Below, piece by piece: positions 1 through 64,000 of a stretch of 64,000 bases of DNA. The DNA is from Caulobacteraceae bacterium (lineage in GTDB: Bacteria; Pseudomonadota; Alphaproteobacteria; Caulobacterales; Caulobacteraceae). The stretch is taken from positions 1 through 64,000 of the forward strand of contig CANJLH010000010.1 in NCBI GenBank assembly GCA_947475415.1, given 5' to 3'. The first letter of the stretch is position 1; every line of letters starts with the position of its first letter. A program made the position numbers and the translations under genes. The notes beneath the pieces were generated by a model. The model did no database searches, was not told the origin of the DNA, and saw nothing but the letters and a program-made list of their open reading frames with translations.

Positions 1-1140
<1,140 letters not shown>

Positions 1141-1177
1141 CTAGCTCTTCAAATTTGAGGGGAGGGGGAAGGCGGAA

Positions 1178-1465
1178 CTAGGCGAGCACGCCCAGGACGT
1201 CGCTTTCCTTCATGATCAGCAGTTCTTCGCCCTCGAGCGTCACTTCCGAGCCCGACCACTTGCCGAACAGGATGCGGTCGCCGACCTTCAGGTCGAGGGG
1301 CTGTATCTTGCCGTTGTCGTCGCGGGCGCCGGGGCCGGCGGCGACGATTTCGCCTTCTTGGGGCTTTTCCTTAGCAGTGTCGGGAATGATGATCCCGCCC
1401 TTGGTTTTCTCTTCTTCTTTGACGCGCCGAACGAGGACGCGGTCACCTAGGGGACGAAAGGCCAT
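1178..1465 (-). CDS. groS: 10 kDa co-chaperonin GroES
   Basis: Lid of the GroEL chamber; it forms a heptameric ring and binds GroEL through a mobile loop. The 95-residue product has the normal family length, beginning [14 protein letters not shown]. The mobile loop region ([14 protein letters not shown], about residues 17-30) and the C-terminal ESDVLGVLA are typical. The ATG follows an A/G-rich stretch (ACGGAGATAAC), a good ribosome binding site. It is the first gene of the groES-groEL operon. Confidence 0.98.
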
Positions 1466-1524
1466 ATGTTATCTCCGTTCGAGATTCTAAAAATTGATCG
1501 ACGTCGGCGCATCGCCGCGCGCTG

Positions 1525-1551
1525 TTAGCAGTCGCAAGCCTTGAGTGCCAA
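1525..1551. promoter_or_regulatory. CIRCE operator (HrcA binding site)
   Basis: The arms TTAGCAGTC and GAGTGCCAA are separated by exactly 9 bases. The CIRCE consensus is TTAGCACTC-N9-GAGTGCTAA, so each arm differs at one position. It sits 60 bp upstream of the groES start, where HrcA represses groESL in Caulobacter and many other bacteria. hrcA itself is not in this window. Confidence 0.9.
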
Positions 1552-1563
1552 CGCCAAGCGGGA

Positions 1564-1591
1564 GGTAGGGGTTGCCTCCGTGAGAGTCAAG
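1564..1591 (-). promoter_or_regulatory. Sigma32-like heat-shock promoter of groES-groEL
   Basis: Reading the minus strand, CTTGACT is followed after 13 bases by CCCCTACC. This resembles the sigma32 pattern CTTGAA-N13-17-CCCCATNT. The -10 end lies about 12 bp upstream of the CIRCE element, so transcription would start at or just before the operator. That is the arrangement expected for dual RpoH/HrcA control. The match is by eye only. Confidence 0.55.
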
Positions 1592-1640
1592 ACGACGGCG
1601 GCGAGGTTTATCCACAGGCCCTGACGAAAGGACCAAGTCC

Positions 1641-2006
1641 ATGCTCGATCACATCACGCTGAAGGTCGCCGATTTCAACCGCGCGGCGGCCTTTTACGAC
1701 GCGGCGCTCATTCCGCTAGGCATCTCGAAGCTGTGGGGCGAGGCGCAGTTCTGCGGCTACGGCTCCAACGGCAAGCCCTATTTCTGGATCGGCGCCGGCC
1801 CGCGACCCACCAGCGCCGCCCACGTTGCCTTCGCCGCCAAGGACCGCGCCACCGTCGCCGCCTTCCACGCCGCCGCCCTCGCCGCCGGCGGCCGCGACAA
1901 CGGCGCGCCGGGCCTCAGGCCGCAATATCATCCCACCTACTACGGCGCCTTCGTGCTGGATCCCGACGGCCACAACATCGAGGCGGTGTGTCATGGGCCG
2001 GGGTGA
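1641..2006 (+). CDS. VOC (glyoxalase/bleomycin resistance) family protein
   Basis: A 121-residue single-module vicinal-oxygen-chelate protein. It opens with the typical first strand MLDHITLKVADFNRAAAFYDAAL and ends with GAFVLDPDGHNIEAVCHG, where the late His and Glu are usual metal-ligand positions. Such proteins are cytosolic metal-dependent lyases, isomerases, dioxygenases or drug-binding proteins; the substrate cannot be told from sequence. It is divergent from groES and preceded by an AAAGGA ribosome binding site. There is no partner gene suggesting a pathway. Confidence 0.85.
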   Translation: MLDHITLKVADFNRAAAFYDAALIPLGISKLWGEAQFCGYGSNGKPYFWIGAGPRPTSAAHVAFAAKDRATVAAFHAAALAAGGRDNGAPGLRPQYHPTYYGAFVLDPDGHNIEAVCHGPG

Positions 2007-2250
2007 GGGGGGGCGAGCAAAATCCATACTTGGCCCGGTTCCCCGGGTTTTCGGTTGCAGCGTTAGGGCCGACATTTCAGCCGCGCCGTCGCGGGCGCCT
2101 GCCTTGGCGCGCCGATCAGGCAAGAACCGGCTTTGAAATCGCCCGAATGCACCGCGGCGGCATCGGGTGACGCGACAGCGATCTTCCACTAATCTGCGGC
2201 TCAAAAGGGCGCTCGAGGTGCGTCCGCACAACCGATCTGGGAGGGTTATC

Positions 2251-5136
2251 ATGAAGCGGTTCTACGCCTTGATTCTCTGCGCGAGCGCACTCACGCCGGC
2301 CTCGATGGTCCACGCACAGGAGGCGTCGGGGGGTGAGGTCGCTGAGGTGGTCGTCACCGGCTCGCGGATCGTGCGCAACGGCAACGACGCGCCGACGCCG
2401 GTCACGGTGGCCTCGGCCGAGCAACTGCAGACCGCATCGCCGCGGAGTTTGACCGAAGCGTTGAACCAGCTGCCGCAGTTCCAGTCGCAGGCGATGTCCC
2501 GTGGGGGCAACCAGGCGGCCGCGTTGGTGACCGGCACCCATGGCAACTTCATCAACCTGCGTAACCTGGGCATCAACCGCACTCTTGTGCTGCTGGACGG
2601 ACGACGCGCGCCACCCACCACCTACAATGGCCTCGTGGACGTGGATGTTATCCCGGAGCTTCTGGTCAGTCGGGTGGAGGTGGTCACCGGGGGCGCATCC
2701 GCGGTGTACGGTTCCGACGCTGTTTCCGGCGTGGTCAACTACGTCCTGGACCATAACTTCGTCGGGGTGAAGGCGCACGCCCAGTACGGCGTTTCCCAGT
2801 ATGGTGACGGAGCCACGCAGAAGTATGGCGCGGCGTTCGGGGCCAAGTTCTCAGACGGCCGCGGACATGTGATGTTGGCGGCGGAGCGGTTGACGCAAAG
2901 GCCGGTCTATCAGCGCGACCGGCCTTACCTGCTGAAAAGCCCGTTGTTCGTGCCGACCAACCCGGACACCAGGGCCATCGCCCTGGGCGGCGCAGGACCC
3001 GGCGGAACGCGCACCAACCCGTACAAGATCGCCTTCAACGTGGTCGACGACGCCCGCAACTATCTGGGTAAATTCGTCAGTGGGCCCGCGGGCGTACTCA
3101 ACCAGACCATCCAGGCCAATGGCGCGCTCCGCCCCTGGGATTCCGGACTTCCCACCGGGGTCTCCGGCGTCCAGATCGGCGGCGACGGCGTGCCTTCCAG
3201 CCCGGACGTGTTCGCGATCGGCGGTTTGCACACCTCACGGTTCTTCGGCGAAGCCAGCTACGACGTGACGCCCGACATCAAGGCAACCGCCCAGGTGGGC
3301 TACACCAAGAACATCGCCTTCACGAACGCCTCCGGCATCACGGCCACCCGCTTCACCATCTTCAGCGGAAATGTGTTCCTTCCGAGCGCTATTCAGCAAC
3401 AGTTGACGGCAACCAACACACCTTCGGTGCTCTTCTCGAAGCGGATAGCCGGATCATTCCCGCTGCTTGGCCAGGAAGTCACAAAGGACTGGAACTTCAC
3501 CGCCGCGCTGCAAGGCAAGCTTTTCGCCGACTGGCGGTTCAACGCCTATTATATCTACGGCGACGTCAAGGGGCATGTGCAGTCGGTCGGCCAGTACCAG
3601 AACCAGCGCTACTTCGCGGCGGTGGATGCCGTGGTGAACCCGGCGAACGGCCAGACGGTCTGCCGCGTCACGCTGGTCAACCCTTCGCTATTGCCGGGCT
3701 GCGTCCCCTACAACCTATTCGACCCCAACGGCGCAAGCCAGGCGGCCAAGGACTGGGTGCAGGGCGGCTTCACCTTCTTCGACACCCGCAACCGCACCGA
3801 CGAGTTCGGCCTCGACGTTTCCGGCGACCTGTTCAATCTGCCGGCCGGACCTGTGCGCGCGGCCATGGGCTTCGACTACCGCAAGAACCACGTCACACTG
3901 ACAAGCAACAGCGACCCCGCCACGGTCATCGACTACACGGGCATCCGCGGACAGCCGAACCCGCCGCCTTCGAAATGGAGTCTGAGCAATTTCGGTGCGC
4001 TGGACGGGACGAACAAGGTGAAGGAAGGATTCGTCGAAGTCGACGTACCCCTGCTGAAAGATGTTCCGCTCGTCTCGAGCCTGGATGTCACGGGCGCATA
4101 CCGGTACACCGACTACAGCCAGAGCGGCAAGATCGACAGCTGGAAGGGTGGATTCTCCTATGCGCCGTGGTCGGAACTCCGGCTGCGCGGCACCATTTCG
4201 CGTGACATCCGCGCGCCCGTGATCACCGAAATCACCGGCCAGACGCGCCAAGTCCAGGTCTTCACGGACATCCACACCAACACCTCGACCGGCCAGATCC
4301 CGGTCTTTGGCGGCGGCAACCCGAACCTGAAACCGGAAAAGGGCGACACAAAATCATTCGGTTTGGTCTACATGCCGGGGTGGCTGCCGCGCTTCAGCCT
4401 GTCGGTCGACATGTACGACATCAAGATCACCGACGCGATCCAGTCCCAGACCTTCCTGGGAATCGTCGCCGCTTGCGAGGCGTCGAACGGGACCGGCGAG
4501 GAGTGCGGCCTGATCACCCGACCGCTGCCGTTCAGCGATCGTTCGCCGGCGAACACGCTGATCGCGTTGCGTGTGGTGCCGCAGAACCTGTCGAAGCTGC
4601 GCAACCGCGGCCTGGATATCGAAGCCGGCTACAACGTCGACCTCAAAACTCTGTCAGAGGGTCTGGACGGCTCGCTCGCGCTCCGCGCCGTTTTCAATCA
4701 CACGATGAAGTACAATACGCAGTTCAGCGCCACGTCGCCGGTGATCCACCTGGCTGGCTACACCGAGGGCGAGGTCGCTACCTCGACCGCCGGCGCCGTA
4801 CCGAAGTGGAAGGGTCAGGTCTCGGCCCAATACAAGAACGAAGGACTCGGCCTCTACCTTGGCATGCGATACATCAGCAAGCTGAAGGGGGGGCCTCAAT
4901 TCGTTTATAATCCAGATCACATCAGTCCCGTCGTCTATTTCGATACTACAATCAGCTATGACCTGAATGTCCGCGGCGCAAAGACCGAGATCTTCGCCAC
5001 GGTCAACAACGTCTTCAACAAGAAATACCCGCTGTGGCCGCAAACTTTGCTTCCCGGCATCACGCTGCCGACGATCATCTCGCAGTACGACGTGATGCTG
5101 CGGTACGTCACATTCGGCGTGCGGGCGAATTTCTAG
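2251..5136 (+). CDS. TonB-dependent outer-membrane receptor
   Basis: A 961-residue outer-membrane transporter that imports a bound ligand using TonB/ExbBD energy. I start it at ATG 2251 (GGGAGG 6 bp upstream), giving a clean signal peptide, MKRFYALILCASALTPASMVHAQ. The reading frame continues 28 codons upstream without such features. A plug domain follows at about residues 40-170 (APTPVTVASAEQL; NLRNLGINRTLVLLDGRR; VEVVTGGASAVYGSDAVSGVVNY), then a beta-barrel ending in aromatic Phe after a typical last strand (YVTFGVRANF). It resembles the large TBDRs common in Caulobacterales and Sphingomonadales. The substrate is unknown, and no transcriptional regulator or anti-sigma pair lies beside it. 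Confidence 0.93.
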   Translation: MKRFYALILCASALTPASMVHAQEASGGEVAEVVVTGSRIVRNGNDAPTPVTVASAEQLQTASPRSLTEALNQLPQFQSQAMSRGGNQAAALVTGTHGNFINLRNLGINRTLVLLDGRRAPPTTYNGLVDVDVIPELLVSRVEVVTGGASAVYGSDAVSGVVNYVLDHNFVGVKAHAQYGVSQYGDGATQKYGAAFGAKFSDGRGHVMLAAERLTQRPVYQRDRPYLLKSPLFVPTNPDTRAIALGGAGPGGTRTNPYKIAFNVVDDARNYLGKFVSGPAGVLNQTIQANGALRPWDSGLPTGVSGVQIGGDGVPSSPDVFAIGGLHTSRFFGEASYDVTPDIKATAQVGYTKNIAFTNASGITATRFTIFSGNVFLPSAIQQQLTATNTPSVLFSKRIAGSFPLLGQEVTKDWNFTAALQGKLFADWRFNAYYIYGDVKGHVQSVGQYQNQRYFAAVDAVVNPANGQTVCRVTLVNPSLLPGCVPYNLFDPNGASQAAKDWVQGGFTFFDTRNRTDEFGLDVSGDLFNLPAGPVRAAMGFDYRKNHVTLTSNSDPATVIDYTGIRGQPNPPPSKWSLSNFGALDGTNKVKEGFVEVDVPLLKDVPLVSSLDVTGAYRYTDYSQSGKIDSWKGGFSYAPWSELRLRGTISRDIRAPVITEITGQTRQVQVFTDIHTNTSTGQIPVFGGGNPNLKPEKGDTKSFGLVYMPGWLPRFSLSVDMYDIKITDAIQSQTFLGIVAACEASNGTGEECGLITRPLPFSDRSPANTLIALRVVPQNLSKLRNRGLDIEAGYNVDLKTLSEGLDGSLALRAVFNHTMKYNTQFSATSPVIHLAGYTEGEVATSTAGAVPKWKGQVSAQYKNEGLGLYLGMRYISKLKGGPQFVYNPDHISPVVYFDTTISYDLNVRGAKTEIFATVNNVFNKKYPLWPQTLLPGITLPTIISQYDVMLRYVTFGVRANF

Positions 5137-5500
5137 GTCGTAGGTTCGCTTCGCATGCCCAAAACCCAACCCGGAGCGCCAGTCAGTGAGTGAGGAGTCG
5201 TAAACCTTAGGGTGACGGGAGCACCGATCCCCAACGGGAACAGCCCACGCCCCAAAACCGCGGTTGATAGCGAGCCTACCCACCCCGGCCGGTTTCGAAG
5301 CTCCGGCCGCGTCACCGGAAAGGCCTCCGATCCCCGCCCACGCACCTACGTCAAATCCGGTCGCATCCAAGGTGCATAGGATTGATCCTCGAAAAATTGA
5401 CCCCCAGGGCTGATTTTCACGCCAAACGCCGTTTTCAGACCCGGCGCGGCTGCGCGCTTCCCCCCTTCCCCCACGTGGGGGGAAGAGCTTTTGCAAACCC
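5137..5500. other. Intergenic region between TonB receptor and acyl-CoA dehydrogenase
   Basis: About 360 bp between the ends of two convergent genes. No credible coding frame or RNA gene is visible. Near the right end is one G/C-rich palindrome, listed separately. The rest shows no obvious repeat or operator. Confidence 0.5.
5465..5485. repeat. G/C palindrome around CACGTG
   Basis: The arms CTTCCCCC and GGGGGAAG surround ACGT, with one extra G in the right arm. On the plus strand it is followed by AGCTTTT, so it could be a weak terminator. Palindromes of this form (CCCCCACGTGGGGG) are often dispersed in Caulobacterales intergenic DNA; only one copy is seen here. Confidence 0.45.
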
Positions 5501-6784
5501 CTAGCGCCCCCGCGCCGCCTGGTCCGCGCGGACCTTCTGGGCCAGGTCGCCGTGCTTCGACAGCTCCATCCGCGCCACCGTGCGCGCATGCACCTCGTCC
5601 GGGCCGTCGGCCAGGCGAAGCGTACGGATCGAGGCGTAGGACTTGGCCAGGCCGAAGTCGCTGGTCACCCCCCCGCCGCCGTGGGCCTGGATGGCGTCGT
5701 CGATGATCCGAAGCGCCATCATCGGCGCCTGCACCTTGATCATGGCGATCTCCAGCCGGGCGACCTTGTTGCCGGCCTTGTCCATCATGTCGGCGGCCTT
5801 GAAGCACAGCAGCCGGGTCATCTCGATGTCGATGCGGGCCTGGGCGATGCGCTCCTCCCACACGGACTGTTCGGAGACGTACTTGCCGAACGCTTTGCGG
5901 CTCTGCAGCCGCCGGCACATCTTCTCCAGCGCCACCTCGGCGCCGCCGATGATGCGCATGCAATGGTGGATGCGGCCTGGCCCCAGCCGGCCCTGGGCGA
6001 TCTCGAAGCCCCGACCTTCCCCCAGCAGCAGGGCTTCCTCCACCGGCACGCGCACATTTTCCAGCAGCACCTCGGCGTGGCCGTGCGGGGCGTCGTCATA
6101 GCCGAACACCGGTAGCATGCGCACGATCTTCACGCCGGGCGTGTCCATGGGCACCAGCACCTGGCTCTGCTGGGCGTGGGTCTGGGCGCCGAAATCGGTC
6201 TTGCCCATGACGATGGCCACCTTGCAGTGGGGGTCGCCGACGCCGGAGGACCACCACTTGCGGCCGTTGATCACATAGTCGTCGCCATCGCGCTCAATGC
6301 GGGTCTCGATATTGGTGGCGTCAGAGGAGGCCACGTCCGGCTCGGTCATCAGGAAGGCCGACCGCATCTCGCCGTTCATCAGCGGCCGCAGCCACTTCTC
6401 CTTCTGCGCCAGGGTGCCGTAGCGCTGGAACACCTCCATGTTGCCGGTGTCCGGGGCCGAGCAGTTGAACACTTCGCTCGACCACTGCACCCGGCCCATG
6501 ATCTCGGCCAGGGGGGCGTATTCCAGGTTGGTCAGCCGGGGGCTGTCGAACTCGAAGGTGTCGTCCACATGGGCATGTCCCGCCGACGGCGGCATGAACA
6601 GGTTCCACAGGCCGGCGGCCCGGGCCTTCGGCTTCAGGTCCTCGATGATCTGCAGGGTCTTCCAGCGGTCGCCCTCGGCCTGCTGGGCCTCATAGACCGG
6701 GACCGCAGGATAGATGTGCTCGTCGAAGAAGGCCGAAAGGCGCGCGATCAGGTCCTTCTGTCGCGGGGAATATTCGAAATCCAT
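5501..6784 (-). CDS. Acyl-CoA dehydrogenase family protein
   Basis: A 427-residue FAD-dependent dehydrogenase that forms the alpha-beta double bond of an acyl-CoA and passes electrons to ETF. I start it at ATG 6784 ([16 protein letters not shown]), preceded by AGGAGG at ideal spacing. It has the helical N-terminal domain, the middle beta-domain motif [15 protein letters not shown], and the C-terminal region [10 protein letters not shown]. The GPDE segment is where ACAD10/11-like enzymes carry the catalytic Glu. The substrate is not deducible; long or 4-hydroxy fatty acyl-CoAs are handled by relatives. It is divergent from the MFS gene, with a PsrA-like operator next to its start. Confidence 0.93.
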
Positions 6785-6798
6785 GGGCGGCCTCCTGG

Positions 6799-6820
6799 GG
6801 TTCAAACGCATGTTTGAACC
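6799..6820. promoter_or_regulatory. Inverted-repeat operator, PsrA-like, between acyl-CoA dehydrogenase and MFS genes
   Basis: A perfect 9-bp inverted repeat, GGTTCAAAC-N4-GTTTGAACC. Its core CAAAC-N4-GTTTG fits the published consensus (G/C)AAAC-N2-4-GTTT(G/C) of PsrA, a TetR-family regulator that responds to long-chain fatty acids. It lies 15 bp upstream of the dehydrogenase start, next to its ribosome binding site, and 90 bp upstream of the MFS start. The repeat is directly visible. The regulator is an inference, and no TetR gene is in the window. Confidence 0.65.
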
Positions 6821-6909
6821 GGTTTTCGCATGCGCCCGCGCCCCCGGCAAGGCGGGCATGGCCGCGCGCGCCGGACCGTGCGAAATTCGCTGCAAACGGG
6901 GGTGGGAAC

Positions 6910-8208
6910 ATGACCGGCACGGCGGAGGTTGCGACGACCGAGGCGGGCGTTTTGCGCAAGGTGGCGTGGCGGCTGATCCCGTTCATGAGCCTGCTTTATT
7001 TTGTGGCCTATTTGGACCGGGTGAACGTTGGCTATGCGGCGCTGACCATGAACCAGGATGTGGGGCTGTCGGCGGCGGCCTATGGCCTGGGCGCCGGGAT
7101 CTTCTTCATCGGCTATTTCCTGTTCGAGGTGCCCTCCAACCTGATCCTGGAGAGGGTCGGGGCCCGACGCTGGATCGCGCGGATCCTGTTCACCTGGGGC
7201 GCGTTGTCGGCCGCCATGGCCCTGGTGAACGGCCCGACCAGTTTCTATGTCGTCCGCTTTCTGCTGGGCGCGGCCGAGGCCGGCTTCTTTCCCGGCATGA
7301 TTCTCTATCTCACCTACTGGTTTCCCTGGGAGCAGCGCGGCCGGATCGTGGCGATGTTCATGCTGGCGATCCCGATCTCCAGCGTGATCGGCGCCCCTAT
7401 CTCCACCCTTCTGCTGGGAACGTCAGTCATGGGCCTGCGGGGTTGGCAGACCATGTTCCTGCTGGAGGGTCTGCCGGCGATGGTTCTCGGCGTGGCGGTT
7501 TGGTTCTGGATGACCGACCGACCGTCTGCGGCGCAATGGTTGAGCGCGCCGGAACGCGCCGTGCTGCAAGCCGCGCTCGACCGCGACCATGACGGCGACG
7601 CGCGCCAGCATGTCCACGGACTCACGGCGGCCCTGGCCAATCCCCAGGTCTGGCTTTGCGCCCTGGTCTATTTCGGCGTCATCATGGGCAACTACGGCCT
7701 CGGCTTCTGGTTGCCGCAGATCGTCAAAGGGTTCGGCGGCGTCACCAATGTCCAGACCGGCCTCCTCACCGCCCTGCCCTATCTGCTGGCCGCGGTGGGC
7801 ATGTACCTTTGGGGCCGACACGCCGACGCGACCAATGAGCGGACCTGGCATTTCGTCGCGCCGGCCGCCGTCGCCGCCATCGCCTTCGCCATCGCCGCCG
7901 CCAACAGCGAACCCTCGGTCCGGTTCGCCGCACTCAGCGCAGCGACCATTGGCGTCTGCGCCGCGGCGCCGATGTTCTGGGCCTTCCCGACCCGGTTCCT
8001 GCGCGCCTCAGCGGCGGCGGGGGGCATCGCCCTGATTAATTCGATCGGCAACCTGGCGGGCTACGCCGGCCCCTCCCTGATGGGATTCCTGAAGGAGCGC
8101 ACTGGCGTTCACGCCAGCGGTCTCGCCGCCTTGGCGGTCTCACTTGGCCTGGCCGCCGTGCTGGCGCTTGCCCTGCGCGGGACCCCGGCGCCGGAGACCG
8201 CGTCCTGA
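6910..8208 (+). CDS. MFS transporter, anion:cation symporter-like
   Basis: A 432-residue inner-membrane transporter with 12 predicted segments, starting at ATG 6910 ([20 protein letters not shown]) behind GGGGGTGGG. The first helix [22 protein letters not shown] and the loop [21 protein letters not shown] are characteristic of the ACS subfamily (phthalate, tartrate, glucarate, 4-hydroxyphenylacetate permeases). These bring in organic anions with H+ or Na+. The exact substrate is unknown. Sharing the operator region with an acyl-CoA dehydrogenase hints at uptake of an acid that feeds acyl-CoA degradation. A TauE-type permease gene follows at 8232. Confidence 0.9.
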
Positions 8209-8231
8209 GCGCCGCCGTCGCCGCCTTCATC

Positions 8232-8957
8232 GTGGTGATCAGCTTCGTGACGGCGATGCTTTCCGGCGTGTTCGGCATGGCCGGCGGCCTGGTGCTGATG
8301 GGGGCCCTGGCCCTGGTGCTGCCGGTGCAGGCGGCCTTCGTCACCCACGGGGTGCTGCAACTGGCCGCCAACGGCTGGCGCGCGGCGCTGCATCGCCGCC
8401 ATGTCCGTTGGCGCATCGTGGCGCTCTACGCCCTGGCCTCCCTGATCGCGGGCGCCGTGGTTGCGACCATCGCCTTTGCACCCTCGAAACCCTTGCTTTT
8501 CCTGCTGATGGGCCTGGTCCCGGCAATCCTGTGGCTGCCCCGGGGCTGGTTGCGGCTGGACGCGGCGCGGCCGGTTCACGCTTTCGCGTCGGGCCTGCTG
8601 GTCACCGGGGTCAACCTTACGGCCGGCGTCGCCGGCCCCCTGCTCGACATCTTCTTCGTCCGCACCGAACTTCCCCGCCACGCCATCGTGGCCACCAAGG
8701 CCGCCACCCAGGTGTTCTCGCACCTGGCCAAGATCATGGTCTATGGCGCGCCGATCCTGTTGCGGGACAGTTCGGAGCTCCCGCCCGCCTGGGTGTTCGC
8801 CGCCGGAGTCGGGGTGGGCCTGGCCGGGACCGTGGCGGGCGGGCGGATCCTGGATAGGATGAGCGATCGCCGCTTCCTAAGCCTCACCCGCTGGATCGTC
8901 ACCGCCATCGGCGCGGCCTATCTGGTCCAGGCTGTACGCCTGTTCGCCGCGCCCTGA
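8232..8957 (+). CDS. TSUP (TauE/SafE) family membrane permease
   Basis: About 241 residues with 7-8 hydrophobic segments. It opens with the family signature around FVTAMLSGVFGMAGGLVLMG and repeats the fold from VTGVNLTAGVAGPLLDIFFV onwards. TSUP proteins export or import sulfur-containing or small organic anions such as sulfite or sulfoacetate. The first GTG in frame is at 8232; the frame is open back to a CTG overlapping the MFS stop at 8206-8208, so the N-terminus may be slightly longer. The close spacing suggests co-transcription with the MFS transporter. Confidence 0.85.
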   Translation: MVISFVTAMLSGVFGMAGGLVLMGALALVLPVQAAFVTHGVLQLAANGWRAALHRRHVRWRIVALYALASLIAGAVVATIAFAPSKPLLFLLMGLVPAILWLPRGWLRLDAARPVHAFASGLLVTGVNLTAGVAGPLLDIFFVRTELPRHAIVATKAATQVFSHLAKIMVYGAPILLRDSSELPPAWVFAAGVGVGLAGTVAGGRILDRMSDRRFLSLTRWIVTAIGAAYLVQAVRLFAAP

Positions 8958-8966
8958 CCAAAAAAA

Positions 8967-8991
8967 GAGCCGCGCACATCCGGCGCGGCTC
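8967..8991. terminator. Hairpin after the TauE-type gene
   Basis: A perfect 9-bp stem, GAGCCGCGC/GCGCGGCTC, with a 7-base loop lies 9 bp past the permease stop. A run of seven A precedes it, so the U-tract is on the minus-strand transcript; read on the plus strand it is a hairpin without a clear T-run. It probably ends transcription of the MFS-TauE unit. Confidence 0.6.
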
Positions 8992-9085
8992 AGTTCATAG
9001 GGAGGAAACGCCCAGGTTGGGCAAGGCATCAGATAATGTGAAGCTTCCGGGATGCAAGACCCCCAGCAGTATTTTTTGAGACGCT

Positions 9086-9679
9086 ATGCATATAGCCGCA
9101 CGCCCCCTCCGCAACGCCTGGGTATCCTTGGAGCCGATGGCTGAGAAGCATCGCACCGACTTGCGAGCGGCCTGCGACGCGGACCCGCGGACCTTCAATG
9201 AGCTCTATCCCTACTCCATGGCCGGCGAACACTTCGAGTCCGGCTGGACGAATCTCCGCGGCGAAGCGGCCGCCGGCCGAATGATCCAATACGCAGTCGT
9301 CGTACAGGGACGCTGCGTCGGCATGACCAGCTTTATCGGCCCAGACGCCACCAACCGCCTGGTGGAGATCGGCGCAACCTACTACGCGCCCGACCGGCGG
9401 GGCGGCCCGGTCAATCCGGCCGCCAAGCGGCTGCTGCTCGCCGAGGCGTTCGAGGCTGGCGCGAACCGGGTCTGGCTGAAGGTGGACGCCATCAACGCCC
9501 GCTCCCGCGCGGCCGTGCTGAAACTCGGCGCCCGGCAGGAAGGGATCCTGCGGCAGGATCGCATCACCTGGACCGGGCGCGTGCGCGACACCGTGGTGTT
9601 TTCGATCCTCGCCGCGGAGTGGTCCGCCGTCCGCGACCGGCTGGACGCGCGGCTGGCGGCTATGACCGCCGCGCCCTGA
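9086..9679 (+). CDS. GNAT family N-acetyltransferase (RimJ/RimL type)
   Basis: A 197-residue cytosolic acyltransferase using acetyl-CoA. The middle EIGATYYAPDRRGGPVNPAAKRLLL replaces the usual Q/RxxGxG/A loop region. The segment WLKVDAINARSRAAVLKLGARQEGILRQD is the classic last helix-strand of RimJ/RimL-type proteins, with Asn and the GA(x)EGxLR motif. Relatives modify ribosomal protein N-termini or small molecules; the target is unknown. It converges on tadA, the two stop regions overlapping by 20 bp. Confidence 0.85.
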   Translation: MHIAARPLRNAWVSLEPMAEKHRTDLRAACDADPRTFNELYPYSMAGEHFESGWTNLRGEAAAGRMIQYAVVVQGRCVGMTSFIGPDATNRLVEIGATYYAPDRRGGPVNPAAKRLLLAEAFEAGANRVWLKVDAINARSRAAVLKLGARQEGILRQDRITWTGRVRDTVVFSILAAEWSAVRDRLDARLAAMTAAP

Positions 9680-10118
9680 AGAACCCGCGCAGCAGCTGCG
9701 CGCTCTCCGTGGCGAGAACGCCGAACGTCACCTGCGGCCGCCAGTGGCAGGTGGGTTGATCGAAGAAGCGCGGGCCATGCATCACCGCCCCGCCCTTTTC
9801 ATCCGCCGCCCCGATCACCAGCCGACCGATCCGCGCATGGCTGATTGCGCCGGCGCACATGGCGCAGGGCTCCAGCGTCACCACCAGGGTTAGGCCGCTC
9901 AGCCGGTAATTCCCCAGCTTGCGCGCCGCCGCCCGGATGGCGACGATTTCGGCGTGGGCGGTGGGATCATGGGACGCGATGGGTCCGTTTGCGCCGGTGG
10001 CGATCACTTCGCCCGTGGTGGGGTTGACGATCACCGCGCCCACCGGCGTCTCGCCTGACGCGGCGGCGGCTTGCGCCGTCGCCAGGGCGATGCGCATGTT
10101 GGCGAGGTCATGATCCAC
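9660..10118 (-). CDS. tadA: tRNA-specific adenosine deaminase TadA
   Basis: A zinc deaminase that converts A34 of tRNA-Arg(ACG) to inosine. With a GTG start at 10118 it has 152 residues; a start at ATG 10097 would give 145. The longer form restores a segment (HDLANMRIAL) matching the region before the catalytic domain in E. coli TadA. The zinc-binding HAE (55-57) and PCAMC (84-88) motifs are intact, and the C-terminal region with RAR is typical. Its 5' end touches or overlaps that of the divergent pseudouridine synthase. Confidence 0.93.
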   Translation of the reverse strand: MDHDLANMRIALATAQAAAASGETPVGAVIVNPTTGEVIATGANGPIASHDPTAHAEIVAIRAAARKLGNYRLSGLTLVVTLEPCAMCAGAISHARIGRLVIGAADEKGGAVMHGPRFFDQPTCHWRPQVTFGVLATESAQLLRGFFRARRS

Positions 10119-11135
10119 GATCCCCAACGAAGCGACGCCGCCACCCCAGGTCAAGTACAACCGGGCGCCGAACGTGTGGCCAAGGCGCTCGCCCGGGCCG
10201 GCGTGGCCTCTCGCCGCGATGTGGAGCGGCTGATAGAAGCGGGGCGGGTGGCGCTGAACGGCAAGGTATTGACGACTCCGGCAGTGAAGGTCGAGCCGGG
10301 CGATATTCTGACCGTCGACGGCGCTGTCGTGAACGATGCCGAGCCCGCGCGCCTGTTCCGGTTCCACAAGCCGGTGGGTCTGGTGACCACCCACAAGGAC
10401 CCGCAAGGGCGCCCCACGGTGTTCGACGCCCTGCCCAAGGTCCTACCCCGGCTGATCTCGGTGGGCCGCCTCGACCTTAATTCCGAGGGCCTGCTGCTGC
10501 TGACCAATGACGGCGGCCTGGCCCGCGCCCTGGAGACGCCCAACGCGACCCTGGTGCGCCGCTACCGGGTCCGCGCCCGTGGGCGCACCACCCAGGAAAG
10601 GTTGGACAGGCTAATGGACGGCGTCATCGTGGAGGATGTCCGCTACGGCCCCATCGAGGCCACCCTCGATAAGGCCAAGGAGGGCCCTCAGGGGGCGAAC
10701 CTGTGGCTCACCGTCGCCCTGTCGGAGGGCAAGAACCGCGAGGTCCGGCGAGTGCTGGAGTCCCTCGGCCTGACGGTGAACCGCCTGATCCGCCTGGCCT
10801 ATGGGCCGTTGGCCCTTGGCGCCCTTCTGCCGGGTGAGATCGAGGAGGTGGGGCCCCGGGTCCTGCGCGAGCAGTTCGCTGATCATATCGCGCCGGCCAA
10901 CCTGCCCAGGGGCGAGCGCCCCTTGTTCGGCAAGGCCGCCACCATCTCCGGCCAGAGCGCAACGGGCCGTCGCCGTGAGGTGGGCGCAGGTGGCGCGAGC
11001 CCGGCACGGACCGCACCGGCCAAGCCCAAGAAGATCTACAAGTCCGGCTGGGCCAAAGCCAAGCCGCCGAAACCCGGCGGCCTACGCACACCCAAGCCCG
11101 TCAGCCGCCGGAAACCGCCGCCGGCGCGCGGCTGA
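10110..11135 (+). CDS. rRNA pseudouridine synthase, RsuA/RluB family
   Basis: A 341-residue enzyme that isomerises a uridine in rRNA, probably 23S rRNA if it is RluB-like. An S4 RNA-binding domain (ERVAKALARAGVASRRDVERL, residues about 21-41) precedes the catalytic domain, which has SVGRLDLNSEGLLLLTNDG with the catalytic Asp. The motif REVRRVLESLGLTVNRLIR follows. The last ~75 residues are basic and rich in Pro/Lys/Arg, a common RluB-like tail. ATG 10110 lies inside the possible tadA start region; an internal GTG near 10177 is an alternative start. RluB versus RluE/RsuA cannot be decided by eye. Confidence 0.9.
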   Translation: MIHDPQRSDAATPGQVQPGAERVAKALARAGVASRRDVERLIEAGRVALNGKVLTTPAVKVEPGDILTVDGAVVNDAEPARLFRFHKPVGLVTTHKDPQGRPTVFDALPKVLPRLISVGRLDLNSEGLLLLTNDGGLARALETPNATLVRRYRVRARGRTTQERLDRLMDGVIVEDVRYGPIEATLDKAKEGPQGANLWLTVALSEGKNREVRRVLESLGLTVNRLIRLAYGPLALGALLPGEIEEVGPRVLREQFADHIAPANLPRGERPLFGKAATISGQSATGRRREVGAGGASPARTAPAKPKKIYKSGWAKAKPPKPGGLRTPKPVSRRKPPPARG

Positions 11136-11136
11136 T

Positions 11137-11790
11137 CTACGCAGCAAGCCGCCTCGCCAAGGCGCGCGTGCGGCGTGCGACAGTCGCCGCGGCGCCGATG
11201 ACGATGACCGCCAGGCCGAGCAGAAGGCTCTCACCGGTCCAGCCCCACAGGGGCTCAAACGCTGCAACGGCGCAGGTGACGGTCAAGGCCGCCATTCTGT
11301 GAGGCTTGGCCATGGGACCCGAAAAGTCGGCTGGGTACCCCAGTCCCCGGCCAAGTTCGCGAACATAGGCGGTGAGCACCGCCAGCCACGCCGCCACCCA
11401 GCCCAGCGCCGGCCCGCCCGGCAGCGCCGCCGCATAGCCCGCCGCCACCAGGAACAGGCCATCGGCGATCCGGTCGGGAAGTTCGTTCCAGATCGGCCCC
11501 GCCGTTCCGCCCCGGCCGTGCTCCACCGCCACCATGCCGTCCAACAGATTGCATAGCAGCCGCAACTGAATGCAGGTCGCCGCGGCCAGCAAGAATATCC
11601 AGCGCCATCCGCCGCCGATCAGCCCCGCGCTCAACAACGCCGTGGCGCCGAGGCCGGCGCACACCACGCTCATCGCCGAGATTTGGTCCGGCCCGATACC
11701 GGCGCGCGCGCAGCCGGCGGCGAGCGCGCGAGCCCATGCGGTCCCACGGCTCTTCAGGGGGCGGCGATTGTCAGCTGCGGGATCGCTCAT
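11137..11790 (-). CDS. CDP-alcohol phosphatidyltransferase family protein (YnbA-like)
   Basis: A 217-residue inner-membrane enzyme of the family that transfers a phosphatidyl group from CDP-diacylglycerol to an alcohol. The canonical signature is DGxxAR-x8-G-x3-D-x3-D. Here it reads D84-G85-x2-A88-V89-x8-G98-x3-N102-x3-D106, so Arg becomes Val and one metal-ligand Asp becomes Asn, while the last Asp remains. This suggests a distinct subgroup. E. coli YnbA, which neighbours a CdsA paralogue, is the nearest familiar parallel. The start overlaps the stop of the upstream membrane-protein gene (ATGA), so the two are translationally coupled. The acceptor alcohol is unknown. Confidence 0.82.
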   Translation of the reverse strand: MSDPAADNRRPLKSRGTAWARALAAGCARAGIGPDQISAMSVVCAGLGATALLSAGLIGGGWRWIFLLAAATCIQLRLLCNLLDGMVAVEHGRGGTAGPIWNELPDRIADGLFLVAAGYAAALPGGPALGWVAAWLAVLTAYVRELGRGLGYPADFSGPMAKPHRMAALTVTCAVAAFEPLWGWTGESLLLGLAVIVIGAAATVARRTRALARRLAA

Positions 11791-12170
11791 GGGGCCTTGG
11801 CCTTCTGGCGGACCAGCGCCGCCGCATAGAGGATGGCGTAGAGGGTCGAGACCGTCCACGGCACAGCGATTGTGCGTGCGATCTCGGGGGTGCCGATCAG
11901 CCGATGGACGCCGATCAGCGTTACGAGGATCACCGCCGCGGTGATCGCCGGGGGGGCGGTATAGGCCAGGAGCCCTGACATGCGCGCAGTCATCGCCTCC
12001 AGCGCCCGCTTCAGGAACAGGGTGATCAGTCCCGATACGGCGCCCTGAGCGATGGCCGGGCCGATTGCTGCGGACAACCCGTGCCCACAGTTGGCGAACA
12101 GCGCCCAGCCCCCCATGGCCAGGGCGGCGAAGGCCACGTGGACTACGGTGGAGCGCGCCAGCCGGTGCAT
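11787..12170 (-). CDS. Small integral membrane protein of the phospholipid cluster
   Basis: A 127-residue protein (150 if begun at ATG 12239) with four hydrophobic segments: VVHVAFAALAMGGWALFAN, GPAIAQGAVSGLITLFL, AITAAVILVTLIGVHRLI and VSTLYAILYAAALV. I prefer ATG 12170, which has GAGG upstream and leaves room for a promoter before the divergent gene. I recognise no named family. It is the first gene of a two-gene unit with the CDP-alcohol phosphatidyltransferase, whose start overlaps its stop by 4 bp. A role in lipid synthesis or movement is inferred only from context. Confidence 0.7.
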   Translation of the reverse strand: MHRLARSTVVHVAFAALAMGGWALFANCGHGLSAAIGPAIAQGAVSGLITLFLKRALEAMTARMSGLLAYTAPPAITAAVILVTLIGVHRLIGTPEIARTIAVPWTVSTLYAILYAAALVRQKAKAP

Positions 12171-12248
12171 GGGGATGAACCTCGCCGCGGCCGCCCGGCC
12201 GGTCAAGCGCAGGCTTGACCATTCGTGCGCGGAGGCCATGGTCGTCTA

Positions 12249-13217
12249 GTGATCGACACCGCAATCCGCTTCTTCTCCGCTCAACCGCCGGCCCTGATCT
12301 GGGGCCTGGCCGGCGTTCTGGGCGTATTGACGCTGGCGGTGGGCGTCAGCGCCCTGCTGCCGAGGCTGCATCCGCAGAAGGATTACGCGAACCTGCGTCA
12401 GCGGATCGGCTCCTGGTGGATCATGATCGTCCTGCTCGCCACGGCTTTGCTGGCCGGTTGGCCGGCGGTGACCGCCCTTTTCGCCGTGATTTCCTTCATC
12501 GCGCTTAGGGAGTTCCTGTCGCTGGCCCACATGCGTCCGGAGGACCGGCTGATCGTACTGGCCGCCTATCTCACCATCCCGATCAGTTATGGCTTTGTGG
12601 CCGCGGACATCTACGGCTTCTACCTGGTGTTCATGCCGGTCTACGTCTTCATGTTCCTGCCCTTCGCCATGGCCTGCATCGGCCAGACGCGGAACTACCT
12701 GCCGGCGGCGTCGACCTTCCACTGGGGTCTGATGACCTGCGTCTACAACCTGGGTTTCGTCGCCATGTTGATGCGCGCACCCAACAGCGAGGCTCTGCCG
12801 GCGGGTGCGGCCGGGGCGGTGTTCCTGCTGCTTGCAGCCACCGAGGCCAATGACGTGGCCCAATACGTCTGGGGTAAGCTCACCGGACGGCACAAGATCA
12901 TGCCAAAGGTCAGCCCGAACAAGACCTGGGAGGGTTTCCTCGGCGGCTGGGCGACGTCTGCGGCGCTGATCTGGTTCGCCGGACCGTTGTTTACACCATT
13001 GTCGGGCATGGGACTCGCCATCCTGGCGCTCAGCCTGCCGGTGGCGGGCTTCGCCGGCGACGTGACCATGAGCGCGGTCAAGCGGGACCTGGGGGTCAAG
13101 GACACCTCGGCCCTGATTCCCGGACATGGCGGCCTCCTGGACCGGGCTGACAGCCTGATCTTCACCGCCCCGCTCTATTTCCACCTGCTAGCCTACTATG
13201 GCCTGGAGCATTTCTGA
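12249..13217 (+). CDS. Phosphatidate cytidylyltransferase-like protein (CdsA/YnbB family)
   Basis: An inner-membrane enzyme making CDP-diacylglycerol from phosphatidate and CTP. The 322-residue product (GTG 12249, GGAGG 13 bp upstream; GTG 12225 is possible) has about eight hydrophobic segments. The CDS signature is complete near the C-terminus: SAVKRDLGVKDTSALIPGHG, then GLLDRADS. Its neighbours (variant CDP-alcohol phosphatidyltransferase, acyltransferase) make it more likely an accessory YnbB-type copy than the housekeeping CdsA, which usually sits between uppS and dxr. The stop overlaps the next start by one base (TGATG). Confidence 0.88.
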   Translation: MIDTAIRFFSAQPPALIWGLAGVLGVLTLAVGVSALLPRLHPQKDYANLRQRIGSWWIMIVLLATALLAGWPAVTALFAVISFIALREFLSLAHMRPEDRLIVLAAYLTIPISYGFVAADIYGFYLVFMPVYVFMFLPFAMACIGQTRNYLPAASTFHWGLMTCVYNLGFVAMLMRAPNSEALPAGAAGAVFLLLAATEANDVAQYVWGKLTGRHKIMPKVSPNKTWEGFLGGWATSAALIWFAGPLFTPLSGMGLAILALSLPVAGFAGDVTMSAVKRDLGVKDTSALIPGHGGLLDRADSLIFTAPLYFHLLAYYGLEHF

Positions 13218-13855
13218 TGCGCTGGCTGCGGCGGTTGGCCATAGTGGCGCTGTTTCGGCCGCTCGCGCGCGTGTTTACCGGCGCAGATATCGTGGGCCGT
13301 GAGCGGCTGCCGCTAAAGGGCCCGGCGATCCTGGTGGCCAATCACGCCAGCCATGTGGACACACTCCTGCTGCTCACCATCTACCCGTCACGGGCGCTGG
13401 ACCGAGTGCGCCCGGCGGCGGCGGCGGATTATTTCCTCAAGGGTGCGCTGATGAGTTGGTTCTCCCGCAGCATCCTGAACATCGTGCCCGTCGCCCGCGA
13501 CCGGGTGGCGACCGGCGAGGATGTGCTGGCGCCGGCGCGGGCGGCTCTGGCGGCCGGAGACATACTGTTGGTGTTTCCGGAGGGCACCCGCGGCGATGGG
13601 GAAGCCATGACCCGATTGAAGAACGGCGTCTCGCGTCTGGCGGCGGCCTTTCCGGACGCCCCTGTGGTCCCGATCTGGCTGCAGGGTGCGGCCCGGGTGC
13701 TGCCCAAGGGCGCCGCGGTTCCCGTGCCGATGAATTGTACGGTGCTGGTGGGCGAACCGCTGAAGTTCGGCGGCGACCGCGCGGAATTCATGGCGGCCCT
13801 GAAGGCGGCCCTCGAGGCGCTTCACGCACAAGCGCCGCCCCAGCGGTGGGCCTGA
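13217..13855 (+). CDS. 1-acyl-glycerol-3-phosphate acyltransferase (PlsC-like)
   Basis: A 212-residue membrane-associated acyltransferase. It has the catalytic NHASHVD (residues 42-48, HX4D) and the substrate-binding FPEGTRG (120-126), plus a short hydrophobic N-terminus. Relatives convert lysophosphatidate to phosphatidate, the substrate of the CdsA-type enzyme encoded immediately upstream. The one-base overlap with that gene and the following one-base overlap with rsmD suggest one transcript. It is probably a second, accessory PlsC-type enzyme. Confidence 0.88.
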   Translation: MRWLRRLAIVALFRPLARVFTGADIVGRERLPLKGPAILVANHASHVDTLLLLTIYPSRALDRVRPAAAADYFLKGALMSWFSRSILNIVPVARDRVATGEDVLAPARAALAAGDILLVFPEGTRGDGEAMTRLKNGVSRLAAAFPDAPVVPIWLQGAARVLPKGAAVPVPMNCTVLVGEPLKFGGDRAEFMAALKAALEALHAQAPPQRWA

Positions 13856-14421
13856 TGCGCATTGTCGCCGGTGAGTTCAAGGGCCGTTCGCTCTCGGCCC
13901 CTCCGGGCCAGGCCACCCGCCCCACCTCGGACCGGGCGCGGCAGGCGATTTTCAACATCCTAGAGCATGCGCCCTGGTCACCTGGCGTGAGGGGCAGGCG
14001 CGTCATTGACCTGTTCGCCGGGTCCGGCGCCCTGGGGTTCGAAGCCCTGTCCCGCGGCGCCGGCTTCTGCCTGTTCGTCGAAACTGACGAGGCGGCTAGG
14101 GGGGCCATTCGGGAGACCGTCGACGCCTTCAGCCTTTTCGGGCGCACCCGCGTCCACCGCCGCGACGCCACCGATCTGGGAATGAGGCCGGGAGCCGACG
14201 GCCCGGCCTTCAATCTAGCGTTCCTGGATCCCCCCTACTCCAAGGGCCTTGGCGAGATCTCGCTGCAGCGCCTGACCTCCGGGGGTTGGCTGGCGGCCGA
14301 CGCAATCATCGTCTTTGAACGTGGCGCCGCTGAGCCGCCGTTGGCCGTGGAGGGGTTCGAAGTCCTCGACACTCGCGACTATGGCGCCGCGCGGGTGTGG
14401 TTCCTGAGGGCCGCCGGGTAG
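13855..14421 (+). CDS. rsmD: 16S rRNA (guanine966-N2)-methyltransferase RsmD
   Basis: A SAM-dependent methyltransferase acting on G966 of 16S rRNA in the assembled small subunit. The 188 residues start MRIVAGEFKGRSL at an ATG overlapping the plsC stop (TGATG). Motif I is DLFAGSGALGFEALSRGA (FAGSGALG 54-61), and the catalytic motif is DPPY at 125-128. TRPTSDRARQAIFNIL is the characteristic N-terminal helix. In many alphaproteobacteria it instead follows a pseudouridine synthase, so its coupling here to lipid genes is probably positional. Confidence 0.95.
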   Translation: MRIVAGEFKGRSLSAPPGQATRPTSDRARQAIFNILEHAPWSPGVRGRRVIDLFAGSGALGFEALSRGAGFCLFVETDEAARGAIRETVDAFSLFGRTRVHRRDATDLGMRPGADGPAFNLAFLDPPYSKGLGEISLQRLTSGGWLAADAIIVFERGAAEPPLAVEGFEVLDTRDYGAARVWFLRAAG

Positions 14422-14433
14422 CGGCTCTGGTTG

Positions 14434-17217
<2,784 letters not shown>

Positions 17218-17260
17218 GGAGTACCTCCCGGCTCCTCTGCGGGAGCCTGCAAAAACAAAA

Positions 17261-17292
17261 GGCGGGGAGCCCGGCTGACCGGACTCCCCGCC
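17261..17292 (-). terminator. Rho-independent terminator of rplU-rpmA
   Basis: On the minus strand a perfect 9-bp stem GGCGGGGAG/CTCCCCGCC with a 14-base loop is followed directly by TTTTGTTTTT. It lies about 58 bp past the rpmA stop and has all the marks of an intrinsic terminator. Confidence 0.9.
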
Positions 17293-17305
17293 TGAAGTGC
17301 TGTCC

Positions 17306-17330
17306 GGTCCGCCTGATTGTCTGGCGGACC
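17306..17330 (-). terminator. Second hairpin downstream of rpmA
   Basis: GGTCCGCC and GGCGGACC pair perfectly around a 9-base loop, 20 bp after the rpmA stop and 13 bp before the intrinsic terminator. It has no U-tract of its own, so it may protect the 3' end or assist the following terminator. Confidence 0.55.
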
Positions 17331-17349
17331 CGGTTTTAAGAGGTTCGCC

Positions 17350-17622
17350 TTATTCCGCCGCCGGCGCCATCGGCGCCACCACATTCACATAGGTGCGGGC
17401 GTTCTTCTTAGTTTCGAACTTCACCGCGCCTTGCGCCGTCGCAAAGAGGGTGTGGTCCTTGCCCATGCCCACATTGTCGCCGGCGAAGAATTTGGTGCCG
17501 CGCTGGCGGACGAGGATGTTGCCGGCTGCGACCGCTTCGCCGCCATATTTCTTCACGCCGAGACGGCGGCCTGCGGAATCGCGCCCGTTGCGCGAAGAAC
17601 CGCCTGATTTCTTGTGCGCCAT
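17350..17622 (-). CDS. rpmA: 50S ribosomal protein L27
   Basis: A 90-residue ribosomal protein whose N-terminal tail reaches the peptidyl transferase centre. [20 protein letters not shown] is the standard N-terminus, and it has no cleavable Firmicutes-type extension. [28 protein letters not shown] is diagnostic. It is 29 bp downstream of rplU. Confidence 0.98.
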
Positions 17623-17651
17623 GGCGCTCTCCTAAACTTTACAGCCGGACC

Positions 17652-18245
17652 TTATTCGTCCGCCGCGTCCTTCGCAGACTTTTTCGGGGCGGCTTTCTTG
17701 GCCGCGGGTTTCTTTTCCGCGCCTTCGGCGGCGGCCGCCTTGGGCTTGGGAGAGGCCTTGGCCTTGGCGGCTTGCGCCGGCGCGGCGGCCTCAGCTTTGG
17801 GCGCGGTCTTCTTCTGGGGCTTGGCCGGGGCGTCGCCGACCACCGTCTCCGGAAGCTTGAGATTGCGGGCGCGGGCGTTGAGGACCGCCTTGGTGGTCAG
17901 GTCAACAGTTCCCTCCCACTTGGCGGACTTGCCCTCGCCGTCGATGCCGGTGACACGCAGCACAGTTTCGAACTGGCGATGACCGCGAGTGCGGCGATAG
18001 CCCTGACGGCGGGTTTTCTTGAAGATCTTGACCTTCAGGCCCTTGCGGGTCTCGATCAGCGTCGCGCTCACCTTGGCGCCGGCAAGCATCGGGGCGCCAA
18101 CGAACACCTGTTCGCCATCGCCCAGCATCAGCACGTCGCCGAAGCTCACCGCCGCGCCGGGATCACCGTCCAGCCTTTCGACCACCAGCACGTCGCCGGG
18201 CTGCACCCGGTACTGCTTTCCGCCGGTCTTGATCACCGCATACAT
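17652..18245 (-). CDS. rplU: 50S ribosomal protein L21 with long Ala/Lys-rich tail
   Basis: An early 23S rRNA-binding protein of the large subunit. Residues 1-103 form the normal L21 domain (MYAVIKTGGKQYRVQPGDVL; VKIFKKTRRQGYRRTRGHRQ). The total length is 197, nearly twice the E. coli protein. The extra ~90 residues are rich in Ala, Lys and Pro (KAEAAAPAQAAKAKASPKPK) and look disordered; long L21 tails are known in alphaproteobacteria. It is the first gene of rplU-rpmA. Confidence 0.97.
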   Translation of the reverse strand: MYAVIKTGGKQYRVQPGDVLVVERLDGDPGAAVSFGDVLMLGDGEQVFVGAPMLAGAKVSATLIETRKGLKVKIFKKTRRQGYRRTRGHRQFETVLRVTGIDGEGKSAKWEGTVDLTTKAVLNARARNLKLPETVVGDAPAKPQKKTAPKAEAAAPAQAAKAKASPKPKAAAAEGAEKKPAAKKAAPKKSAKDAADE

Positions 18246-18344
18246 GGTCGTGGCCTTAACAGAATGGTCTTTGCAAAACGCAGCGCGCCCGCGAGCGGTC
18301 CCGCGGGCGAGAGGGGGGGTCTTATACAGACGAGCCCTTGCAAG

Positions 18345-19478
18345 TCAACGCGCTGGCGCCGCCTCATTGGCTGGTGGCCCGGCGACGCGGCCGGTGTCGG
18401 CCTCCCACTGACGCACCACCGCGGCGGAGACGCCTTGCATAAGGGCGAAACGCGCCGGCATGCGCGTTATCGATCGACCCACCAGCACCGCCACGGCATA
18501 GGCCCGTCCGTCCGGCGCGGTGATCACACCAACGTCGTTGTAACCCACCACCTTGTCGCGCCAATCCTGGCCGGTGCCGGTTTTGTGGGCGATCTTCCAC
18601 CCGGCTGGCAAACCGCCCTTCAGGCGGTTGGGGCCGGTGGTGGAACGACTCATCACCTCGATCAACCGTCGGGTGGACTGCGGCTTCAGCAACCGGCCGG
18701 CCTGTAGGGCGGCCAGGGCGCGCGCCACGCCCATCGGTGTTCCGCGGTCGGGCATGTTGGCCATGTACCGCGCCACCGCCGCGTCACGGACCTCCTCGGG
18801 CAGATTCTCCCGATCAATCTTGAAGGACTTCCCGTGTCCATAGGCGTTACGCCAGCGCAGACCGGCGATGGCCGATTGCAGGTGGCGCTCCTCGCCCCCG
18901 GCGCGGATACCCGCCAACCCTTTGGCGTCCAGCACCGCCTGAATCGCAGCGGCCCCGCCCAGGAAACGCACCAGTTTGTCGGCCGCGGCGTTGTCGCTGT
19001 CGATCAGGGCCCGCGCCATCAGGTCGTCCAGGGTGGTCCGATAGCCGTCTGGGCCATATTCCTTGGCGATGGGCTGGTAGAATACCGACAGGTCCTCGTC
19101 GCGCATGACCACAGGGTCGTCCAGGGACCAACGATCGTGGTCGGCGCCGTCCAATAGCGCCAGCGCCACCCACAGCTTTGATACGCTCTGCTGTGGGAAA
19201 TCCTGTTCCCCGGCGACCGCGGCTGTCTTGCCGTCCGTCAGGTCAATCACTGCTATGCCCACTGGATCGGCGAAGGCGCTCGCCAGTGTTTCCAATTCAG
19301 ACTGCAGGCGAGGAACCTCTGATTTGCTGGACACGGTGATGGCCGGGGATAGCGGTACCGGCGGTGCGACGGCCGGCGGCGGGCTGCGGAGGGCCAACCC
19401 AAGGGGGGCTGTGATGAATGCGGCCAGGAACGCGGCGGCAAGCCAGGCGGCCCAGGCCTGCGCCCGGGGCCATCTCAT
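18345..19478 (-). CDS. Class A beta-lactamase-fold serine hydrolase
   Basis: A 377-residue protein with an N-terminal signal or anchor (AWLAAAFLAAFITAPLGLAL), therefore periplasmic. It carries the class A motifs SVSK (98-101), SDN (161-163) and KTG (299-301). At the omega loop it reads E197-R-H-L-Q201 where class A enzymes have E166xxLN, so the general-base Glu is plausibly kept but Asn170 is replaced by Gln. An extra ~30 residues separate this loop from the GTP motif (246-248). It may be a genuine penicillin-hydrolase relative or a peptidoglycan-acting homologue. The start ATG 19478 overlaps the dmeF stop (ATGA), so the two are coupled. Confidence 0.85.
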   Translation of the reverse strand: MRWPRAQAWAAWLAAAFLAAFITAPLGLALRSPPPAVAPPVPLSPAITVSSKSEVPRLQSELETLASAFADPVGIAVIDLTDGKTAAVAGEQDFPQQSVSKLWVALALLDGADHDRWSLDDPVVMRDEDLSVFYQPIAKEYGPDGYRTTLDDLMARALIDSDNAAADKLVRFLGGAAAIQAVLDAKGLAGIRAGGEERHLQSAIAGLRWRNAYGHGKSFKIDRENLPEEVRDAAVARYMANMPDRGTPMGVARALAALQAGRLLKPQSTRRLIEVMSRSTTGPNRLKGGLPAGWKIAHKTGTGQDWRDKVVGYNDVGVITAPDGRAYAVAVLVGRSITRMPARFALMQGVSAAVVRQWEADTGRVAGPPANEAAPAR

Positions 19479-20404
19479 ACCGCGCGCCTGACCTCGAGGA
19501 TCACGTGGCTTAGACCGGCGAGATCGGCGAGCCGAGCGCGGTAGACCTGAGGCGACTGCGGATCGGAGGCCACTATCAGCGCCATCGCCGCATGGTGGCC
19601 CGGACCCAGCCGCCACAGGTGCAGGTCCGCGACTCGCTCGCCGCCGCATTCCAGCCGTGTCCGGACTTGCCTGGTCAGTTCCGGGCTGGGGTTGACGTCA
19701 AGCAGGGCCGGGCACGCCCGTCTGAGCAGACGCCAAGCGAACTGAGCGACTAGGCCAGCGCCGATGAGCCCCATGATCGGGTCGGCCCAGGTCCAGCCCA
19801 GTCGGCGTCCGGCGATGAGCCCAGCGATGGTCAGCACGCCCACCAAGGCGTCTGCGGTGAGGTGCAGGTGGGCTGCCGCAATATTGAGATCGCCGTCCTG
19901 ATCGTGGTCATGGCGGTCTCGGCTGGCCGGCTGCAACAACCAGACGCAGACCAGGGTCACCGCCAGTCCGGCGACGGCCAACGGCAGGGCGGAACCGAAG
20001 TCCACGGCTTCCGGCGCGATCAGGCGATGGAGACTCTCCGAGGCGATCGCCAGGGCAGTGACTCCGAGCACCACGGCATTGGCGAATCCCGCCAGATATC
20101 CCACTTTGCCGGCGCCGAAGGCGAACCTCGGATCGTCTGCGTGGCGGCGTGCATAGGCATAGGCGAACGCCGACACCGCCAAGGCGGCCACATGGGCGCC
20201 CATGTGCAGCCCTGCGGCGGTGAGCGCCATGGAATGAAACAACACCCCGCCCGCCACCTGGGCCGCCAGAGTCGCCGCGCAGATTCCGGCCACGATCCAG
20301 GTGCGCCTTTCATTGCGAGCATGGTCGGCGCCTAGATAGACATTGTCGGCGCGGAACTGGTCCAGGGGGGCGTCCGGCGAGTCGCTGGGATCGGCGATGG
20401 TCAA
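19475..20404 (-). CDS. dmeF: Cation diffusion facilitator, DmeF-type Co/Ni/Zn exporter
   Basis: A 309-residue inner-membrane metal/proton antiporter with six transmembrane segments. The metal-site helix reads AAGLHMGAHVAAL, with His replacing the Asp found in ZitB-type proteins, and the later helix has HLHLTADALVGVL. This His-rich pattern is characteristic of DmeF. The C-terminal cytoplasmic domain (LTRQVRTRLECGG...) follows. The best start is TTG 20404 with GAGG nine bases upstream. It is divergent from a COG0523 GTPase across a Zur-box-like palindrome and coupled to the beta-lactamase-fold gene downstream. Confidence 0.87.
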   Translation of the reverse strand: MTIADPSDSPDAPLDQFRADNVYLGADHARNERRTWIVAGICAATLAAQVAGGVLFHSMALTAAGLHMGAHVAALAVSAFAYAYARRHADDPRFAFGAGKVGYLAGFANAVVLGVTALAIASESLHRLIAPEAVDFGSALPLAVAGLAVTLVCVWLLQPASRDRHDHDQDGDLNIAAAHLHLTADALVGVLTIAGLIAGRRLGWTWADPIMGLIGAGLVAQFAWRLLRRACPALLDVNPSPELTRQVRTRLECGGERVADLHLWRLGPGHHAAMALIVASDPQSPQVYRARLADLAGLSHVILEVRRAV

Positions 20405-20425
20405 TGGCGGCCTCGTGGCGACTGG

Positions 20426-20448
20426 TGTATGTTATTGTATAACACTTC
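20426..20448. promoter_or_regulatory. Zur-box-like palindrome in the dmeF/COG0523 divergon
   Basis: TGTTAT-N3-ATAACA is a perfect inverted repeat in an otherwise GC-rich region. Against the Zur consensus GAAATGTTATA-N-TATAACATTTC it matches about 17 of 22 positions. It is centred at 20437, about 86 bp upstream of the GTPase start and 33 bp upstream of the dmeF start. COG0523 genes are classic Zur targets in proteobacteria, which supports the assignment; zur itself is not in the window. Confidence 0.75.
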
Positions 20449-20522
20449 AGTTGGCGGCAAGCCATCTGGGGATTGACCATCTGAGGTTTGAATGTCTGCG
20501 CAGGCGGACTAGATGTAGGCGC

Positions 20523-21569
20523 ATGAGCGAAAAGACACCCGTGACCGTGCTGACCGGCTACCTGGGCGCCGGCAAGACCACCCTGCTGAACCGCATCCTC
20601 TCGGAGGATCACGGCAAGCGCTATGCCGTGATCGTCAATGAGTTCGGCGAGATCGGCATCGACAACGACCTCATCGTCGGCGCCGACGAGGAGGTGTTCG
20701 AGATGAACAACGGCTGCGTATGCTGCACCGTTCGCGGCGACCTGATCCGGGTGCTTTCCGGCCTGATGAAGCGCAAGGGCAAGTTCGACGCAATAATTGT
20801 GGAGACGACCGGTCTGGCCGACCCGGGGCCGGTGGCCCAGACCTTCTTCGTCGATGACGACGTCCGCGCCCGCACCGAGCTCGACAGCGTCACCACTGTG
20901 GTGGACGCCAAGCATCTTCCATTGCGGCTGGCGGATTCCAAGGAAGCGGTCGAACAGATCGCCTTCGCCGACCAGATCGTGCTCAACAAGACAGATCTAG
21001 TCAGCGAGGCGGAGTTGGCGTCGGTGGAGGCGGCCATTCGCCGCCTGAACCCGCTGGCGCCCATCCACCGGGCGCAGCGGTCTGACGTGAGCCTGGACAA
21101 GATCCTGGGCCGCGGCGGATTCGACCTGCAGCGGATCACCGCCCTGGAGCCGGAGTTCCTGAATCCGGGCCACGGCGAGCCGGGCCATGTTCACGACGAC
21201 CATTGCGATCATGACCACGGTCACGGCCACGACCATCATCACCACGAAGCGGTGATGGATCACGTCGCCGCGGCGGGCATCCGCGGGATTTCGCTACAGG
21301 TGGACAAGCCGCTGAACGCCAATCGGGTCACCGCCTGGCTGAACGGGGTGCTGGAGGCGCAGGGGCCGGACATCCTGCGGGCTAAAGGGATACTCAGCGT
21401 CGCTGGCGACGACCGCCGCATGGTGTTCCAGGCCGTGCACATGATCCTTGAGGGCGACTACCAGGGTGAATGGCCCGCGGGCTCGGCGCGGACCAGCCGA
21501 CTGGTGTTCATTGGCCGCAACCTGGATGAAGCGGCGCTGCGGTCAGGCTTCGAGGCCTGCGCGGCCTGA
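20523..21569 (+). CDS. COG0523 (CobW-type) GTP-dependent metallochaperone
   Basis: A 348-residue G3E GTPase. GYLGAGKT (12-19) is the P-loop, GCVCC (64-68) the metal-binding CXCC motif, and NKTD (155-158) the guanine specificity motif. Residues 217-247 are a His/Asp-rich stretch likely to bind zinc, followed by a CobW C-terminal domain. Zur-regulated members of this family deliver zinc to client enzymes during zinc limitation. The Zur-like site upstream supports that role over cobalamin synthesis, and no cob genes are present. ATG 20523 begins MSEKTPVTVL. Confidence 0.9.
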   Translation: MSEKTPVTVLTGYLGAGKTTLLNRILSEDHGKRYAVIVNEFGEIGIDNDLIVGADEEVFEMNNGCVCCTVRGDLIRVLSGLMKRKGKFDAIIVETTGLADPGPVAQTFFVDDDVRARTELDSVTTVVDAKHLPLRLADSKEAVEQIAFADQIVLNKTDLVSEAELASVEAAIRRLNPLAPIHRAQRSDVSLDKILGRGGFDLQRITALEPEFLNPGHGEPGHVHDDHCDHDHGHGHDHHHHEAVMDHVAAAGIRGISLQVDKPLNANRVTAWLNGVLEAQGPDILRAKGILSVAGDDRRMVFQAVHMILEGDYQGEWPAGSARTSRLVFIGRNLDEAALRSGFEACAA

Positions 21570-21581
21570 ACCTGGCAAAAC

Positions 21582-21612
21582 GAAGCCCGCCGCGGTTTCC
21601 CGGGCGGGCTTC
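21582..21612. terminator. Bidirectional hairpin between COG0523 gene and exbD
   Basis: A 10-bp perfect stem GAAGCCCGCC/GGCGGGCTTC with an 11-base loop, 12 bp past the GTPase stop and 28 bp past the exbD stop. AAAA precedes it and TCTAGATTCT follows, so it could end both convergent transcripts. Confidence 0.75.
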
Positions 21613-21639
21613 TAGATTCTCGCGATGTGATTGATAGGC

Positions 21640-22077
21640 TCAGAGCTCTTCGTTGATCAGGGCCACCTGATAAAAGCCGCCTTCTTGCAGGGTGTTCATC
21701 ACTTCCATGAACTTGCCGTAGCGCACCTGCCGGTCGGCGCGGATATAGACCCGCGCGTCGGGACCCATCTCTTCCTTGAGCGTCAGCTCGCGGGTGACGT
21801 CTGTGACCAGGGTGTCCACGCTGGTGGGCTTGTCACCGATGTAAAGCGCGCCTGTCCAGGCGATGTTGATCAGCGTCGGCTCCTTGGGCTTCGAGCCCGG
21901 GGGCGGCGGTATGGCCGGGGGAAGGTCGAGCTTGATCGACACCGTGGCCGCCGGGATCGACACCATGAAGATGATCAGCAGCACCAGCATCACGTCCACG
22001 AACGGCGTGACGTTGATGTCGGCGTTCTGGCCTAGGCTGAAGCGGTCGCCACCGCCGCCCGACATCTTAGCGCCCAT
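21640..22077 (-). CDS. ExbD/TolR family proton-channel subunit (second copy)
   Basis: A 145-residue single-pass inner-membrane protein of the ExbD/TolR family, which with ExbB couples the proton gradient to TonB. The transmembrane helix NVTPFVDVMLVLLIIFMV carries the essential Asp. The periplasmic domain ends with VRYGKFMEVMNTLQEGGFYQVALI. It lies 102 bp downstream of a close paralogue on the same strand. No ExbB/TolQ or TonB gene is adjacent, so its partner must be encoded elsewhere. Confidence 0.9.
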   Translation of the reverse strand: MGAKMSGGGGDRFSLGQNADINVTPFVDVMLVLLIIFMVSIPAATVSIKLDLPPAIPPPPGSKPKEPTLINIAWTGALYIGDKPTSVDTLVTDVTRELTLKEEMGPDARVYIRADRQVRYGKFMEVMNTLQEGGFYQVALINEEL

Positions 22078-22179
22078 TCGGACTTCCTTCCCTAAATGCG
22101 CTCGCGCGCCTCACCACTTGCGCCAGACCATTGGCAAGCCGCATGGCGAAAGTAAAGTCCCAACCGGCGCGGCGAAGGC

Positions 22180-22620
22180 TCAGATCTTTTCCGCCACCAG
22201 CCCCACGTGGTGGAAGCCGGCGGCGTGGAGGGCATCCATGACCGTCACGAAATCACCATAGGGCGTCCTTCGGTCGGCGCGAACGTGGATGCTTGCGCTG
22301 TCCAGCCTCTCGCTGCGGCAGGCGAGCTCGCCAGTCACCTGGGCGGCGAGGGTGGCGATCTGAGCCGGCGTGTCGCCTACGAAGACGCCTCCGCCGGCCT
22401 GGACGCTGATCACGAGGGGCGCGTGCGGATGGTCCTGCGCCCGGGAACCGGCCTGTGGCAGGTTGAGGCGTATGGAAGTCTGGGCGGCCGGAATGGCCAC
22501 CATGAAGATGATCAGGATCACCAGCATCACGTCGACGAACGGCGTGACGTTGATGTCGGCGTTCTGACCCAGGGCGTAGCGGCCGTCAGAGCCTCCACCG
22601 CTGGATATCTTGAGTCCCAT
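22180..22620 (-). CDS. ExbD/TolR family proton-channel subunit (first copy)
   Basis: A 146-residue paralogue of the next gene. It has the same N-terminal stretch LGQNADINVTPFVDVMLV with the conserved Asp in the helix, and a divergent periplasmic domain containing two Cys (none in the other copy). GAGGAGG stands just ahead of the ATG. The upstream region is AT-rich with Fur-like and palindromic sequences, suggesting iron control. The tandem pair without exbB points to a two-ExbD energising complex whose ExbB lies elsewhere. Confidence 0.9.
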   Translation of the reverse strand: MGLKISSGGGSDGRYALGQNADINVTPFVDVMLVILIIFMVAIPAAQTSIRLNLPQAGSRAQDHPHAPLVISVQAGGGVFVGDTPAQIATLAAQVTGELACRSERLDSASIHVRADRRTPYGDFVTVMDALHAAGFHHVGLVAEKI

Positions 22621-22653
22621 GGTTTCCTCCTCTGGTTTAGCCAGCTACTTATG

Positions 22654-22694
22654 TTGCGAGTGAGAAACAATATCACAGTTTTGATAAATATCAA
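22654..22694 (-). promoter_or_regulatory. AT-rich promoter/operator region of the exbD pair
   Basis: On the minus strand TTGATA and TATTGT are separated by 16 bases, a plausible sigma70 promoter. TTGATA-AA-TATCAA (22681-22694) is a perfect inverted repeat overlapping the -35. Just downstream, 22654-22675 (plus strand TTGCGAGTGAGAAACAATAT) resembles a degenerate Fur box. The stretch stands out against the GC-rich background. Fur control is an inference. Confidence 0.4.
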
Positions 22695-22739
22695 GCGGGG
22701 GGCTGGCGGGGCCGCGGCGCCGGACGCTAAGTAGGCGAC

Positions 22740-23711
22740 ATGGATTTCGCCTTTGACGCCTATGTCACCGCCGCCCTGTTCGACCGCACTGCAAAGGCCG
22801 CCTTCGCCCTGGGCGACGGGTCGGTGCGGTTCGAGACCGGCGAGACCGTCCAGGCCCATGACGGCGCGATCCTGTCGGCCTGCCTGCACCCCTCTGGCGA
22901 GGGGTTGATCACCGGCGGGGATGACGGCCGAGTCGTCTGGGTTCGGGCAACCGGGGCGCAGGTCCTCGCCGAGGTGCCCGGCCGCTGGATCGACGCGGTG
23001 GCTGCCAGTGCGGAGTCCGGGCTGATCGCCTTCGCCGCCGGCCGCGAGGTGCTGGTGCGCGACACCGCCGACGCAAGCTTTGAGCGCACCTTCGCCCATG
23101 AGCGCACCGTGGCCGACCTGGCCTTCGACCCCAAGGGGCGGCGGATCGCGACGGCCACATATGGCGGCGCGGCGCTCTGGTACGCCCGCATCGCCCAACA
23201 GAAGCCGGTGTTCCTGAAGTGGGCCGGAAGTCATATCGCCTTGGCCTGGAGCCCCGACGGCAAGTTCCTGATGTCGTCGATGCAGGAAAACCAGCTGCAC
23301 GGCTGGAAGGTGGCCGACGAGAAGAACATGCGCATGGGCGGCTATCCGGCCAAGGTCAGATCGCTGGCGTTCCTGTCCAAGGGCCAGCTCATGGCCACCT
23401 CGGGCGCCGCCGGCGCCGTGGTCTGGCCCTTCACCGGCCCCGCTGGCCCCTTGGGAAAAGCCGCCGCCGAGGTGGGCCATGAGGACGGCGCGCATGTGGT
23501 CCGGGTGGCCGCCACACCCGCCGGCCCCCGAGTCGCCGCCGGCCTGGAGGACGGACGGGTCTGGGCCCTGGATGTCACCGGCTCGAAGGTCCTGCGCATC
23601 CGCAATGAAAAGGGCGCGCCGATCTCCGCCGTGGCGATCACCCCCGATGGCCGCCGGGTCGCTTGGGGCGATGAAGCGGGCGGCGCCGGTGTGGCGCAGA
23701 TCGAGGGATAG
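22740..23711 (+). CDS. WD40 repeat protein
   Basis: A 323-residue protein made almost wholly of WD-like beta-propeller repeats, probably seven. Recurring units read AHDGAILSACLHPSGEGLITGGDDGRVVW, ERTVADLAFDPKGRRIATATYGGAALW and GAPISAVAITPDGRRVAWGDEAG. There is no signal peptide, so it should be cytosolic and act as a protein-binding platform. It is divergent from the exbD pair and 70 bp upstream of mtgA. Its partner is not known. Confidence 0.85.
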   Translation: MDFAFDAYVTAALFDRTAKAAFALGDGSVRFETGETVQAHDGAILSACLHPSGEGLITGGDDGRVVWVRATGAQVLAEVPGRWIDAVAASAESGLIAFAAGREVLVRDTADASFERTFAHERTVADLAFDPKGRRIATATYGGAALWYARIAQQKPVFLKWAGSHIALAWSPDGKFLMSSMQENQLHGWKVADEKNMRMGGYPAKVRSLAFLSKGQLMATSGAAGAVVWPFTGPAGPLGKAAAEVGHEDGAHVVRVAATPAGPRVAAGLEDGRVWALDVTGSKVLRIRNEKGAPISAVAITPDGRRVAWGDEAGGAGVAQIEG

Positions 23712-23781
23712 GCCGATCCGCTTGACGCGATTCGGCGAGCGGACGTAGCAAGATGCTGTTGGGTCAGGCCAGGGACATCCT

Positions 23782-24519
23782 TTGAACGCCAGAGCCGCAC
23801 CACGACCGTCCCGCCCCAAGCCCAGGCGCGGCTTGTTCGGTCGCTTGTTTCGCGGGCTCTTCGCCCTGGTGGTGACCTTCGGCCTCGTGCTGCCGGTGCT
23901 GTTTACCGCCCTCTACCGCTTCGTGCCGCCGCCGGTGACCTATCTGATGGTCGAGCGGACGGTCCAGGGCCGTGGGTTCGAGCGCCGCTGGCGGCCGATC
24001 CAGAAAATCTCGCCGGCCCTGGTGCGCGCGGTGATCGCCGCTGAGGATGCCCACTTCTGCGACCACCACGGCTTCGACTTCGCGGCCATGGAGAAGGCGC
24101 TGAAACACAATGCCCGACGGCCGGGCAAGGTGCGCGGCGGCTCCACTATCAGCCAGCAGACCGCAAAGAATGTGTTCCTGTGGCCCGAGCGGTCCTATGT
24201 GCGCAAAGGCCTGGAGGCCTATTTCACCATACTGATCGAGGTGATGTGGGGAAAGCGCCGGATCATGGAGGTTTATCTGAACTCGATCGAGTGGGGCCCC
24301 GGCGTCTATGGCGCGGATGCGGCGGCGCGCAAAAATTTCGGCGTCGGCGCCGACAAGCTCAGCCCCGCCCAGGCCGCCCGCCTCGCCGCCATCCTGCCCA
24401 GCCCGCTCAAGTGGCGCGCTGCAGCGCCCGGCCCCTACGTCCGCACCCGCGCCCTGCGCATCGGCCGCGCGGCCGGTACGGTGCGGCGCAGCGGGATGGA
24501 GGCGTGCGTGTTGGGGTAG
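23782..24519 (+). CDS. mtgA: Monofunctional peptidoglycan transglycosylase
   Basis: Polymerises lipid II into glycan strands at the inner membrane. The 245-residue protein has a basic N-terminus, one membrane anchor ([21 protein letters not shown]) and a GT51 domain. That domain contains [10 protein letters not shown] (88-97, catalytic Glu), GGSTISQQ (119-126) and [15 protein letters not shown]. No transpeptidase domain follows, and the length is normal for MtgA. The start appears to be TTG 23782; no better ATG precedes the anchor. Confidence 0.95.
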
Positions 24520-24553
24520 GGGGCCGAAAGGCGCTGTTTCAAAGTCCGTCGCT

Positions 24554-24931
24554 TCAGCTCATCCGGTGGATTGCACAGAGCTTGTTGCCATCCGGATCGC
24601 GCAGATAGGCCAGATAGATCTTGCCAAAGCCACCCTCGCGCACGCCGGGCGGGTCTTCACAGGTGACCCCGCCATTGGCGACGCCCGCGGCGTGCCAGGC
24701 GGCGCCCTGTTCCGGCGAGTCACAGGTAAAGGCGATGGTGCCGCCATTGGCCGCGGTGGCAGGCTGGCCGTTGATCGGACGGGTGACAGCGAACGTGCCG
24801 GTGGGCGTCCGGTAGAAGATGCGCTCGCCATTCACCGTCGCCGGCTTAACGCCCAGCGTGCCGAGCACGGAGTCATAGAACACCTTGGCTTTCTGAAGGT
24901 CGTTAGTTCCGATCATGATGTGGGAAAACAT
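24554..24931 (-). CDS. VOC family protein
   Basis: A 125-residue glyoxalase-fold protein. It begins MFSHIMIGTNDLQKAKVFYDSVLGTLG and ends GGFGKIYLAYLRDPDGNKLCAIHRM. The first His and the late residues are placed as in metal-binding VOC proteins, although the usual final Glu is replaced in CAIH. The function is unknown. It lies between mtgA (convergent) and a glutathione transferase gene; the 234 bp beyond its start show no clear feature. Confidence 0.85.
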   Translation of the reverse strand: MFSHIMIGTNDLQKAKVFYDSVLGTLGVKPATVNGERIFYRTPTGTFAVTRPINGQPATAANGGTIAFTCDSPEQGAAWHAAGVANGGVTCEDPPGVREGGFGKIYLAYLRDPDGNKLCAIHRMS

Positions 24932-25165
24932 TCCACCCTACCTCTCGTTGCGGCGTCGGCGGGGCTTATGCGTGACGGAGGCGGCGAGGACAAGGCCGCG
25001 GCGGATCGGACGGCCGCGCGACACCCCCTCCACCTGCATGCCAATACCAACGGACGGCGCGCACAGCGCTTGCAACGCATTTGAAAAGGAATTGGCGTGT
25101 CTCAGTGACGTATAGCCTTCGGGCGGTCGTCGCGACTCAGTGTGTAACAGGTCCGCGCTCGCCCC

Positions 25166-25798
25166 CTACGCCTTCGGCGCGCCCAGCACGGAGACCACGC
25201 TGGGCCGTTGGAACACCTGGTTTCGCCAGCGGGTGAGGCCGGTCAGGGTGGCGGGGATCTCCATGTCGATCCGGCCCAGCATGTTGCAGGCCATGATGGC
25301 GGTGATGTCGGCGACGGTGAATTGGTCGCCGGACACAAAGGTGTGCCGGCGGAGCTGGGCGTCCAGCAGGTCCAGGCCTGCGGCCACCCGGGGGCGGTTG
25401 AGCTCCGCCCACGGGGCGAGCTGCACCGGCTCCAGGGCCTTCACGAAGGCCACCGAATGGCGAAACACCTCCCGGGCCGGGCCATAGACCAGGAACTCCA
25501 CTCGCCGCTGCCACATCTCCACCACCGCTTCGTCCAGGGGCCCAACCCCCATCAGCGGTGGCTCAGGGTGCAGTCGCTCGAAGTAGCGGCAGATGGCGAT
25601 AGTCTCGGAGAGGCAGGTTCCGTCGTCCAGCTCCAGCACCGGCACCTGGGCGGTAGGGCTTTTGACCAGAAAGTCCGCCGCCCGATGCGCGCCGCCCATC
25701 AGGTCCACCGGCTCGAACGGGATGTCGATCCCCTTCTCCTCCAGGAAGATCGCCACCCGCACGGGATTGCCGCCGTTCCGGGCGCCCCAGATTTTCAT
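25166..25798 (-). CDS. Glutathione S-transferase family protein
   Basis: A 210-residue cytosolic transferase-like protein. The thioredoxin-like N-terminal half has the cis-Pro region AQVPVLELDDGTCLSETIAICRYFE (VPVLE, SETIAI). The helical C-terminal half includes FVSGDQFTVADITAIMACNM, the N-capping motif of GSTs. I take ATG 25798 (MKIWGARNGGNPVRVAIFLEE) as the start. It is divergent from the alanine dehydrogenase gene. The substrate cannot be told. Confidence 0.9.
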   Translation of the reverse strand: MKIWGARNGGNPVRVAIFLEEKGIDIPFEPVDLMGGAHRAADFLVKSPTAQVPVLELDDGTCLSETIAICRYFERLHPEPPLMGVGPLDEAVVEMWQRRVEFLVYGPAREVFRHSVAFVKALEPVQLAPWAELNRPRVAAGLDLLDAQLRRHTFVSGDQFTVADITAIMACNMLGRIDMEIPATLTGLTRWRNQVFQRPSVVSVLGAPKA

Positions 25799-25943
25799 CA
25801 GGCCTGTGTCCTTATTGGAGGGTCGGGCGGCGATCTTAACGGAGGGGCCGGATCGGCGCCAGGACGGGGCGCCGGCGCCCCGTCCTGGCGCCCAGGGCCG
25901 CGGCGTGGTCCACTCCGGCGGATCGGATCCAAGGAGACTTCCT

Positions 25944-27056
25944 ATGCGTGTCGGCGTGCCCAAGGAGATCAAGCCGGGTGAATACCGTGTCGGGCTCACC
26001 CCCACAGCGGTGCGGGAATATGTCACCCATGGCCACGAGGTGCTGGTCCAGGCCGGAGCGGGGTCAGGCGCTGGGTATACGGACGGGGCCTTCAAGCGGG
26101 CCGGCGCGCGCATCGTCTCGGGCGCGGAGGAGGTGTTCGCCGAAGCCGAGCTGATTGTGAAGGTGAAGGAGCCGCAGGCGGCGGAATGGAAGCGGCTGAG
26201 GGAAGGCCAGATCCTGTTCACCTATCTGCATCTGGCGCCGGATCCGGATCAGGCCGAAGGGCTGCTGGCGTCGGGCGCGACGGCCATCGCCTATGAGACG
26301 GTGACCGATGCGGCGGGCGGACTGCCACTGCTGGCGCCGATGTCTGAGGTGGCCGGGCGGATCGCGGTGTTCTCAGCCGGCGAGACTCTGCTCAAGCACA
26401 ACGGCGGAATGGGTCTGCTGCTCTGCGGTGTGCCCGGTGTGCCGCCGGCGCGAATCTGCGTGCTGGGCGGGGGCGTGGTGGGACTGAATGCGGCGCGTAT
26501 GGCCGCCGGCTTGGGCGCCGAGGTGGTGGTGTTGGAACGCTCCATCCCGCGCATGCGGGTGCTGGATGACATGTTCCTTGGTCGAATCCTTACCCGCTAC
26601 TCCACGCTGGACGCCGTGGAGGAGGAGGTGCTGAAGGCTGATGTGGTGATCGGTGCGGTGTTAACGGCGGGGGCCGCGGCGCCCAAGCTGGTCAAGCGCG
26701 AGCACCTGTCGAAGATGAAGCGTGGTTCGGTGCTGGTGGATGTATCCATCGACCAGGGGGGCTGCTTCGAGACCAGCCGTCCCACCACCCATGCGGAGCC
26801 CACCTATGTGGTGGACGGCGTGGTCCACTACTGCGTGGCCAATATGCCCGGCGCGGCGCCGCGCACCTCATCGGAGGCGCTGGTGCACGCCACCCTGACG
26901 TTCGGCCTGGCGCTGGCCGACAGGGGTCTGGAGGCCCTGAAGACCGACCGCCACCTGGCCAAGGGGCTGAACGTCTGGGCCGGCAAGATCACCCATCCGG
27001 CGGTTGCCCAGGCGCTGGCCAGGCCGTTCGCCGACCCGTTCGGGGCGTGGGGTTAA
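25944..27056 (+). CDS. ald: Alanine dehydrogenase
   Basis: NAD-dependent oxidative deamination of L-alanine to pyruvate and ammonia, or the reverse. It has 370 residues, the family length, starting MRVGVPKEIKPGEYRVGLTP at ATG 25944 with AAGGAG eight bases upstream. The N-terminal motif VGVPKEIKPGEYRVGLTP and the NAD-binding segment VLGGGVVGLNAARMAAGLGAEVVVLE are both clear, and DQGGCFETSRPTTH is a family signature. No lrp-type regulator is adjacent. Confidence 0.97.
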   Translation: MRVGVPKEIKPGEYRVGLTPTAVREYVTHGHEVLVQAGAGSGAGYTDGAFKRAGARIVSGAEEVFAEAELIVKVKEPQAAEWKRLREGQILFTYLHLAPDPDQAEGLLASGATAIAYETVTDAAGGLPLLAPMSEVAGRIAVFSAGETLLKHNGGMGLLLCGVPGVPPARICVLGGGVVGLNAARMAAGLGAEVVVLERSIPRMRVLDDMFLGRILTRYSTLDAVEEEVLKADVVIGAVLTAGAAAPKLVKREHLSKMKRGSVLVDVSIDQGGCFETSRPTTHAEPTYVVDGVVHYCVANMPGAAPRTSSEALVHATLTFGLALADRGLEALKTDRHLAKGLNVWAGKITHPAVAQALARPFADPFGAWG

Positions 27057-27060
27057 CCGG

Positions 27061-27939
27061 TCAGGCGGCGGCCCACTGACCTGGTTCGAGAACCGTCGGG
27101 TCGTCGATGGCCATCTCGTCCCAGTCCAGGTCCGGGGGCGGATTGGCGGCGGCGGCGACTACGGCGCTCATCTCGGCGGCGGAGCTGACCCCCACCAGGA
27201 CGACGGCGGCCTCGGGCCGGGAGAGCGCGAAACCCAGGGCGGCCTGCAGCGGGTCGGAGCGGCCTTCGGCGATCAGGCGCCGGGCGCGGGAAATGCGACT
27301 GGCGGCGGACTTCAGATGGCTGGGCGCGCGGTCCGGCGGCAGGAACAACAGGCCGTTCAGGAAAATCGCGCGCAGGTGCACCTCGATGCCGACGCCGGCC
27401 AGGCGGGCCAGGGTGCCGTCCAGGAGCAGCCGTTGATCCAGAAGGCTCGCCGGCGCCTGGACAATATCCGGGCGGAACCGGCGGGCCAGCCGGACCGGGT
27501 CGTCGGAGGCGTAGACACTCATGCCGATCTTTTCACACAGGCCCGCGTCCCGAAGCGCCTGCAGCCGCTCCCAGAGCGCCATCCCATGCACCCCGAACAG
27601 CTCGGAGGCGCCTGGAGTTAGGACGGCGTGGACTCGATCCACACCCAGTCGGCGCATCTGGGCGCGTAACTCGGCTTCCACATAGTCCGGCCCCCGGTCG
27701 GCCCGGGCGGTGAACAAGGTGATGCGGAACGGATTCGGCCGCGGCAGAAGCGTGTTGAGCAAAGTTTCCGAATGGGGCGAATAGCCGGCGATCTCCAGCG
27801 CCGACAGATTGGAGCGGGCGGCGATCTGCAGGATGTCGCGGGCCTCGGCCTCACGCGACCGGGTGCGGTTGGTAGGCTGGGGCTGGTCGAGGCCGAGTTG
27901 GCCCGATGTTAGTCCGAGCTTGACGAGGGGCGAGGTCAT
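27061..27939 (-). CDS. Aldo/keto reductase family protein
   Basis: A 292-residue TIM-barrel protein related to NAD(P)H oxidoreductases such as D-threo-aldose dehydrogenase. It begins MTSPLVKLGLTSGQLGLDQ and includes GVDRVHAVLTPGASELFG and the cofactor-side segment ALGFALSRPEAAVVLVGVSSAAEM. The usual catalytic Tyr/Lys/His motifs are not clearly recognisable, so it may be a specialised or inactive member. In alphaproteobacteria such proteins sometimes accompany polysaccharide genes, but here its neighbours are ald and xdhC. Confidence 0.75.
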   Translation of the reverse strand: MTSPLVKLGLTSGQLGLDQPQPTNRTRSREAEARDILQIAARSNLSALEIAGYSPHSETLLNTLLPRPNPFRITLFTARADRGPDYVEAELRAQMRRLGVDRVHAVLTPGASELFGVHGMALWERLQALRDAGLCEKIGMSVYASDDPVRLARRFRPDIVQAPASLLDQRLLLDGTLARLAGVGIEVHLRAIFLNGLLFLPPDRAPSHLKSAASRISRARRLIAEGRSDPLQAALGFALSRPEAAVVLVGVSSAAEMSAVVAAAANPPPDLDWDEMAIDDPTVLEPGQWAAA

Positions 27940-28045
27940 GAGGGACGCGGGCTCTTTGGCGAGAGGAACTTTTCGCGACCCATGGTGGCGCAGAAGCCTA
28001 AAGAAGCCGTATCCGTAACCTTGATGGGTGGTTAAGGACGAAATC

Positions 28046-29011
28046 ATGCGCGAGCCCCTTCCCGACTGGCCGCTCTTCGGAATGACCGACGATGTGCGCC
28101 CGGCCCTGGCCGCAACGTCGGCGGCCGGCGTTCCCTCGGCATTGGCGACATTAACCAAGGTGGAGGGAGGCGGGCCGCGGCCAGCGGGGACCCAGATGGT
28201 GTTCGCCGATGGCGTGACGGCGGGCTATTTCTCCGGCGGCTGCGTGGAAGCGGATGTGGCGAGCCACGCCTGGGACTGCCTGTCCGACGGCGAACCGCGC
28301 CGCCTGGTCTATGGCGAGGGTAGCCCATGGCCGGACATCCGCCTGCTGTGCGGCGCCCGCATCGAGATCTTCGTGGAGAAGGTTGAGGCCGACGATCCGG
28401 CCTTGGCGGCGCTGCTGGCCGCCAAGGCGGCGCGCAACTCGGTGGTTTGGATCAGCGACGGGCATAAGCGCGCCTGTGTCGCGCCGGGCTCAGCGCAGGC
28501 TTGGGATGGCGCGATCAGCCGCAGGCACGATCCGGTGACCCGCCTTGTGGTGTTCGGCTCCGACCCAACGGCGCTCGCCATCGCCCAGCTCGGCGCCCAG
28601 TCGGGCCTGGAGACCACCCTTGTGCGGCCCAAGGGGCCCGACTCTTCGCCGCCGATTCCTGGATTGGGCTATCGGCGCGAGGCGCCGGCGGCGGCGTTGG
28701 CGGCTATCGGGGTCGACCCATGGACGGCGATCGCGGTGGCGACCCACGACCTGGAGACCGATCAGGCCGCCTTGCGCGTCGCCTTGCCGTCGCCAGCGTC
28801 CTATGTGGGCCTGCTGGGCGCGCGGGCGCGGCTGCCCGAGCGGGTGGCGCGGTTGAAGGCGGCCGGTGTCACTGATGCGGCGATCGGCCGCCTGCACGCC
28901 CCGATCGGCCTGCCGGTGGGCGGCAAGGCGCCCTGGGAGGTGGCGGTGTCAGTGATCGGCGAGGTGATGGCCGAACGGCTGAAGGCGCTGGCGCCGGTCA
29001 TCCCCGGCTGA
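28046..29011 (+). CDS. XdhC/CoxI family molybdoenzyme maturation protein
   Basis: A 321-residue protein of the family that binds molybdenum cofactor, helps sulfurate it and delivers it to xanthine dehydrogenase-type enzymes. The N-terminal XdhC/CoxI domain contains TKVEGGGPRPAGTQMVFADG and GYFSGGCVEADV. The C-terminal Rossmann domain includes YVGLLGARARLPERV and LHAPIGLPVGGKAPWEVAVSV. ATG 28046 has AAGGA at good spacing; GTG 28028 is possible. It converges on moeA, overlapping by 14 bp, so the Moco genes cluster on both strands. No xdhAB genes are in the window. Confidence 0.92.
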   Translation: MREPLPDWPLFGMTDDVRPALAATSAAGVPSALATLTKVEGGGPRPAGTQMVFADGVTAGYFSGGCVEADVASHAWDCLSDGEPRRLVYGEGSPWPDIRLLCGARIEIFVEKVEADDPALAALLAAKAARNSVVWISDGHKRACVAPGSAQAWDGAISRRHDPVTRLVVFGSDPTALAIAQLGAQSGLETTLVRPKGPDSSPPIPGLGYRREAPAAALAAIGVDPWTAIAVATHDLETDQAALRVALPSPASYVGLLGARARLPERVARLKAAGVTDAAIGRLHAPIGLPVGGKAPWEVAVSVIGEVMAERLKALAPVIPG

Positions 29012-30188
29012 GCGGCAGCACGTCGACAAGGTCGCCCGGCGCTGCGGCGGGCGCGCCCGCCGGACGCCGCAGTAAGGCGTTGGCGGCGGCGAACACTGTC
29101 ACCAGGGAGGAATCCTGGTCGCGGTAGGGGCGCACGGTGACCGCGCCTGCGTCGAAGTCCAGGCGCGCGCGCATCCAATGTTCCCTCGGTCCGTTGGCGC
29201 CTAGCGGCTCGGCGACGCGGGCGGAGGTGAGGCGCGGGGCCAGGTCGGCGCCCTGATAGGCGGCGAGGATAGGTTTCAGAAACAGCTCGGCGCAGACGAA
29301 GGCCGACGCCGGATTTCCGGGCAGGCCCAGCAGGCGGCGGCCGTCGCCGAGCACGCCGAAGAAGGTTGGCTTGCCGGGGCGCACATTGACGCTGGCCACT
29401 TCGAGGGTCAGGCCCAGGGCCTCCGCGGCGAGGCGTACCAGATCGTGATCGCCGACGCTGGCGCCGCCGACGGTCACGATCAGGTCGGCGTCGGCGGCGC
29501 TGAGGGCGGCGATGGTGGCGTCCAGGTCGTCGCGCACGGGCTTGGCCTTGGTGGCGAAGCCCCCCCAGGACTCGACCATGGCCTTCAACGCCGGGGCCCC
29601 GGAGTCATAAATCTGGAACGGGCCGGGGACGCCGGGCGCCTCCACGATCTCCTCGCCGGTGCCCAGGAGCGCCACCCGAGGCCTGGCATAGACGCGCACC
29701 TCGGCGCGGCCGGCGGAGGCGGCCAGGCACAGCCGCCAGGGATCAATGCGTTCACCCCGCGACAAAAGCGGCTGACCGGCGCGGAAGTCACCGCCGGCGG
29801 GGCGAACGTTGGCGCCCGGGGCGGAGGCGGGAACGCTGACAGTTTCGCCCTGGCGCTCGGCATCCTCCTGGATCACCACGGTGTCGGCGCCGGCCGGGAC
29901 CGCCGCGCCGGTGAAGATGCGCACCGCCTCGCCGGGGCCAAGCGCCGCCGCGTAGCCTTGGCCGGCGGCGCTCTCACCGACGATCCGCAAGGCGCCCGGG
30001 GCGTCGGCGGATCGCAGGGCCCAGCCGTCCATGGCCGAGGCCCGGAACGGCGGCTGGTCGCGGGCCGCGGCGATGTCCTCGGCCAAAACACGGCCGATCG
30101 CCTGGGCCAGGGGAACGTCCTCCTGCCCCAGGGCCTCGATCTTGCCGAGCATCCGCGTTCGAGCCACGTCGACCGGAAGCAACTTCAT
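28998..30188 (-). CDS. moeA: Molybdopterin molybdotransferase MoeA
   Basis: Inserts molybdate into adenylated molybdopterin. The 396 residues start [18 protein letters not shown] and carry [28 protein letters not shown] and the C-terminal MoeA domain IV. The start overlaps the moaC stop (ATGA), making it the last gene of the moaB-moaC-moeA operon. Confidence 0.96.
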
Positions 30189-30655
30189 GACGCGCGCCAG
30201 TCCCCAGAGGCGCCGCCGGACTTCTCGAGCAGACGCACTGCCTCGATAACCATGCCCTTCTCGGCGGCCTTGAGCATGTCATAGAGTGTGAGGCAGGCCA
30301 CGGAGACGGCGGTGAGCGCCTCCATCTCCACTCCGGTCTGGCCAGTTGTGCGCACCTTGGCGGTCACCGCCATGCCGCCATCGGCCGGCTCTACCGAGAC
30401 CTCGACCTTGGACAGCGCCAGCGGGTGGCAGAGTGGGATCAGGTCAGCGGTCCGCTTGGCGGCCATGACGCCGGCGATCTCGGCCACCGCGCGCACGTCG
30501 CCCTTCTTGCCCTGGCCCGATACCGCCAGCGCCAGGGTCTCAGGGGACATCCGCACGAAACCCGCGGCGATAGCCTCGCGGGCGGTGATGGTCTTTTCGG
30601 ACACGTCCACCATGCGGGCGCGGCCGGCCGCGTCGATGTGGGTGAGCCGGCTCAC
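30185..30655 (-). CDS. moaC: Cyclic pyranopterin monophosphate synthase MoaC
   Basis: Acts with MoaA to make cyclic pyranopterin monophosphate from GTP, the first step of Moco synthesis. The best start is GTG 30655, which overlaps the moaB stop (GTGA) and gives the standard N-terminus [20 protein letters not shown], 156 residues. [13 protein letters not shown] and [20 protein letters not shown] are diagnostic. moaA is not in the window. Confidence 0.96.
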
Positions 30656-31206
30656 CTTTCCAGCAGGCGGGGCATCAGCTCCACCATGTTGCAAGGTCCA
30701 TGGCGGCTGTCGAGTTGGGCGGCGATGACCTTGTCCCAGCCGTCCTTCACCGCGCCGTTGGAGCCGGGCAGGCAGAAGATGAACACGCCGTCGATGATGC
30801 CGGCCAGGGCCCGAGACTGCAGGGTCGACAGGCCCACTGACTGGTAACTGACCAGATGGAACACCACCGAAAAGCCGTCGATTTCCTTGTCCAACAGCGG
30901 GCGCACCGCCTCCGGCGTCACGTCGCGGCCGGTGATGCCGGTGCCGCCGGTGGTGACGATTGCGTCCACTGTCTTGGACGCAACCCAGGCCTTCACCTGG
31001 GTGCGAATGGCGCCGATGTCGTCGGTGACGATGGCGCGGCCGGCGAGCTCATGGCCGGCGCCAGTGACACGGCCAGCCAACAGATCGCCTGATGTGTCGT
31101 TTTCCGCATCGCGGGTGTCGGATATGGTTAGGACGGCGACCCGTACGGGCACGATGGGCATGGTGTCGTCGATCTTGCCGCCGGGGGTCAGGACTGGGGC
31201 GTTCAT
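30652..31206 (-). CDS. moaB: Molybdopterin adenylyltransferase-type protein MoaB
   Basis: Adenylates molybdopterin before metal insertion by MoeA. The 184 residues contain the MoCF fold with [36 protein letters not shown] and [18 protein letters not shown]. It is the first gene of the overlapping moaB-moaC-moeA operon, and a MATE transporter gene ends 58 bp upstream of it. Confidence 0.95.
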
Positions 31207-31264
31207 GGGTTACTCCGTTCGTCGCGGTCAATCTTAGCGCGGGGGACGGGGGTGCGGCCAGCCT

Positions 31265-32704
31265 TCAGGGCGTTACGTCGGCCCGAGTTTCGAACAACTT
31301 GGATTTGCGCCACCCGCCCCAGCGGTAGAAACTGAAGGCGAAGATCGCCGAAGCCAAGGCGCCGAAGGGAAAACTCCACCAGATGGAGTTGGCGCCCATC
31401 CACGGCGCCAGGGCCGCGGCGAAGGGCACCCGCACCACCCACATGCCGATGGTCATGCCGATCAGCGGCGCCCAGACCGCCCCGGTGGCCCTCACCACAC
31501 TGGTCAGCACGAAGGTGATCCCGAAGGGGATGAACCCCCACAGGACGATCGTGTTGATGTGAAGCGCCAGTGGCGTCGCGGGACTGGCGGCGGGCAGAAA
31601 CAGCCGCATCAGCCAGGGCTCAAAGAGATAGATCACAACGATCGGAAGCGCCGTGGCTATGCAGCCGGTGATTGACCCCACCCAGGCGATCCGGGTCACC
31701 CGGTCCATGCGCCCAGCGCCGACATTGATCGCCGCCATGGACGATACCGACGCGCCCAGGGCCATGGCCGGCATCTGCACATAGACCCAGAACTGGTTGG
31801 CCGCGCCATAGGCCGCGGCCATGTGCGAGCCGTACTTATTCACTAGGCCGATCATCACCACGGCGGAGCTGGACATGACGATCATCTGGATCCCCATGGG
31901 AAAGCCCTTGGCGACCAGGGCGCGCACCAGGCTCCAGTCGGGAGACAAGAGCCGCCAGTCCTCACGCTTCAGCACCAGCAGGCTTTCGGTGCGGTGGAGG
32001 TAGTAGATCATCGCCGCCAGGGTGATGGCCTGAGCGATCAAGGTGGCCACGCCGGACCCCATGATGCCGAGGCGCGGCAGCGGCCCAACCCCCAGGATCA
32101 ACAACGGATTGAGGCCCACCCCCAGGATCACCGAGATCAGGGAAAACCAGAACGGCGTACGCGAGTCGCCGACCGCCCGCATAGCCATCATCAGGAAGGT
32201 GAAGAAGAACATGAACGGCACCGACACGAAGACAATGCGCAGGTAGGCGATTGCGTCGGCGCGCACGTCCGGAGGCGTCTGCACCATGTCCAGAACGGTG
32301 GGAGCAGCCAGGAAGCCAAACAAGCCCATGCCCAGGGAGACGACGGCGAAGAAGGTGGTGGCGGTGCCGACGACCTCCTTGGCCAGGGTGAGGTTTTTCG
32401 AACCAAACGCCTGGCCGATCATCAGGTTGGCGGCCATCGTGGCGCCAAAGCCCGCACCCAGCACCAGGAACAGGATCAGGTTGGCGCTGTAGACCGCGGC
32501 CAGCGCCGCCTCGCCCAGGACGTGGCTGACGATCGCCGCATTGGCGGAACCGTTGACGGACTGAAGCACGTTCGCGCCAAGTACCGGCAGGGAGAACAGC
32601 AGCAGCGTTCGCCCAATCGGTCCGGTGGTGAGGTCGGGTCTGACCGGGGCCTTACGCCCGGTCGGGGGCGGCGAATCCGATGCGTCGTTCGATGCGGCGT
32701 CCAC
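31265..32704 (-). CDS. MATE family efflux transporter
   Basis: A 479-residue inner-membrane multidrug/cation antiporter with 12 predicted segments in two homologous halves. PIGRTLLLFSLPVLGANVLQSVNGSANAAIVSHVLGEAALAAV is the typical first helix pair. The start is GTG 32704, with AAGGAGG six bases upstream. An ATG four bases closer to the ribosome site is out of frame. The substrate is unknown. It may be read with moaB, but the 58-bp gap leaves that open. Confidence 0.93.
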   Translation of the reverse strand: MDAASNDASDSPPPTGRKAPVRPDLTTGPIGRTLLLFSLPVLGANVLQSVNGSANAAIVSHVLGEAALAAVYSANLILFLVLGAGFGATMAANLMIGQAFGSKNLTLAKEVVGTATTFFAVVSLGMGLFGFLAAPTVLDMVQTPPDVRADAIAYLRIVFVSVPFMFFFTFLMMAMRAVGDSRTPFWFSLISVILGVGLNPLLILGVGPLPRLGIMGSGVATLIAQAITLAAMIYYLHRTESLLVLKREDWRLLSPDWSLVRALVAKGFPMGIQMIVMSSSAVVMIGLVNKYGSHMAAAYGAANQFWVYVQMPAMALGASVSSMAAINVGAGRMDRVTRIAWVGSITGCIATALPIVVIYLFEPWLMRLFLPAASPATPLALHINTIVLWGFIPFGITFVLTSVVRATGAVWAPLIGMTIGMWVVRVPFAAALAPWMGANSIWWSFPFGALASAIFAFSFYRWGGWRKSKLFETRADVTP

Positions 32705-33222
32705 GCATGGCCTCCTTCGGCGCGGTGGCGCGGCTTGGCGGTGCGTTCATAGGCTTGCGGCGCTCTGGCCTGCAATGCGAAATAACTACGCAACACCTGC
32801 AGGCGTGGCCTCCATCGCACGGAACTCAGGTAGAGCTGATCCTGGGTGTGCGGGGTTCACGTCTGATGCCCTTCCCCTTCTCCAGGGCGAAGGGGACTCG
32901 ACAACGCCGCCTGAACCTCCGCCACTTTTTGAAGCGGCGGCCCCATTTCGCCGGCGCGGCGTTCAGCGCCGCTGACATTGTAATGGAGTTTCCACTGAAG
33001 CTGGTGGCGCACTTGCCTCGCGGAGCTGCGGATTATCCCCACCTTCGCGCCCGTCTTGACCGCATATAAGCGCGCCGAGACTGCGGGCGGATGATCACCT
33101 CGGTGCTGCCCAACGGGCCAACAGTGATCTGACAGCGGGGCGGCCGAGACCAAACGACGCCTTGAGGCGGCCCAGATTCAGGCTAAGAGGCGCGTGCTCT
33201 TCAATTCAGCCCAAAAGGCCGC
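32705..33222. other. Intergenic region between MATE and rfbB genes
   Basis: About 520 bp between divergent genes. I see no convincing coding frame. Small G/C hairpins occur, such as CGGCGC/GCGCCG near 32950. TTGACC and TATAAG near 33056-33070 are too close together to form one promoter. The promoters of both genes must lie here, but I cannot place them. Confidence 0.4.
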
Positions 33223-34272
33223 ATGAAACTCCTGATCACTGGCGGGGCCGGGTTCATCGGATCGGCGGTGGTCCGCCGCGCCATCGCCGATGGGCACGAG
33301 GTGGTGAACCTCGATGCGCTGACCTATGCGGCAAGCCTGGAGAATGTGGCGAGCGTCGCGCGCTCCGCCCGCTACGCGTTTGTGAAGGCCGACGTGGCCG
33401 ATCTCGACGCCATGAACCGGGTGTTCGCCGAGCACCGGCCGGACGCGGTGATGCATCTGGCGGCAGAGAGCCACAATGACCGGGCGATCGAGGATCCGCT
33501 GATCTTCGTGCGCACCAATGTGCTGGGCACCGCCGCCCTGCTGGAGGCCGCGCGGCGATATTGGTCGGGACTTGAAGGGGCGGCCAAAGCGGCGTTCCGA
33601 TTCCATCAGGTCTCCACCGACGAGGTGTTCGGGGCGCTGGGCGAGGAAGGCGCGTTCCATGAAACCACCCCCTATGATCCCAACTCCCCCTATTCGGCGT
33701 CCAAGGCCGGGGCGGATCATCTGGTGCGGGCCTGGGGGCGGACCTTCAAGCTGCCGGTGGTGCTGACCAACTGCGCCAACAATTACGGACCCTATCAGTT
33801 TCCCGAAAAGCTGATCCCGATGGTGATCCTGCGGGCGCTGGAGGGCAAGGACATCCCGGTCTACGGTGACGGCCGCCAGGTGCGCGACTGGCTGCATGTG
33901 GACGACCACGCCGAGGCCCTGCTGCTGGTGCTGGAAAAGGGACGTCTGGGGGAGACCTATCTGGTGGGGGGCGATTCCACCCAGCGTAACATCGAGGTGG
34001 TGCGGACTTTGTGCGCCAACCTGGACGAACTCGCGCCGGCCAACACGCCGCATGCGGACAAGATCACCTTGGTCACCGACCGGCCCGGTCATGACTTCCG
34101 CTATTCCATCGACGCCAGCCGGCTGCGCGACGAGCTGGGCTGGTCGCCCAGGCGCGACCTCGCCGACGGACTGAAAGACACCGTGCGCTGGTATGTGGAG
34201 AACCGCGACTGGTGGCAGGGGATCCGCGACCGGGGCTTCCACTCCGAACGGCTGGGCCTGGTGAAGGGGTGA
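33223..34272 (+). CDS. rfbB: dTDP-glucose 4,6-dehydratase
   Basis: Second step of dTDP-sugar synthesis: it converts dTDP-glucose to the 4-keto-6-deoxy form. It is a 349-residue extended SDR: GGAGFIGSAVVR binds NAD, LAAESHNDRAIEDP and STDEVFGALGE (catalytic Thr-Asp-Glu) are diagnostic, and YSASKAGADHLV holds the YxxxK. AAAAGG precedes the ATG. It is the first gene of rfbB-rfbD-rfbA, joined to rfbD by GTGA. Confidence 0.97.
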   Translation: MKLLITGGAGFIGSAVVRRAIADGHEVVNLDALTYAASLENVASVARSARYAFVKADVADLDAMNRVFAEHRPDAVMHLAAESHNDRAIEDPLIFVRTNVLGTAALLEAARRYWSGLEGAAKAAFRFHQVSTDEVFGALGEEGAFHETTPYDPNSPYSASKAGADHLVRAWGRTFKLPVVLTNCANNYGPYQFPEKLIPMVILRALEGKDIPVYGDGRQVRDWLHVDDHAEALLLVLEKGRLGETYLVGGDSTQRNIEVVRTLCANLDELAPANTPHADKITLVTDRPGHDFRYSIDASRLRDELGWSPRRDLADGLKDTVRWYVENRDWWQGIRDRGFHSERLGLVKG

Positions 34273-35165
34273 GCGGCCGGATCCTGATGTTCGGCGCCAC
34301 CGGCCAGCTGGCCCGGGAGGTTCTGGTCCGGGGCGACGGCAGAGTGCGCGCGCTCTCGCGGGCTGATGTGGATCTTGCCGATGCGTCTGCGGTGCGCCGG
34401 GCGGTTGAGCGGGCGGGGGATGTAGACCTGGTGCTCAACGCCGCCGCCTATACAGCCGTAGACAAGGCCGAGAGCGAGGCGGATCAGGCCTATGCAGTCA
34501 ACGCCTATGGGCCAGAGGCCATGGCGCGGGCCTGCGCCGCCCGCGACCTGCCGCTGATCCATATCTCCACCGACATGGTGTTCTCCGGCGCCAAGGCTGG
34601 CGCTTATGCTGAGGATGATCCCGTCGGGCCGCCGCATGTCTACGGCGCCTCCAAGCTGGCGGGGGAAGAGGCCGTTCTTGCCAACGCCCGACGCGCGGCG
34701 GTTATCCGGATTTCCTGGGTGTTCTCCACCCACGGATCAAATTTCCTGCACCTGATGCTGCGACTGGCGCAGACCAATCCGACTCTGAAAGTGGTGGATG
34801 ACCAGCGCGCCCGGCCTACGGCGGCCGGCGACGTGGCGGACTTCATACTGGGTCACGCCGCTAGGTTCGCCGCCGCGCCGGCAGGCGCGCCGGAATGGGG
34901 CCGACTGCATTTCGCCAACGCCGGCGTGACCAGTCGCGTGGAGATGGCGGCGGCGATTTTCCAGTTGGCCTGGCCCGATCGGCCGGCGCCTGAAATCGAG
35001 CCCGTACCCACCAGCGCCTTTCCCGCCGCGGCGCGCCGGGCGCTGAACACCGAACTGGACACCAGGCGACTAGAGCAGGTGTTCGGTCTGTCGCCTAGGC
35101 CCTGGCGCGAACCCCTGGCCGAGGTTATCAGCCAACTGCAATCCGAGCCGAGGGCGGTGGTGTGA
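34269..35165 (+). CDS. rfbD: dTDP-4-dehydrorhamnose reductase
   Basis: Last step of dTDP-L-rhamnose synthesis. The 298 residues start at GTG 34269, overlapping the rfbB stop. [15 protein letters not shown] binds [25 protein letters not shown] carries the active-site region, and [12 protein letters not shown] holds the YxxxK. Its stop overlaps the rfbA start. Confidence 0.96.
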
Positions 35166-36058
35166 GAAAAGGTATCGTTCTGGCCGGCGGGTCCGGCACC
35201 CGTCTGCACCCGCTGACGCTGGCGGTCTCCAAGCAATTGCTGCCGATCTACGACAAGCCGATGATCTATTATCCGATCTCGGTGCTGCTGTTGGCGGGAG
35301 TGCGGGAAATCCTAATCATCACCACGCCTGAGGATCAGCCGGGGTTCCGGCGTCTCCTTGGCGATGGTTCGCAACTGGGCGTCTCGTTTGAATATATCAT
35401 CCAGGAAAAGCCCGATGGCCTAGCTCAGGCCTATATCCTGGGGGAGGACTTCGTGGGCGGCGAGCCTTCGATCATGATCCTGGGCGACAACATCTTTTTC
35501 GGTCAGGGCTTCGGCGGCCTTCTGCGCGAGGCGTCGCAACAGACGAACGGCGCAACGGTGTTCGGCTATACCGTTCAGGATCCGGAGCGCTATGGCGTGG
35601 TGGAACTGGGTCCGAACGGGCGCGCCCTCAACATCGAGGAAAAACCCGCGAAGCCGAAATCGAACCACGCGGTGACCGGGCTCTATTTCTACGATGGGCG
35701 CGCCAGCACCTTCGCCCGCGAGCTCAAGCCCTCGGCCCGCGGCGAACTGGAGATCACCGCACTCAACCAACGCTACCTGGAAGAGGGAGATCTGCAAGTT
35801 CAGTTGCTGGGCCGCGGCTTCGCCTGGCTGGATACCGGCACCCACGACAGCCTGATCCAGGCCGGCGAACTGATCCGCACGCTGGAACAGCGCCAGGGGC
35901 TGCGCATCGGCTGCGTCGAGGAGGTGGCGTTCCGCAAGGGTTGGATCGACCGCAGCCAATTGGCCGCGCTCGGCCGGGCCCAGGCCAAGAGCGAGTATGG
36001 CCAGTATCTGGTGCAGTTGGCCGAGAGCCCGCTCAGCCCGGAGGATCCGGCAGAGTAG
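35162..36058 (+). CDS. rfbA: Glucose-1-phosphate thymidylyltransferase
   Basis: First step of dTDP-sugar synthesis: glucose-1-phosphate plus dTTP gives dTDP-glucose. The 298 residues begin at GTG 35162 with the nucleotide-binding [20 protein letters not shown]. They also contain [24 protein letters not shown] and [14 protein letters not shown]. The rfbC epimerase normally in such operons is missing here, and the next gene is unrelated and convergent. Confidence 0.97.
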
Positions 36059-36068
36059 GCCGTTGCCG

Positions 36069-37202
36069 CTATCCGTGCGGCTTCAGCATGAACTTCTCGC
36101 CGGTGGCCAGGGCGGCGTAGGCGGCTATGTTGGCCGGATCCAGCATTTCCGCCGGGGCCAGCGAACGGGTGAAGGCTGTGGCGAAGGTCGTGCGCAGCTC
36201 CGCGACCATGCGCTGGCGCAGACGTTGGGCCGCGTCCTCGCCGATCCTGCCGGTGAAGGCCGGAATGGACCATCCGCCTAAGCTCCAGGCCCAGCCGAAA
36301 TCGCGGGTGAACACTGTCGGCCCGTCATCGAGCGCGCCGTAGATATAGACCTGCTTATGCACCGGCGAGCCGTAGCGGGCGAATTCGGGGGTGCGGGCGT
36401 TCACGGCCGCCTCCATGGCCGCGAGCATCCGGCCGGCCATTTCGCCGCCGCCGATCGCATCGAAGGCGACGGTGGCGCCGGTCTCCGACAGGGCGTGAAT
36501 CAGCGCCGCTTCGAAGCCGGGGTCACTAGAATCGCACACCCAACGCGCGCCTTGCGCGCGCAGCAGGGCTGCCTGGGCGGGGCGGCGCACGATGTTCACA
36601 AGCTCGACGCCATCGGCCTGGCAAAGGCGATGCAGCATCTGGCCCAGGCTGGAGGCGGCTGCGGTGTGGACCAGGGCGCAATGGCCATCCAGGCGCATGG
36701 TCTCCACCATGCCCAGCGCGGTGGTGGGGTTGACAATGGCCGCGCAGCCCTCCTGCGCGGTGACGTCGCCGGGCAGCACGAGGCAGTTCGCGGCCTTCAC
36801 CACCCGGTATTGGGTGAACATCCCACCGACTCCGGCGGCCACGGTGCGGCCGATCAGCGCCTGCGCCTGCGCGCCCGCCGCCACCACAACGCCTGCGCCT
36901 TCGTTGCCGGCGGTGAGGTTCAGGCCGACGCGGCCGGCGGCCCGGGCGATGGCCGCTTCCGACAGGGGCCCGCGGACCACCGGCCGTTGGGGCGTTCCCT
37001 CCGCCCGCAGGTCTTCGGGGTTCGCGCCGGCCAGGAAGAGCATCAGATCGGAGGGATTGATGGGCGATGCATCCACCCGCACCAGCACCTGGTTCGGCTG
37101 CAATTGGGGGATCGGCGTTTCGGCAAGCGACAGCTCAAGCTCGCCCTGCGCCGTCACGAGGCTGCGCACCTGCAGATATTTGTCTGGCAAAGATTCGATC
37201 AT
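36069..37202 (-). CDS. Zinc-binding-type alcohol dehydrogenase / quinone oxidoreductase family protein
   Basis: A 377-residue MDR-superfamily oxidoreductase. The N-terminal GroES-like domain has PNQVLVRVDASPINPSDLMLF and NEGAGVVVAAGAQ. The Rossmann domain has ALVHTAAASSLGQMLHRLCQADGVELVNIVRR, where AAASSLG replaces the common GxGxxG. I see no structural zinc Cys cluster, which fits the quinone-reductase/enoyl-reductase side of the family. The start is ATG 37202. It converges on rfbA, the genes ending 11 bp apart. Confidence 0.87.
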   Translation of the reverse strand: MIESLPDKYLQVRSLVTAQGELELSLAETPIPQLQPNQVLVRVDASPINPSDLMLFLAGANPEDLRAEGTPQRPVVRGPLSEAAIARAAGRVGLNLTAGNEGAGVVVAAGAQAQALIGRTVAAGVGGMFTQYRVVKAANCLVLPGDVTAQEGCAAIVNPTTALGMVETMRLDGHCALVHTAAASSLGQMLHRLCQADGVELVNIVRRPAQAALLRAQGARWVCDSSDPGFEAALIHALSETGATVAFDAIGGGEMAGRMLAAMEAAVNARTPEFARYGSPVHKQVYIYGALDDGPTVFTRDFGWAWSLGGWSIPAFTGRIGEDAAQRLRQRMVAELRTTFATAFTRSLAPAEMLDPANIAAYAALATGEKFMLKPHG

Positions 37203-37277
37203 GGCCCATCTTGCGGTCTCTGGGCGCGATGGGAAGAGACTTCTCGACCGGGGGGGTCCGGGGAACAGGAGCAGGCC

Positions 37278-37655
37278 ATGCGCGCGCGCCAGGGCGGATC
37301 TGCAAAAAGCTATCGCCTGAAGCGGGTCTATGCGCCGGCGGCGCCCGACGACGGCTTGCGGGTTCTGGTGGACCGGTTGTGGCCGCGGGGACTGACCAAG
37401 GCCGAGGCGGGGGTGGATCTGTGGCTGCGTGACATTGCGCCCAGTCACGCCTTGCGAAGGCAGGCTCACGGGGACCCGGACGGCTGGGAGGCGTTCACCG
37501 CCGCCTATGCGGAGGAGCTGAAGGGCGAGGCGGCCCAGTCGGCGCTTGGGGCGCTTGCGCAGGCCGATGCGGCCGTCGTCACCCTGCTGTTCGCCGCCAA
37601 GGACGAGGCGCGCAACAACGCCGTGGCGCTGCTGGACTGGCTGCGGGTGCGGTGA
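37278..37655 (+). CDS. DUF488 family protein (YeaO-like)
   Basis: A 125-residue protein of the DUF488 family. Diagnostic are KRVYAPAAPDDGLRVLVDRLWPRGLTK, WLRDIAPSHALR, the GDPDGWEAF segment and VTLLFAAKDEARNNAVAL. The ATG 37278 has AGGAG upstream. The function is unknown; relatives are small cytosolic proteins of uncertain role. It converges on the L7/L12-tailed membrane protein gene. Confidence 0.9.
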   Translation: MRARQGGSAKSYRLKRVYAPAAPDDGLRVLVDRLWPRGLTKAEAGVDLWLRDIAPSHALRRQAHGDPDGWEAFTAAYAEELKGEAAQSALGALAQADAAVVTLLFAAKDEARNNAVALLDWLRVR

Positions 37656-37658
37656 GGC

Positions 37659-38462
37659 TCAGCGCCCCAGGCTCTCGACGAAATCCTTGGACTCAGCGAG
37701 GCTGAAGCCGTGGATCTTCCGCGCAAGCCGGATGGCCGTGAGGGAGTCGCCGGCCTGGACGAGGTCGATGAGGCGCAATCGCTGGTCTTGAGCGGATAGG
37801 CTATCGATCCAGTCGAAATCGGTGTTTGTGACCCTGGACGGCTCGACAATGGCGTGTGATCCCAACGCCTGTAGGAATCGCTCCACGCCGGGGGTGACGT
37901 CCCAGCGCACCTGCAGCGCCGCCTCCGCCGTAATTCGCAACGGATAATCGAGCCACAGCCCGCCGCGGGCCGGCCGTCGTCTGTGCTCCTCCGCCAGAGC
38001 CTCGCGCAGAGCCGTCAGGTCGCCCTGTAGGCGCAGTTCCGCCCAGGTGAGGCGCCGGGTCACTGTTCCGCCGTCGCTGTCCGGCGTGCGCCGGGTTTCG
38101 CTCACCCGCCGGGCGGCGCGAATCTCGGCGAATGGCAGGAAGACGACGGTGCGGTCCTGCGGCGGCAGGCGGTGGTTCAGGTAAGAGCGGTATTGCAGAT
38201 AGACGCCGCTTGGGCCCACCCGGGCGAGCCAGTTGGTCGGCTGGTAGCGGGCCGTCACCATCCTTCGGGTGACCAGCAGCATCACGGCGATAACGCCGGC
38301 GATCCACCAGCCAGGGGGAAATTCAGCTTGGGCGGCGAACCAGGCAGACGCCATTCCCGCTGCTGCGAAAGCCAGGGCGATAGCCGCCGCCGCCCCGCGC
38401 GGGTGGACGAACGCCAGATCGTCGGGCCGGATCTCGACCTCACCGACCGTCATCAACCGCAT
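37659..38462 (-). CDS. Membrane protein with C-terminal L7/L12-like motif
   Basis: A 267-residue protein with two N-terminal hydrophobic segments (AAAIALAFAAAGMASAWFAA and WIAGVIAVMLLVT). A PH-like soluble middle follows (WLARVGPSGVYLQYRSYL; VVFLPFAEIRAARRV). The last ~35 residues, from IDLVQAGDSLTAIRLARKIH, continue GFSLAESKDFVESLGR. This end matches the helix-turn-helix of ribosomal protein L7/L12's C-terminal domain (VIKxVRxxTGLGLKEAKDLVE). I know no named family. The L7/L12 domain recruits translational GTPases, but whether this one does is unknown. Confidence 0.75.
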   Translation of the reverse strand: MRLMTVGEVEIRPDDLAFVHPRGAAAAIALAFAAAGMASAWFAAQAEFPPGWWIAGVIAVMLLVTRRMVTARYQPTNWLARVGPSGVYLQYRSYLNHRLPPQDRTVVFLPFAEIRAARRVSETRRTPDSDGGTVTRRLTWAELRLQGDLTALREALAEEHRRRPARGGLWLDYPLRITAEAALQVRWDVTPGVERFLQALGSHAIVEPSRVTNTDFDWIDSLSAQDQRLRLIDLVQAGDSLTAIRLARKIHGFSLAESKDFVESLGR

Positions 38463-38566
38463 GGCGAACTCCCCACTGGTTCTTGAGGGGAATATTGGAT
38501 CGACAGCGCTAATTCCGGGTGAAGCCGCAGCGCAGGCGGTCCATAGGCGAAGCCAACCTGAGGAAA

Positions 38567-38642
38567 TGGTGCCGCTTAGGTGACTCGAACACCTGACCCC
38601 ATCATTACGAATGATGTGCTCTACCAGCTGAGCTAAAGCGGC
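38567..38642 (-). tRNA. tRNA-Thr (CGT)
   Basis: On the minus strand the gene starts GCCGCTTTAGCTCAGCTGGT. The acceptor stem GCCGCTT pairs with AAGCGGC, the anticodon stem is CATCA/TGATG with loop TTCGTAA, and the T arm is AGGTG-TTCGAGT-CACCT. Anticodon CGT reads the threonine codon ACG. Discriminator A is followed by an encoded CCA, 76 nt in all. Confidence 0.97.
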
Positions 38643-38705
38643 CCGCCTGCGTGTTTTGGCAGGGGGCGGCCTATTTAGCGGAGGTCGAGGCCCGAGCCAA
38701 GCGTC

Positions 38706-40145
38706 CTAGTCGTCGCCGGGTTCCGGTTCGGTTTCGGGGTAGAGCACCGGAGCGGTCTCGGCGGCGGCGGCGAAGCGAGCGCTTTCCAGGGCCTGGGCTG
38801 GGAGCGCCGGCAATTGCCCCAGCATCCGCTCCTGGCGCTCCAGGCGGGGATGGATGAGGTTTCCCGATTCCGCGAAGGCGCTGATCAGCCGAGCCCAGTC
38901 GGCGGGCTGGTAGGCGAAGGCGCGGCCTTCAGGGTCGAGGTCAGACCAGTCAGGTTCGAGGGGTGCGTCATGGGCTTTGGCGGTCCACATGCGCGCCTCG
39001 TCCTGGGACCCGGCGACCTGGGCAGCGCGGGCGAACAGCGCGGCAAGCCGCGCGGTGAGGGGCTCAGTCTCCAGCGCCTTTACCGCGCTCCGGGCGGCCG
39101 CGGCGTCGCGGGCGATCAGTGCGCGCTCCACCTGCAGGATGCGGCTTTCCCGGCAATCCGGGTTCTTTGCAGCCAGCGCGGCCAGTCGCGCGCCGCGCTG
39201 GACGGGTGTCTCGTCCCCGCGCAGATCACGGTAGGCCAGCCATAGGGCCGGGTGGGGCGCGGCCTTCCAGGCGCCTTCCAGGACTCCGGCAGCCCGCGCA
39301 GCCTTGCCGTCGGCGGCCAGCAAGCGGGCGGCCATGACCACGCCCGGCGCGAAGCCCGGCTGCAACTTGGCCGCTTCGCTCGCCTGATCCAGGGCCTGGA
39401 CGCGTAGCTTGGGGTCGGCGGCGCCGTCGACAGCCGCCGCCGAGGCCGCCAGCAGTGCCGCACGGGCGCGCTCGGCGACGATGGGGGCGATCACCTTGCG
39501 GTCCAGCGCCTGTTTGGTGAGCGCCAGGCCCGCGGCCCAATCCGCGGCGGCGAGTTTAGACTCCAGCACCGCCCGCCAGGCCCAAAAGGCCGTGTGGGCG
39601 AGACCGAAGGCCGCTTCCGCGTGGTTGGCCGCCGCCGCGGCATCGCCCTGGTCCCGGGCCAGCAGCATCAGGCCGCGGTGACCGGCAAGACGCATCTCGG
39701 GAAAACCCAGCATGGCGGCGTAGGCGGTCTGGGCGGCGGTGCGATCCCCGGCGGCTTCGGCCGATTGGGCGGCGAGTACGCGCACGAGGCCGGGGAAATC
39801 CTCTGCGAGGCCGGCAGCGACTTGGGCCAGCCGGCGCGCTTCGGGTCCGTCGCCCGCCGCTACCGCCAGGAAGCCCCGACCCAGAACGTCGGCGGCCTCA
39901 CGGCGGCGAGTTTCCGCCCTGGCTCGGGCAGCTCTGCGGGGCGTATCGGCCAGCCAGAGAATCAGCCGCCAAAGAATCATGGCGACAAGGGCAAGGGCGC
40001 TGGTGATCAGGACAGCGGCCGCTGCCGAAGTGTCGATCCGCCAGCCCAACCACACGAGGCTGGCGGTTCCCGGTACGCCGAGCAGCGCCAACGCGGTGAC
40101 GGCGATCGCCGCCGCCAACAGTACGACCAGGGCGGCGCGGATCAT
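38706..40145 (-). CDS. hemY: HemY family protein (tetratricopeptide, heme operon)
   Basis: A 479-residue inner-membrane protein with two N-terminal membrane segments (ALVVLLAAAIAVTALALLG; AAVLITSALALVAMILWRLIL) and a long TPR-like helical domain rich in Ala. The HemY N-terminal signature runs through WLADTPRRAARARAETRRREA. It is named for its place in the hem operon; it is not the protoporphyrinogen oxidase also called HemY, and its precise role in heme synthesis is unsettled. ATG 40145 overlaps the mic60 stop (ATGA). Confidence 0.9.
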   Translation of the reverse strand: MIRAALVVLLAAAIAVTALALLGVPGTASLVWLGWRIDTSAAAAVLITSALALVAMILWRLILWLADTPRRAARARAETRRREAADVLGRGFLAVAAGDGPEARRLAQVAAGLAEDFPGLVRVLAAQSAEAAGDRTAAQTAYAAMLGFPEMRLAGHRGLMLLARDQGDAAAAANHAEAAFGLAHTAFWAWRAVLESKLAAADWAAGLALTKQALDRKVIAPIVAERARAALLAASAAAVDGAADPKLRVQALDQASEAAKLQPGFAPGVVMAARLLAADGKAARAAGVLEGAWKAAPHPALWLAYRDLRGDETPVQRGARLAALAAKNPDCRESRILQVERALIARDAAAARSAVKALETEPLTARLAALFARAAQVAGSQDEARMWTAKAHDAPLEPDWSDLDPEGRAFAYQPADWARLISAFAESGNLIHPRLERQERMLGQLPALPAQALESARFAAAAETAPVLYPETEPEPGDD

Positions 40146-41020
40146 CGGGGGGCCCCTGCGGTGGCGGGGAGGTCGGCCAGCACCCGATTGCGCAGTTCGC
40201 CGATCCGCCGATCCGCCTCGACGCGCCGCGCCGCCTTGTCCCGCCATGGCGCCATGGCGTCGCGCGCAGCCGGCGGCAGCGCCTGCAAACTCGCAAGCGC
40301 CGCCTCGACGTCCCCATCTGCGGCCAGCGCCTCGGCGCGTCCAAGCACCGCATCGAGGCCGCCGCCCGGCGCGGGGCCGACCTGGCGCACGCTAATGATA
40401 CGCCCGATGGCGTAGCGGGCCTGACCCAGCAGGCCGGCGTTGTCGGCCGGGAGGCGGCCGGCGCCTGCTGCCAAAGCCGCGTATTTTGCAAAACCCGTGG
40501 CGAGGGCTGCGCGGCTGGGCGCTCCGGTTGCGGCCAACGGCCTGAGCGCAGCGATATCCGCGGCGAGCGCCGGCCGTCCAGCCAGAGGCTTAAGGGCCTG
40601 GGCGAAGGGCTGGGATCCGCGGGCGGCGTCGGACAGAGCGGCCACTGCCTGCAACGCCGAGGCGGTGTCAGCCAGCCGCGCTTCTGTCGCCTCGAGCCGG
40701 ACCAGACGCTGCGCCAGGTCAGAAGAGGCGTCAAGGATCACGCCGCCGGCGGTGTTCGCCGTTTGTGTCGAAGGCGCAGGCGGAATCGAGGGTTGCTGCG
40801 CGAACGGCACGGCGGGCGGGTTGAACAGGCCGACACCCTTGGCGGCGGGCGTGCGGCTCCTGAGGTCAGCGAACAGCCTGGGCCCATAGACAGCCACCAC
40901 CGCACCAGCAGTGACACAGACGAGGCTGAAGATGATCATGAGCCAGAAGCCCGGCCCCAACAGCCGCTTCTTGCGGTAGGCCTTGGAGTTCGGCGGCGGC
41001 GGGTCTGCGGTTGCGGTCAT
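40142..41020 (-). CDS. Alphaproteobacterial Mic60/mitofilin homologue
   Basis: A 292-residue inner-membrane protein. A short cytosolic segment and a single transmembrane helix (FWLMIIFSLVCVTAGAVVAVY, about residues 26-46) are followed by a periplasmic region with a Pro-rich linker. A helical, coiled-coil-capable part comes next (LVRLEATEARLADTASALQ), then a C-terminal mitofilin-like end (ALPPAARDAMAPWRDKAARRVEADRRI). Mic60 shapes crista junctions in mitochondria and intracytoplasmic membranes in alphaproteobacteria, and is typically encoded between hemD and hemY, exactly as here. Both its ends overlap neighbours by 4 bp. Confidence 0.82.
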   Translation of the reverse strand: MTATADPPPPNSKAYRKKRLLGPGFWLMIIFSLVCVTAGAVVAVYGPRLFADLRSRTPAAKGVGLFNPPAVPFAQQPSIPPAPSTQTANTAGGVILDASSDLAQRLVRLEATEARLADTASALQAVAALSDAARGSQPFAQALKPLAGRPALAADIAALRPLAATGAPSRAALATGFAKYAALAAGAGRLPADNAGLLGQARYAIGRIISVRQVGPAPGGGLDAVLGRAEALAADGDVEAALASLQALPPAARDAMAPWRDKAARRVEADRRIGELRNRVLADLPATAGAPR

Positions 41021-41709
41021 GGCCGGTGGTCAATCAGCTCGAGCAGCGCCGCTTCGGTGGGGCGCGGCGCGGCCAGCTTGACGGCTAGATGCGCGTTCGC
41101 CAAGGGCCGCAGGGCCGCGGGCGAGATTCCCAGAGCTACGAGGGCAGGCGCAGGGTGGCGTTCAATGACGCCGGCAAGCGCCCGCCCCCCTTTGGCGGAA
41201 TGGACAAGGACGATGTCGAGGCCGGACAGAGTGGCCAGCAGGTCAGCTCCCGGATCCATGACGCGCGTGGCGTAAATTGCCAGCCGTCGGGCCTCCATCC
41301 CGCCCGCCTGCAGCTCGCCCGAAAGGTCGCCGGCTAGTTCGACGGCGCCGGGGTGAAGCACCACGCCCGGCAGGCTCCGTTTCCGCCCCAGGATCAGTCG
41401 AGCCAGCGCCGCGACATCGCCGTCGGATGCGTTGACTTGTGAAAATCCTGATTCCCGCGCTTCGCGGGCCGTGGCCGCGCCTACGGTGAACACCGGTAGG
41501 GCGCGCGTTTTGGACCGAGCGGCGAAGGCCGCCACGCCAAGGGCGCTGGTGAAGGCCAGAGCGGCCACGCCGGAAAGGTCGATCGGACCCTCGCCGATGG
41601 GCGCTGCGGCGAGCAGCGGCGCGATCACCGGCTCATGGCCCAATGCGCGCAGCCTCGCCGCGGTGGCGTCTGCGCCAGGCTGGGCGCGGGTGATCCAGAC
41701 GCGCTTCAT
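41017..41709 (-). CDS. hemD: Uroporphyrinogen-III synthase
   Basis: Closes and isomerises hydroxymethylbilane to uroporphyrinogen III. The 230 residues begin MKRVWITRAQPGADATAARL at ATG 41709. The low-similarity family is recognised by VLVHSAKGGRAL near the C-terminus, by ALAFTSALGVAAFA, and by its position between hemC and mic60. Its stop overlaps the mic60 start. Confidence 0.9.
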   Translation of the reverse strand: MKRVWITRAQPGADATAARLRALGHEPVIAPLLAAAPIGEGPIDLSGVAALAFTSALGVAAFAARSKTRALPVFTVGAATAREARESGFSQVNASDGDVAALARLILGRKRSLPGVVLHPGAVELAGDLSGELQAGGMEARRLAIYATRVMDPGADLLATLSGLDIVLVHSAKGGRALAGVIERHPAPALVALGISPAALRPLANAHLAVKLAAPRPTEAALLELIDHRP

Positions 41710-41740
41710 GGCGCACAACTTGGCGTGATGGCGGCCCGCG

Positions 41741-42700
41741 TCAATCGGGCAGGGCGATGGCGTCGCCGGCTTCTGCGCCGATGGCGGCGCCCAGGGCCGC
41801 GCCAAGGTCATGGGCGGCGGCGAGCGGATCGACTGCGGTGGCGATCTCGGCGTCGGCTTCGCGACGGAAACATAGGCGCCCGTCGGGGGATAGGGCCTCG
41901 ACGATCAGCTTCAGGCGACCCGCTTCCAGGCGCGCATGGGCGCCGATCGCCGTGCGGCAGGAACCTTCCAGGGCGGCCAGGGCGCCGCGTTCGGCGGTGA
42001 CGGCGAGCGCCGTAGGGGCGTCATGCAGGGCGCTGATCCAGTCCGCGCCGCCCTGTGCCTCTCGGGTCTGGATGGCCAGTGCGCCCTGGCCCGGAGCCGG
42101 AGGGAAGAGTTGAGGATCCAGATAGCTCTGCGCCAGATGACCGAGGCCCAACCGGTTCAGGCCCGCGGCGGCCAGCAGGATGGCATCGGCTTCACCGGCG
42201 GCCAGCTTGGCGATGCGGCTGTCCACATTGCCGCGCAGCATCCGCACAACCAAGTCCGGGCGGCGGTGCAGCGCCTGGGCTTGCCGCCGCAGGGAAGCGG
42301 TGCCGAGAATTGCGCCCCGAGGAAGATCCTCCAGGCGTTCGGCCTGGGGCGAAAGGAAGGCGTCGCGGGGGTCTTCGCGTTCCGGGATCGCGGCGATGCA
42401 CAGGCCCGGAGGCGAGGCGGTCGGCATATCCTTCATGGAGTGGATCGCACAGTCGATGCGGCCGTCGAGCAGGGCCTCCTCGATCTCCTTGGTGAACATG
42501 CCCTTGCCGCCGATCTCCAGCAGCCGGCGGTCCTGAACCCGGTCGCCGGTGGTGGTGATGATCACCAGGGGCGCGACGCGTTCGGCGTCCTGCGGATCAG
42601 CGCCAAGGGCCATGGCGATCCGGCGCTGCATAAGGCCGGCCTGGGCGCGGGACAGCTTGGACCCGCGGGCGCCGATCCGGACGGGCGGTTGCGTGGGCAC
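41741..42700 (-). CDS. hemC: Hydroxymethylbilane synthase (porphobilinogen deaminase)
   Basis: Polymerises four porphobilinogens into hydroxymethylbilane. The 319 residues start [20 protein letters not shown]. Active-site segments are [24 protein letters not shown] and [14 protein letters not shown]. The dipyrromethane-binding Cys lies in [13 protein letters not shown]. It is the first gene of hemC-hemD-mic60-hemY and divergent from tsaD. Confidence 0.97.
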
Positions 42701-42777
42701 GGCGCTCGGTCTACCTCGATGCGGATGAGGCTCGCCTGCTACAGGACCCGGAGCCCCCCGGCAACCGGAGCCGCACC

Positions 42778-43866
42778 CTGAGCGCCCAACTGATTCTTGG
42801 CCTGGAGACCAGCTGCGATGAGACGGCCGCAGCCGTGGTGCGCCGCTCCGCCGACGGCCGGGTGGAGGTGCTGAGCTCGATCGTCGCCAGCCAGATCGCC
42901 GATCACGCCCCCTATGGCGGCGTGGTGCCGGAAATCGCCGCGCGCGCCCACGTCGAGGTGATCGACCTCGTCACCGCTGAGGCCATGGCGGCGGCGGGCG
43001 TCGAATACGCCGACCTTACCGGGATCGCAGCCACCGCTGGCCCCGGACTGGTGGGCGGGGTCATGGTGGGTTTGAGCTTCGGCAAGGCGGTGGCCCTGGC
43101 CAGAGGTCTGCCGCTGGTGGCGGTCAACCACCTGGAAGGCCATGCGCTTTCGGCCCGACTCGGGGCCGACCTGCCCTATCCGTTTCTGCTATTGCTGGTC
43201 TCCGGTGGGCACTGCCAACTGTTGGCGGTGGCGGGCGTCGGCGCTCACCGGCGGTTGGGAACCACCATTGATGACGCCGCCGGCGAGGCCTTCGACAAGA
43301 TCGCCAAGGCCCTGGGACTGGGCTATCCCGGCGGGCCGGCGCTGGAGCGGCTGGCGGAAGGCGGTGATCCGGGCCGCTTTGAGTTGCCGCGGATGTTGCT
43401 TGGGCGGGCGGGCTGCGATTTTTCGTTCTCCGGTCTGAAGACCGCAGCTGCACGGCTCGCGGAAACCGTAATCAGCGATGTTGAGCGCCGCGACCTAGCC
43501 AGCGCCGTCCAGGCCGCCATAGCCCGCCAACTGGCCGAACGCACCGACCGGGCGATGGTACAGTACGCCCGAGATCACGAAGGCCGCGCGCTGCGCTTTG
43601 TCGTCGCCGGCGGCGTGGCCGCAAACCGCGCGGTGCGGGCGCGGCTGGAAGAGACGGCCGCGGCGCGCGGCTTTTCGTTCACCGCGCCGCCGCTGGCCTA
43701 TTGCACCGACAATGCCGCCATGATCGCGCTGGTGGGTGCGGAACGGCTGGCGGCGGGCATGGTGGATGGGCTTGACGCGGTAGCCCGGCCGCGCTGGCCC
43801 TTGGACGAAGCGGCCGCCGCGAACCGGCCCACCCATCCCGCCGGGCGCAAGGGAGCCAAGGCATGA
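42778..43866 (+). CDS. tsaD: tRNA threonylcarbamoyladenosine transferase subunit TsaD (probable CTG start)
   Basis: Transfers the threonylcarbamoyl group to A37 of ANN-decoding tRNAs with TsaB and TsaE. The conserved N-terminus [17 protein letters not shown] lies upstream of the first GTG (42835). In that frame there is no ATG, GTG or TTG back into the hemC region. CTG 42778 has GGAG seven bases upstream and gives [16 protein letters not shown], 362 residues, so I use it. The metal ligands are His118 and His122 (NHLEGH), with PEIAARAH and the late [10 protein letters not shown] and [10 protein letters not shown] motifs. The stop overlaps gpsA (ATGA). Confidence 0.93.
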
Positions 43867-44852
43867 AAACAGCTGGCGTCATCGGCGGCGGCGCCTGGGG
43901 TACGGCGCTGGCTCTAGTCTGCGCGCGGGCCGGGCTTTCCACTATCCTCTGGGCGCGGGAGCTGGAGGTGGTGGCGGCGATCAACCGGGATCGGGAGAAT
44001 CCGACCTTTCTGCCGGGCGTGAAGCTGGACGCCGGCGTCGCTGCTACGGGCGAGTTTGGCGACCTGACAGCCTGCGACCTGATCCTCAATGTCTCGCCGG
44101 CGCAGCACGTGCGGTCGAGCCTTTCCGCCTTTGCGCCGCACGCCCGGCGGGGCGTTCCCATGCTGCTCTGCTCCAAGGGCGTGGAGCAGGGCACGCTGAA
44201 ACTCATGAGCGAGGTTTTAGCCGACGTACTTCCCTCGGCCGCGCCAGCGGTGTTGTCGGGGCCGAGCTTCGCCGGCGAGGTGGCGCGCGGCCTGCCTACG
44301 GCGGTGACCCTGGCCTGTGCGGACGCTGGTCTCGGCCAGACCCTCGCCAAGGCGATCGCGAGCCCCGCCTTCCGCCCCTACTGGGCTCCGGATCTTGTCG
44401 GCGCCGAGGCTGGGGGCGCGGTGAAGAATGTGCTGGCGATCGCCTGCGGCATTGTCGAGGGCCGCGGCCTTGGCCGCAGCGCCCATGCAGCCTTGATCAC
44501 CCGCGGTTTCGCCGAACTCACCCGCCTGGCCCTTGCCCTAGGCGGAAAGTCGGAGACCGTGGCGGGCCTCTGCGGCCTGGGCGACCTGGTGCTCACCTGC
44601 TCCAGCCCGCAATCGCGCAACATGAGCGTCGGCCTGGCGCTGGGCCGTGGCGAAACCCTGGAACAGGCGCTGGCCGGCAAGTTGACCGTCGCCGAGGGCG
44701 TCGCCTCGGCGCCAGCGGTGCGCGCGCTTGCCGCTCGATTGGGCGTGGAGGCGCCGATCTGCGAGGCCACGGCGGCGATCCTGGCCGGTGAGGCCGATGT
44801 CGACAGCGCCATCGAGACGCTGCTATCGCGGCCCCTGCGCGCCGAACGCTGA
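43863..44852 (+). CDS. gpsA: NAD(P)H-dependent glycerol-3-phosphate dehydrogenase
   Basis: Reduces dihydroxyacetone phosphate to sn-glycerol-3-phosphate, the backbone of phospholipids. The 329 residues start [20 protein letters not shown], with the NAD-binding GGGAWGTAL. They include [49 protein letters not shown] (catalytic Lys) and [17 protein letters not shown]. It is coupled to tsaD by a 4-bp overlap, and a YciI gene follows after 12 bp. Confidence 0.97.
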
Positions 44853-44864
44853 GAGGAATTCCGG

Positions 44865-45149
44865 ATGCCCGCCTTCACCATTTCCTGCAACGACAAGCCC
44901 AATTCGCTGGACCTGCGCATGACCACGCGGCCGGCGCATGTGGCGTTCCTGACCGGCCTGGGCGAAGCGGTGCGCGTGGCCGGGCCCTATCTGGACGACA
45001 AGGGCGACATGTGCGGCTCGCTGATCGTGCTGGAGGCCGTAGACATCGAGGCGGCCAAGGCGACCGCGGCTCAGGATCCTTACGCCAAGGCCGGCCTGTT
45101 CGCCTCCGTCGAGGTGCGGCCCTATCGCCTGGCGATCGTGCGGTCCTGA
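44865..45149 (+). CDS. YciI family protein
   Basis: A 94-residue ferredoxin-like-fold protein. It has the conserved His in RPAHVAFLTGLG and the Asp in AAQDPYAKAGLFASVEVRPY, the pair proposed as an active site in YciI proteins, some of which are dehydrochlorinases. GAGAGGAATTCCGG precedes the ATG. It probably belongs to the tsaD-gpsA transcript, and a Rieske protein gene follows directly. The function is unknown. Confidence 0.9.
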   Translation: MPAFTISCNDKPNSLDLRMTTRPAHVAFLTGLGEAVRVAGPYLDDKGDMCGSLIVLEAVDIEAAKATAAQDPYAKAGLFASVEVRPYRLAIVRS

Positions 45150-45157
45150 GGTCGGTC

Positions 45158-45514
45158 TTGCAGGACAATCCCGCAAGACCCGCGGTTGGCGTGCGACTTT
45201 GCGCGGTCGCGGATCTTGCTGATCCCGGCGCCAAGGGGTTCCGGTTTCGGGCGGGCGACACTCTGTTCGCGGGCTTTGTTGTCCGGATGGGCGATCAGGC
45301 GTGGGGCTATGTGGATTCCTGTCCGCATGCGGGATGGCCACTTTCGGTGATGGACGACCGCTACTTGGTCCGTGGGGGCGACAAACTGTTGTGCGCTGGT
45401 CATGGGGCGCTGTTCCGCCCCCAGGACGGGGTCTGCATCGTCGGCCCTTGCGAAGGCGACCGGCTCACGCCCTGGCCAGTGCGGATCGTCGAAGGGGCGG
45501 TACTGACCGCCTGA
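45158..45514 (+). CDS. Rieske [2Fe-2S] domain protein
   Basis: A 118-residue soluble Rieske protein. The cluster ligands are C55-P-H57 and C79-A-G-H82, fitting CxH and CxxH. Two further Cys (93, 98) follow. TTG 45158, eight bases after the YciI stop, is the best start. Such small Rieske proteins act as electron carriers or oxygenase ferredoxins; no oxygenase is nearby. It seems co-transcribed with tsaD-gpsA-yciI. Confidence 0.88.
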   Translation: MQDNPARPAVGVRLCAVADLADPGAKGFRFRAGDTLFAGFVVRMGDQAWGYVDSCPHAGWPLSVMDDRYLVRGGDKLLCAGHGALFRPQDGVCIVGPCEGDRLTPWPVRIVEGAVLTA

Positions 45515-45520
45515 TCGCGC

Positions 45521-46267
45521 CTATGGGGCGACTTCGGCCGCGAACGCTTTCACATCTTCCAGCAGCGCCTCGGCTGCCATCTTCACTAACTCGCCGCCCT
45601 TTTCCGGCGTCGCTTGGCCGGGGTCTGATCCCATGCGGCCGTCAGGATAGCGGGCGCGGAAGTCTCGGGCCTCGCGGATGGGGCCCGTAGGCGCGATCTG
45701 CGGGGCATAGTTTGCGGCCTTGATATGGTCCGGATAGGCCCACTGGGTGATTGCGATTTCCGATGGTGTCGCGTGACTGCCATGGCCGGTGGGGAACTGG
45801 CGCTGGGCAAGGGGCATGACGCCTCTTAAATCCCACCAGTTCTTCAGGCGGCAGGCGAAGCCGCGCGGCTGTCGAGCGAAGCTGGCCTCGGCGTAGAGTT
45901 CGGAGAAGGCGGCCTCGATGGTGGCGACGTTTCCCCCGTGGCCGTTGAGGAAGTAGAGTCTGGTGAAGCCATGGGCCGCCAGGCTGAGCGCCCAGTCGGC
46001 GATCGCCGCCATGAAGGTTGAGGGTCTGAGTGCAATTGTGCCGGGAAAGCCCAGGTGATGCTGCGCCATTCCGATATTGAACGTGGGCGCCACCAGGATG
46101 TCCGCGGACTTTTCCGCGTGATGGGCGATGATCTCGGGGCAAAGCCAGTCGGTGCCTAACAGGCCAGTTGGACCGTGCTGTTCATTTGAGCCGATGGGAA
46201 TGACCACCGTCTGCGAGGTTTTGAGAACGTCCTCGATCTCTTGCCAGGTCGACAGGTGAAGCAGCAT
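45521..46267 (-). CDS. Creatininase family protein
   Basis: A 248-residue metal-dependent amidohydrolase of the creatininase superfamily, which includes creatinine amidohydrolase, MftE and FAPy deformylase. Metal-ligand motifs are IGSNEQHGP (Glu29, His31), the Asp40 region LGTDWL, NGHGGN, and a late HATPSEIAITQ Glu. The substrate is not clear. A lipoprotein gene lies 20 bp upstream on the same strand. Confidence 0.9.
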   Translation of the reverse strand: MLLHLSTWQEIEDVLKTSQTVVIPIGSNEQHGPTGLLGTDWLCPEIIAHHAEKSADILVAPTFNIGMAQHHLGFPGTIALRPSTFMAAIADWALSLAAHGFTRLYFLNGHGGNVATIEAAFSELYAEASFARQPRGFACRLKNWWDLRGVMPLAQRQFPTGHGSHATPSEIAITQWAYPDHIKAANYAPQIAPTGPIREARDFRARYPDGRMGSDPGQATPEKGGELVKMAAEALLEDVKAFAAEVAP

Positions 46268-46287
46268 GGGCGTGGTCCTTTCGCGGG

Positions 46288-46782
46288 TCAGGACGCCTGT
46301 AGCGCCGGTGACGTCACCTCAGGCGCGCGTACGCCCACTAGCTTCCAGGCCCTGTCCTGGCGGGCAAAGGTAAAAAGACAGTCGCGCCTGTCTGGGCCGC
46401 GCAGGCAGATCCGCCCCGCCGCCAGAACCTTCAGCCGCGACCGGATCGCCCCCAGGTCTCCGGGCTGCGGCAGTAGGCCATTTCGGACACCCAGCGCCTT
46501 GAAGGCCTCTGGCGAAAGCATGCGGTCAATGGTCGCTTCGCCCACCGATCCGCCCAACTGCTGTTCAAGGGCGCGCACTTCCGGCAACCGCAGCAATTGA
46601 CCCTTCAGGTCTGCGCGCAGCGACAGACGGTCGATGCGGGCCTCCAAGGCCATGGGTTCCTGGCCCTGCAACGCCCGCAGGAACGTGGCCACGTCCGCTA
46701 CGGCTTCCTTGGGCGGTGCGCCACAGCCGCCAAGGCTGATCGCAACCGCTGTGGCGATTCCGGCAAAGGCTGCTGTTTTCAT
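46288..46782 (-). CDS. Putative lipoprotein, unknown function
   Basis: A 164-residue protein with a signal peptide and lipobox (LGGC, residues 17-20), so probably an inner- or outer-membrane lipoprotein. The mature part is mostly helical and ends in a small strand-rich domain with two Cys (ICLRGPDRRDCLFTFARQDR). I do not recognise a family. It is upstream of the creatininase gene, probably in one unit, and divergent from acs. Confidence 0.75.
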   Translation of the reverse strand: MKTAAFAGIATAVAISLGGCGAPPKEAVADVATFLRALQGQEPMALEARIDRLSLRADLKGQLLRLPEVRALEQQLGGSVGEATIDRMLSPEAFKALGVRNGLLPQPGDLGAIRSRLKVLAAGRICLRGPDRRDCLFTFARQDRAWKLVGVRAPEVTSPALQAS

Positions 46783-46901
46783 GGAGCCTCCCCAATTCGA
46801 GGCCGCTAGTAAGCTGATCCGCAGGGCTTGTGAATCGCTGACGGTTGCGCGACGTCACCGCAGTCGCATACTCAGCAGCAAGTTATGTCAGGAGCGAGCT
46901 T

Positions 46902-48848
46902 GTGAGCGACGGCGATGTGTTTCCGGTTCCGGCCGAATGGGCGAAGCGCGCCCACGTAAATGCGGCGGGCTACGAGGCGGCCTGGCGCGAGGTTGAGGCC
47001 GATCCGGAGGCTTACTGGCGCAGGATCGGTCAACGGCTGGACTGGATGACGCCCTTCACCAAGGTGAAGGACGTGAGCTTCAACCGCGAGGACTTCCACA
47101 TCCGCTGGTTCGAGGACGGCGTCCTCAATGTCAGCGTCAACTGCATCGACCGCCACCTGCCGGCGCGCGCCAACCAGACCGCTATCATCTGGGAGAGCGA
47201 CGACCCGGAGGTCTATGACGTCATGACCTACGCCCAGCTCAAGTCCGAAGTCTGCCGGATGGCGAACATCCTCAAGGCCAAGGGCGTGAGCAAGGGTGAC
47301 CGCGTCACCATCTACCTGCCGATGATTCCACAGGCGGCGGTGGCGATGCTGGCCTGCGCCCGGATTGGGGCGGTGCATTCGGTGGTGTTCGGGGGCTTCT
47401 CTCCGGACAGCCTTGCCGGCCGGATCCAGGACTGCGATTCGAAGGTCGTAATCACCGCCGATGAGGGCCTGCGTGGTGGCAAGGTGGTGCCCTTGAAGCT
47501 GAACGTCGATGCTGCTCTGGCGGAATGTCCGGGGGTCACGGATGTCATCGTCGTGCGTCGCACCGGGGCGGGTGTGCCGATGACGGCGGGCCGCGACGCC
47601 TACTACGGCGAGCTGAAGGCTGGCGTCTCCGACGACTGCGAACCCGAGCCGATGAGCGCCGAGGATCCGCTGTTCATTCTCTACACCTCCGGTTCGACGG
47701 GAAAGCCGAAGGGGGTGCTGCACACCACCGGCGGATATCTGGCCTGGGCGGCCTACACCCACGAGGTGGTGTTCGATTACCGGCCTGGCGAGATATTCTG
47801 GTGCACTGCCGATGTGGGCTGGGTCACCGGCCATTCCTATGTGGTCTACGGACCGCTTGCGAACGCCGCCACGACCCTCATCTTCGAGGGCACGCCCAAC
47901 CATCCCAGCGACTCCCGGTTCTGGGAGGTGGTGGACAAGCACAAGGTGGAGATCTTCTACACGGCCCCCACAGCCTTGCGATCCTTGATGCGTGAGGGCG
48001 AGGGGCCAGTACAAAAGGCGTCGCGCAAGACCCTTCGCTTGCTGGGCACCGTCGGCGAGCCGATCAACCCGGAGGCCTGGCGATGGTATCACAGGGTGGT
48101 GGGCGAGGGGCGCTGCCCCATCGTGGACACCTACTGGCAGACGGAGACCGGCGCCTGCCTGGCTTCGCCGCTGCCGGGCGCAACGGCGATGAAGCCCGGC
48201 TCCTGCGCCAAGCCGCTGCCAGGGGTGAAGTTTGAACTGGTTGACGCGGAAGGCCGCGCCCTGGACGGCGCGATCAGCGGCAATCTGTGCCTCACCGATT
48301 CGTGGCCAGGTCAGATGCGCACTGTGTACGGCGACCACGAGCGGTTCATCACAACCTATTTCACCACCTATCCGGGGAAGTATTTCACCGGCGACGGCTG
48401 CCGCCGCGACGAGGACGGCTACTACTGGATCACCGGGCGGGTGGACGATGTGATCAATGTCTCAGGTCACCGCCTGGGCACCGCCGAGATCGAGAGCGCC
48501 CTGGTGGGCAATGAGAACGTCGCAGAGGCCGCCGTGGTCGGCTATCCGCACGAGATCAAGGGCCAGGGGATCTACTGCTTCGTGACCCTGAAGGCGGGGG
48601 TGCCCGAGACGGATATCCTGATGGCCGAGCTGAAAGGTTGGGTGCGACGGGAGATCGGACCCTTCGCGGCGCCGGACGTGGTGCAGTTCGCGCCGGGTCT
48701 GCCCAAGACCCGCTCGGGCAAGATCATGCGCCGCATCTTGCGCAAGATCGCCGAGAACGACCTGTCCAACCTGGGTGACATCTCCACCCTTGCCGATCCG
48801 GCGGTGGTCGACGACCTGGTCCGGAACCGCGAAGGCGCGGCCTCCTGA
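46902..48848 (+). CDS. acs: Acetyl-CoA synthetase
   Basis: Activates acetate to acetyl-CoA through acetyl-AMP. I start it at GTG 46902 (GGAG seven bases upstream), giving the usual N-terminus [18 protein letters not shown] and 648 residues. The frame also extends 19 codons upstream. It has the P-loop [12 protein letters not shown], the adenylate-site [11 protein letters not shown], and [20 protein letters not shown]. The acetylation-regulated Lys lies in [11 protein letters not shown]. It permits growth on acetate and links to maeB and the TCA genes nearby. Confidence 0.97.
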
Positions 48849-48856
48849 ACGGCGGA

Positions 48857-49834
48857 TTGCCGATCGAGCTGGCCGCCGCGATCGGGCGGGAACTGGAAGG
48901 ACGATCCCGCCAGGGCCTTGCCGAACGGGCCGCGGCGATCTCGCAGACCTACCGGGCTGGCGGGACATCGGCCCGTGCGATCGGGGGCGACGACGACGCG
49001 CTGGCCTATGCGCTGGTGCGGATGCCCGCCACCTTTGCGGCATGCGCCGCAGCCTTCACCCACACGGCGCGTCGGGCGAGCGGGTTCGCGCCGCGGCGGC
49101 TCACGGACGTCGGCAGCGGCCCGGGGGCGGCGAGTTGGGCCGCGCTGGAGATCTGGCCTGGAATTGAAGCTGTGACTCAGATGGACGCCAGCGCCCCCTT
49201 CCTGACGCTGTCCCACCGACTGGCCGAACTGGGTCCGACAGTATTGCGCGGCGCAGAGGGGCTGCGCGCCGATGTGGCCGCCAAAATGGAACTTCCGGCC
49301 GCCGAACTGGTGACGGCGAGCTACCTGTTGGCCGAAATCGCGCCGGCGGCGCAGGAGGGACTGGTCGCGCGCCTATGGGCGGCCTGCGAAGGCCTGCTTG
49401 TCCTGGTGGAGCCAGGAACGCCCGCCGGCTTTGAGCGGCTGCGCGCCGCGCGGATCCAGCTGATCGCGGCGGGCGCGGAGATCCTTGCGCCCTGTCCCGG
49501 TCAAGCGGCCTGCCCGGTTCAGGCGCCGGACTGGTGCCACTTTTCTCAACGCCTGCCGCGCGCGCCGGATCATCGGGCGGCCAAGCAAGCGCGCCTATCC
49601 TATGAAGATGAGAAGTATGCCTATGTGGCGGCGGCCAGGCCAGGCGTTCGCGAAGGTCAGGCTCCGGGCCGGGTCCTGTCGCCGCCTCGCCGCGGCAAGA
49701 CCGGTGTGGCGCTTCGACTGTGCTTGCCTGAGGGCATTGATCCGCAGGTTCTCGTCCGACGTGGCGATCCGAAGTTCGCCGCGGCGCGGCGGTTGGAATG
49801 GGGTGACGCGACAAACGACGGCTCCGCCACATGA
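48857..49834 (+). CDS. Rsm22 family methyltransferase-like protein
   Basis: A 325-residue SAM-binding protein of the Rsm22 family, whose mitochondrial members assist small-subunit ribosome assembly. The SAM motif is LTDVGSGPGAASWAA. The characteristic Cys-rich segment is APCPGQAACPVQAPDWCHFS, followed by HRAAKQARLSYEDEKYAYV, which resembles metal-binding Rsm22. The best start is TTG 48857, eight bases after the acs stop. It is probably co-transcribed with acs, an unrelated neighbour. Confidence 0.9.
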   Translation: MPIELAAAIGRELEGRSRQGLAERAAAISQTYRAGGTSARAIGGDDDALAYALVRMPATFAACAAAFTHTARRASGFAPRRLTDVGSGPGAASWAALEIWPGIEAVTQMDASAPFLTLSHRLAELGPTVLRGAEGLRADVAAKMELPAAELVTASYLLAEIAPAAQEGLVARLWAACEGLLVLVEPGTPAGFERLRAARIQLIAAGAEILAPCPGQAACPVQAPDWCHFSQRLPRAPDHRAAKQARLSYEDEKYAYVAAARPGVREGQAPGRVLSPPRRGKTGVALRLCLPEGIDPQVLVRRGDPKFAAARRLEWGDATNDGSAT

Positions 49835-49906
49835 CGATACCGTAAGCTGGCTCAGAGACCTGCTGGTGCTATGGCAATGTCTCGCCATCTTCCCAAAGGG
49901 GTCCGA

Positions 49907-52720
49907 ATGATCCGCTTCACCCACTTGGCCATCGTCCTGGTCGCCTGCCTGGGCTTGAGTGTCCCGGCCCAGGCCGCAGATGCCGTGCCGCCGATCGTCT
50001 TCAAGCAGAGCACCCTGCCTAATGGGCTGCGGCTGGTCACCTCGCTGGACCGCACCACGCCCAATGTCACCGTCCAGGTCTGGTATGGGGTGGGATCCAA
50101 GGACGACCCGCAGGGGCGTTCCGGATTCGCGCACCTGTTCGAGCACATGATGTTCAAGGCCACGCGCGACCTGCCGGCCGAGAGCCTTGACCGTTTTACC
50201 GAGGACGTGGGCGGGTTCAACAACGCCTCTACCTACGACGACTTCACCAACTATTTCGAGGTGGTCCCGGCCAACCATCTGGAGCGACTGATCTGGCTGG
50301 AGGCCCAGCGGATGGGCTCTCTGGTGGTGGACGAGGCCAACTTCAAGTCCGAGCGCGATGTGGTCAAGGAGGAGCTGCGCCAGCGGGTGCTGGCCGATCC
50401 CTATGGCCGGCTGTTCTCGTTGATGTTGCCGCAAGCCACCTACACAGCCCACCCGTACAAGCGGCCAGGCATCGGCAGCATAGAGGAACTGGATGCAGCC
50501 ACCCTTGACGACGTGCGCGCCTTCCATCGCGACTACTACCGCCCAGACAACGCTGTGCTGATTGTCGCCGGGAATTTCGATGAGGCGGCGCTGGCTGGCT
50601 ACGTAGGAAAATACTTTGGCCGACTGTCGACGCCGCGCCAGCCGATCCGGCGTGTGACCACGGTGGAGCCGCCCCGCAAGGCCGCTGGCGTCTTTGAAGG
50701 ATATGGCCCCACAGTTCCCCTGCCGGCCGTGGCGATCACATGGCTGGGCCCAAAGGCCGCGGATCCCGATGCGCCGGCCCTGACCGTGCTCGACGCCATT
50801 CTGTCCGGCGGCAAATCATCGCGGCTCTACGACGCACTGGTATATGACCAGCAGATCGCCGTGCAGATTTATTCCTCTGCGGATTTGCCACAACAGCCGG
50901 GCAGCTTTGTCGTTGGCGCGGTCATGTCGTCCGGCCACGATCTCGCGGAGGGTGAGGCGGCCCTGCTGGCGCAGGTTAGAAGGCTGCGTGACGCGCCGCC
51001 TGACGCTGCCGAACTTGAGGAGGCCAAGACCGAGCTTGTGGCCGACAAATTGCGGTCCCGGGAAACCATCGACGGACGCGCCTATTCACTCGGCTATTCG
51101 GCGATGATTGAGGGCGACCCGGCCCGCGCCAACAGCGAGATTTCCGACCTGCAGGCGGTCACCGCCACCGATATCCAACGGGTCGCTCAGAAATACCTCG
51201 CCGAGGATCGGCGTATGACTATCCGCTATCGATCCGAAAGCGAACGCCCCGTCGATGTCACCGCATCCATTGCGCCGACGGCGAGCGTGAAGTCCGCGAA
51301 GTACAGGGGGCCGATCGTCGCCCTGGCGGCGGAAGGCCGTCGCCAACCGCCGCCGCCCCTGGGCGCACCGGTCACGCCGGTGCTGCCGCAACCGGCCGAG
51401 CGAACGCTCGCCAATGGCCTGCGGGTGATCGTGGCGCGGTCGTCGGACCTGCCATTGGTGACCGCCGACCTTACGGTCCGGACCGGCGCCTGGGCCGATC
51501 CGGCCGGGCTTGCAGGCGCCGTCGCCATGACCGCCGGCATGCTGACCGAGGGAACCAAAACCCGTTCAGCCCGGGTGATCGCACGCTCAACCGAGGCGCT
51601 GGGGGCGACGTTGGAGACCGGCGCGGGACTTGAGTCGTCGTCGGTCACTCTCAACGCGCCGAAGTCCAGTCTCACCAACGCTATGTCGATCATGGCGGAT
51701 GTGACGCGAAATCCGGCTTTCGCCGCCGAGGAACTGGAACGCCAACGCCAACAGGCGCTGGACGGGTTGCAGGTGTCCTTACAGGAGCCGGGCGCACTGG
51801 CGGGCTACGTGGCCGGTCCGGTGGTGTTCGGCGGCACGTTGTTCGGTCATGTGCCCTCGGGGACGCCGGCCTCGATCGGGCGGATCAAGACCAGCGATCT
51901 GGCGGCCATTCACGCGGCCTGGTTCCGCCCTGACAACGCGATCCTGGTTCTGGCTGGCGACATCACGCCCGAGGCGGGCTTCGCCTTGGCTGAGGCCGCG
52001 TTCGGCGACTGGGCGCGCCCACCTGCGCCCTTGTCGCCGCAACCCGGGGTAACGCCGCAGGCCGCCCCCCGCGCTGTGGCGATTGACATGCCCGGGGCCG
52101 GCCAGGCGGCGGTCATGGTTACGTCGCGCGCCATTGCGCGGTCCGACCCCGACTACTACCCGGCCCTTGTCGCCAATTCGATTTTGGGCGGCGGCTATTC
52201 GGCGCGCCTGAACGCTGAGATCCGCGTCAAGCGGGGGTTGTCATACGGGGCGTCATCAGGCCTGACCGCCCGACGCACAACAGGCGTGTTCGCCGCCCGG
52301 GCCCAGACCAAGAACGAGTCCGCGGCGCAGGTGCTGACGTTGATGCGCTCCGAGATGACCAAGCTGGGCGCGGAGCCGGCGGGGACTGATGAACTCAAGG
52401 CCCGAAAATCGGTGTTGATCGGCGCCTTTGGACGCCGGCTGGAGCGGTCTACAGGCCTTGCCGACACACTGGGCGATCTGGCGCTTTATGGCGTGCCGCT
52501 GGACGAAATCACCCGCTACACGGCTAGGGTCGAGGCTGTCAGCGCCGAACAGGCCCGAGCCTTCGCCGCTCGCGCCATGCGGCCCGAGGACGCCAGCGTC
52601 ATCGTCGCCGGCGACGCCAAGGGATTTGGCGCAGCCCTCAAGACCTTGAATCCCGGTCTGGAAGAAATCTCCCTGCGAGATCTGGACATGGACCAGTTGA
52701 GCCTCAAGGCGTTGAAGTAG
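49907..52720 (+). CDS. Secreted M16 family zinc peptidase, two-domain
   Basis: A 937-residue periplasmic metalloprotease related to pitrilysin and mitochondrial processing peptidase. ATG 49907 gives the signal peptide MIRFTHLAIVLVACLGLSVP and has AAAGGGG upstream. The first half carries the inverted zinc motif HLFEH with the distal Glu in ERDVVKEELRQR. The second half starts near residue 490 (RTLANGLRVIVARSSDLPLV) and lacks HxxEH at the equivalent place (AGAVAMTAGML). Only the first half should be catalytic, with the second closing the chamber. It likely clears short peptides. Confidence 0.93.
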   Translation: MIRFTHLAIVLVACLGLSVPAQAADAVPPIVFKQSTLPNGLRLVTSLDRTTPNVTVQVWYGVGSKDDPQGRSGFAHLFEHMMFKATRDLPAESLDRFTEDVGGFNNASTYDDFTNYFEVVPANHLERLIWLEAQRMGSLVVDEANFKSERDVVKEELRQRVLADPYGRLFSLMLPQATYTAHPYKRPGIGSIEELDAATLDDVRAFHRDYYRPDNAVLIVAGNFDEAALAGYVGKYFGRLSTPRQPIRRVTTVEPPRKAAGVFEGYGPTVPLPAVAITWLGPKAADPDAPALTVLDAILSGGKSSRLYDALVYDQQIAVQIYSSADLPQQPGSFVVGAVMSSGHDLAEGEAALLAQVRRLRDAPPDAAELEEAKTELVADKLRSRETIDGRAYSLGYSAMIEGDPARANSEISDLQAVTATDIQRVAQKYLAEDRRMTIRYRSESERPVDVTASIAPTASVKSAKYRGPIVALAAEGRRQPPPPLGAPVTPVLPQPAERTLANGLRVIVARSSDLPLVTADLTVRTGAWADPAGLAGAVAMTAGMLTEGTKTRSARVIARSTEALGATLETGAGLESSSVTLNAPKSSLTNAMSIMADVTRNPAFAAEELERQRQQALDGLQVSLQEPGALAGYVAGPVVFGGTLFGHVPSGTPASIGRIKTSDLAAIHAAWFRPDNAILVLAGDITPEAGFALAEAAFGDWARPPAPLSPQPGVTPQAAPRAVAIDMPGAGQAAVMVTSRAIARSDPDYYPALVANSILGGGYSARLNAEIRVKRGLSYGASSGLTARRTTGVFAARAQTKNESAAQVLTLMRSEMTKLGAEPAGTDELKARKSVLIGAFGRRLERSTGLADTLGDLALYGVPLDEITRYTARVEAVSAEQARAFAARAMRPEDASVIVAGDAKGFGAALKTLNPGLEEISLRDLDMDQLSLKALK

Positions 52721-52778
52721 GGCCTTGCTCCCCTCCCGCGCCTGGGGGCAGGATCGCGGGGTTCGCTGGGAGGACAGG

Positions 52779-54383
52779 ATGAAGAACGCAATATCGGCGG
52801 CGGGTACGCTCGCCGCGTTTATGTTGGCGGGCCCTGTCCACGCCGCACCGCTATCGGTGGCCCGCACGGCTCAGGGCGAAGTCTCCTCGGCGCCCGCCGC
52901 GCGACCCGGCGTGGCGGTGTTCAAGGCGATCCCCTATGCGGCGCCCCCGGTGGGCGAACTGCGCTGGCGGCCTCCACAGCCGCCGGCGGTCTGGTCGGGC
53001 GTGCGACCCGGCGACCGCTATCCCGCCATGTGCATGCAGTCGTCCATGACCGTGCCTGCGCCCCCGGGCATGAAGGATAACAGCGGCTACTTCCTGCCGG
53101 TCGCCGCGGACGGGATGAGCGAGGATTGTCTCTACCTCAACGTCTTCACCCCGGCGCAGTCTGCGCAGCAGCGGCTGCCGGTGATGGTCTATATCCACGG
53201 CGGCGGCTTCCGCACGGGGGCGGGAAACACCCCGATCCAGGATCCCAGCCGACTGGCCGCCAAAGGCCTGGTGGTGGTGACCATCAACTATCGGCTGGGC
53301 CCCTTTGGCTTCCTCAATCACCCCGACCTGCGGCGTGAGGGCGGCGGGAGTTCCGGCGACTACGGCCTGCTGGATCAGGTTGAGGCGCTGAAGTGGGTGC
53401 AGGCGAACATCGCCGCCTTCGGGGGCGATGCCGGCAAGGTGACGATTTTCGGTGGTTCAGCGGGTAGCATGTCGGTGAGCCTGCTGACCGCATCGCCGTT
53501 GGCCAAGGGCCTGTTCCATCGAGCGATCGCCGAGAGCGGCACGGCCTTCGGAGGACGGGCGTTACAGGCCCGGGCGCCGGCGGAGATCGCCGGCGCGAAC
53601 CTGTTCCAGGCCCTGGGGGTCAATGAACTGCCCCAGGCCCGGGCGCTGTCCGCCGCGGCGGTGCTTAAGGGCGCGGGCGCTTTCGCCGGCCGTCCGAGCC
53701 TGGGCGGCGCCTTCATGCCCAAGAGCCCCGCCGAGATATACGCCGAGGGCCAGCAGAACCCGGCGGACTTCATCGTCGGCTGGAACGCCAACGAGGATAC
53801 CATCCTTGCGCCTCATCTGCCGGGCGGCGGAACGGCGGCGGGATTCAAGGCGATGGTGGTCAAGCGCTTCGGCGCCTCCGCGCCGCAGGTGCTGGCGGAC
53901 TATCCGGCGACCAGCGATGCAGTGGCCGCCCGCTCGGCCGGCCTGTTCTTTTCGGACGAGGCCTTCGGCGCCGGCGCGGCGCAATGGGCCAAGGCTAACG
54001 CCAGCTCCAGCAAGGGCCGCGGCTATGTCTACCATTTCACCAAGAACGCGCCCATCGCGCCCGGGGTGACGATGTTCGGCAAGACGGGCGGACAGCTCAA
54101 GGCCACCCACGGCGGTGAGATGTACTACGTCTATGACGTGCTCGACGACCTGCCGTGGCGCTGGACTGCGCGGGACCGGGCGCTAGCGGCGACCATGCAG
54201 GGCTATTGGGTCAATTTCGCCAGGACCGGCGACCCCAATGGGCCCGGTCTGCCCAAATGGACGCCGGTGGCCGCGACGGGGACACCCCAGGTCATGGTGT
54301 TCGGCGAGACTAGCCGTCTTGCGCCCCTGCCCAGGGCCAAGGGCCTGGACCTGCTGGCGGAAACACCGCCCGCGGCGCCCTGA
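52779..54383 (+). CDS. Type B carboxylesterase
   Basis: A 534-residue secreted alpha/beta hydrolase. MKNAISAAGTLAAFMLAGPVHA is the signal peptide, and the ATG is preceded by GGGAGG. The family motifs are SEDCLYLNVFTP (disulfide Cys), YIHGGGFRTG (oxyanion hole) and FGGSAGSMS (nucleophile Ser). The His is probably in KATHGGEMYYVY. It cleaves an unknown ester and lies 58 bp after the M16 gene, possibly as a secreted-hydrolase pair. Confidence 0.93.
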   Translation: MKNAISAAGTLAAFMLAGPVHAAPLSVARTAQGEVSSAPAARPGVAVFKAIPYAAPPVGELRWRPPQPPAVWSGVRPGDRYPAMCMQSSMTVPAPPGMKDNSGYFLPVAADGMSEDCLYLNVFTPAQSAQQRLPVMVYIHGGGFRTGAGNTPIQDPSRLAAKGLVVVTINYRLGPFGFLNHPDLRREGGGSSGDYGLLDQVEALKWVQANIAAFGGDAGKVTIFGGSAGSMSVSLLTASPLAKGLFHRAIAESGTAFGGRALQARAPAEIAGANLFQALGVNELPQARALSAAAVLKGAGAFAGRPSLGGAFMPKSPAEIYAEGQQNPADFIVGWNANEDTILAPHLPGGGTAAGFKAMVVKRFGASAPQVLADYPATSDAVAARSAGLFFSDEAFGAGAAQWAKANASSSKGRGYVYHFTKNAPIAPGVTMFGKTGGQLKATHGGEMYYVYDVLDDLPWRWTARDRALAATMQGYWVNFARTGDPNGPGLPKWTPVAATGTPQVMVFGETSRLAPLPRAKGLDLLAETPPAAP

Positions 54384-54386
54384 CGA

Positions 54387-55688
54387 TCACGTCTGTTCGG
54401 TCCACGGGCTGAGGTCGCCCTCGCGGCCCATCATCGCTAACCCCGAGGCGATGGATTCCAGTTCGGCTCCGGTCTCGATCCTGGCCGGATCGAACCTGTT
54501 GGCGAACAGGCGCCGCACGGCGGGCGTCAGGGATGAGCCGCCGGTAAGGAACACCTTGTCGATGGCTTCGAACTTAAGTTCGGCGTCGGCGAGAGCCGCA
54601 TCGATCGCCCGTTCGATCTGGGTCAGCTCCGGCTCAATCCAGCGCTCGAAATCCGCCCGCGTCACCTGGCGCGTGATGCTGAGCGACCCGGCCTCGAAAT
54701 GGAACTCGGCGGCGAGCTCCTGGGACAGGGCCACCTTCAGGCGGGAGACCGATCGGTAGAGCGGAAAGCCGAGGTTCTCATCCAACACCTGCACCAACCG
54801 GCCGATCGCGTCCGGATCGACGGCCTCGCGTTGCAGCCGGCGGATCTCGGCCATGTCCCGCGATCCGCGCATCAGCGCCAACTGGTCCCAGCGGGCGAAG
54901 GCTGAGTAGTAGCGGTTGGGAACCGGCAGCAGCTTGCCGATGGACTGGTACTCGCCGCCCTTGCCCAGGTGCGGCGAGACCAGATTATCGATGATCCGGT
55001 AATCAAAGGCGTCCCCCGCCACCCCTACGCCGGACCGGCCAAGAGGGCGGGCGCACATCGCCCCATCCTTTTGTTCAAATCGGATGACGGAGAAATCACT
55101 GGTGCCGCCGCCGAAGTCACCCACCAGCACTGTGGCGTCACCATCAAGCCGGCGCGCGAAGAAAAACGCTGCTCCTACCGGCTCAAAGGCATACAGAATC
55201 TCCTGGAAGCCCAGGCGCCGCAACGCTGTCTCGTAGCGCGTCAGGGCCAGGGCCGGGTCCGGCGCCGCGCCGGCGAACACCACAGGCCGGCCGACAATCA
55301 CCCGGGTCGGCAGATCAGCCAGCCCGGGCCCTGCATGGTCGCGCAGCTTCAGCAAAAAGGTCGAGAGCAGGTCTTCGAAGCGGTAGCGCCGCTCCAGAAT
55401 CCGCGTCTCAGTAAATGAGCTGCTGGCGGCGAAGGCCTTGAACGACTGTATGAAACGCGTTTCACCTGGATCTTCGACATAGGCCTCGACCGCCCAGGGG
55501 CCGGCTTCGATAACACGGTCGCGGGGCCGGCCCGGCGGAGCCTGGAAGGACAGCGTCGAGCGAAAGGCGAACAACTCACCTTCGGGCGCAGGGTAGCGAA
55601 GCAGCTGCACGACACCGTCATCGCCGGCAAGGGCCGCGACAGTATTGGTGGTGCCGAAATCCAGGCCGAGGCTTAAGGTCGCGGTCAT
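54387..55688 (-). CDS. Hsp70-family protein, YegD-like
   Basis: A 433-residue actin-fold ATPase related to DnaK's nucleotide-binding domain. The phosphate-1 motif is GLDFGTTNTVAAL, phosphate-2 is VGDFGGGTSDFSV, and the adenosine motif is VFLTGGSSLTPAVRRLF. The substrate-binding domain of DnaK is missing. This size and pattern match E. coli YegD, a DnaK-like protein of unknown function. It converges on the esterase gene, the stops lying 3 bp apart. Confidence 0.9.
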   Translation of the reverse strand: MTATLSLGLDFGTTNTVAALAGDDGVVQLLRYPAPEGELFAFRSTLSFQAPPGRPRDRVIEAGPWAVEAYVEDPGETRFIQSFKAFAASSSFTETRILERRYRFEDLLSTFLLKLRDHAGPGLADLPTRVIVGRPVVFAGAAPDPALALTRYETALRRLGFQEILYAFEPVGAAFFFARRLDGDATVLVGDFGGGTSDFSVIRFEQKDGAMCARPLGRSGVGVAGDAFDYRIIDNLVSPHLGKGGEYQSIGKLLPVPNRYYSAFARWDQLALMRGSRDMAEIRRLQREAVDPDAIGRLVQVLDENLGFPLYRSVSRLKVALSQELAAEFHFEAGSLSITRQVTRADFERWIEPELTQIERAIDAALADAELKFEAIDKVFLTGGSSLTPAVRRLFANRFDPARIETGAELESIASGLAMMGREGDLSPWTEQT

Positions 55689-55777
55689 CGGCGCGCTCCG
55701 ATTTTCGGGACAGGCGGCGGATCGCCGCCCCCCGCATGGCGCGACCCCTCAGTTCAGAGCGGCGGCGCCAGGGCGCA

Positions 55778-58063
55778 TCAGCCGTGACCCTCCGCCGCGG
55801 CGTGGGGCTCATAGGCCGCCACGGTCGCCATATGCAGGATGCGGGAAACCGACGCCGATAGCGGACAGATCTGCACCGACTTCGACAGGCCCAACGTCAA
55901 AGGTCCGATTACGGTCGCGCCGCCCAAAGACTGGACTAGCTGCGTGGCGATGGCGGCCGAGTGGATGGCCGGCATGATCAGCACATTGGCTGGTCCGGTT
56001 AGGCGCATGAAGGGGAAATTGACGCGTTGCTCGGGCTCCAGGGCCAGACTGGGGGGCATTTCGCCCTCGTACTCGAAGTCCACATCCATGTCATCGAGCA
56101 TGGCCACCGCTTCGCGCACCTTTTCGGAACGCTCACCCATAGGGTTGCCAAAGGTGGAATAGGACATGAACGCCACCCGTGGGGTGAAGCCCAGAGCCCG
56201 CACCGTCTTGGCGGTCTGCAAGGCGATCTCCGCAAGGTCCTCAGCTTCCGGCAGCTCGGTCACGTTGGAGTCGGCGATGAAAAGGGTGTGGCCTTTGGCC
56301 AGCACCACCGACATGCCGAGCACGCGGCCGTCCGGCGCCGGGTCGATCACGCGCAGCACCTCGTCCAGCGACTGGTCGTAAGAGCGGGTGACGCCGGTCA
56401 CCATGGCGTCGGCGTGGCCCAAGGCCACCATGCAGGCGCCAAAGGAATTGCGATCCTGATTGATCAAGCGCTGGACGTCGCGGCGCAGGAAGCCCTGTCG
56501 ATCCAGCCGCGCATAGAGGTAGTTGGTGAAGGCCTCATTCCAATGCGAAAGCCGCGCATTGACGACCTCAAGACCGGCGTCGGCGGCGTTAATGCCCGCC
56601 AGCCGCATGTTTTCATGCACCAGTTCCTCGCGGCCCACCAGGATCGCCTTGCCGAGTCCGGCGTTCTGGAAGGCATAGGCGGCGCGGATGACCGTGGGCT
56701 CCTCGCCCTCGGCGAACACCACGCGCTTGGAGGGGCGTGACAACACCGCGCCCTGCAGTTTCTGAACGAAGCTGGCCGAGGGGTCGAGCCGCTGGGCGAG
56801 CTGGGCGCGATAGGCGTCCATGTCGGTGATGAGCTTGCGCGCGACGCCCGTGTCCATCGCAGCCTGGGCGACGAAGGGCGGAATGTAGGAAATCAGCCGC
56901 GGGTCGAACGGCGCGGGAATGATGTACTCGGGACCGAACTGCAGCTGCTTGCCATAGGCCGCGGCGACTTCATCGGGGACGTCCTCGCGGGCGAGCTGGG
57001 CAAGGGCGTTGGCGCAGGCGACCTTCATCTCCATGTTCACCCGCCGGGCCCGCACGTCCAGCGCCCCGCGGAAGATGTAAGGGAAGCCCAGGACGTTGTT
57101 GACCTGGTTCGGATAGTCGGACCGGCCAGTGGCGACAATGGCGTCGGGGCGCACCGCATGCACCTCTTCCGGGGTGATCTCCGGGTCGGGGTTGGCCATG
57201 GCGAAGATGATCGGCTTGGGCGCCATGGTCTTGACCATCGCCTGGGTTACCTGGCCCTTGACCGACAGCCCGATGAATACGTCGGCGCCGTCCAGAGCCT
57301 CTTCCAGGGTGCGCTTGGGCGTGTCGGCGGCGTGGGCCGACTTCCACTGGTTCATGCCCTCGGTGCGCCCCTGATATATGACGCCCGTGGTGTCGACGGC
57401 GATGACGTTCTCATGGCGAACGCCCATGGCCTTAACCAGGTCCAGGGTGGCGATGCCCGCGGCCCCGGCGCCGCAGAGCACTACCTTCACGTCGGCCATC
57501 TTGCGGCCGGTGATCTCGCAGGCGTTGATCAGGCCGGCTGCCGAAATGATCGCCGTGCCGTGCTGGTCATCATGGAAGACCGGGATGTCGAGCAGTTCCT
57601 GCAGCTCGGTCTCGATGCGGAAGCACTCGGGCGCCTTGATGTCCTCGAGGTTGATGCCCCCGAAGCTGACGCCGATGTTCTTGACCACCGTGATGATTTC
57701 ATCGGCATCGGTGGCGGTCATCTCGATGTCGATGGAATCGACGTCGGCGAACCGCTTGAAGAGCACGCTCTTGCCCTCCATCACCGGCTTGGAGGCCAAG
57801 GCGCCCAGGTTGCCCAGGCCCAGGATAGCGGTGCCGTTAGAGATCACCGCCACCAGATTGCCCTTGGACGTGTAGTCGTAGACCTTGTCCGGATCGGCGG
57901 CGATATCCAGCACCGGCACCGCGACGCCGGGCGAATAGGCGAGCGAAAGGTCGCGCTGCGTGGCCATCGGTTTGGTGGGTACGATGGCGATCTTCCCCGG
58001 TTGGGGATACATGTGGAAGCTGCGGGCTTCCTCGTCGGTGAAGGTGCGGCGTTCGTCGCTCAT
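55778..58063 (-). CDS. maeB: NADP-dependent malic enzyme (MaeB, with phosphotransacetylase-like domain)
   Basis: Decarboxylates malate to pyruvate with NADP+ reduction. The 761 residues start at ATG 58063 (MSDERRTFTDEEARSFH). The malic domain (residues ~20-430) has LSYSPGVAVPVLDIA, HDDQHGTAIISAAGL and CGAGAAGIATLDLVKA. A phosphotransacetylase-like C-terminal domain (~440-761) has VTGVTRSYDQSLDEVLRVI; in this enzyme class it is regulatory, sensing acetyl-CoA. Together with acs it adjusts C2/C4 flow. Confidence 0.97.
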   Translation of the reverse strand: MSDERRTFTDEEARSFHMYPQPGKIAIVPTKPMATQRDLSLAYSPGVAVPVLDIAADPDKVYDYTSKGNLVAVISNGTAILGLGNLGALASKPVMEGKSVLFKRFADVDSIDIEMTATDADEIITVVKNIGVSFGGINLEDIKAPECFRIETELQELLDIPVFHDDQHGTAIISAAGLINACEITGRKMADVKVVLCGAGAAGIATLDLVKAMGVRHENVIAVDTTGVIYQGRTEGMNQWKSAHAADTPKRTLEEALDGADVFIGLSVKGQVTQAMVKTMAPKPIIFAMANPDPEITPEEVHAVRPDAIVATGRSDYPNQVNNVLGFPYIFRGALDVRARRVNMEMKVACANALAQLAREDVPDEVAAAYGKQLQFGPEYIIPAPFDPRLISYIPPFVAQAAMDTGVARKLITDMDAYRAQLAQRLDPSASFVQKLQGAVLSRPSKRVVFAEGEEPTVIRAAYAFQNAGLGKAILVGREELVHENMRLAGINAADAGLEVVNARLSHWNEAFTNYLYARLDRQGFLRRDVQRLINQDRNSFGACMVALGHADAMVTGVTRSYDQSLDEVLRVIDPAPDGRVLGMSVVLAKGHTLFIADSNVTELPEAEDLAEIALQTAKTVRALGFTPRVAFMSYSTFGNPMGERSEKVREAVAMLDDMDVDFEYEGEMPPSLALEPEQRVNFPFMRLTGPANVLIMPAIHSAAIATQLVQSLGGATVIGPLTLGLSKSVQICPLSASVSRILHMATVAAYEPHAAAEGHG

Positions 58064-58135
58064 GTGGCGGCGGTCCTTAAATCTCATTCTGTCAGGGTGT
58101 GGCCTACTATAGTCGCAGGCCTACGGGAACAACTG

Positions 58136-58519
58136 TCAGGCCGGTACGGCGTAATCTTTCAAGACGCCCAGGGGCACTATGGCCAGGGTTTCCTCATGCG
58201 TCGCTTCCAGGACGACCTGGGGGGCGGCGCCGGCATCCAGGGCTTCCTTCCACCGCGGGGCGCAAAGACACCAGCGGTCGCCCGGATTCAGACCGGGAAA
58301 TGCATATTCCGGAACCGGCGTCGACAGATCGTTGCCGACCCGTTTGGAGTAGGCCAGGAACTCGGCGGTCAGCACCACGCAGACCGTGTGCAGGCCAAAG
58401 TCCTGCGGCCCGGTTTCGCAGCAGCCGTTGCGGAAGAAACCAGTGACGGGGGCCAGCGAGCAGCTCTGCAGTTCGCCACCAAGGACATTGCGCGCATCGG
58501 GGTCGTAACGAGTGGTCAT
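58136..58519 (-). CDS. DUF2237 family protein
   Basis: A 127-residue protein of DUF2237. Its hallmark segments are NVLGGELQSCSLAPVTGFFRNGCC, followed by ETGPQDFGLHTVC, then YAFPGLNPGDRWCLCAPRW and the end VLKDYAV. Several Cys are conserved, suggesting metal or redox use, but no function is established. It lies upstream of maeB on the same strand and is divergent from the CoA-lyase gene. Confidence 0.92.
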   Translation of the reverse strand: MTTRYDPDARNVLGGELQSCSLAPVTGFFRNGCCETGPQDFGLHTVCVVLTAEFLAYSKRVGNDLSTPVPEYAFPGLNPGDRWCLCAPRWKEALDAGAAPQVVLEATHEETLAIVPLGVLKDYAVPA

Positions 58520-58575
58520 GAAACAATCCTAACCGCTAAGATGGCGCAAACTGAAACGCAAAAAGGCGATTCTCC

Positions 58576-59445
58576 GTGCCTCATCGCCCCCGTCGAAGCG
58601 CGCTCTACATGCCGGCGGCCAACGCCCGCGCCATCGAGAAGGCCCGAACGCTGGCCTGCGACGTGGTGATCCTGGACCTAGAGGATGCTGTGGCGCCCGA
58701 CGCCAAGGCGATCGCGCGAGATCAGGCCGCCGCCGCGGTGACGGCTGGCGGCTTTGGGAATCGCGAGGTGGTTGTCCGGGTGAACGCGCTCGACACGCCC
58801 TGGGGCGCCGAGGATCTGGCCGCCGTTTCGGCCGTCCAGCCGGCTGCGATCCTGGTCCCTAAGGTCTCCACGCCCCAGGACGTGGGCGCCTATGACGCGG
58901 CGATTTCCGGTAAGACCCGGCTATGGGCGATGATTGAGACCTGTGCGGCGGTGTTTAACCTCGACGCAATCGCCGCCGCGGCGGAGTCGAACCGGCTGGA
59001 CGCCTGGGTGATAGGAACCAACGACCTCGCCAAGGAGATGCGGTGCCGCCAGGGCGTGGCTCGCACGCCGCTCCTGCCAATCCTGTCGCTGGCGGTCGCC
59101 GCGGCGCGGGGGCGGGGCCTTGCAATTCTGGACGGTGTGCTCAACGACATCGACGACACCGAAAGCCTGGCGGCCCAATGCGCTCAGGGGGTAGAATTCG
59201 GCTTCGACGGCAAAACACTCATCCATCCCTCCCAGATCGAGGCCGCCAACCGCGCCTTCTCACCGGACCCCGACGAAGTGGCCTGGGCGCGAAAAGTCGC
59301 AGAGGCTTTCGAAACACCGGAGAACAGCGTTAAGGGCGTATTGAGGATCGATGGGCGAATGGTGGAGCGCCTGCATCTCGCCGAGGCGCTGCGACTCATC
59401 GCAGTGGCCGACGCCATCGCCGCCCACGAGGGTCGAGTCCGATGA
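58576..59445 (+). CDS. HpcH/HpaI aldolase family CoA-ester lyase (CitE/malyl-CoA-lyase-like)
   Basis: A 289-residue TIM-barrel enzyme that cleaves or hydrolyses CoA esters such as malyl- or citramalyl-CoA. RSALYMPAANARAIEKA and DVVILDLEDAVAPDAK (metal/phosphate region) are diagnostic, as are WAMIETCAAVFN (catalytic Glu) and GFDGKTLIHPSQIE. The start is GTG 58576. It could be citramalyl-CoA or malyl-CoA lyase; the missing C-terminal lid residues prevent a choice. It is coupled by ATGA to the proline-rich protein gene. Confidence 0.9.
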   Translation: MPHRPRRSALYMPAANARAIEKARTLACDVVILDLEDAVAPDAKAIARDQAAAAVTAGGFGNREVVVRVNALDTPWGAEDLAAVSAVQPAAILVPKVSTPQDVGAYDAAISGKTRLWAMIETCAAVFNLDAIAAAAESNRLDAWVIGTNDLAKEMRCRQGVARTPLLPILSLAVAAARGRGLAILDGVLNDIDDTESLAAQCAQGVEFGFDGKTLIHPSQIEAANRAFSPDPDEVAWARKVAEAFETPENSVKGVLRIDGRMVERLHLAEALRLIAVADAIAAHEGRVR

Positions 59446-60633
59446 TGACCAGGGAAGGTCTTCGTCTCCTGACGGTCCTGGCCGCGGTCGCGACCGCGCC
59501 CGCCGCCGTGGCGCAAACTCCGTCACCGTCCGCGGCCTCGGATCCCATCGGGGCGATCCTGGACGCATCGCCGGAGTTGTCCACGGACTTGGATGAGGAT
59601 GACGCGTCCCCCACAGTCGTCACCCCGCCGGCTCCGCAAGCGCCCGAGAATCCGTCTGCCGACAGTCCGATGCCCACCGCGGAGGCAAATCCCGGCGGTT
59701 CCCCGGCCGCTGCGCAACCCCTCGCCAGCGCACCATCGGCTGCGCCTACGATGGCGAGTCCAACCGAGACCCCACCCGCGCCGGACCCTTCACCTGCGCA
59801 ACCGCCGAGCGGGTTCGCCATAACCCAACCCCCGAACAGTCCACCGCCCGAGTCGCCGGCCGTTCCGCAACCGGCGCCGACCTTCGCCGGCGCGCCAGTG
59901 CAACCCCCCGCTTCCGAACTTCCCCATGCCCCGCCGTCGGCGCCGACCTATGGGGCAACGGCTCCCGTGGCGACGCCCTACGCACCCTATGCGCCCGGAC
60001 CGCAGCCCTACCGGGCGCGGGCCACGATTACGCCGGATCCGGCGCCGCAACCCTATCAACCCTATCAGCCCTATCAGCCCACAACTCCAAACGCGCCTGC
60101 GCCGCAGCCGTATGCGCCGCCGTCCGCAATCGCCTCGGTGGGCCAGGCGCCCGGGTCGCCGGTCCAGCCCTTGCCATATGCTTCATTGCCATCCTCCGGC
60201 CTGCCGTCGCCTCAGATCAAGCGGCGGCGCAGCGACTCGCCGGTTCATATCGACGAAATCGACGCGACGCCCGAGGGTTTTCCAACCGCCAGCGAAGTTG
60301 CCTACGAACAGCGGCTGCGCAGCTCCTTCGCCTCTGCACAGGGCCTGCAGGGTCCGCTCGACGGGAGCTGGATCGTCAGCGGCGATGGGAGTGGCGATCT
60401 CTATTCTTTGCAGCTCGTGGAGCGGTCGAATGGGCTTCTGGAAGGCGCCTGGCGCGATCTGCAGCGTCCGGGCGCAATGGACGCTTCCGGGTTCATTGAC
60501 GATATCCAGCGCAATGGAGGCCAATTGACGCTTCGGTTCGTCAACCGAGGCGAAATGGCCAGTGCGAACTTGGTAGCGGGCGTGGACGGCGCCTGGACAG
60601 GCGAGATGATTCGCGGTCGGGAAAAAAAGTCCA

Positions 60634-60653
<20 letters not shown>
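59442..60653 (+). CDS. Secreted proline-rich protein with C-terminal globular domain
   Basis: A 403-residue protein starting MMTREGLRLLTVLAAVATAP, a signal peptide with Ala-rich cleavage site. Residues ~30-260 are Pro/Ala/Gln-rich and disordered, including PYQ repeats. The last ~115 residues form a folded domain (LDGSWIVSGDGSGDLYSLQL, then LTLRFVNRGEMASANLVAGVDG). I do not recognise a family. The start overlaps the CoA-lyase stop (ATGA), an unusual pairing of a cytosolic enzyme and an exported protein. It converges on the HIT gene, overlapping 20 bp. Confidence 0.75.
60051..60080 (+). repeat. 9-bp tandem repeat coding PYQ
   Basis: Three copies of CCCTATCAR stand in a row inside the proline-rich gene, coding Pro-Tyr-Gln units. 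The copies are nearly identical at DNA level, so the tract may change length by slippage or recombination. Confidence 0.8.
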
Positions 60654-62132
<1,479 letters not shown>

Positions 62133-62138
62133 GGCGTG

Positions 62139-62777
62139 TCACCATCCGCCGGGCGGCGGGTGGTCAACCATGTCATCCAACTCGCGGATTCGCTGCTCGT
62201 AGGCCTGCGCAAGTGCGTTTGCCGAGATCGCCGCGCCGTCCTCGCGGACCATTCGCCAATCCGCCTGCTGGCTAGCCAGCAAATCGCGCGGCGCGCCGGC
62301 GCTTAGCGCACGCCGGTAGCTGCGGTCCAGGTGACGGTCCAGAGCCGCAAGCCGCGCATCGCTGCAGACCATGATCTCCGCCCGGCCGACGGGGGCGTCG
62401 CAATCGAAACTCGGCGGCGCGGCGACGGCCTGCGCGGGATCGCCGCTCCCTGGGGGCGATTCTGGCGTCGCCTCGGACTGCTCGGGCGGTGGGGCTTCCA
62501 GCGGGCGTGGCGCGGCCGCGGCCATGTCGGGCGGCAGGACTTCAAGTGGACCGGCGGCGCCTTTAGGCAGTGGCGGCGGGGGCTTCTCCGGGGCCATCTG
62601 GATGCGCATTTCGCCGGTTGAGGGCGCCGAGGGTCCTGCCGTGGGTTCAGACCACAAGCCCGGCGGCCCGCCCCGCTGATAAACAATTAGGCCGATCCCC
62701 GCCACGGCGGCGACAACGAGACCGATAAGCAGAAGGCCCCGAAATCTGCGGCCCCGCTGTTGGTCGCCTGCCGCCAT
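62139..62777 (-). CDS. Membrane-anchored LprI-like (lysozyme-inhibitor LprI family) protein
   Basis: A 212-residue protein with an N-terminal transmembrane helix (GLLLIGLVVAAVAGIGLIVY) and a long Pro/Ala-rich linker. The C-terminal ~85 residues resemble the LprI domain: FDCDAPVGRAEIMVCSDARLAALDRHLDRSYRRAL, then QQADWRMVREDGAA. Two conserved Cys should form a disulfide in the periplasm. Some LprI relatives inhibit lysozyme; most are uncharacterised. Its ATG overlaps the upstream gene's stop by one base (TGATG). Confidence 0.83.
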   Translation of the reverse strand: MAAGDQQRGRRFRGLLLIGLVVAAVAGIGLIVYQRGGPPGLWSEPTAGPSAPSTGEMRIQMAPEKPPPPLPKGAAGPLEVLPPDMAAAAPRPLEAPPPEQSEATPESPPGSGDPAQAVAAPPSFDCDAPVGRAEIMVCSDARLAALDRHLDRSYRRALSAGAPRDLLASQQADWRMVREDGAAISANALAQAYEQRIRELDDMVDHPPPGGW

Positions 62778-63460
62778 CAAGGCGACCAAGTGGGTTTTGC
62801 ACGGTTCGCCTGGGCCAGGCGATCCGGCTTGCAGGCCCCGACGCCGTGCGTCTTCGCCACGCCGCATGTCTTTTCTGCAGCCTTGACCGGTTTGGCTGGA
62901 TTTGACCGCAATTGTTTGTCCAGAGTTCCGTTGGCGGCAGACCGCAATTCCTCGTCGGCCCGGGGCGGTTTGATCGGCGCCTTAGGCTTCGCCGTCGTTC
63001 CCGTCGCCGGTTTGGCTGGTTTGACCAGGTTCACCTTTGCCTTCGGCTCGGCGTTGACCTGTTTTTCGCTCATCGCCGGCACGCCATCGGTGTTGGACCT
63101 GGGTTTGGCGGCTGGCTTATCGATGATATCGGGCGCTGCCACGGCGTTTACGCGTATCAATTGCGCTTCCGGCGGAGGAACTATGCGCAATGGAACCGGC
63201 GGTTCGCCGGGCGCGCGCAGGGGAAAGGGGTCGGGCTCAGGCAATGGTTCGTCGATGACCACCATCAGACGCGGCTGTGCGGCCACAGTTCTGGGAGGCT
63301 GATCCGCCTCCGCGTCTTCGGGCTTAACCCAGCCGCCCAACACAAGACCAGCGGCCATCGCCGCAAGACCGCCAGCGCCGAACACCCGCCATCCGCCGCC
63401 GGGCCGGAAAGCGCGAAGCGCAACGTGTGCGCGATGGAATGTAGGCGGCAACTGGTCCAT
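62777..63460 (-). CDS. Membrane-anchored Pro/Lys-rich protein, unknown
   Basis: A 227-residue protein with one hydrophobic segment (VFGAGGLAAMAAGLVLGGWV) near the N-terminus. A Pro-rich stretch (DEPLPEPDPFPLRAPGEPPVP) is followed by a basic Lys/Ala/Pro-rich end with two Cys. The layout suggests a periplasm-facing, largely disordered protein. I recognise no family. It is coupled to the LprI-like gene (TGATG), so the two may act together, perhaps in the envelope. Confidence 0.65.
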   Translation of the reverse strand: MDQLPPTFHRAHVALRAFRPGGGWRVFGAGGLAAMAAGLVLGGWVKPEDAEADQPPRTVAAQPRLMVVIDEPLPEPDPFPLRAPGEPPVPLRIVPPPEAQLIRVNAVAAPDIIDKPAAKPRSNTDGVPAMSEKQVNAEPKAKVNLVKPAKPATGTTAKPKAPIKPPRADEELRSAANGTLDKQLRSNPAKPVKAAEKTCGVAKTHGVGACKPDRLAQANRAKPTWSP

Positions 63461-63765
63461 GGGCCCTCACGCAGGCGCGGCGAAGCGGCGTGATCTCGCC
63501 GTCGGATCGGGGCTTCTTCCCGGCGACAGCTTCACCGAAATAAGGTGAATCGGTTCTAAACGCCGAAGCGGTTGGCGGCTTCGAGGAGAGCGCTTTCCGC
63601 ATAGCCCGTCTGATAATCGGATCGTGGTGCGCCCGACGCCTGTTTTCTGTGCTTCCGGATCACTTGCGACCTATTCGCGCCGCACCGGTTGCCACGCTTG
63701 GAGCCGGCGCCTATAAGCGCGCCACTCGCCGCACGGGCGAGGATTCCCCTTGAGCGCGCGACCTC
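63461..63765. other. Intergenic region upstream of sucC
   Basis: About 305 bp separates the divergent Pro/Lys-rich gene and sucC. Apart from the sucC promoter candidate I see no further operator, RNA gene or coding frame. Confidence 0.45.
63689..63717 (+). promoter_or_regulatory. Sigma70-type promoter upstream of sucC
   Basis: TTGCCA and TATAAG are separated by 17 bases, ending 48 bp upstream of the sucC ATG. Both hexamers match the consensus in at least four of six positions. In a GC-rich genome TATAAG is a notable occurrence; transcription would start near 63724. Confidence 0.6.
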
Positions 63766-64000
63766 ATGAACATTCACGAACATCAGGCAAAGGCCGTCCT
63801 CGCAGAATTCGGCGTGGCGGTTCCCCGCGGTTTTGCGGCCTTTACAGTCGATGAGGCGGTAGATGCCGCCAACAAGCTTGGCGGACCGGTGTTCGTGGTC
63901 AAATCCCAGATTCACGCGGGCGGCCGCGGCAAGGGTCGTTTCGAAGGCCTGGGACCCGATGCCAAAGGTGGTGTGAGGGTGGTGAAGTCAGTCGATGAGG
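63766..64000 (+). CDS. sucC: Succinyl-CoA ligase (ADP-forming) subunit beta (partial, C-terminus beyond window)
   Basis: TCA-cycle enzyme making ATP or GTP from succinyl-CoA with SucD. The first 78 codons are present, starting [20 protein letters not shown], the diagnostic N-terminus. The ATP-grasp beginning [19 protein letters not shown] follows. It runs off the right edge; sucD presumably follows. Confidence 0.97.

Follow-up and report, generated by a model that had tools for sequence, protein, structure and literature searches.

A putative Zur operator accompanies a DmeF-type metal exporter gene across Phenylobacterium

The dmeF–COG0523 locus and its intergenic palindrome

The window, a stretch of 64,000 nucleotides from a Caulobacteraceae genome, carries two divergent genes around a short palindrome. 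On the minus strand, dmeF (19475–20404, TTG start) encodes a Co(II)/Ni(II)-type exporter of the CDF family (PF01545) with a His-poor loop, whose product reaches 338 bits against the DmeF model NF033827 (cut-off 250). On the plus strand, 20523–21569 encodes a COG0523 (CobW-domain) GTPase with CobW N- and C-terminal domains (PF02492 and PF07683), which falls below every NCBIfam equivalog cut-off (ZigA, 199 bits against 600). The gene identities proposed in an earlier sequence-only reading of this locus are upheld by these matches. No dmeR-like gene stands directly before the window dmeF, whose upstream neighbor is the divergent COG0523 gene. The genes rplU and rpmA lie close to the locus (17350–18245); a table in the available part of PMC6103462 places ribosomal proteins L21 and L27 in the Zur regulon of C. 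crescentus, and the available text of PMC4176598 says that none belong there.

Between the two start codons, positions 20430–20444 read TGTTATTGTATAACA, the perfect TGTTAT-N3-ATAACA palindrome that the same reading had reported there. This is an exact instance of the Caulobacteraceae-type Zur operator, an inverted repeat of the form TGTTAY-N3-RTAACA; its own core, with TGT as N3 on the plus strand, is absent from the five C. crescentus cores. The box edge lies 25 bp from the TTG of dmeF and 78 bp from the ATG of the GTPase gene; the distances of 33 and 86 bp given previously are the same ones measured from the box center.

A pattern search found this box to be the sole match with at most two mismatches across the 64-kb window, where a mean of 0.12 matches is expected and 11 of 100 shuffles held at least one. 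Across the 3.92-Mb genome the same tolerance returned 16 sites, against 12 for the backwards-read pattern, indicating that inexact sites are not enriched. Two of the 16 are exact, against none for the backwards control of a slightly wider pattern, and the remaining 14 carry two mismatches. The second exact site (C40:5331) is located on a 5.7-kb contig, between another divergent dmeF/COG0523 pair. This contig of the window's assembly (C40, 1–5667) holds a second type-A dmeF (see below), the box and the start of a COG0523 gene. Its DmeF is 67% identical to that of the window, and its COG0523 fragment is 98.6% identical over 70 residues; rplU, rpmA and other neighbors from the window have no match on it. 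The C40 pair may represent a genuine duplicate, or the contig may stem from a related strain.

Conservation of the box

DmeF was detected at an E-value of 1e-50 or better in 85 of the 101 genomes of the genus. From the genus search and an order-wide search we examined 96 dmeF loci, leaving out one match cut at a contig end (genome G222); start codons in these relatives are tblastn estimates, not annotation. Proteins at least 53% identical to the DmeF of the window were termed type A, and those at 46–51% identity that are paired with a COG0523 gene were termed type A'. The 53% line was set after the locus table had been viewed, though without use of the box.

All 73 type-A loci carry, close to the start of dmeF, a box with at least 10 of 12 matching positions: 33 match exactly, 25 at 11 positions and 15 at 10. 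Of 14,600 shuffled segments, 21 reach a score of 10. None of the 12 type-A' loci reaches 10 of 12: nine score 8–9, six of them having TGTAACTTTGTAACA, and three score 5–6. No score above 8 was seen in the remaining 11 loci, which are canonical or unpaired and include five from other genera. The type-A' loci (L098–L107, L018 and L019) come from a clade of 12 small genomes and have another palindrome, TGTAAC-N3-GTAACA, or none. Such genomes can hold classical boxes elsewhere, as G096 does.

Outside this set, a sample of 385 genomes of the class gave a DmeF match at 1e-40 or better in 36, including that of the window. The 29 loci from the other 35 genomes (L197–L225) have no box at 10 of 12 (best score 9) and no neighboring COG0523 match. 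Among 80 loci from named records, which overlap the genus genomes and are not an independent set, 55 encode a DmeF at or above 53% identity; 54 of these have the box, and the remaining one (L282) ends before the box position. None of the other 25, below 53% identity, has it. Cultured strains with a box at this locus include Phenylobacterium kunshanense BUT-10, P. haematophilum DSM 21793 and P. deserti YIM 73061. A chance palindrome is ruled out by the window shuffles, by the genus-wide backwards control described in the next section and by the conservation across type-A loci.

Six genomes (G022, G159, G177, G180, G216 and G221) encode a type-A DmeF alongside a second, more distant one. The gene ahead of the distant, canonical dmeF in G022 belongs to the FrmR/RcnR family, at a score below the curated cut-offs. 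Taken together, the two-copy genomes and this regulator-type gene make a division of labor plausible, with one copy for metal excess and the other for zinc scarcity.

Identity of the regulator

The pattern TGTTAYNNNRTAACA is present in 83 of the 101 genus genomes, usually one to three times, and its backwards control is found in none of the 101. We inspected 30 box loci, the first 30 from the genus pattern search and not a random draw. In 14 of them the box accompanies dmeF, in 12 it accompanies zur, a gene for a znuD-like TonB receptor or both, and in four it lies elsewhere. At one zur/znuD-like locus the best models were ZnuD for the receptor and Zur for the regulator, both below curated cut-offs. 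The window genome encodes two Fur-family proteins, one of them Zur-like, with E. coli Zur as its best solved relative and a score of 90 bits against the NCBIfam Zur cut-off of 167. The box-linked Zur-like proteins of the genus, taken with that of the window, score 90–104 bits against the same curated cut-off.

In C. crescentus, both binding and repression have been demonstrated at Zur sites, according to the available text of PMC4176598. Two cores of that species, that of zrpW (TGTTACTTTATAACA) and that of znuK (TGTTATATCATAACA), recur in Phenylobacterium. The earlier description of the box as Zur-like is therefore well supported by conservation in the genus, by the company of zur and znuD-like genes and by identity with the C. 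crescentus cores, and we regard the box as almost certainly a Zur-type operator on these sequence grounds. That it instead binds another regulator, such as the second Fur-family protein encoded in the genome, and has no role in zinc, is highly improbable: the same kind of box stands beside zur and znuD-like genes, the genus shares cores with C. crescentus sites shown to bind Zur, and its conservation excludes chance.

Within the window genome, a search for PF01297 (the ZnuA-family importer) returned no match, as did the control Caulobacter vibrioides, and a search for a znuD-like receptor, run without a positive control, gave none at 1e-20. Elsewhere in the genus, a box of genome G182 (L144, at position 1501 of contig C112) is separated by about 545 bp from an additional COG0523 gene whose product is 60% identical to that of the window; in this genome the first COG0523 gene has lost its box. 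Three further exact boxes (L134, L137 and L145) stand beside genes that match neither dmeF nor zur/znuD, and these neighbors are possible new Zur targets.

The gene served by the box

The sequence-only reading had the box serve the GTPase, as a zinc chaperone, and possibly the exporter. Genomes in which the two genes have come apart allow these assignments to be weighed. In 12 genomes dmeF and the COG0523 gene are separated by inserted genes, by 33 kb or by location on different contigs. The box remains at dmeF in all 12 (10–12 of 12 matches), and none has a box in the 250 bp before the COG0523 gene (best scores 5–8 of 12). On a DmeF tree built from 90 of the 96 rows (L057, L016, L015, L073, L075 and L020 were left out because their start estimates were too short), the 12 separated genomes require nine changes, at least four of them forced by well-supported branches. 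These forced changes indicate that the separations do not go back to one event. Since many of the genomes are MAGs, errors of assembly or binning could account for some of the separations. The inserted genes, judged by eye, often include two oxidoreductase subunits; in L176–L180, L182, L192 and L193, long ORFs lie between dmeF with its box and the COG0523 gene, and by eye they resemble subunits of a molybdenum hydroxylase-type oxidoreductase.

Five genomes retain the COG0523 gene without a dmeF match. Two of them have a box (G162 and G206), two have none (G224 and G231), and one has a half relic with 9 of 12 matches (G187). The box of G206 borders directly on the gene that normally follows beyond dmeF, and that of G162 borders on rplU; by our reading of these loci, both arrangements look as they would after deletion of dmeF, although the box may serve the COG0523 gene in these two genomes. 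Genomes G243 and G222 have dmeF beside the box and were accordingly excluded from the separated and the COG0523-only sets. At the COG0523 promoter, then, the box is present in 0 of 12 separated and 2 of 5 COG0523-only genomes. On the separated loci we reject the box as chiefly a GTPase operator, though G162 and G206 keep it without a dmeF match.

The distance from the box to the COG0523 gene is also loose (56–274 bp, n = 60). A −10-like element lies 14–15 bases before the estimated COG0523 start in 37 of these 60 loci. For the window this predicted GTPase-gene −10 is ACTAGATG (20508–20515, plus strand), 15 bases before the ATG, and the message would be expected to be leaderless. Judged by the separated genomes, the box probably has its main target elsewhere than in the GTPase gene. 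The part of the earlier proposal that concerned the exporter is borne out by the association with dmeF; the part that concerned the chaperone, as chief gene served, is not supported by the comparison of separated genomes. Where the genes are unseparated, as in the window, the box may nevertheless affect the COG0523 gene too.

One box might still repress both divergent genes, so that exporter and GTPase would be switched on together in zinc starvation. Most loci keep the divergent pair around the box, Zur represses COG0523 genes elsewhere among bacteria according to the partly available literature, and G162 and G206 show the box with a COG0523 gene and no dmeF. We nevertheless consider joint repression improbable, given the box-free COG0523 upstream regions of all 12 separated genomes and of G224, G231 and G187, the variable gap to the COG0523 gene and the presence of a −10-like element of its own.

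Promoter geometry and direction of regulation

On the dmeF side the spacing is nearly fixed. Read in the dmeF direction, the 60 bases that precede the box contain TTGAC in 43 of the 73 type-A loci, at −15 (28), −16 (13) or −19 (2) and at no other place. A box-anchored profile of 35 non-redundant loci, in which the box lies at least 15 bases from the estimated dmeF start, displays this TTGAC element together with TATA-like bases inside the box. In 24 loci whose box adjoins the dmeF start, a weaker T-rich element appears about one base further in. The near-fixed spacing and the TATA-like bases lead us to place the predicted dmeF −10 beneath the box. In the window it is TATACAAT (20441–20434, minus strand), and the predicted −35 is TTGCCG (20455–20460, minus strand), at the place that TTGAC takes in 41 of the 73 relatives (at −15 or −16 from the box); with this sequence, the window is not itself among the 43 TTGAC loci. 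The Zur-type operator at 20430–20444, a palindrome without strand, thus covers the predicted −10 and lies downstream of the predicted −35, not upstream of it as in the zitB and czrCBA type of site.

This position bears on the sign of regulation. In C. crescentus, Zur sites on the −10 or between the −10 and −35 repress, and the czrCBA site upstream of the −35 activates (PMC4176598, available text). Likewise, the box of the Zur-activated zitB of S. coelicolor is located 8 nt upstream of the −35 (PMC5472717, in the part available). By the Caulobacter rule, a box on the predicted dmeF −10 has repressor geometry, with dmeF off when zinc is present and on in starvation. X. campestris shows that the sign cannot be read from geometry alone: going by the available text of PMC6103462 and PMC9827704, the CDF gene XC2976 is activated by Zur from a GC-rich site that extends over −35 to −10 and is unlike a Zur box.

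The earlier reading had suggested that one site could repress the chaperone gene and act on the exporter in the opposite direction, as Zur does in Xanthomonas. Activation of export by Zur is described for Xanthomonas, Streptomyces, Pseudomonas and Caulobacter in the available portions of the literature, and the X. campestris protein acts from over the −35 to −10 region. Repression of the GTPase gene with activation of dmeF at high zinc is nonetheless very unlikely at this locus, where the site sits on the predicted dmeF −10, far from the COG0523 gene, which the box does not follow; according to the available sources, the activating sites of S. coelicolor and C. crescentus lie upstream of the −35. 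That the operator belongs to dmeF and represses it is the reading we consider likely from the sequence.

Such an arrangement would differ from those published. The available part of a Zur-regulon review presents CDF exporters only as cases in which export increases with zinc (PMC6103462), and the Zur–exporter links that we located in the available literature all have export rising at high zinc. Three CDF exporters are described as under direct Zur control in the accessible text of PMC5472717, PMC6103462 and PMC9827704: zitB of S. coelicolor, the czcD-like XC2976 of X. campestris and zrf of C. glutamicum. Export by these systems goes up with zinc, for zitB through activation from upstream of the −35, for XC2976 from its GC-rich site and for zrf by repression at low zinc. 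In contrast, the window dmeF has a classical box that covers the −10, which predicts that export would go up at low zinc. No report of a Zur-repressed dmeF was found among the matches listed in our literature search, which mostly covered papers outside subscription.

Relation to known systems

The closest parallel is zrpW–zrpX of C. crescentus (CC0320–CC0321), where, as here, a Zur operator of the same class is positioned on the promoter of a transporter with six membrane spans beside a COG0523 gene (available text of PMC4176598). Repression of zrpW was demonstrated there by reporter and EMSA. The transporters differ, the ZrpW-like protein having no Pfam or NCBIfam match and that of the window being DmeF. 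In the same available account zrpX is thought to be cotranscribed with zrpW, whereas dmeF diverges from its COG0523 gene.

The DmeR–DmeF (dmeRF) cobalt/nickel systems, as described in the available literature, use the same exporter family. Unlike them, the type-A dmeF of the window has no such regulator in front, encodes a His-poor loop and carries a Zur box instead. The ZupT–CobW2–CobW3–DmeF proteins of Cupriavidus metallidurans likewise place COG0523 proteins and DmeF between zinc starvation and cobalt; its Zur regulon, in the available text of PMC11340326, includes zur, zupT and cobW genes but not dmeF, whereas at the present locus the Zur box stands at the gene for the outlet.

Seven genomes of another genus, g4, which we take to be Caulobacter from its zrpW-like gene, have a COG0523 locus whose best box matches at 10–12 of 12 positions. 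In one locus (L320) the box directly precedes the zrpW-like gene, between rplU and the COG0523 gene. Two relatives (L312 and L322) have a CDF gene in this slot, ZitB-like in L312, and no box, and L308 has an ABC-3 permease there. Across L306–L322 the transporter neighbors of COG0523 vary by genus, comprising zrpW-like, DmeF, ZitB-like CDF and ABC-3 permease proteins. The slot beside COG0523 changes its partner, and the Zur box accompanies zrpW-like or type-A DmeF partners in the loci read.

Proposed role of DmeF under zinc limitation

We infer Zur binding, repression, substrate and purpose from the sequence, as follows. Zinc-loaded Zur on the dmeF −10 would block RNA polymerase, keeping dmeF off when zinc suffices, and zinc scarcity would turn it on. 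The GTPase gene would use its own promoter, with control by the box absent or secondary. The protein would most likely export Co(II) and Ni(II) admitted through derepressed zinc importers, which could otherwise load into the empty zinc sites of starved cells. This purpose is modeled on Cupriavidus metallidurans, where, according to the available text of PMC11340326, zinc-starved cells take up cobalt and substitute it for some of their zinc, DmeF is the outlet for cobalt, and ZupT and CobW proteins under Zur control are also involved. By this analogy we tentatively propose DmeF as a Co/Ni valve in zinc starvation, an assignment whose chances are close to even but short of it.

Zur may well repress dmeF and the protein still move zinc or another metal, for instance for a periplasmic need during starvation. 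Type-A DmeF has lost the His-rich loop, with 0–2 His in five rows where four canonical rows have 10–14, and also an Asp beside the metal site, three residues before H67. These losses may have brought a change of substrate, and the one type-A' protein tested scores 206 bits, below the DmeF cut-off of 250. Against a change, H67, H71, H181 and D185 are invariant between type-A and canonical DmeF over 11 rows, the position of H71 being Asp in the aligned zinc transporter 7, and both the window protein and that of L095 (289 bits) pass the DmeF cut-off. A different substrate, which is compatible with repression of dmeF by Zur, thus seems unlikely, although it keeps an appreciable share of the probability.

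The Co/Ni valve reading would place an exporter of the Co/Ni type under Zur and not under a cobalt/nickel sensor. Scarcity of zinc, even with cobalt not in excess, would then suffice to trigger the expulsion of competing metals, and Zur would govern selectivity, with the transporter slot beside COG0523 (zrpW-like in Caulobacter, DmeF in Phenylobacterium) as a family-wide place for such valves. From the sequence comparisons we hold this broader proposal possible, at slightly under an even chance. Export that rises at low zinc makes sense if the exporter removes a metal other than zinc. If the proposal is true, the cell would under Zur import the right metal and export the wrong ones, the DmeF family would be split within one genus between a metal-excess sensor and Zur, and the exclusion of cobalt and nickel from zinc sites would be directly testable in cultured Phenylobacterium.
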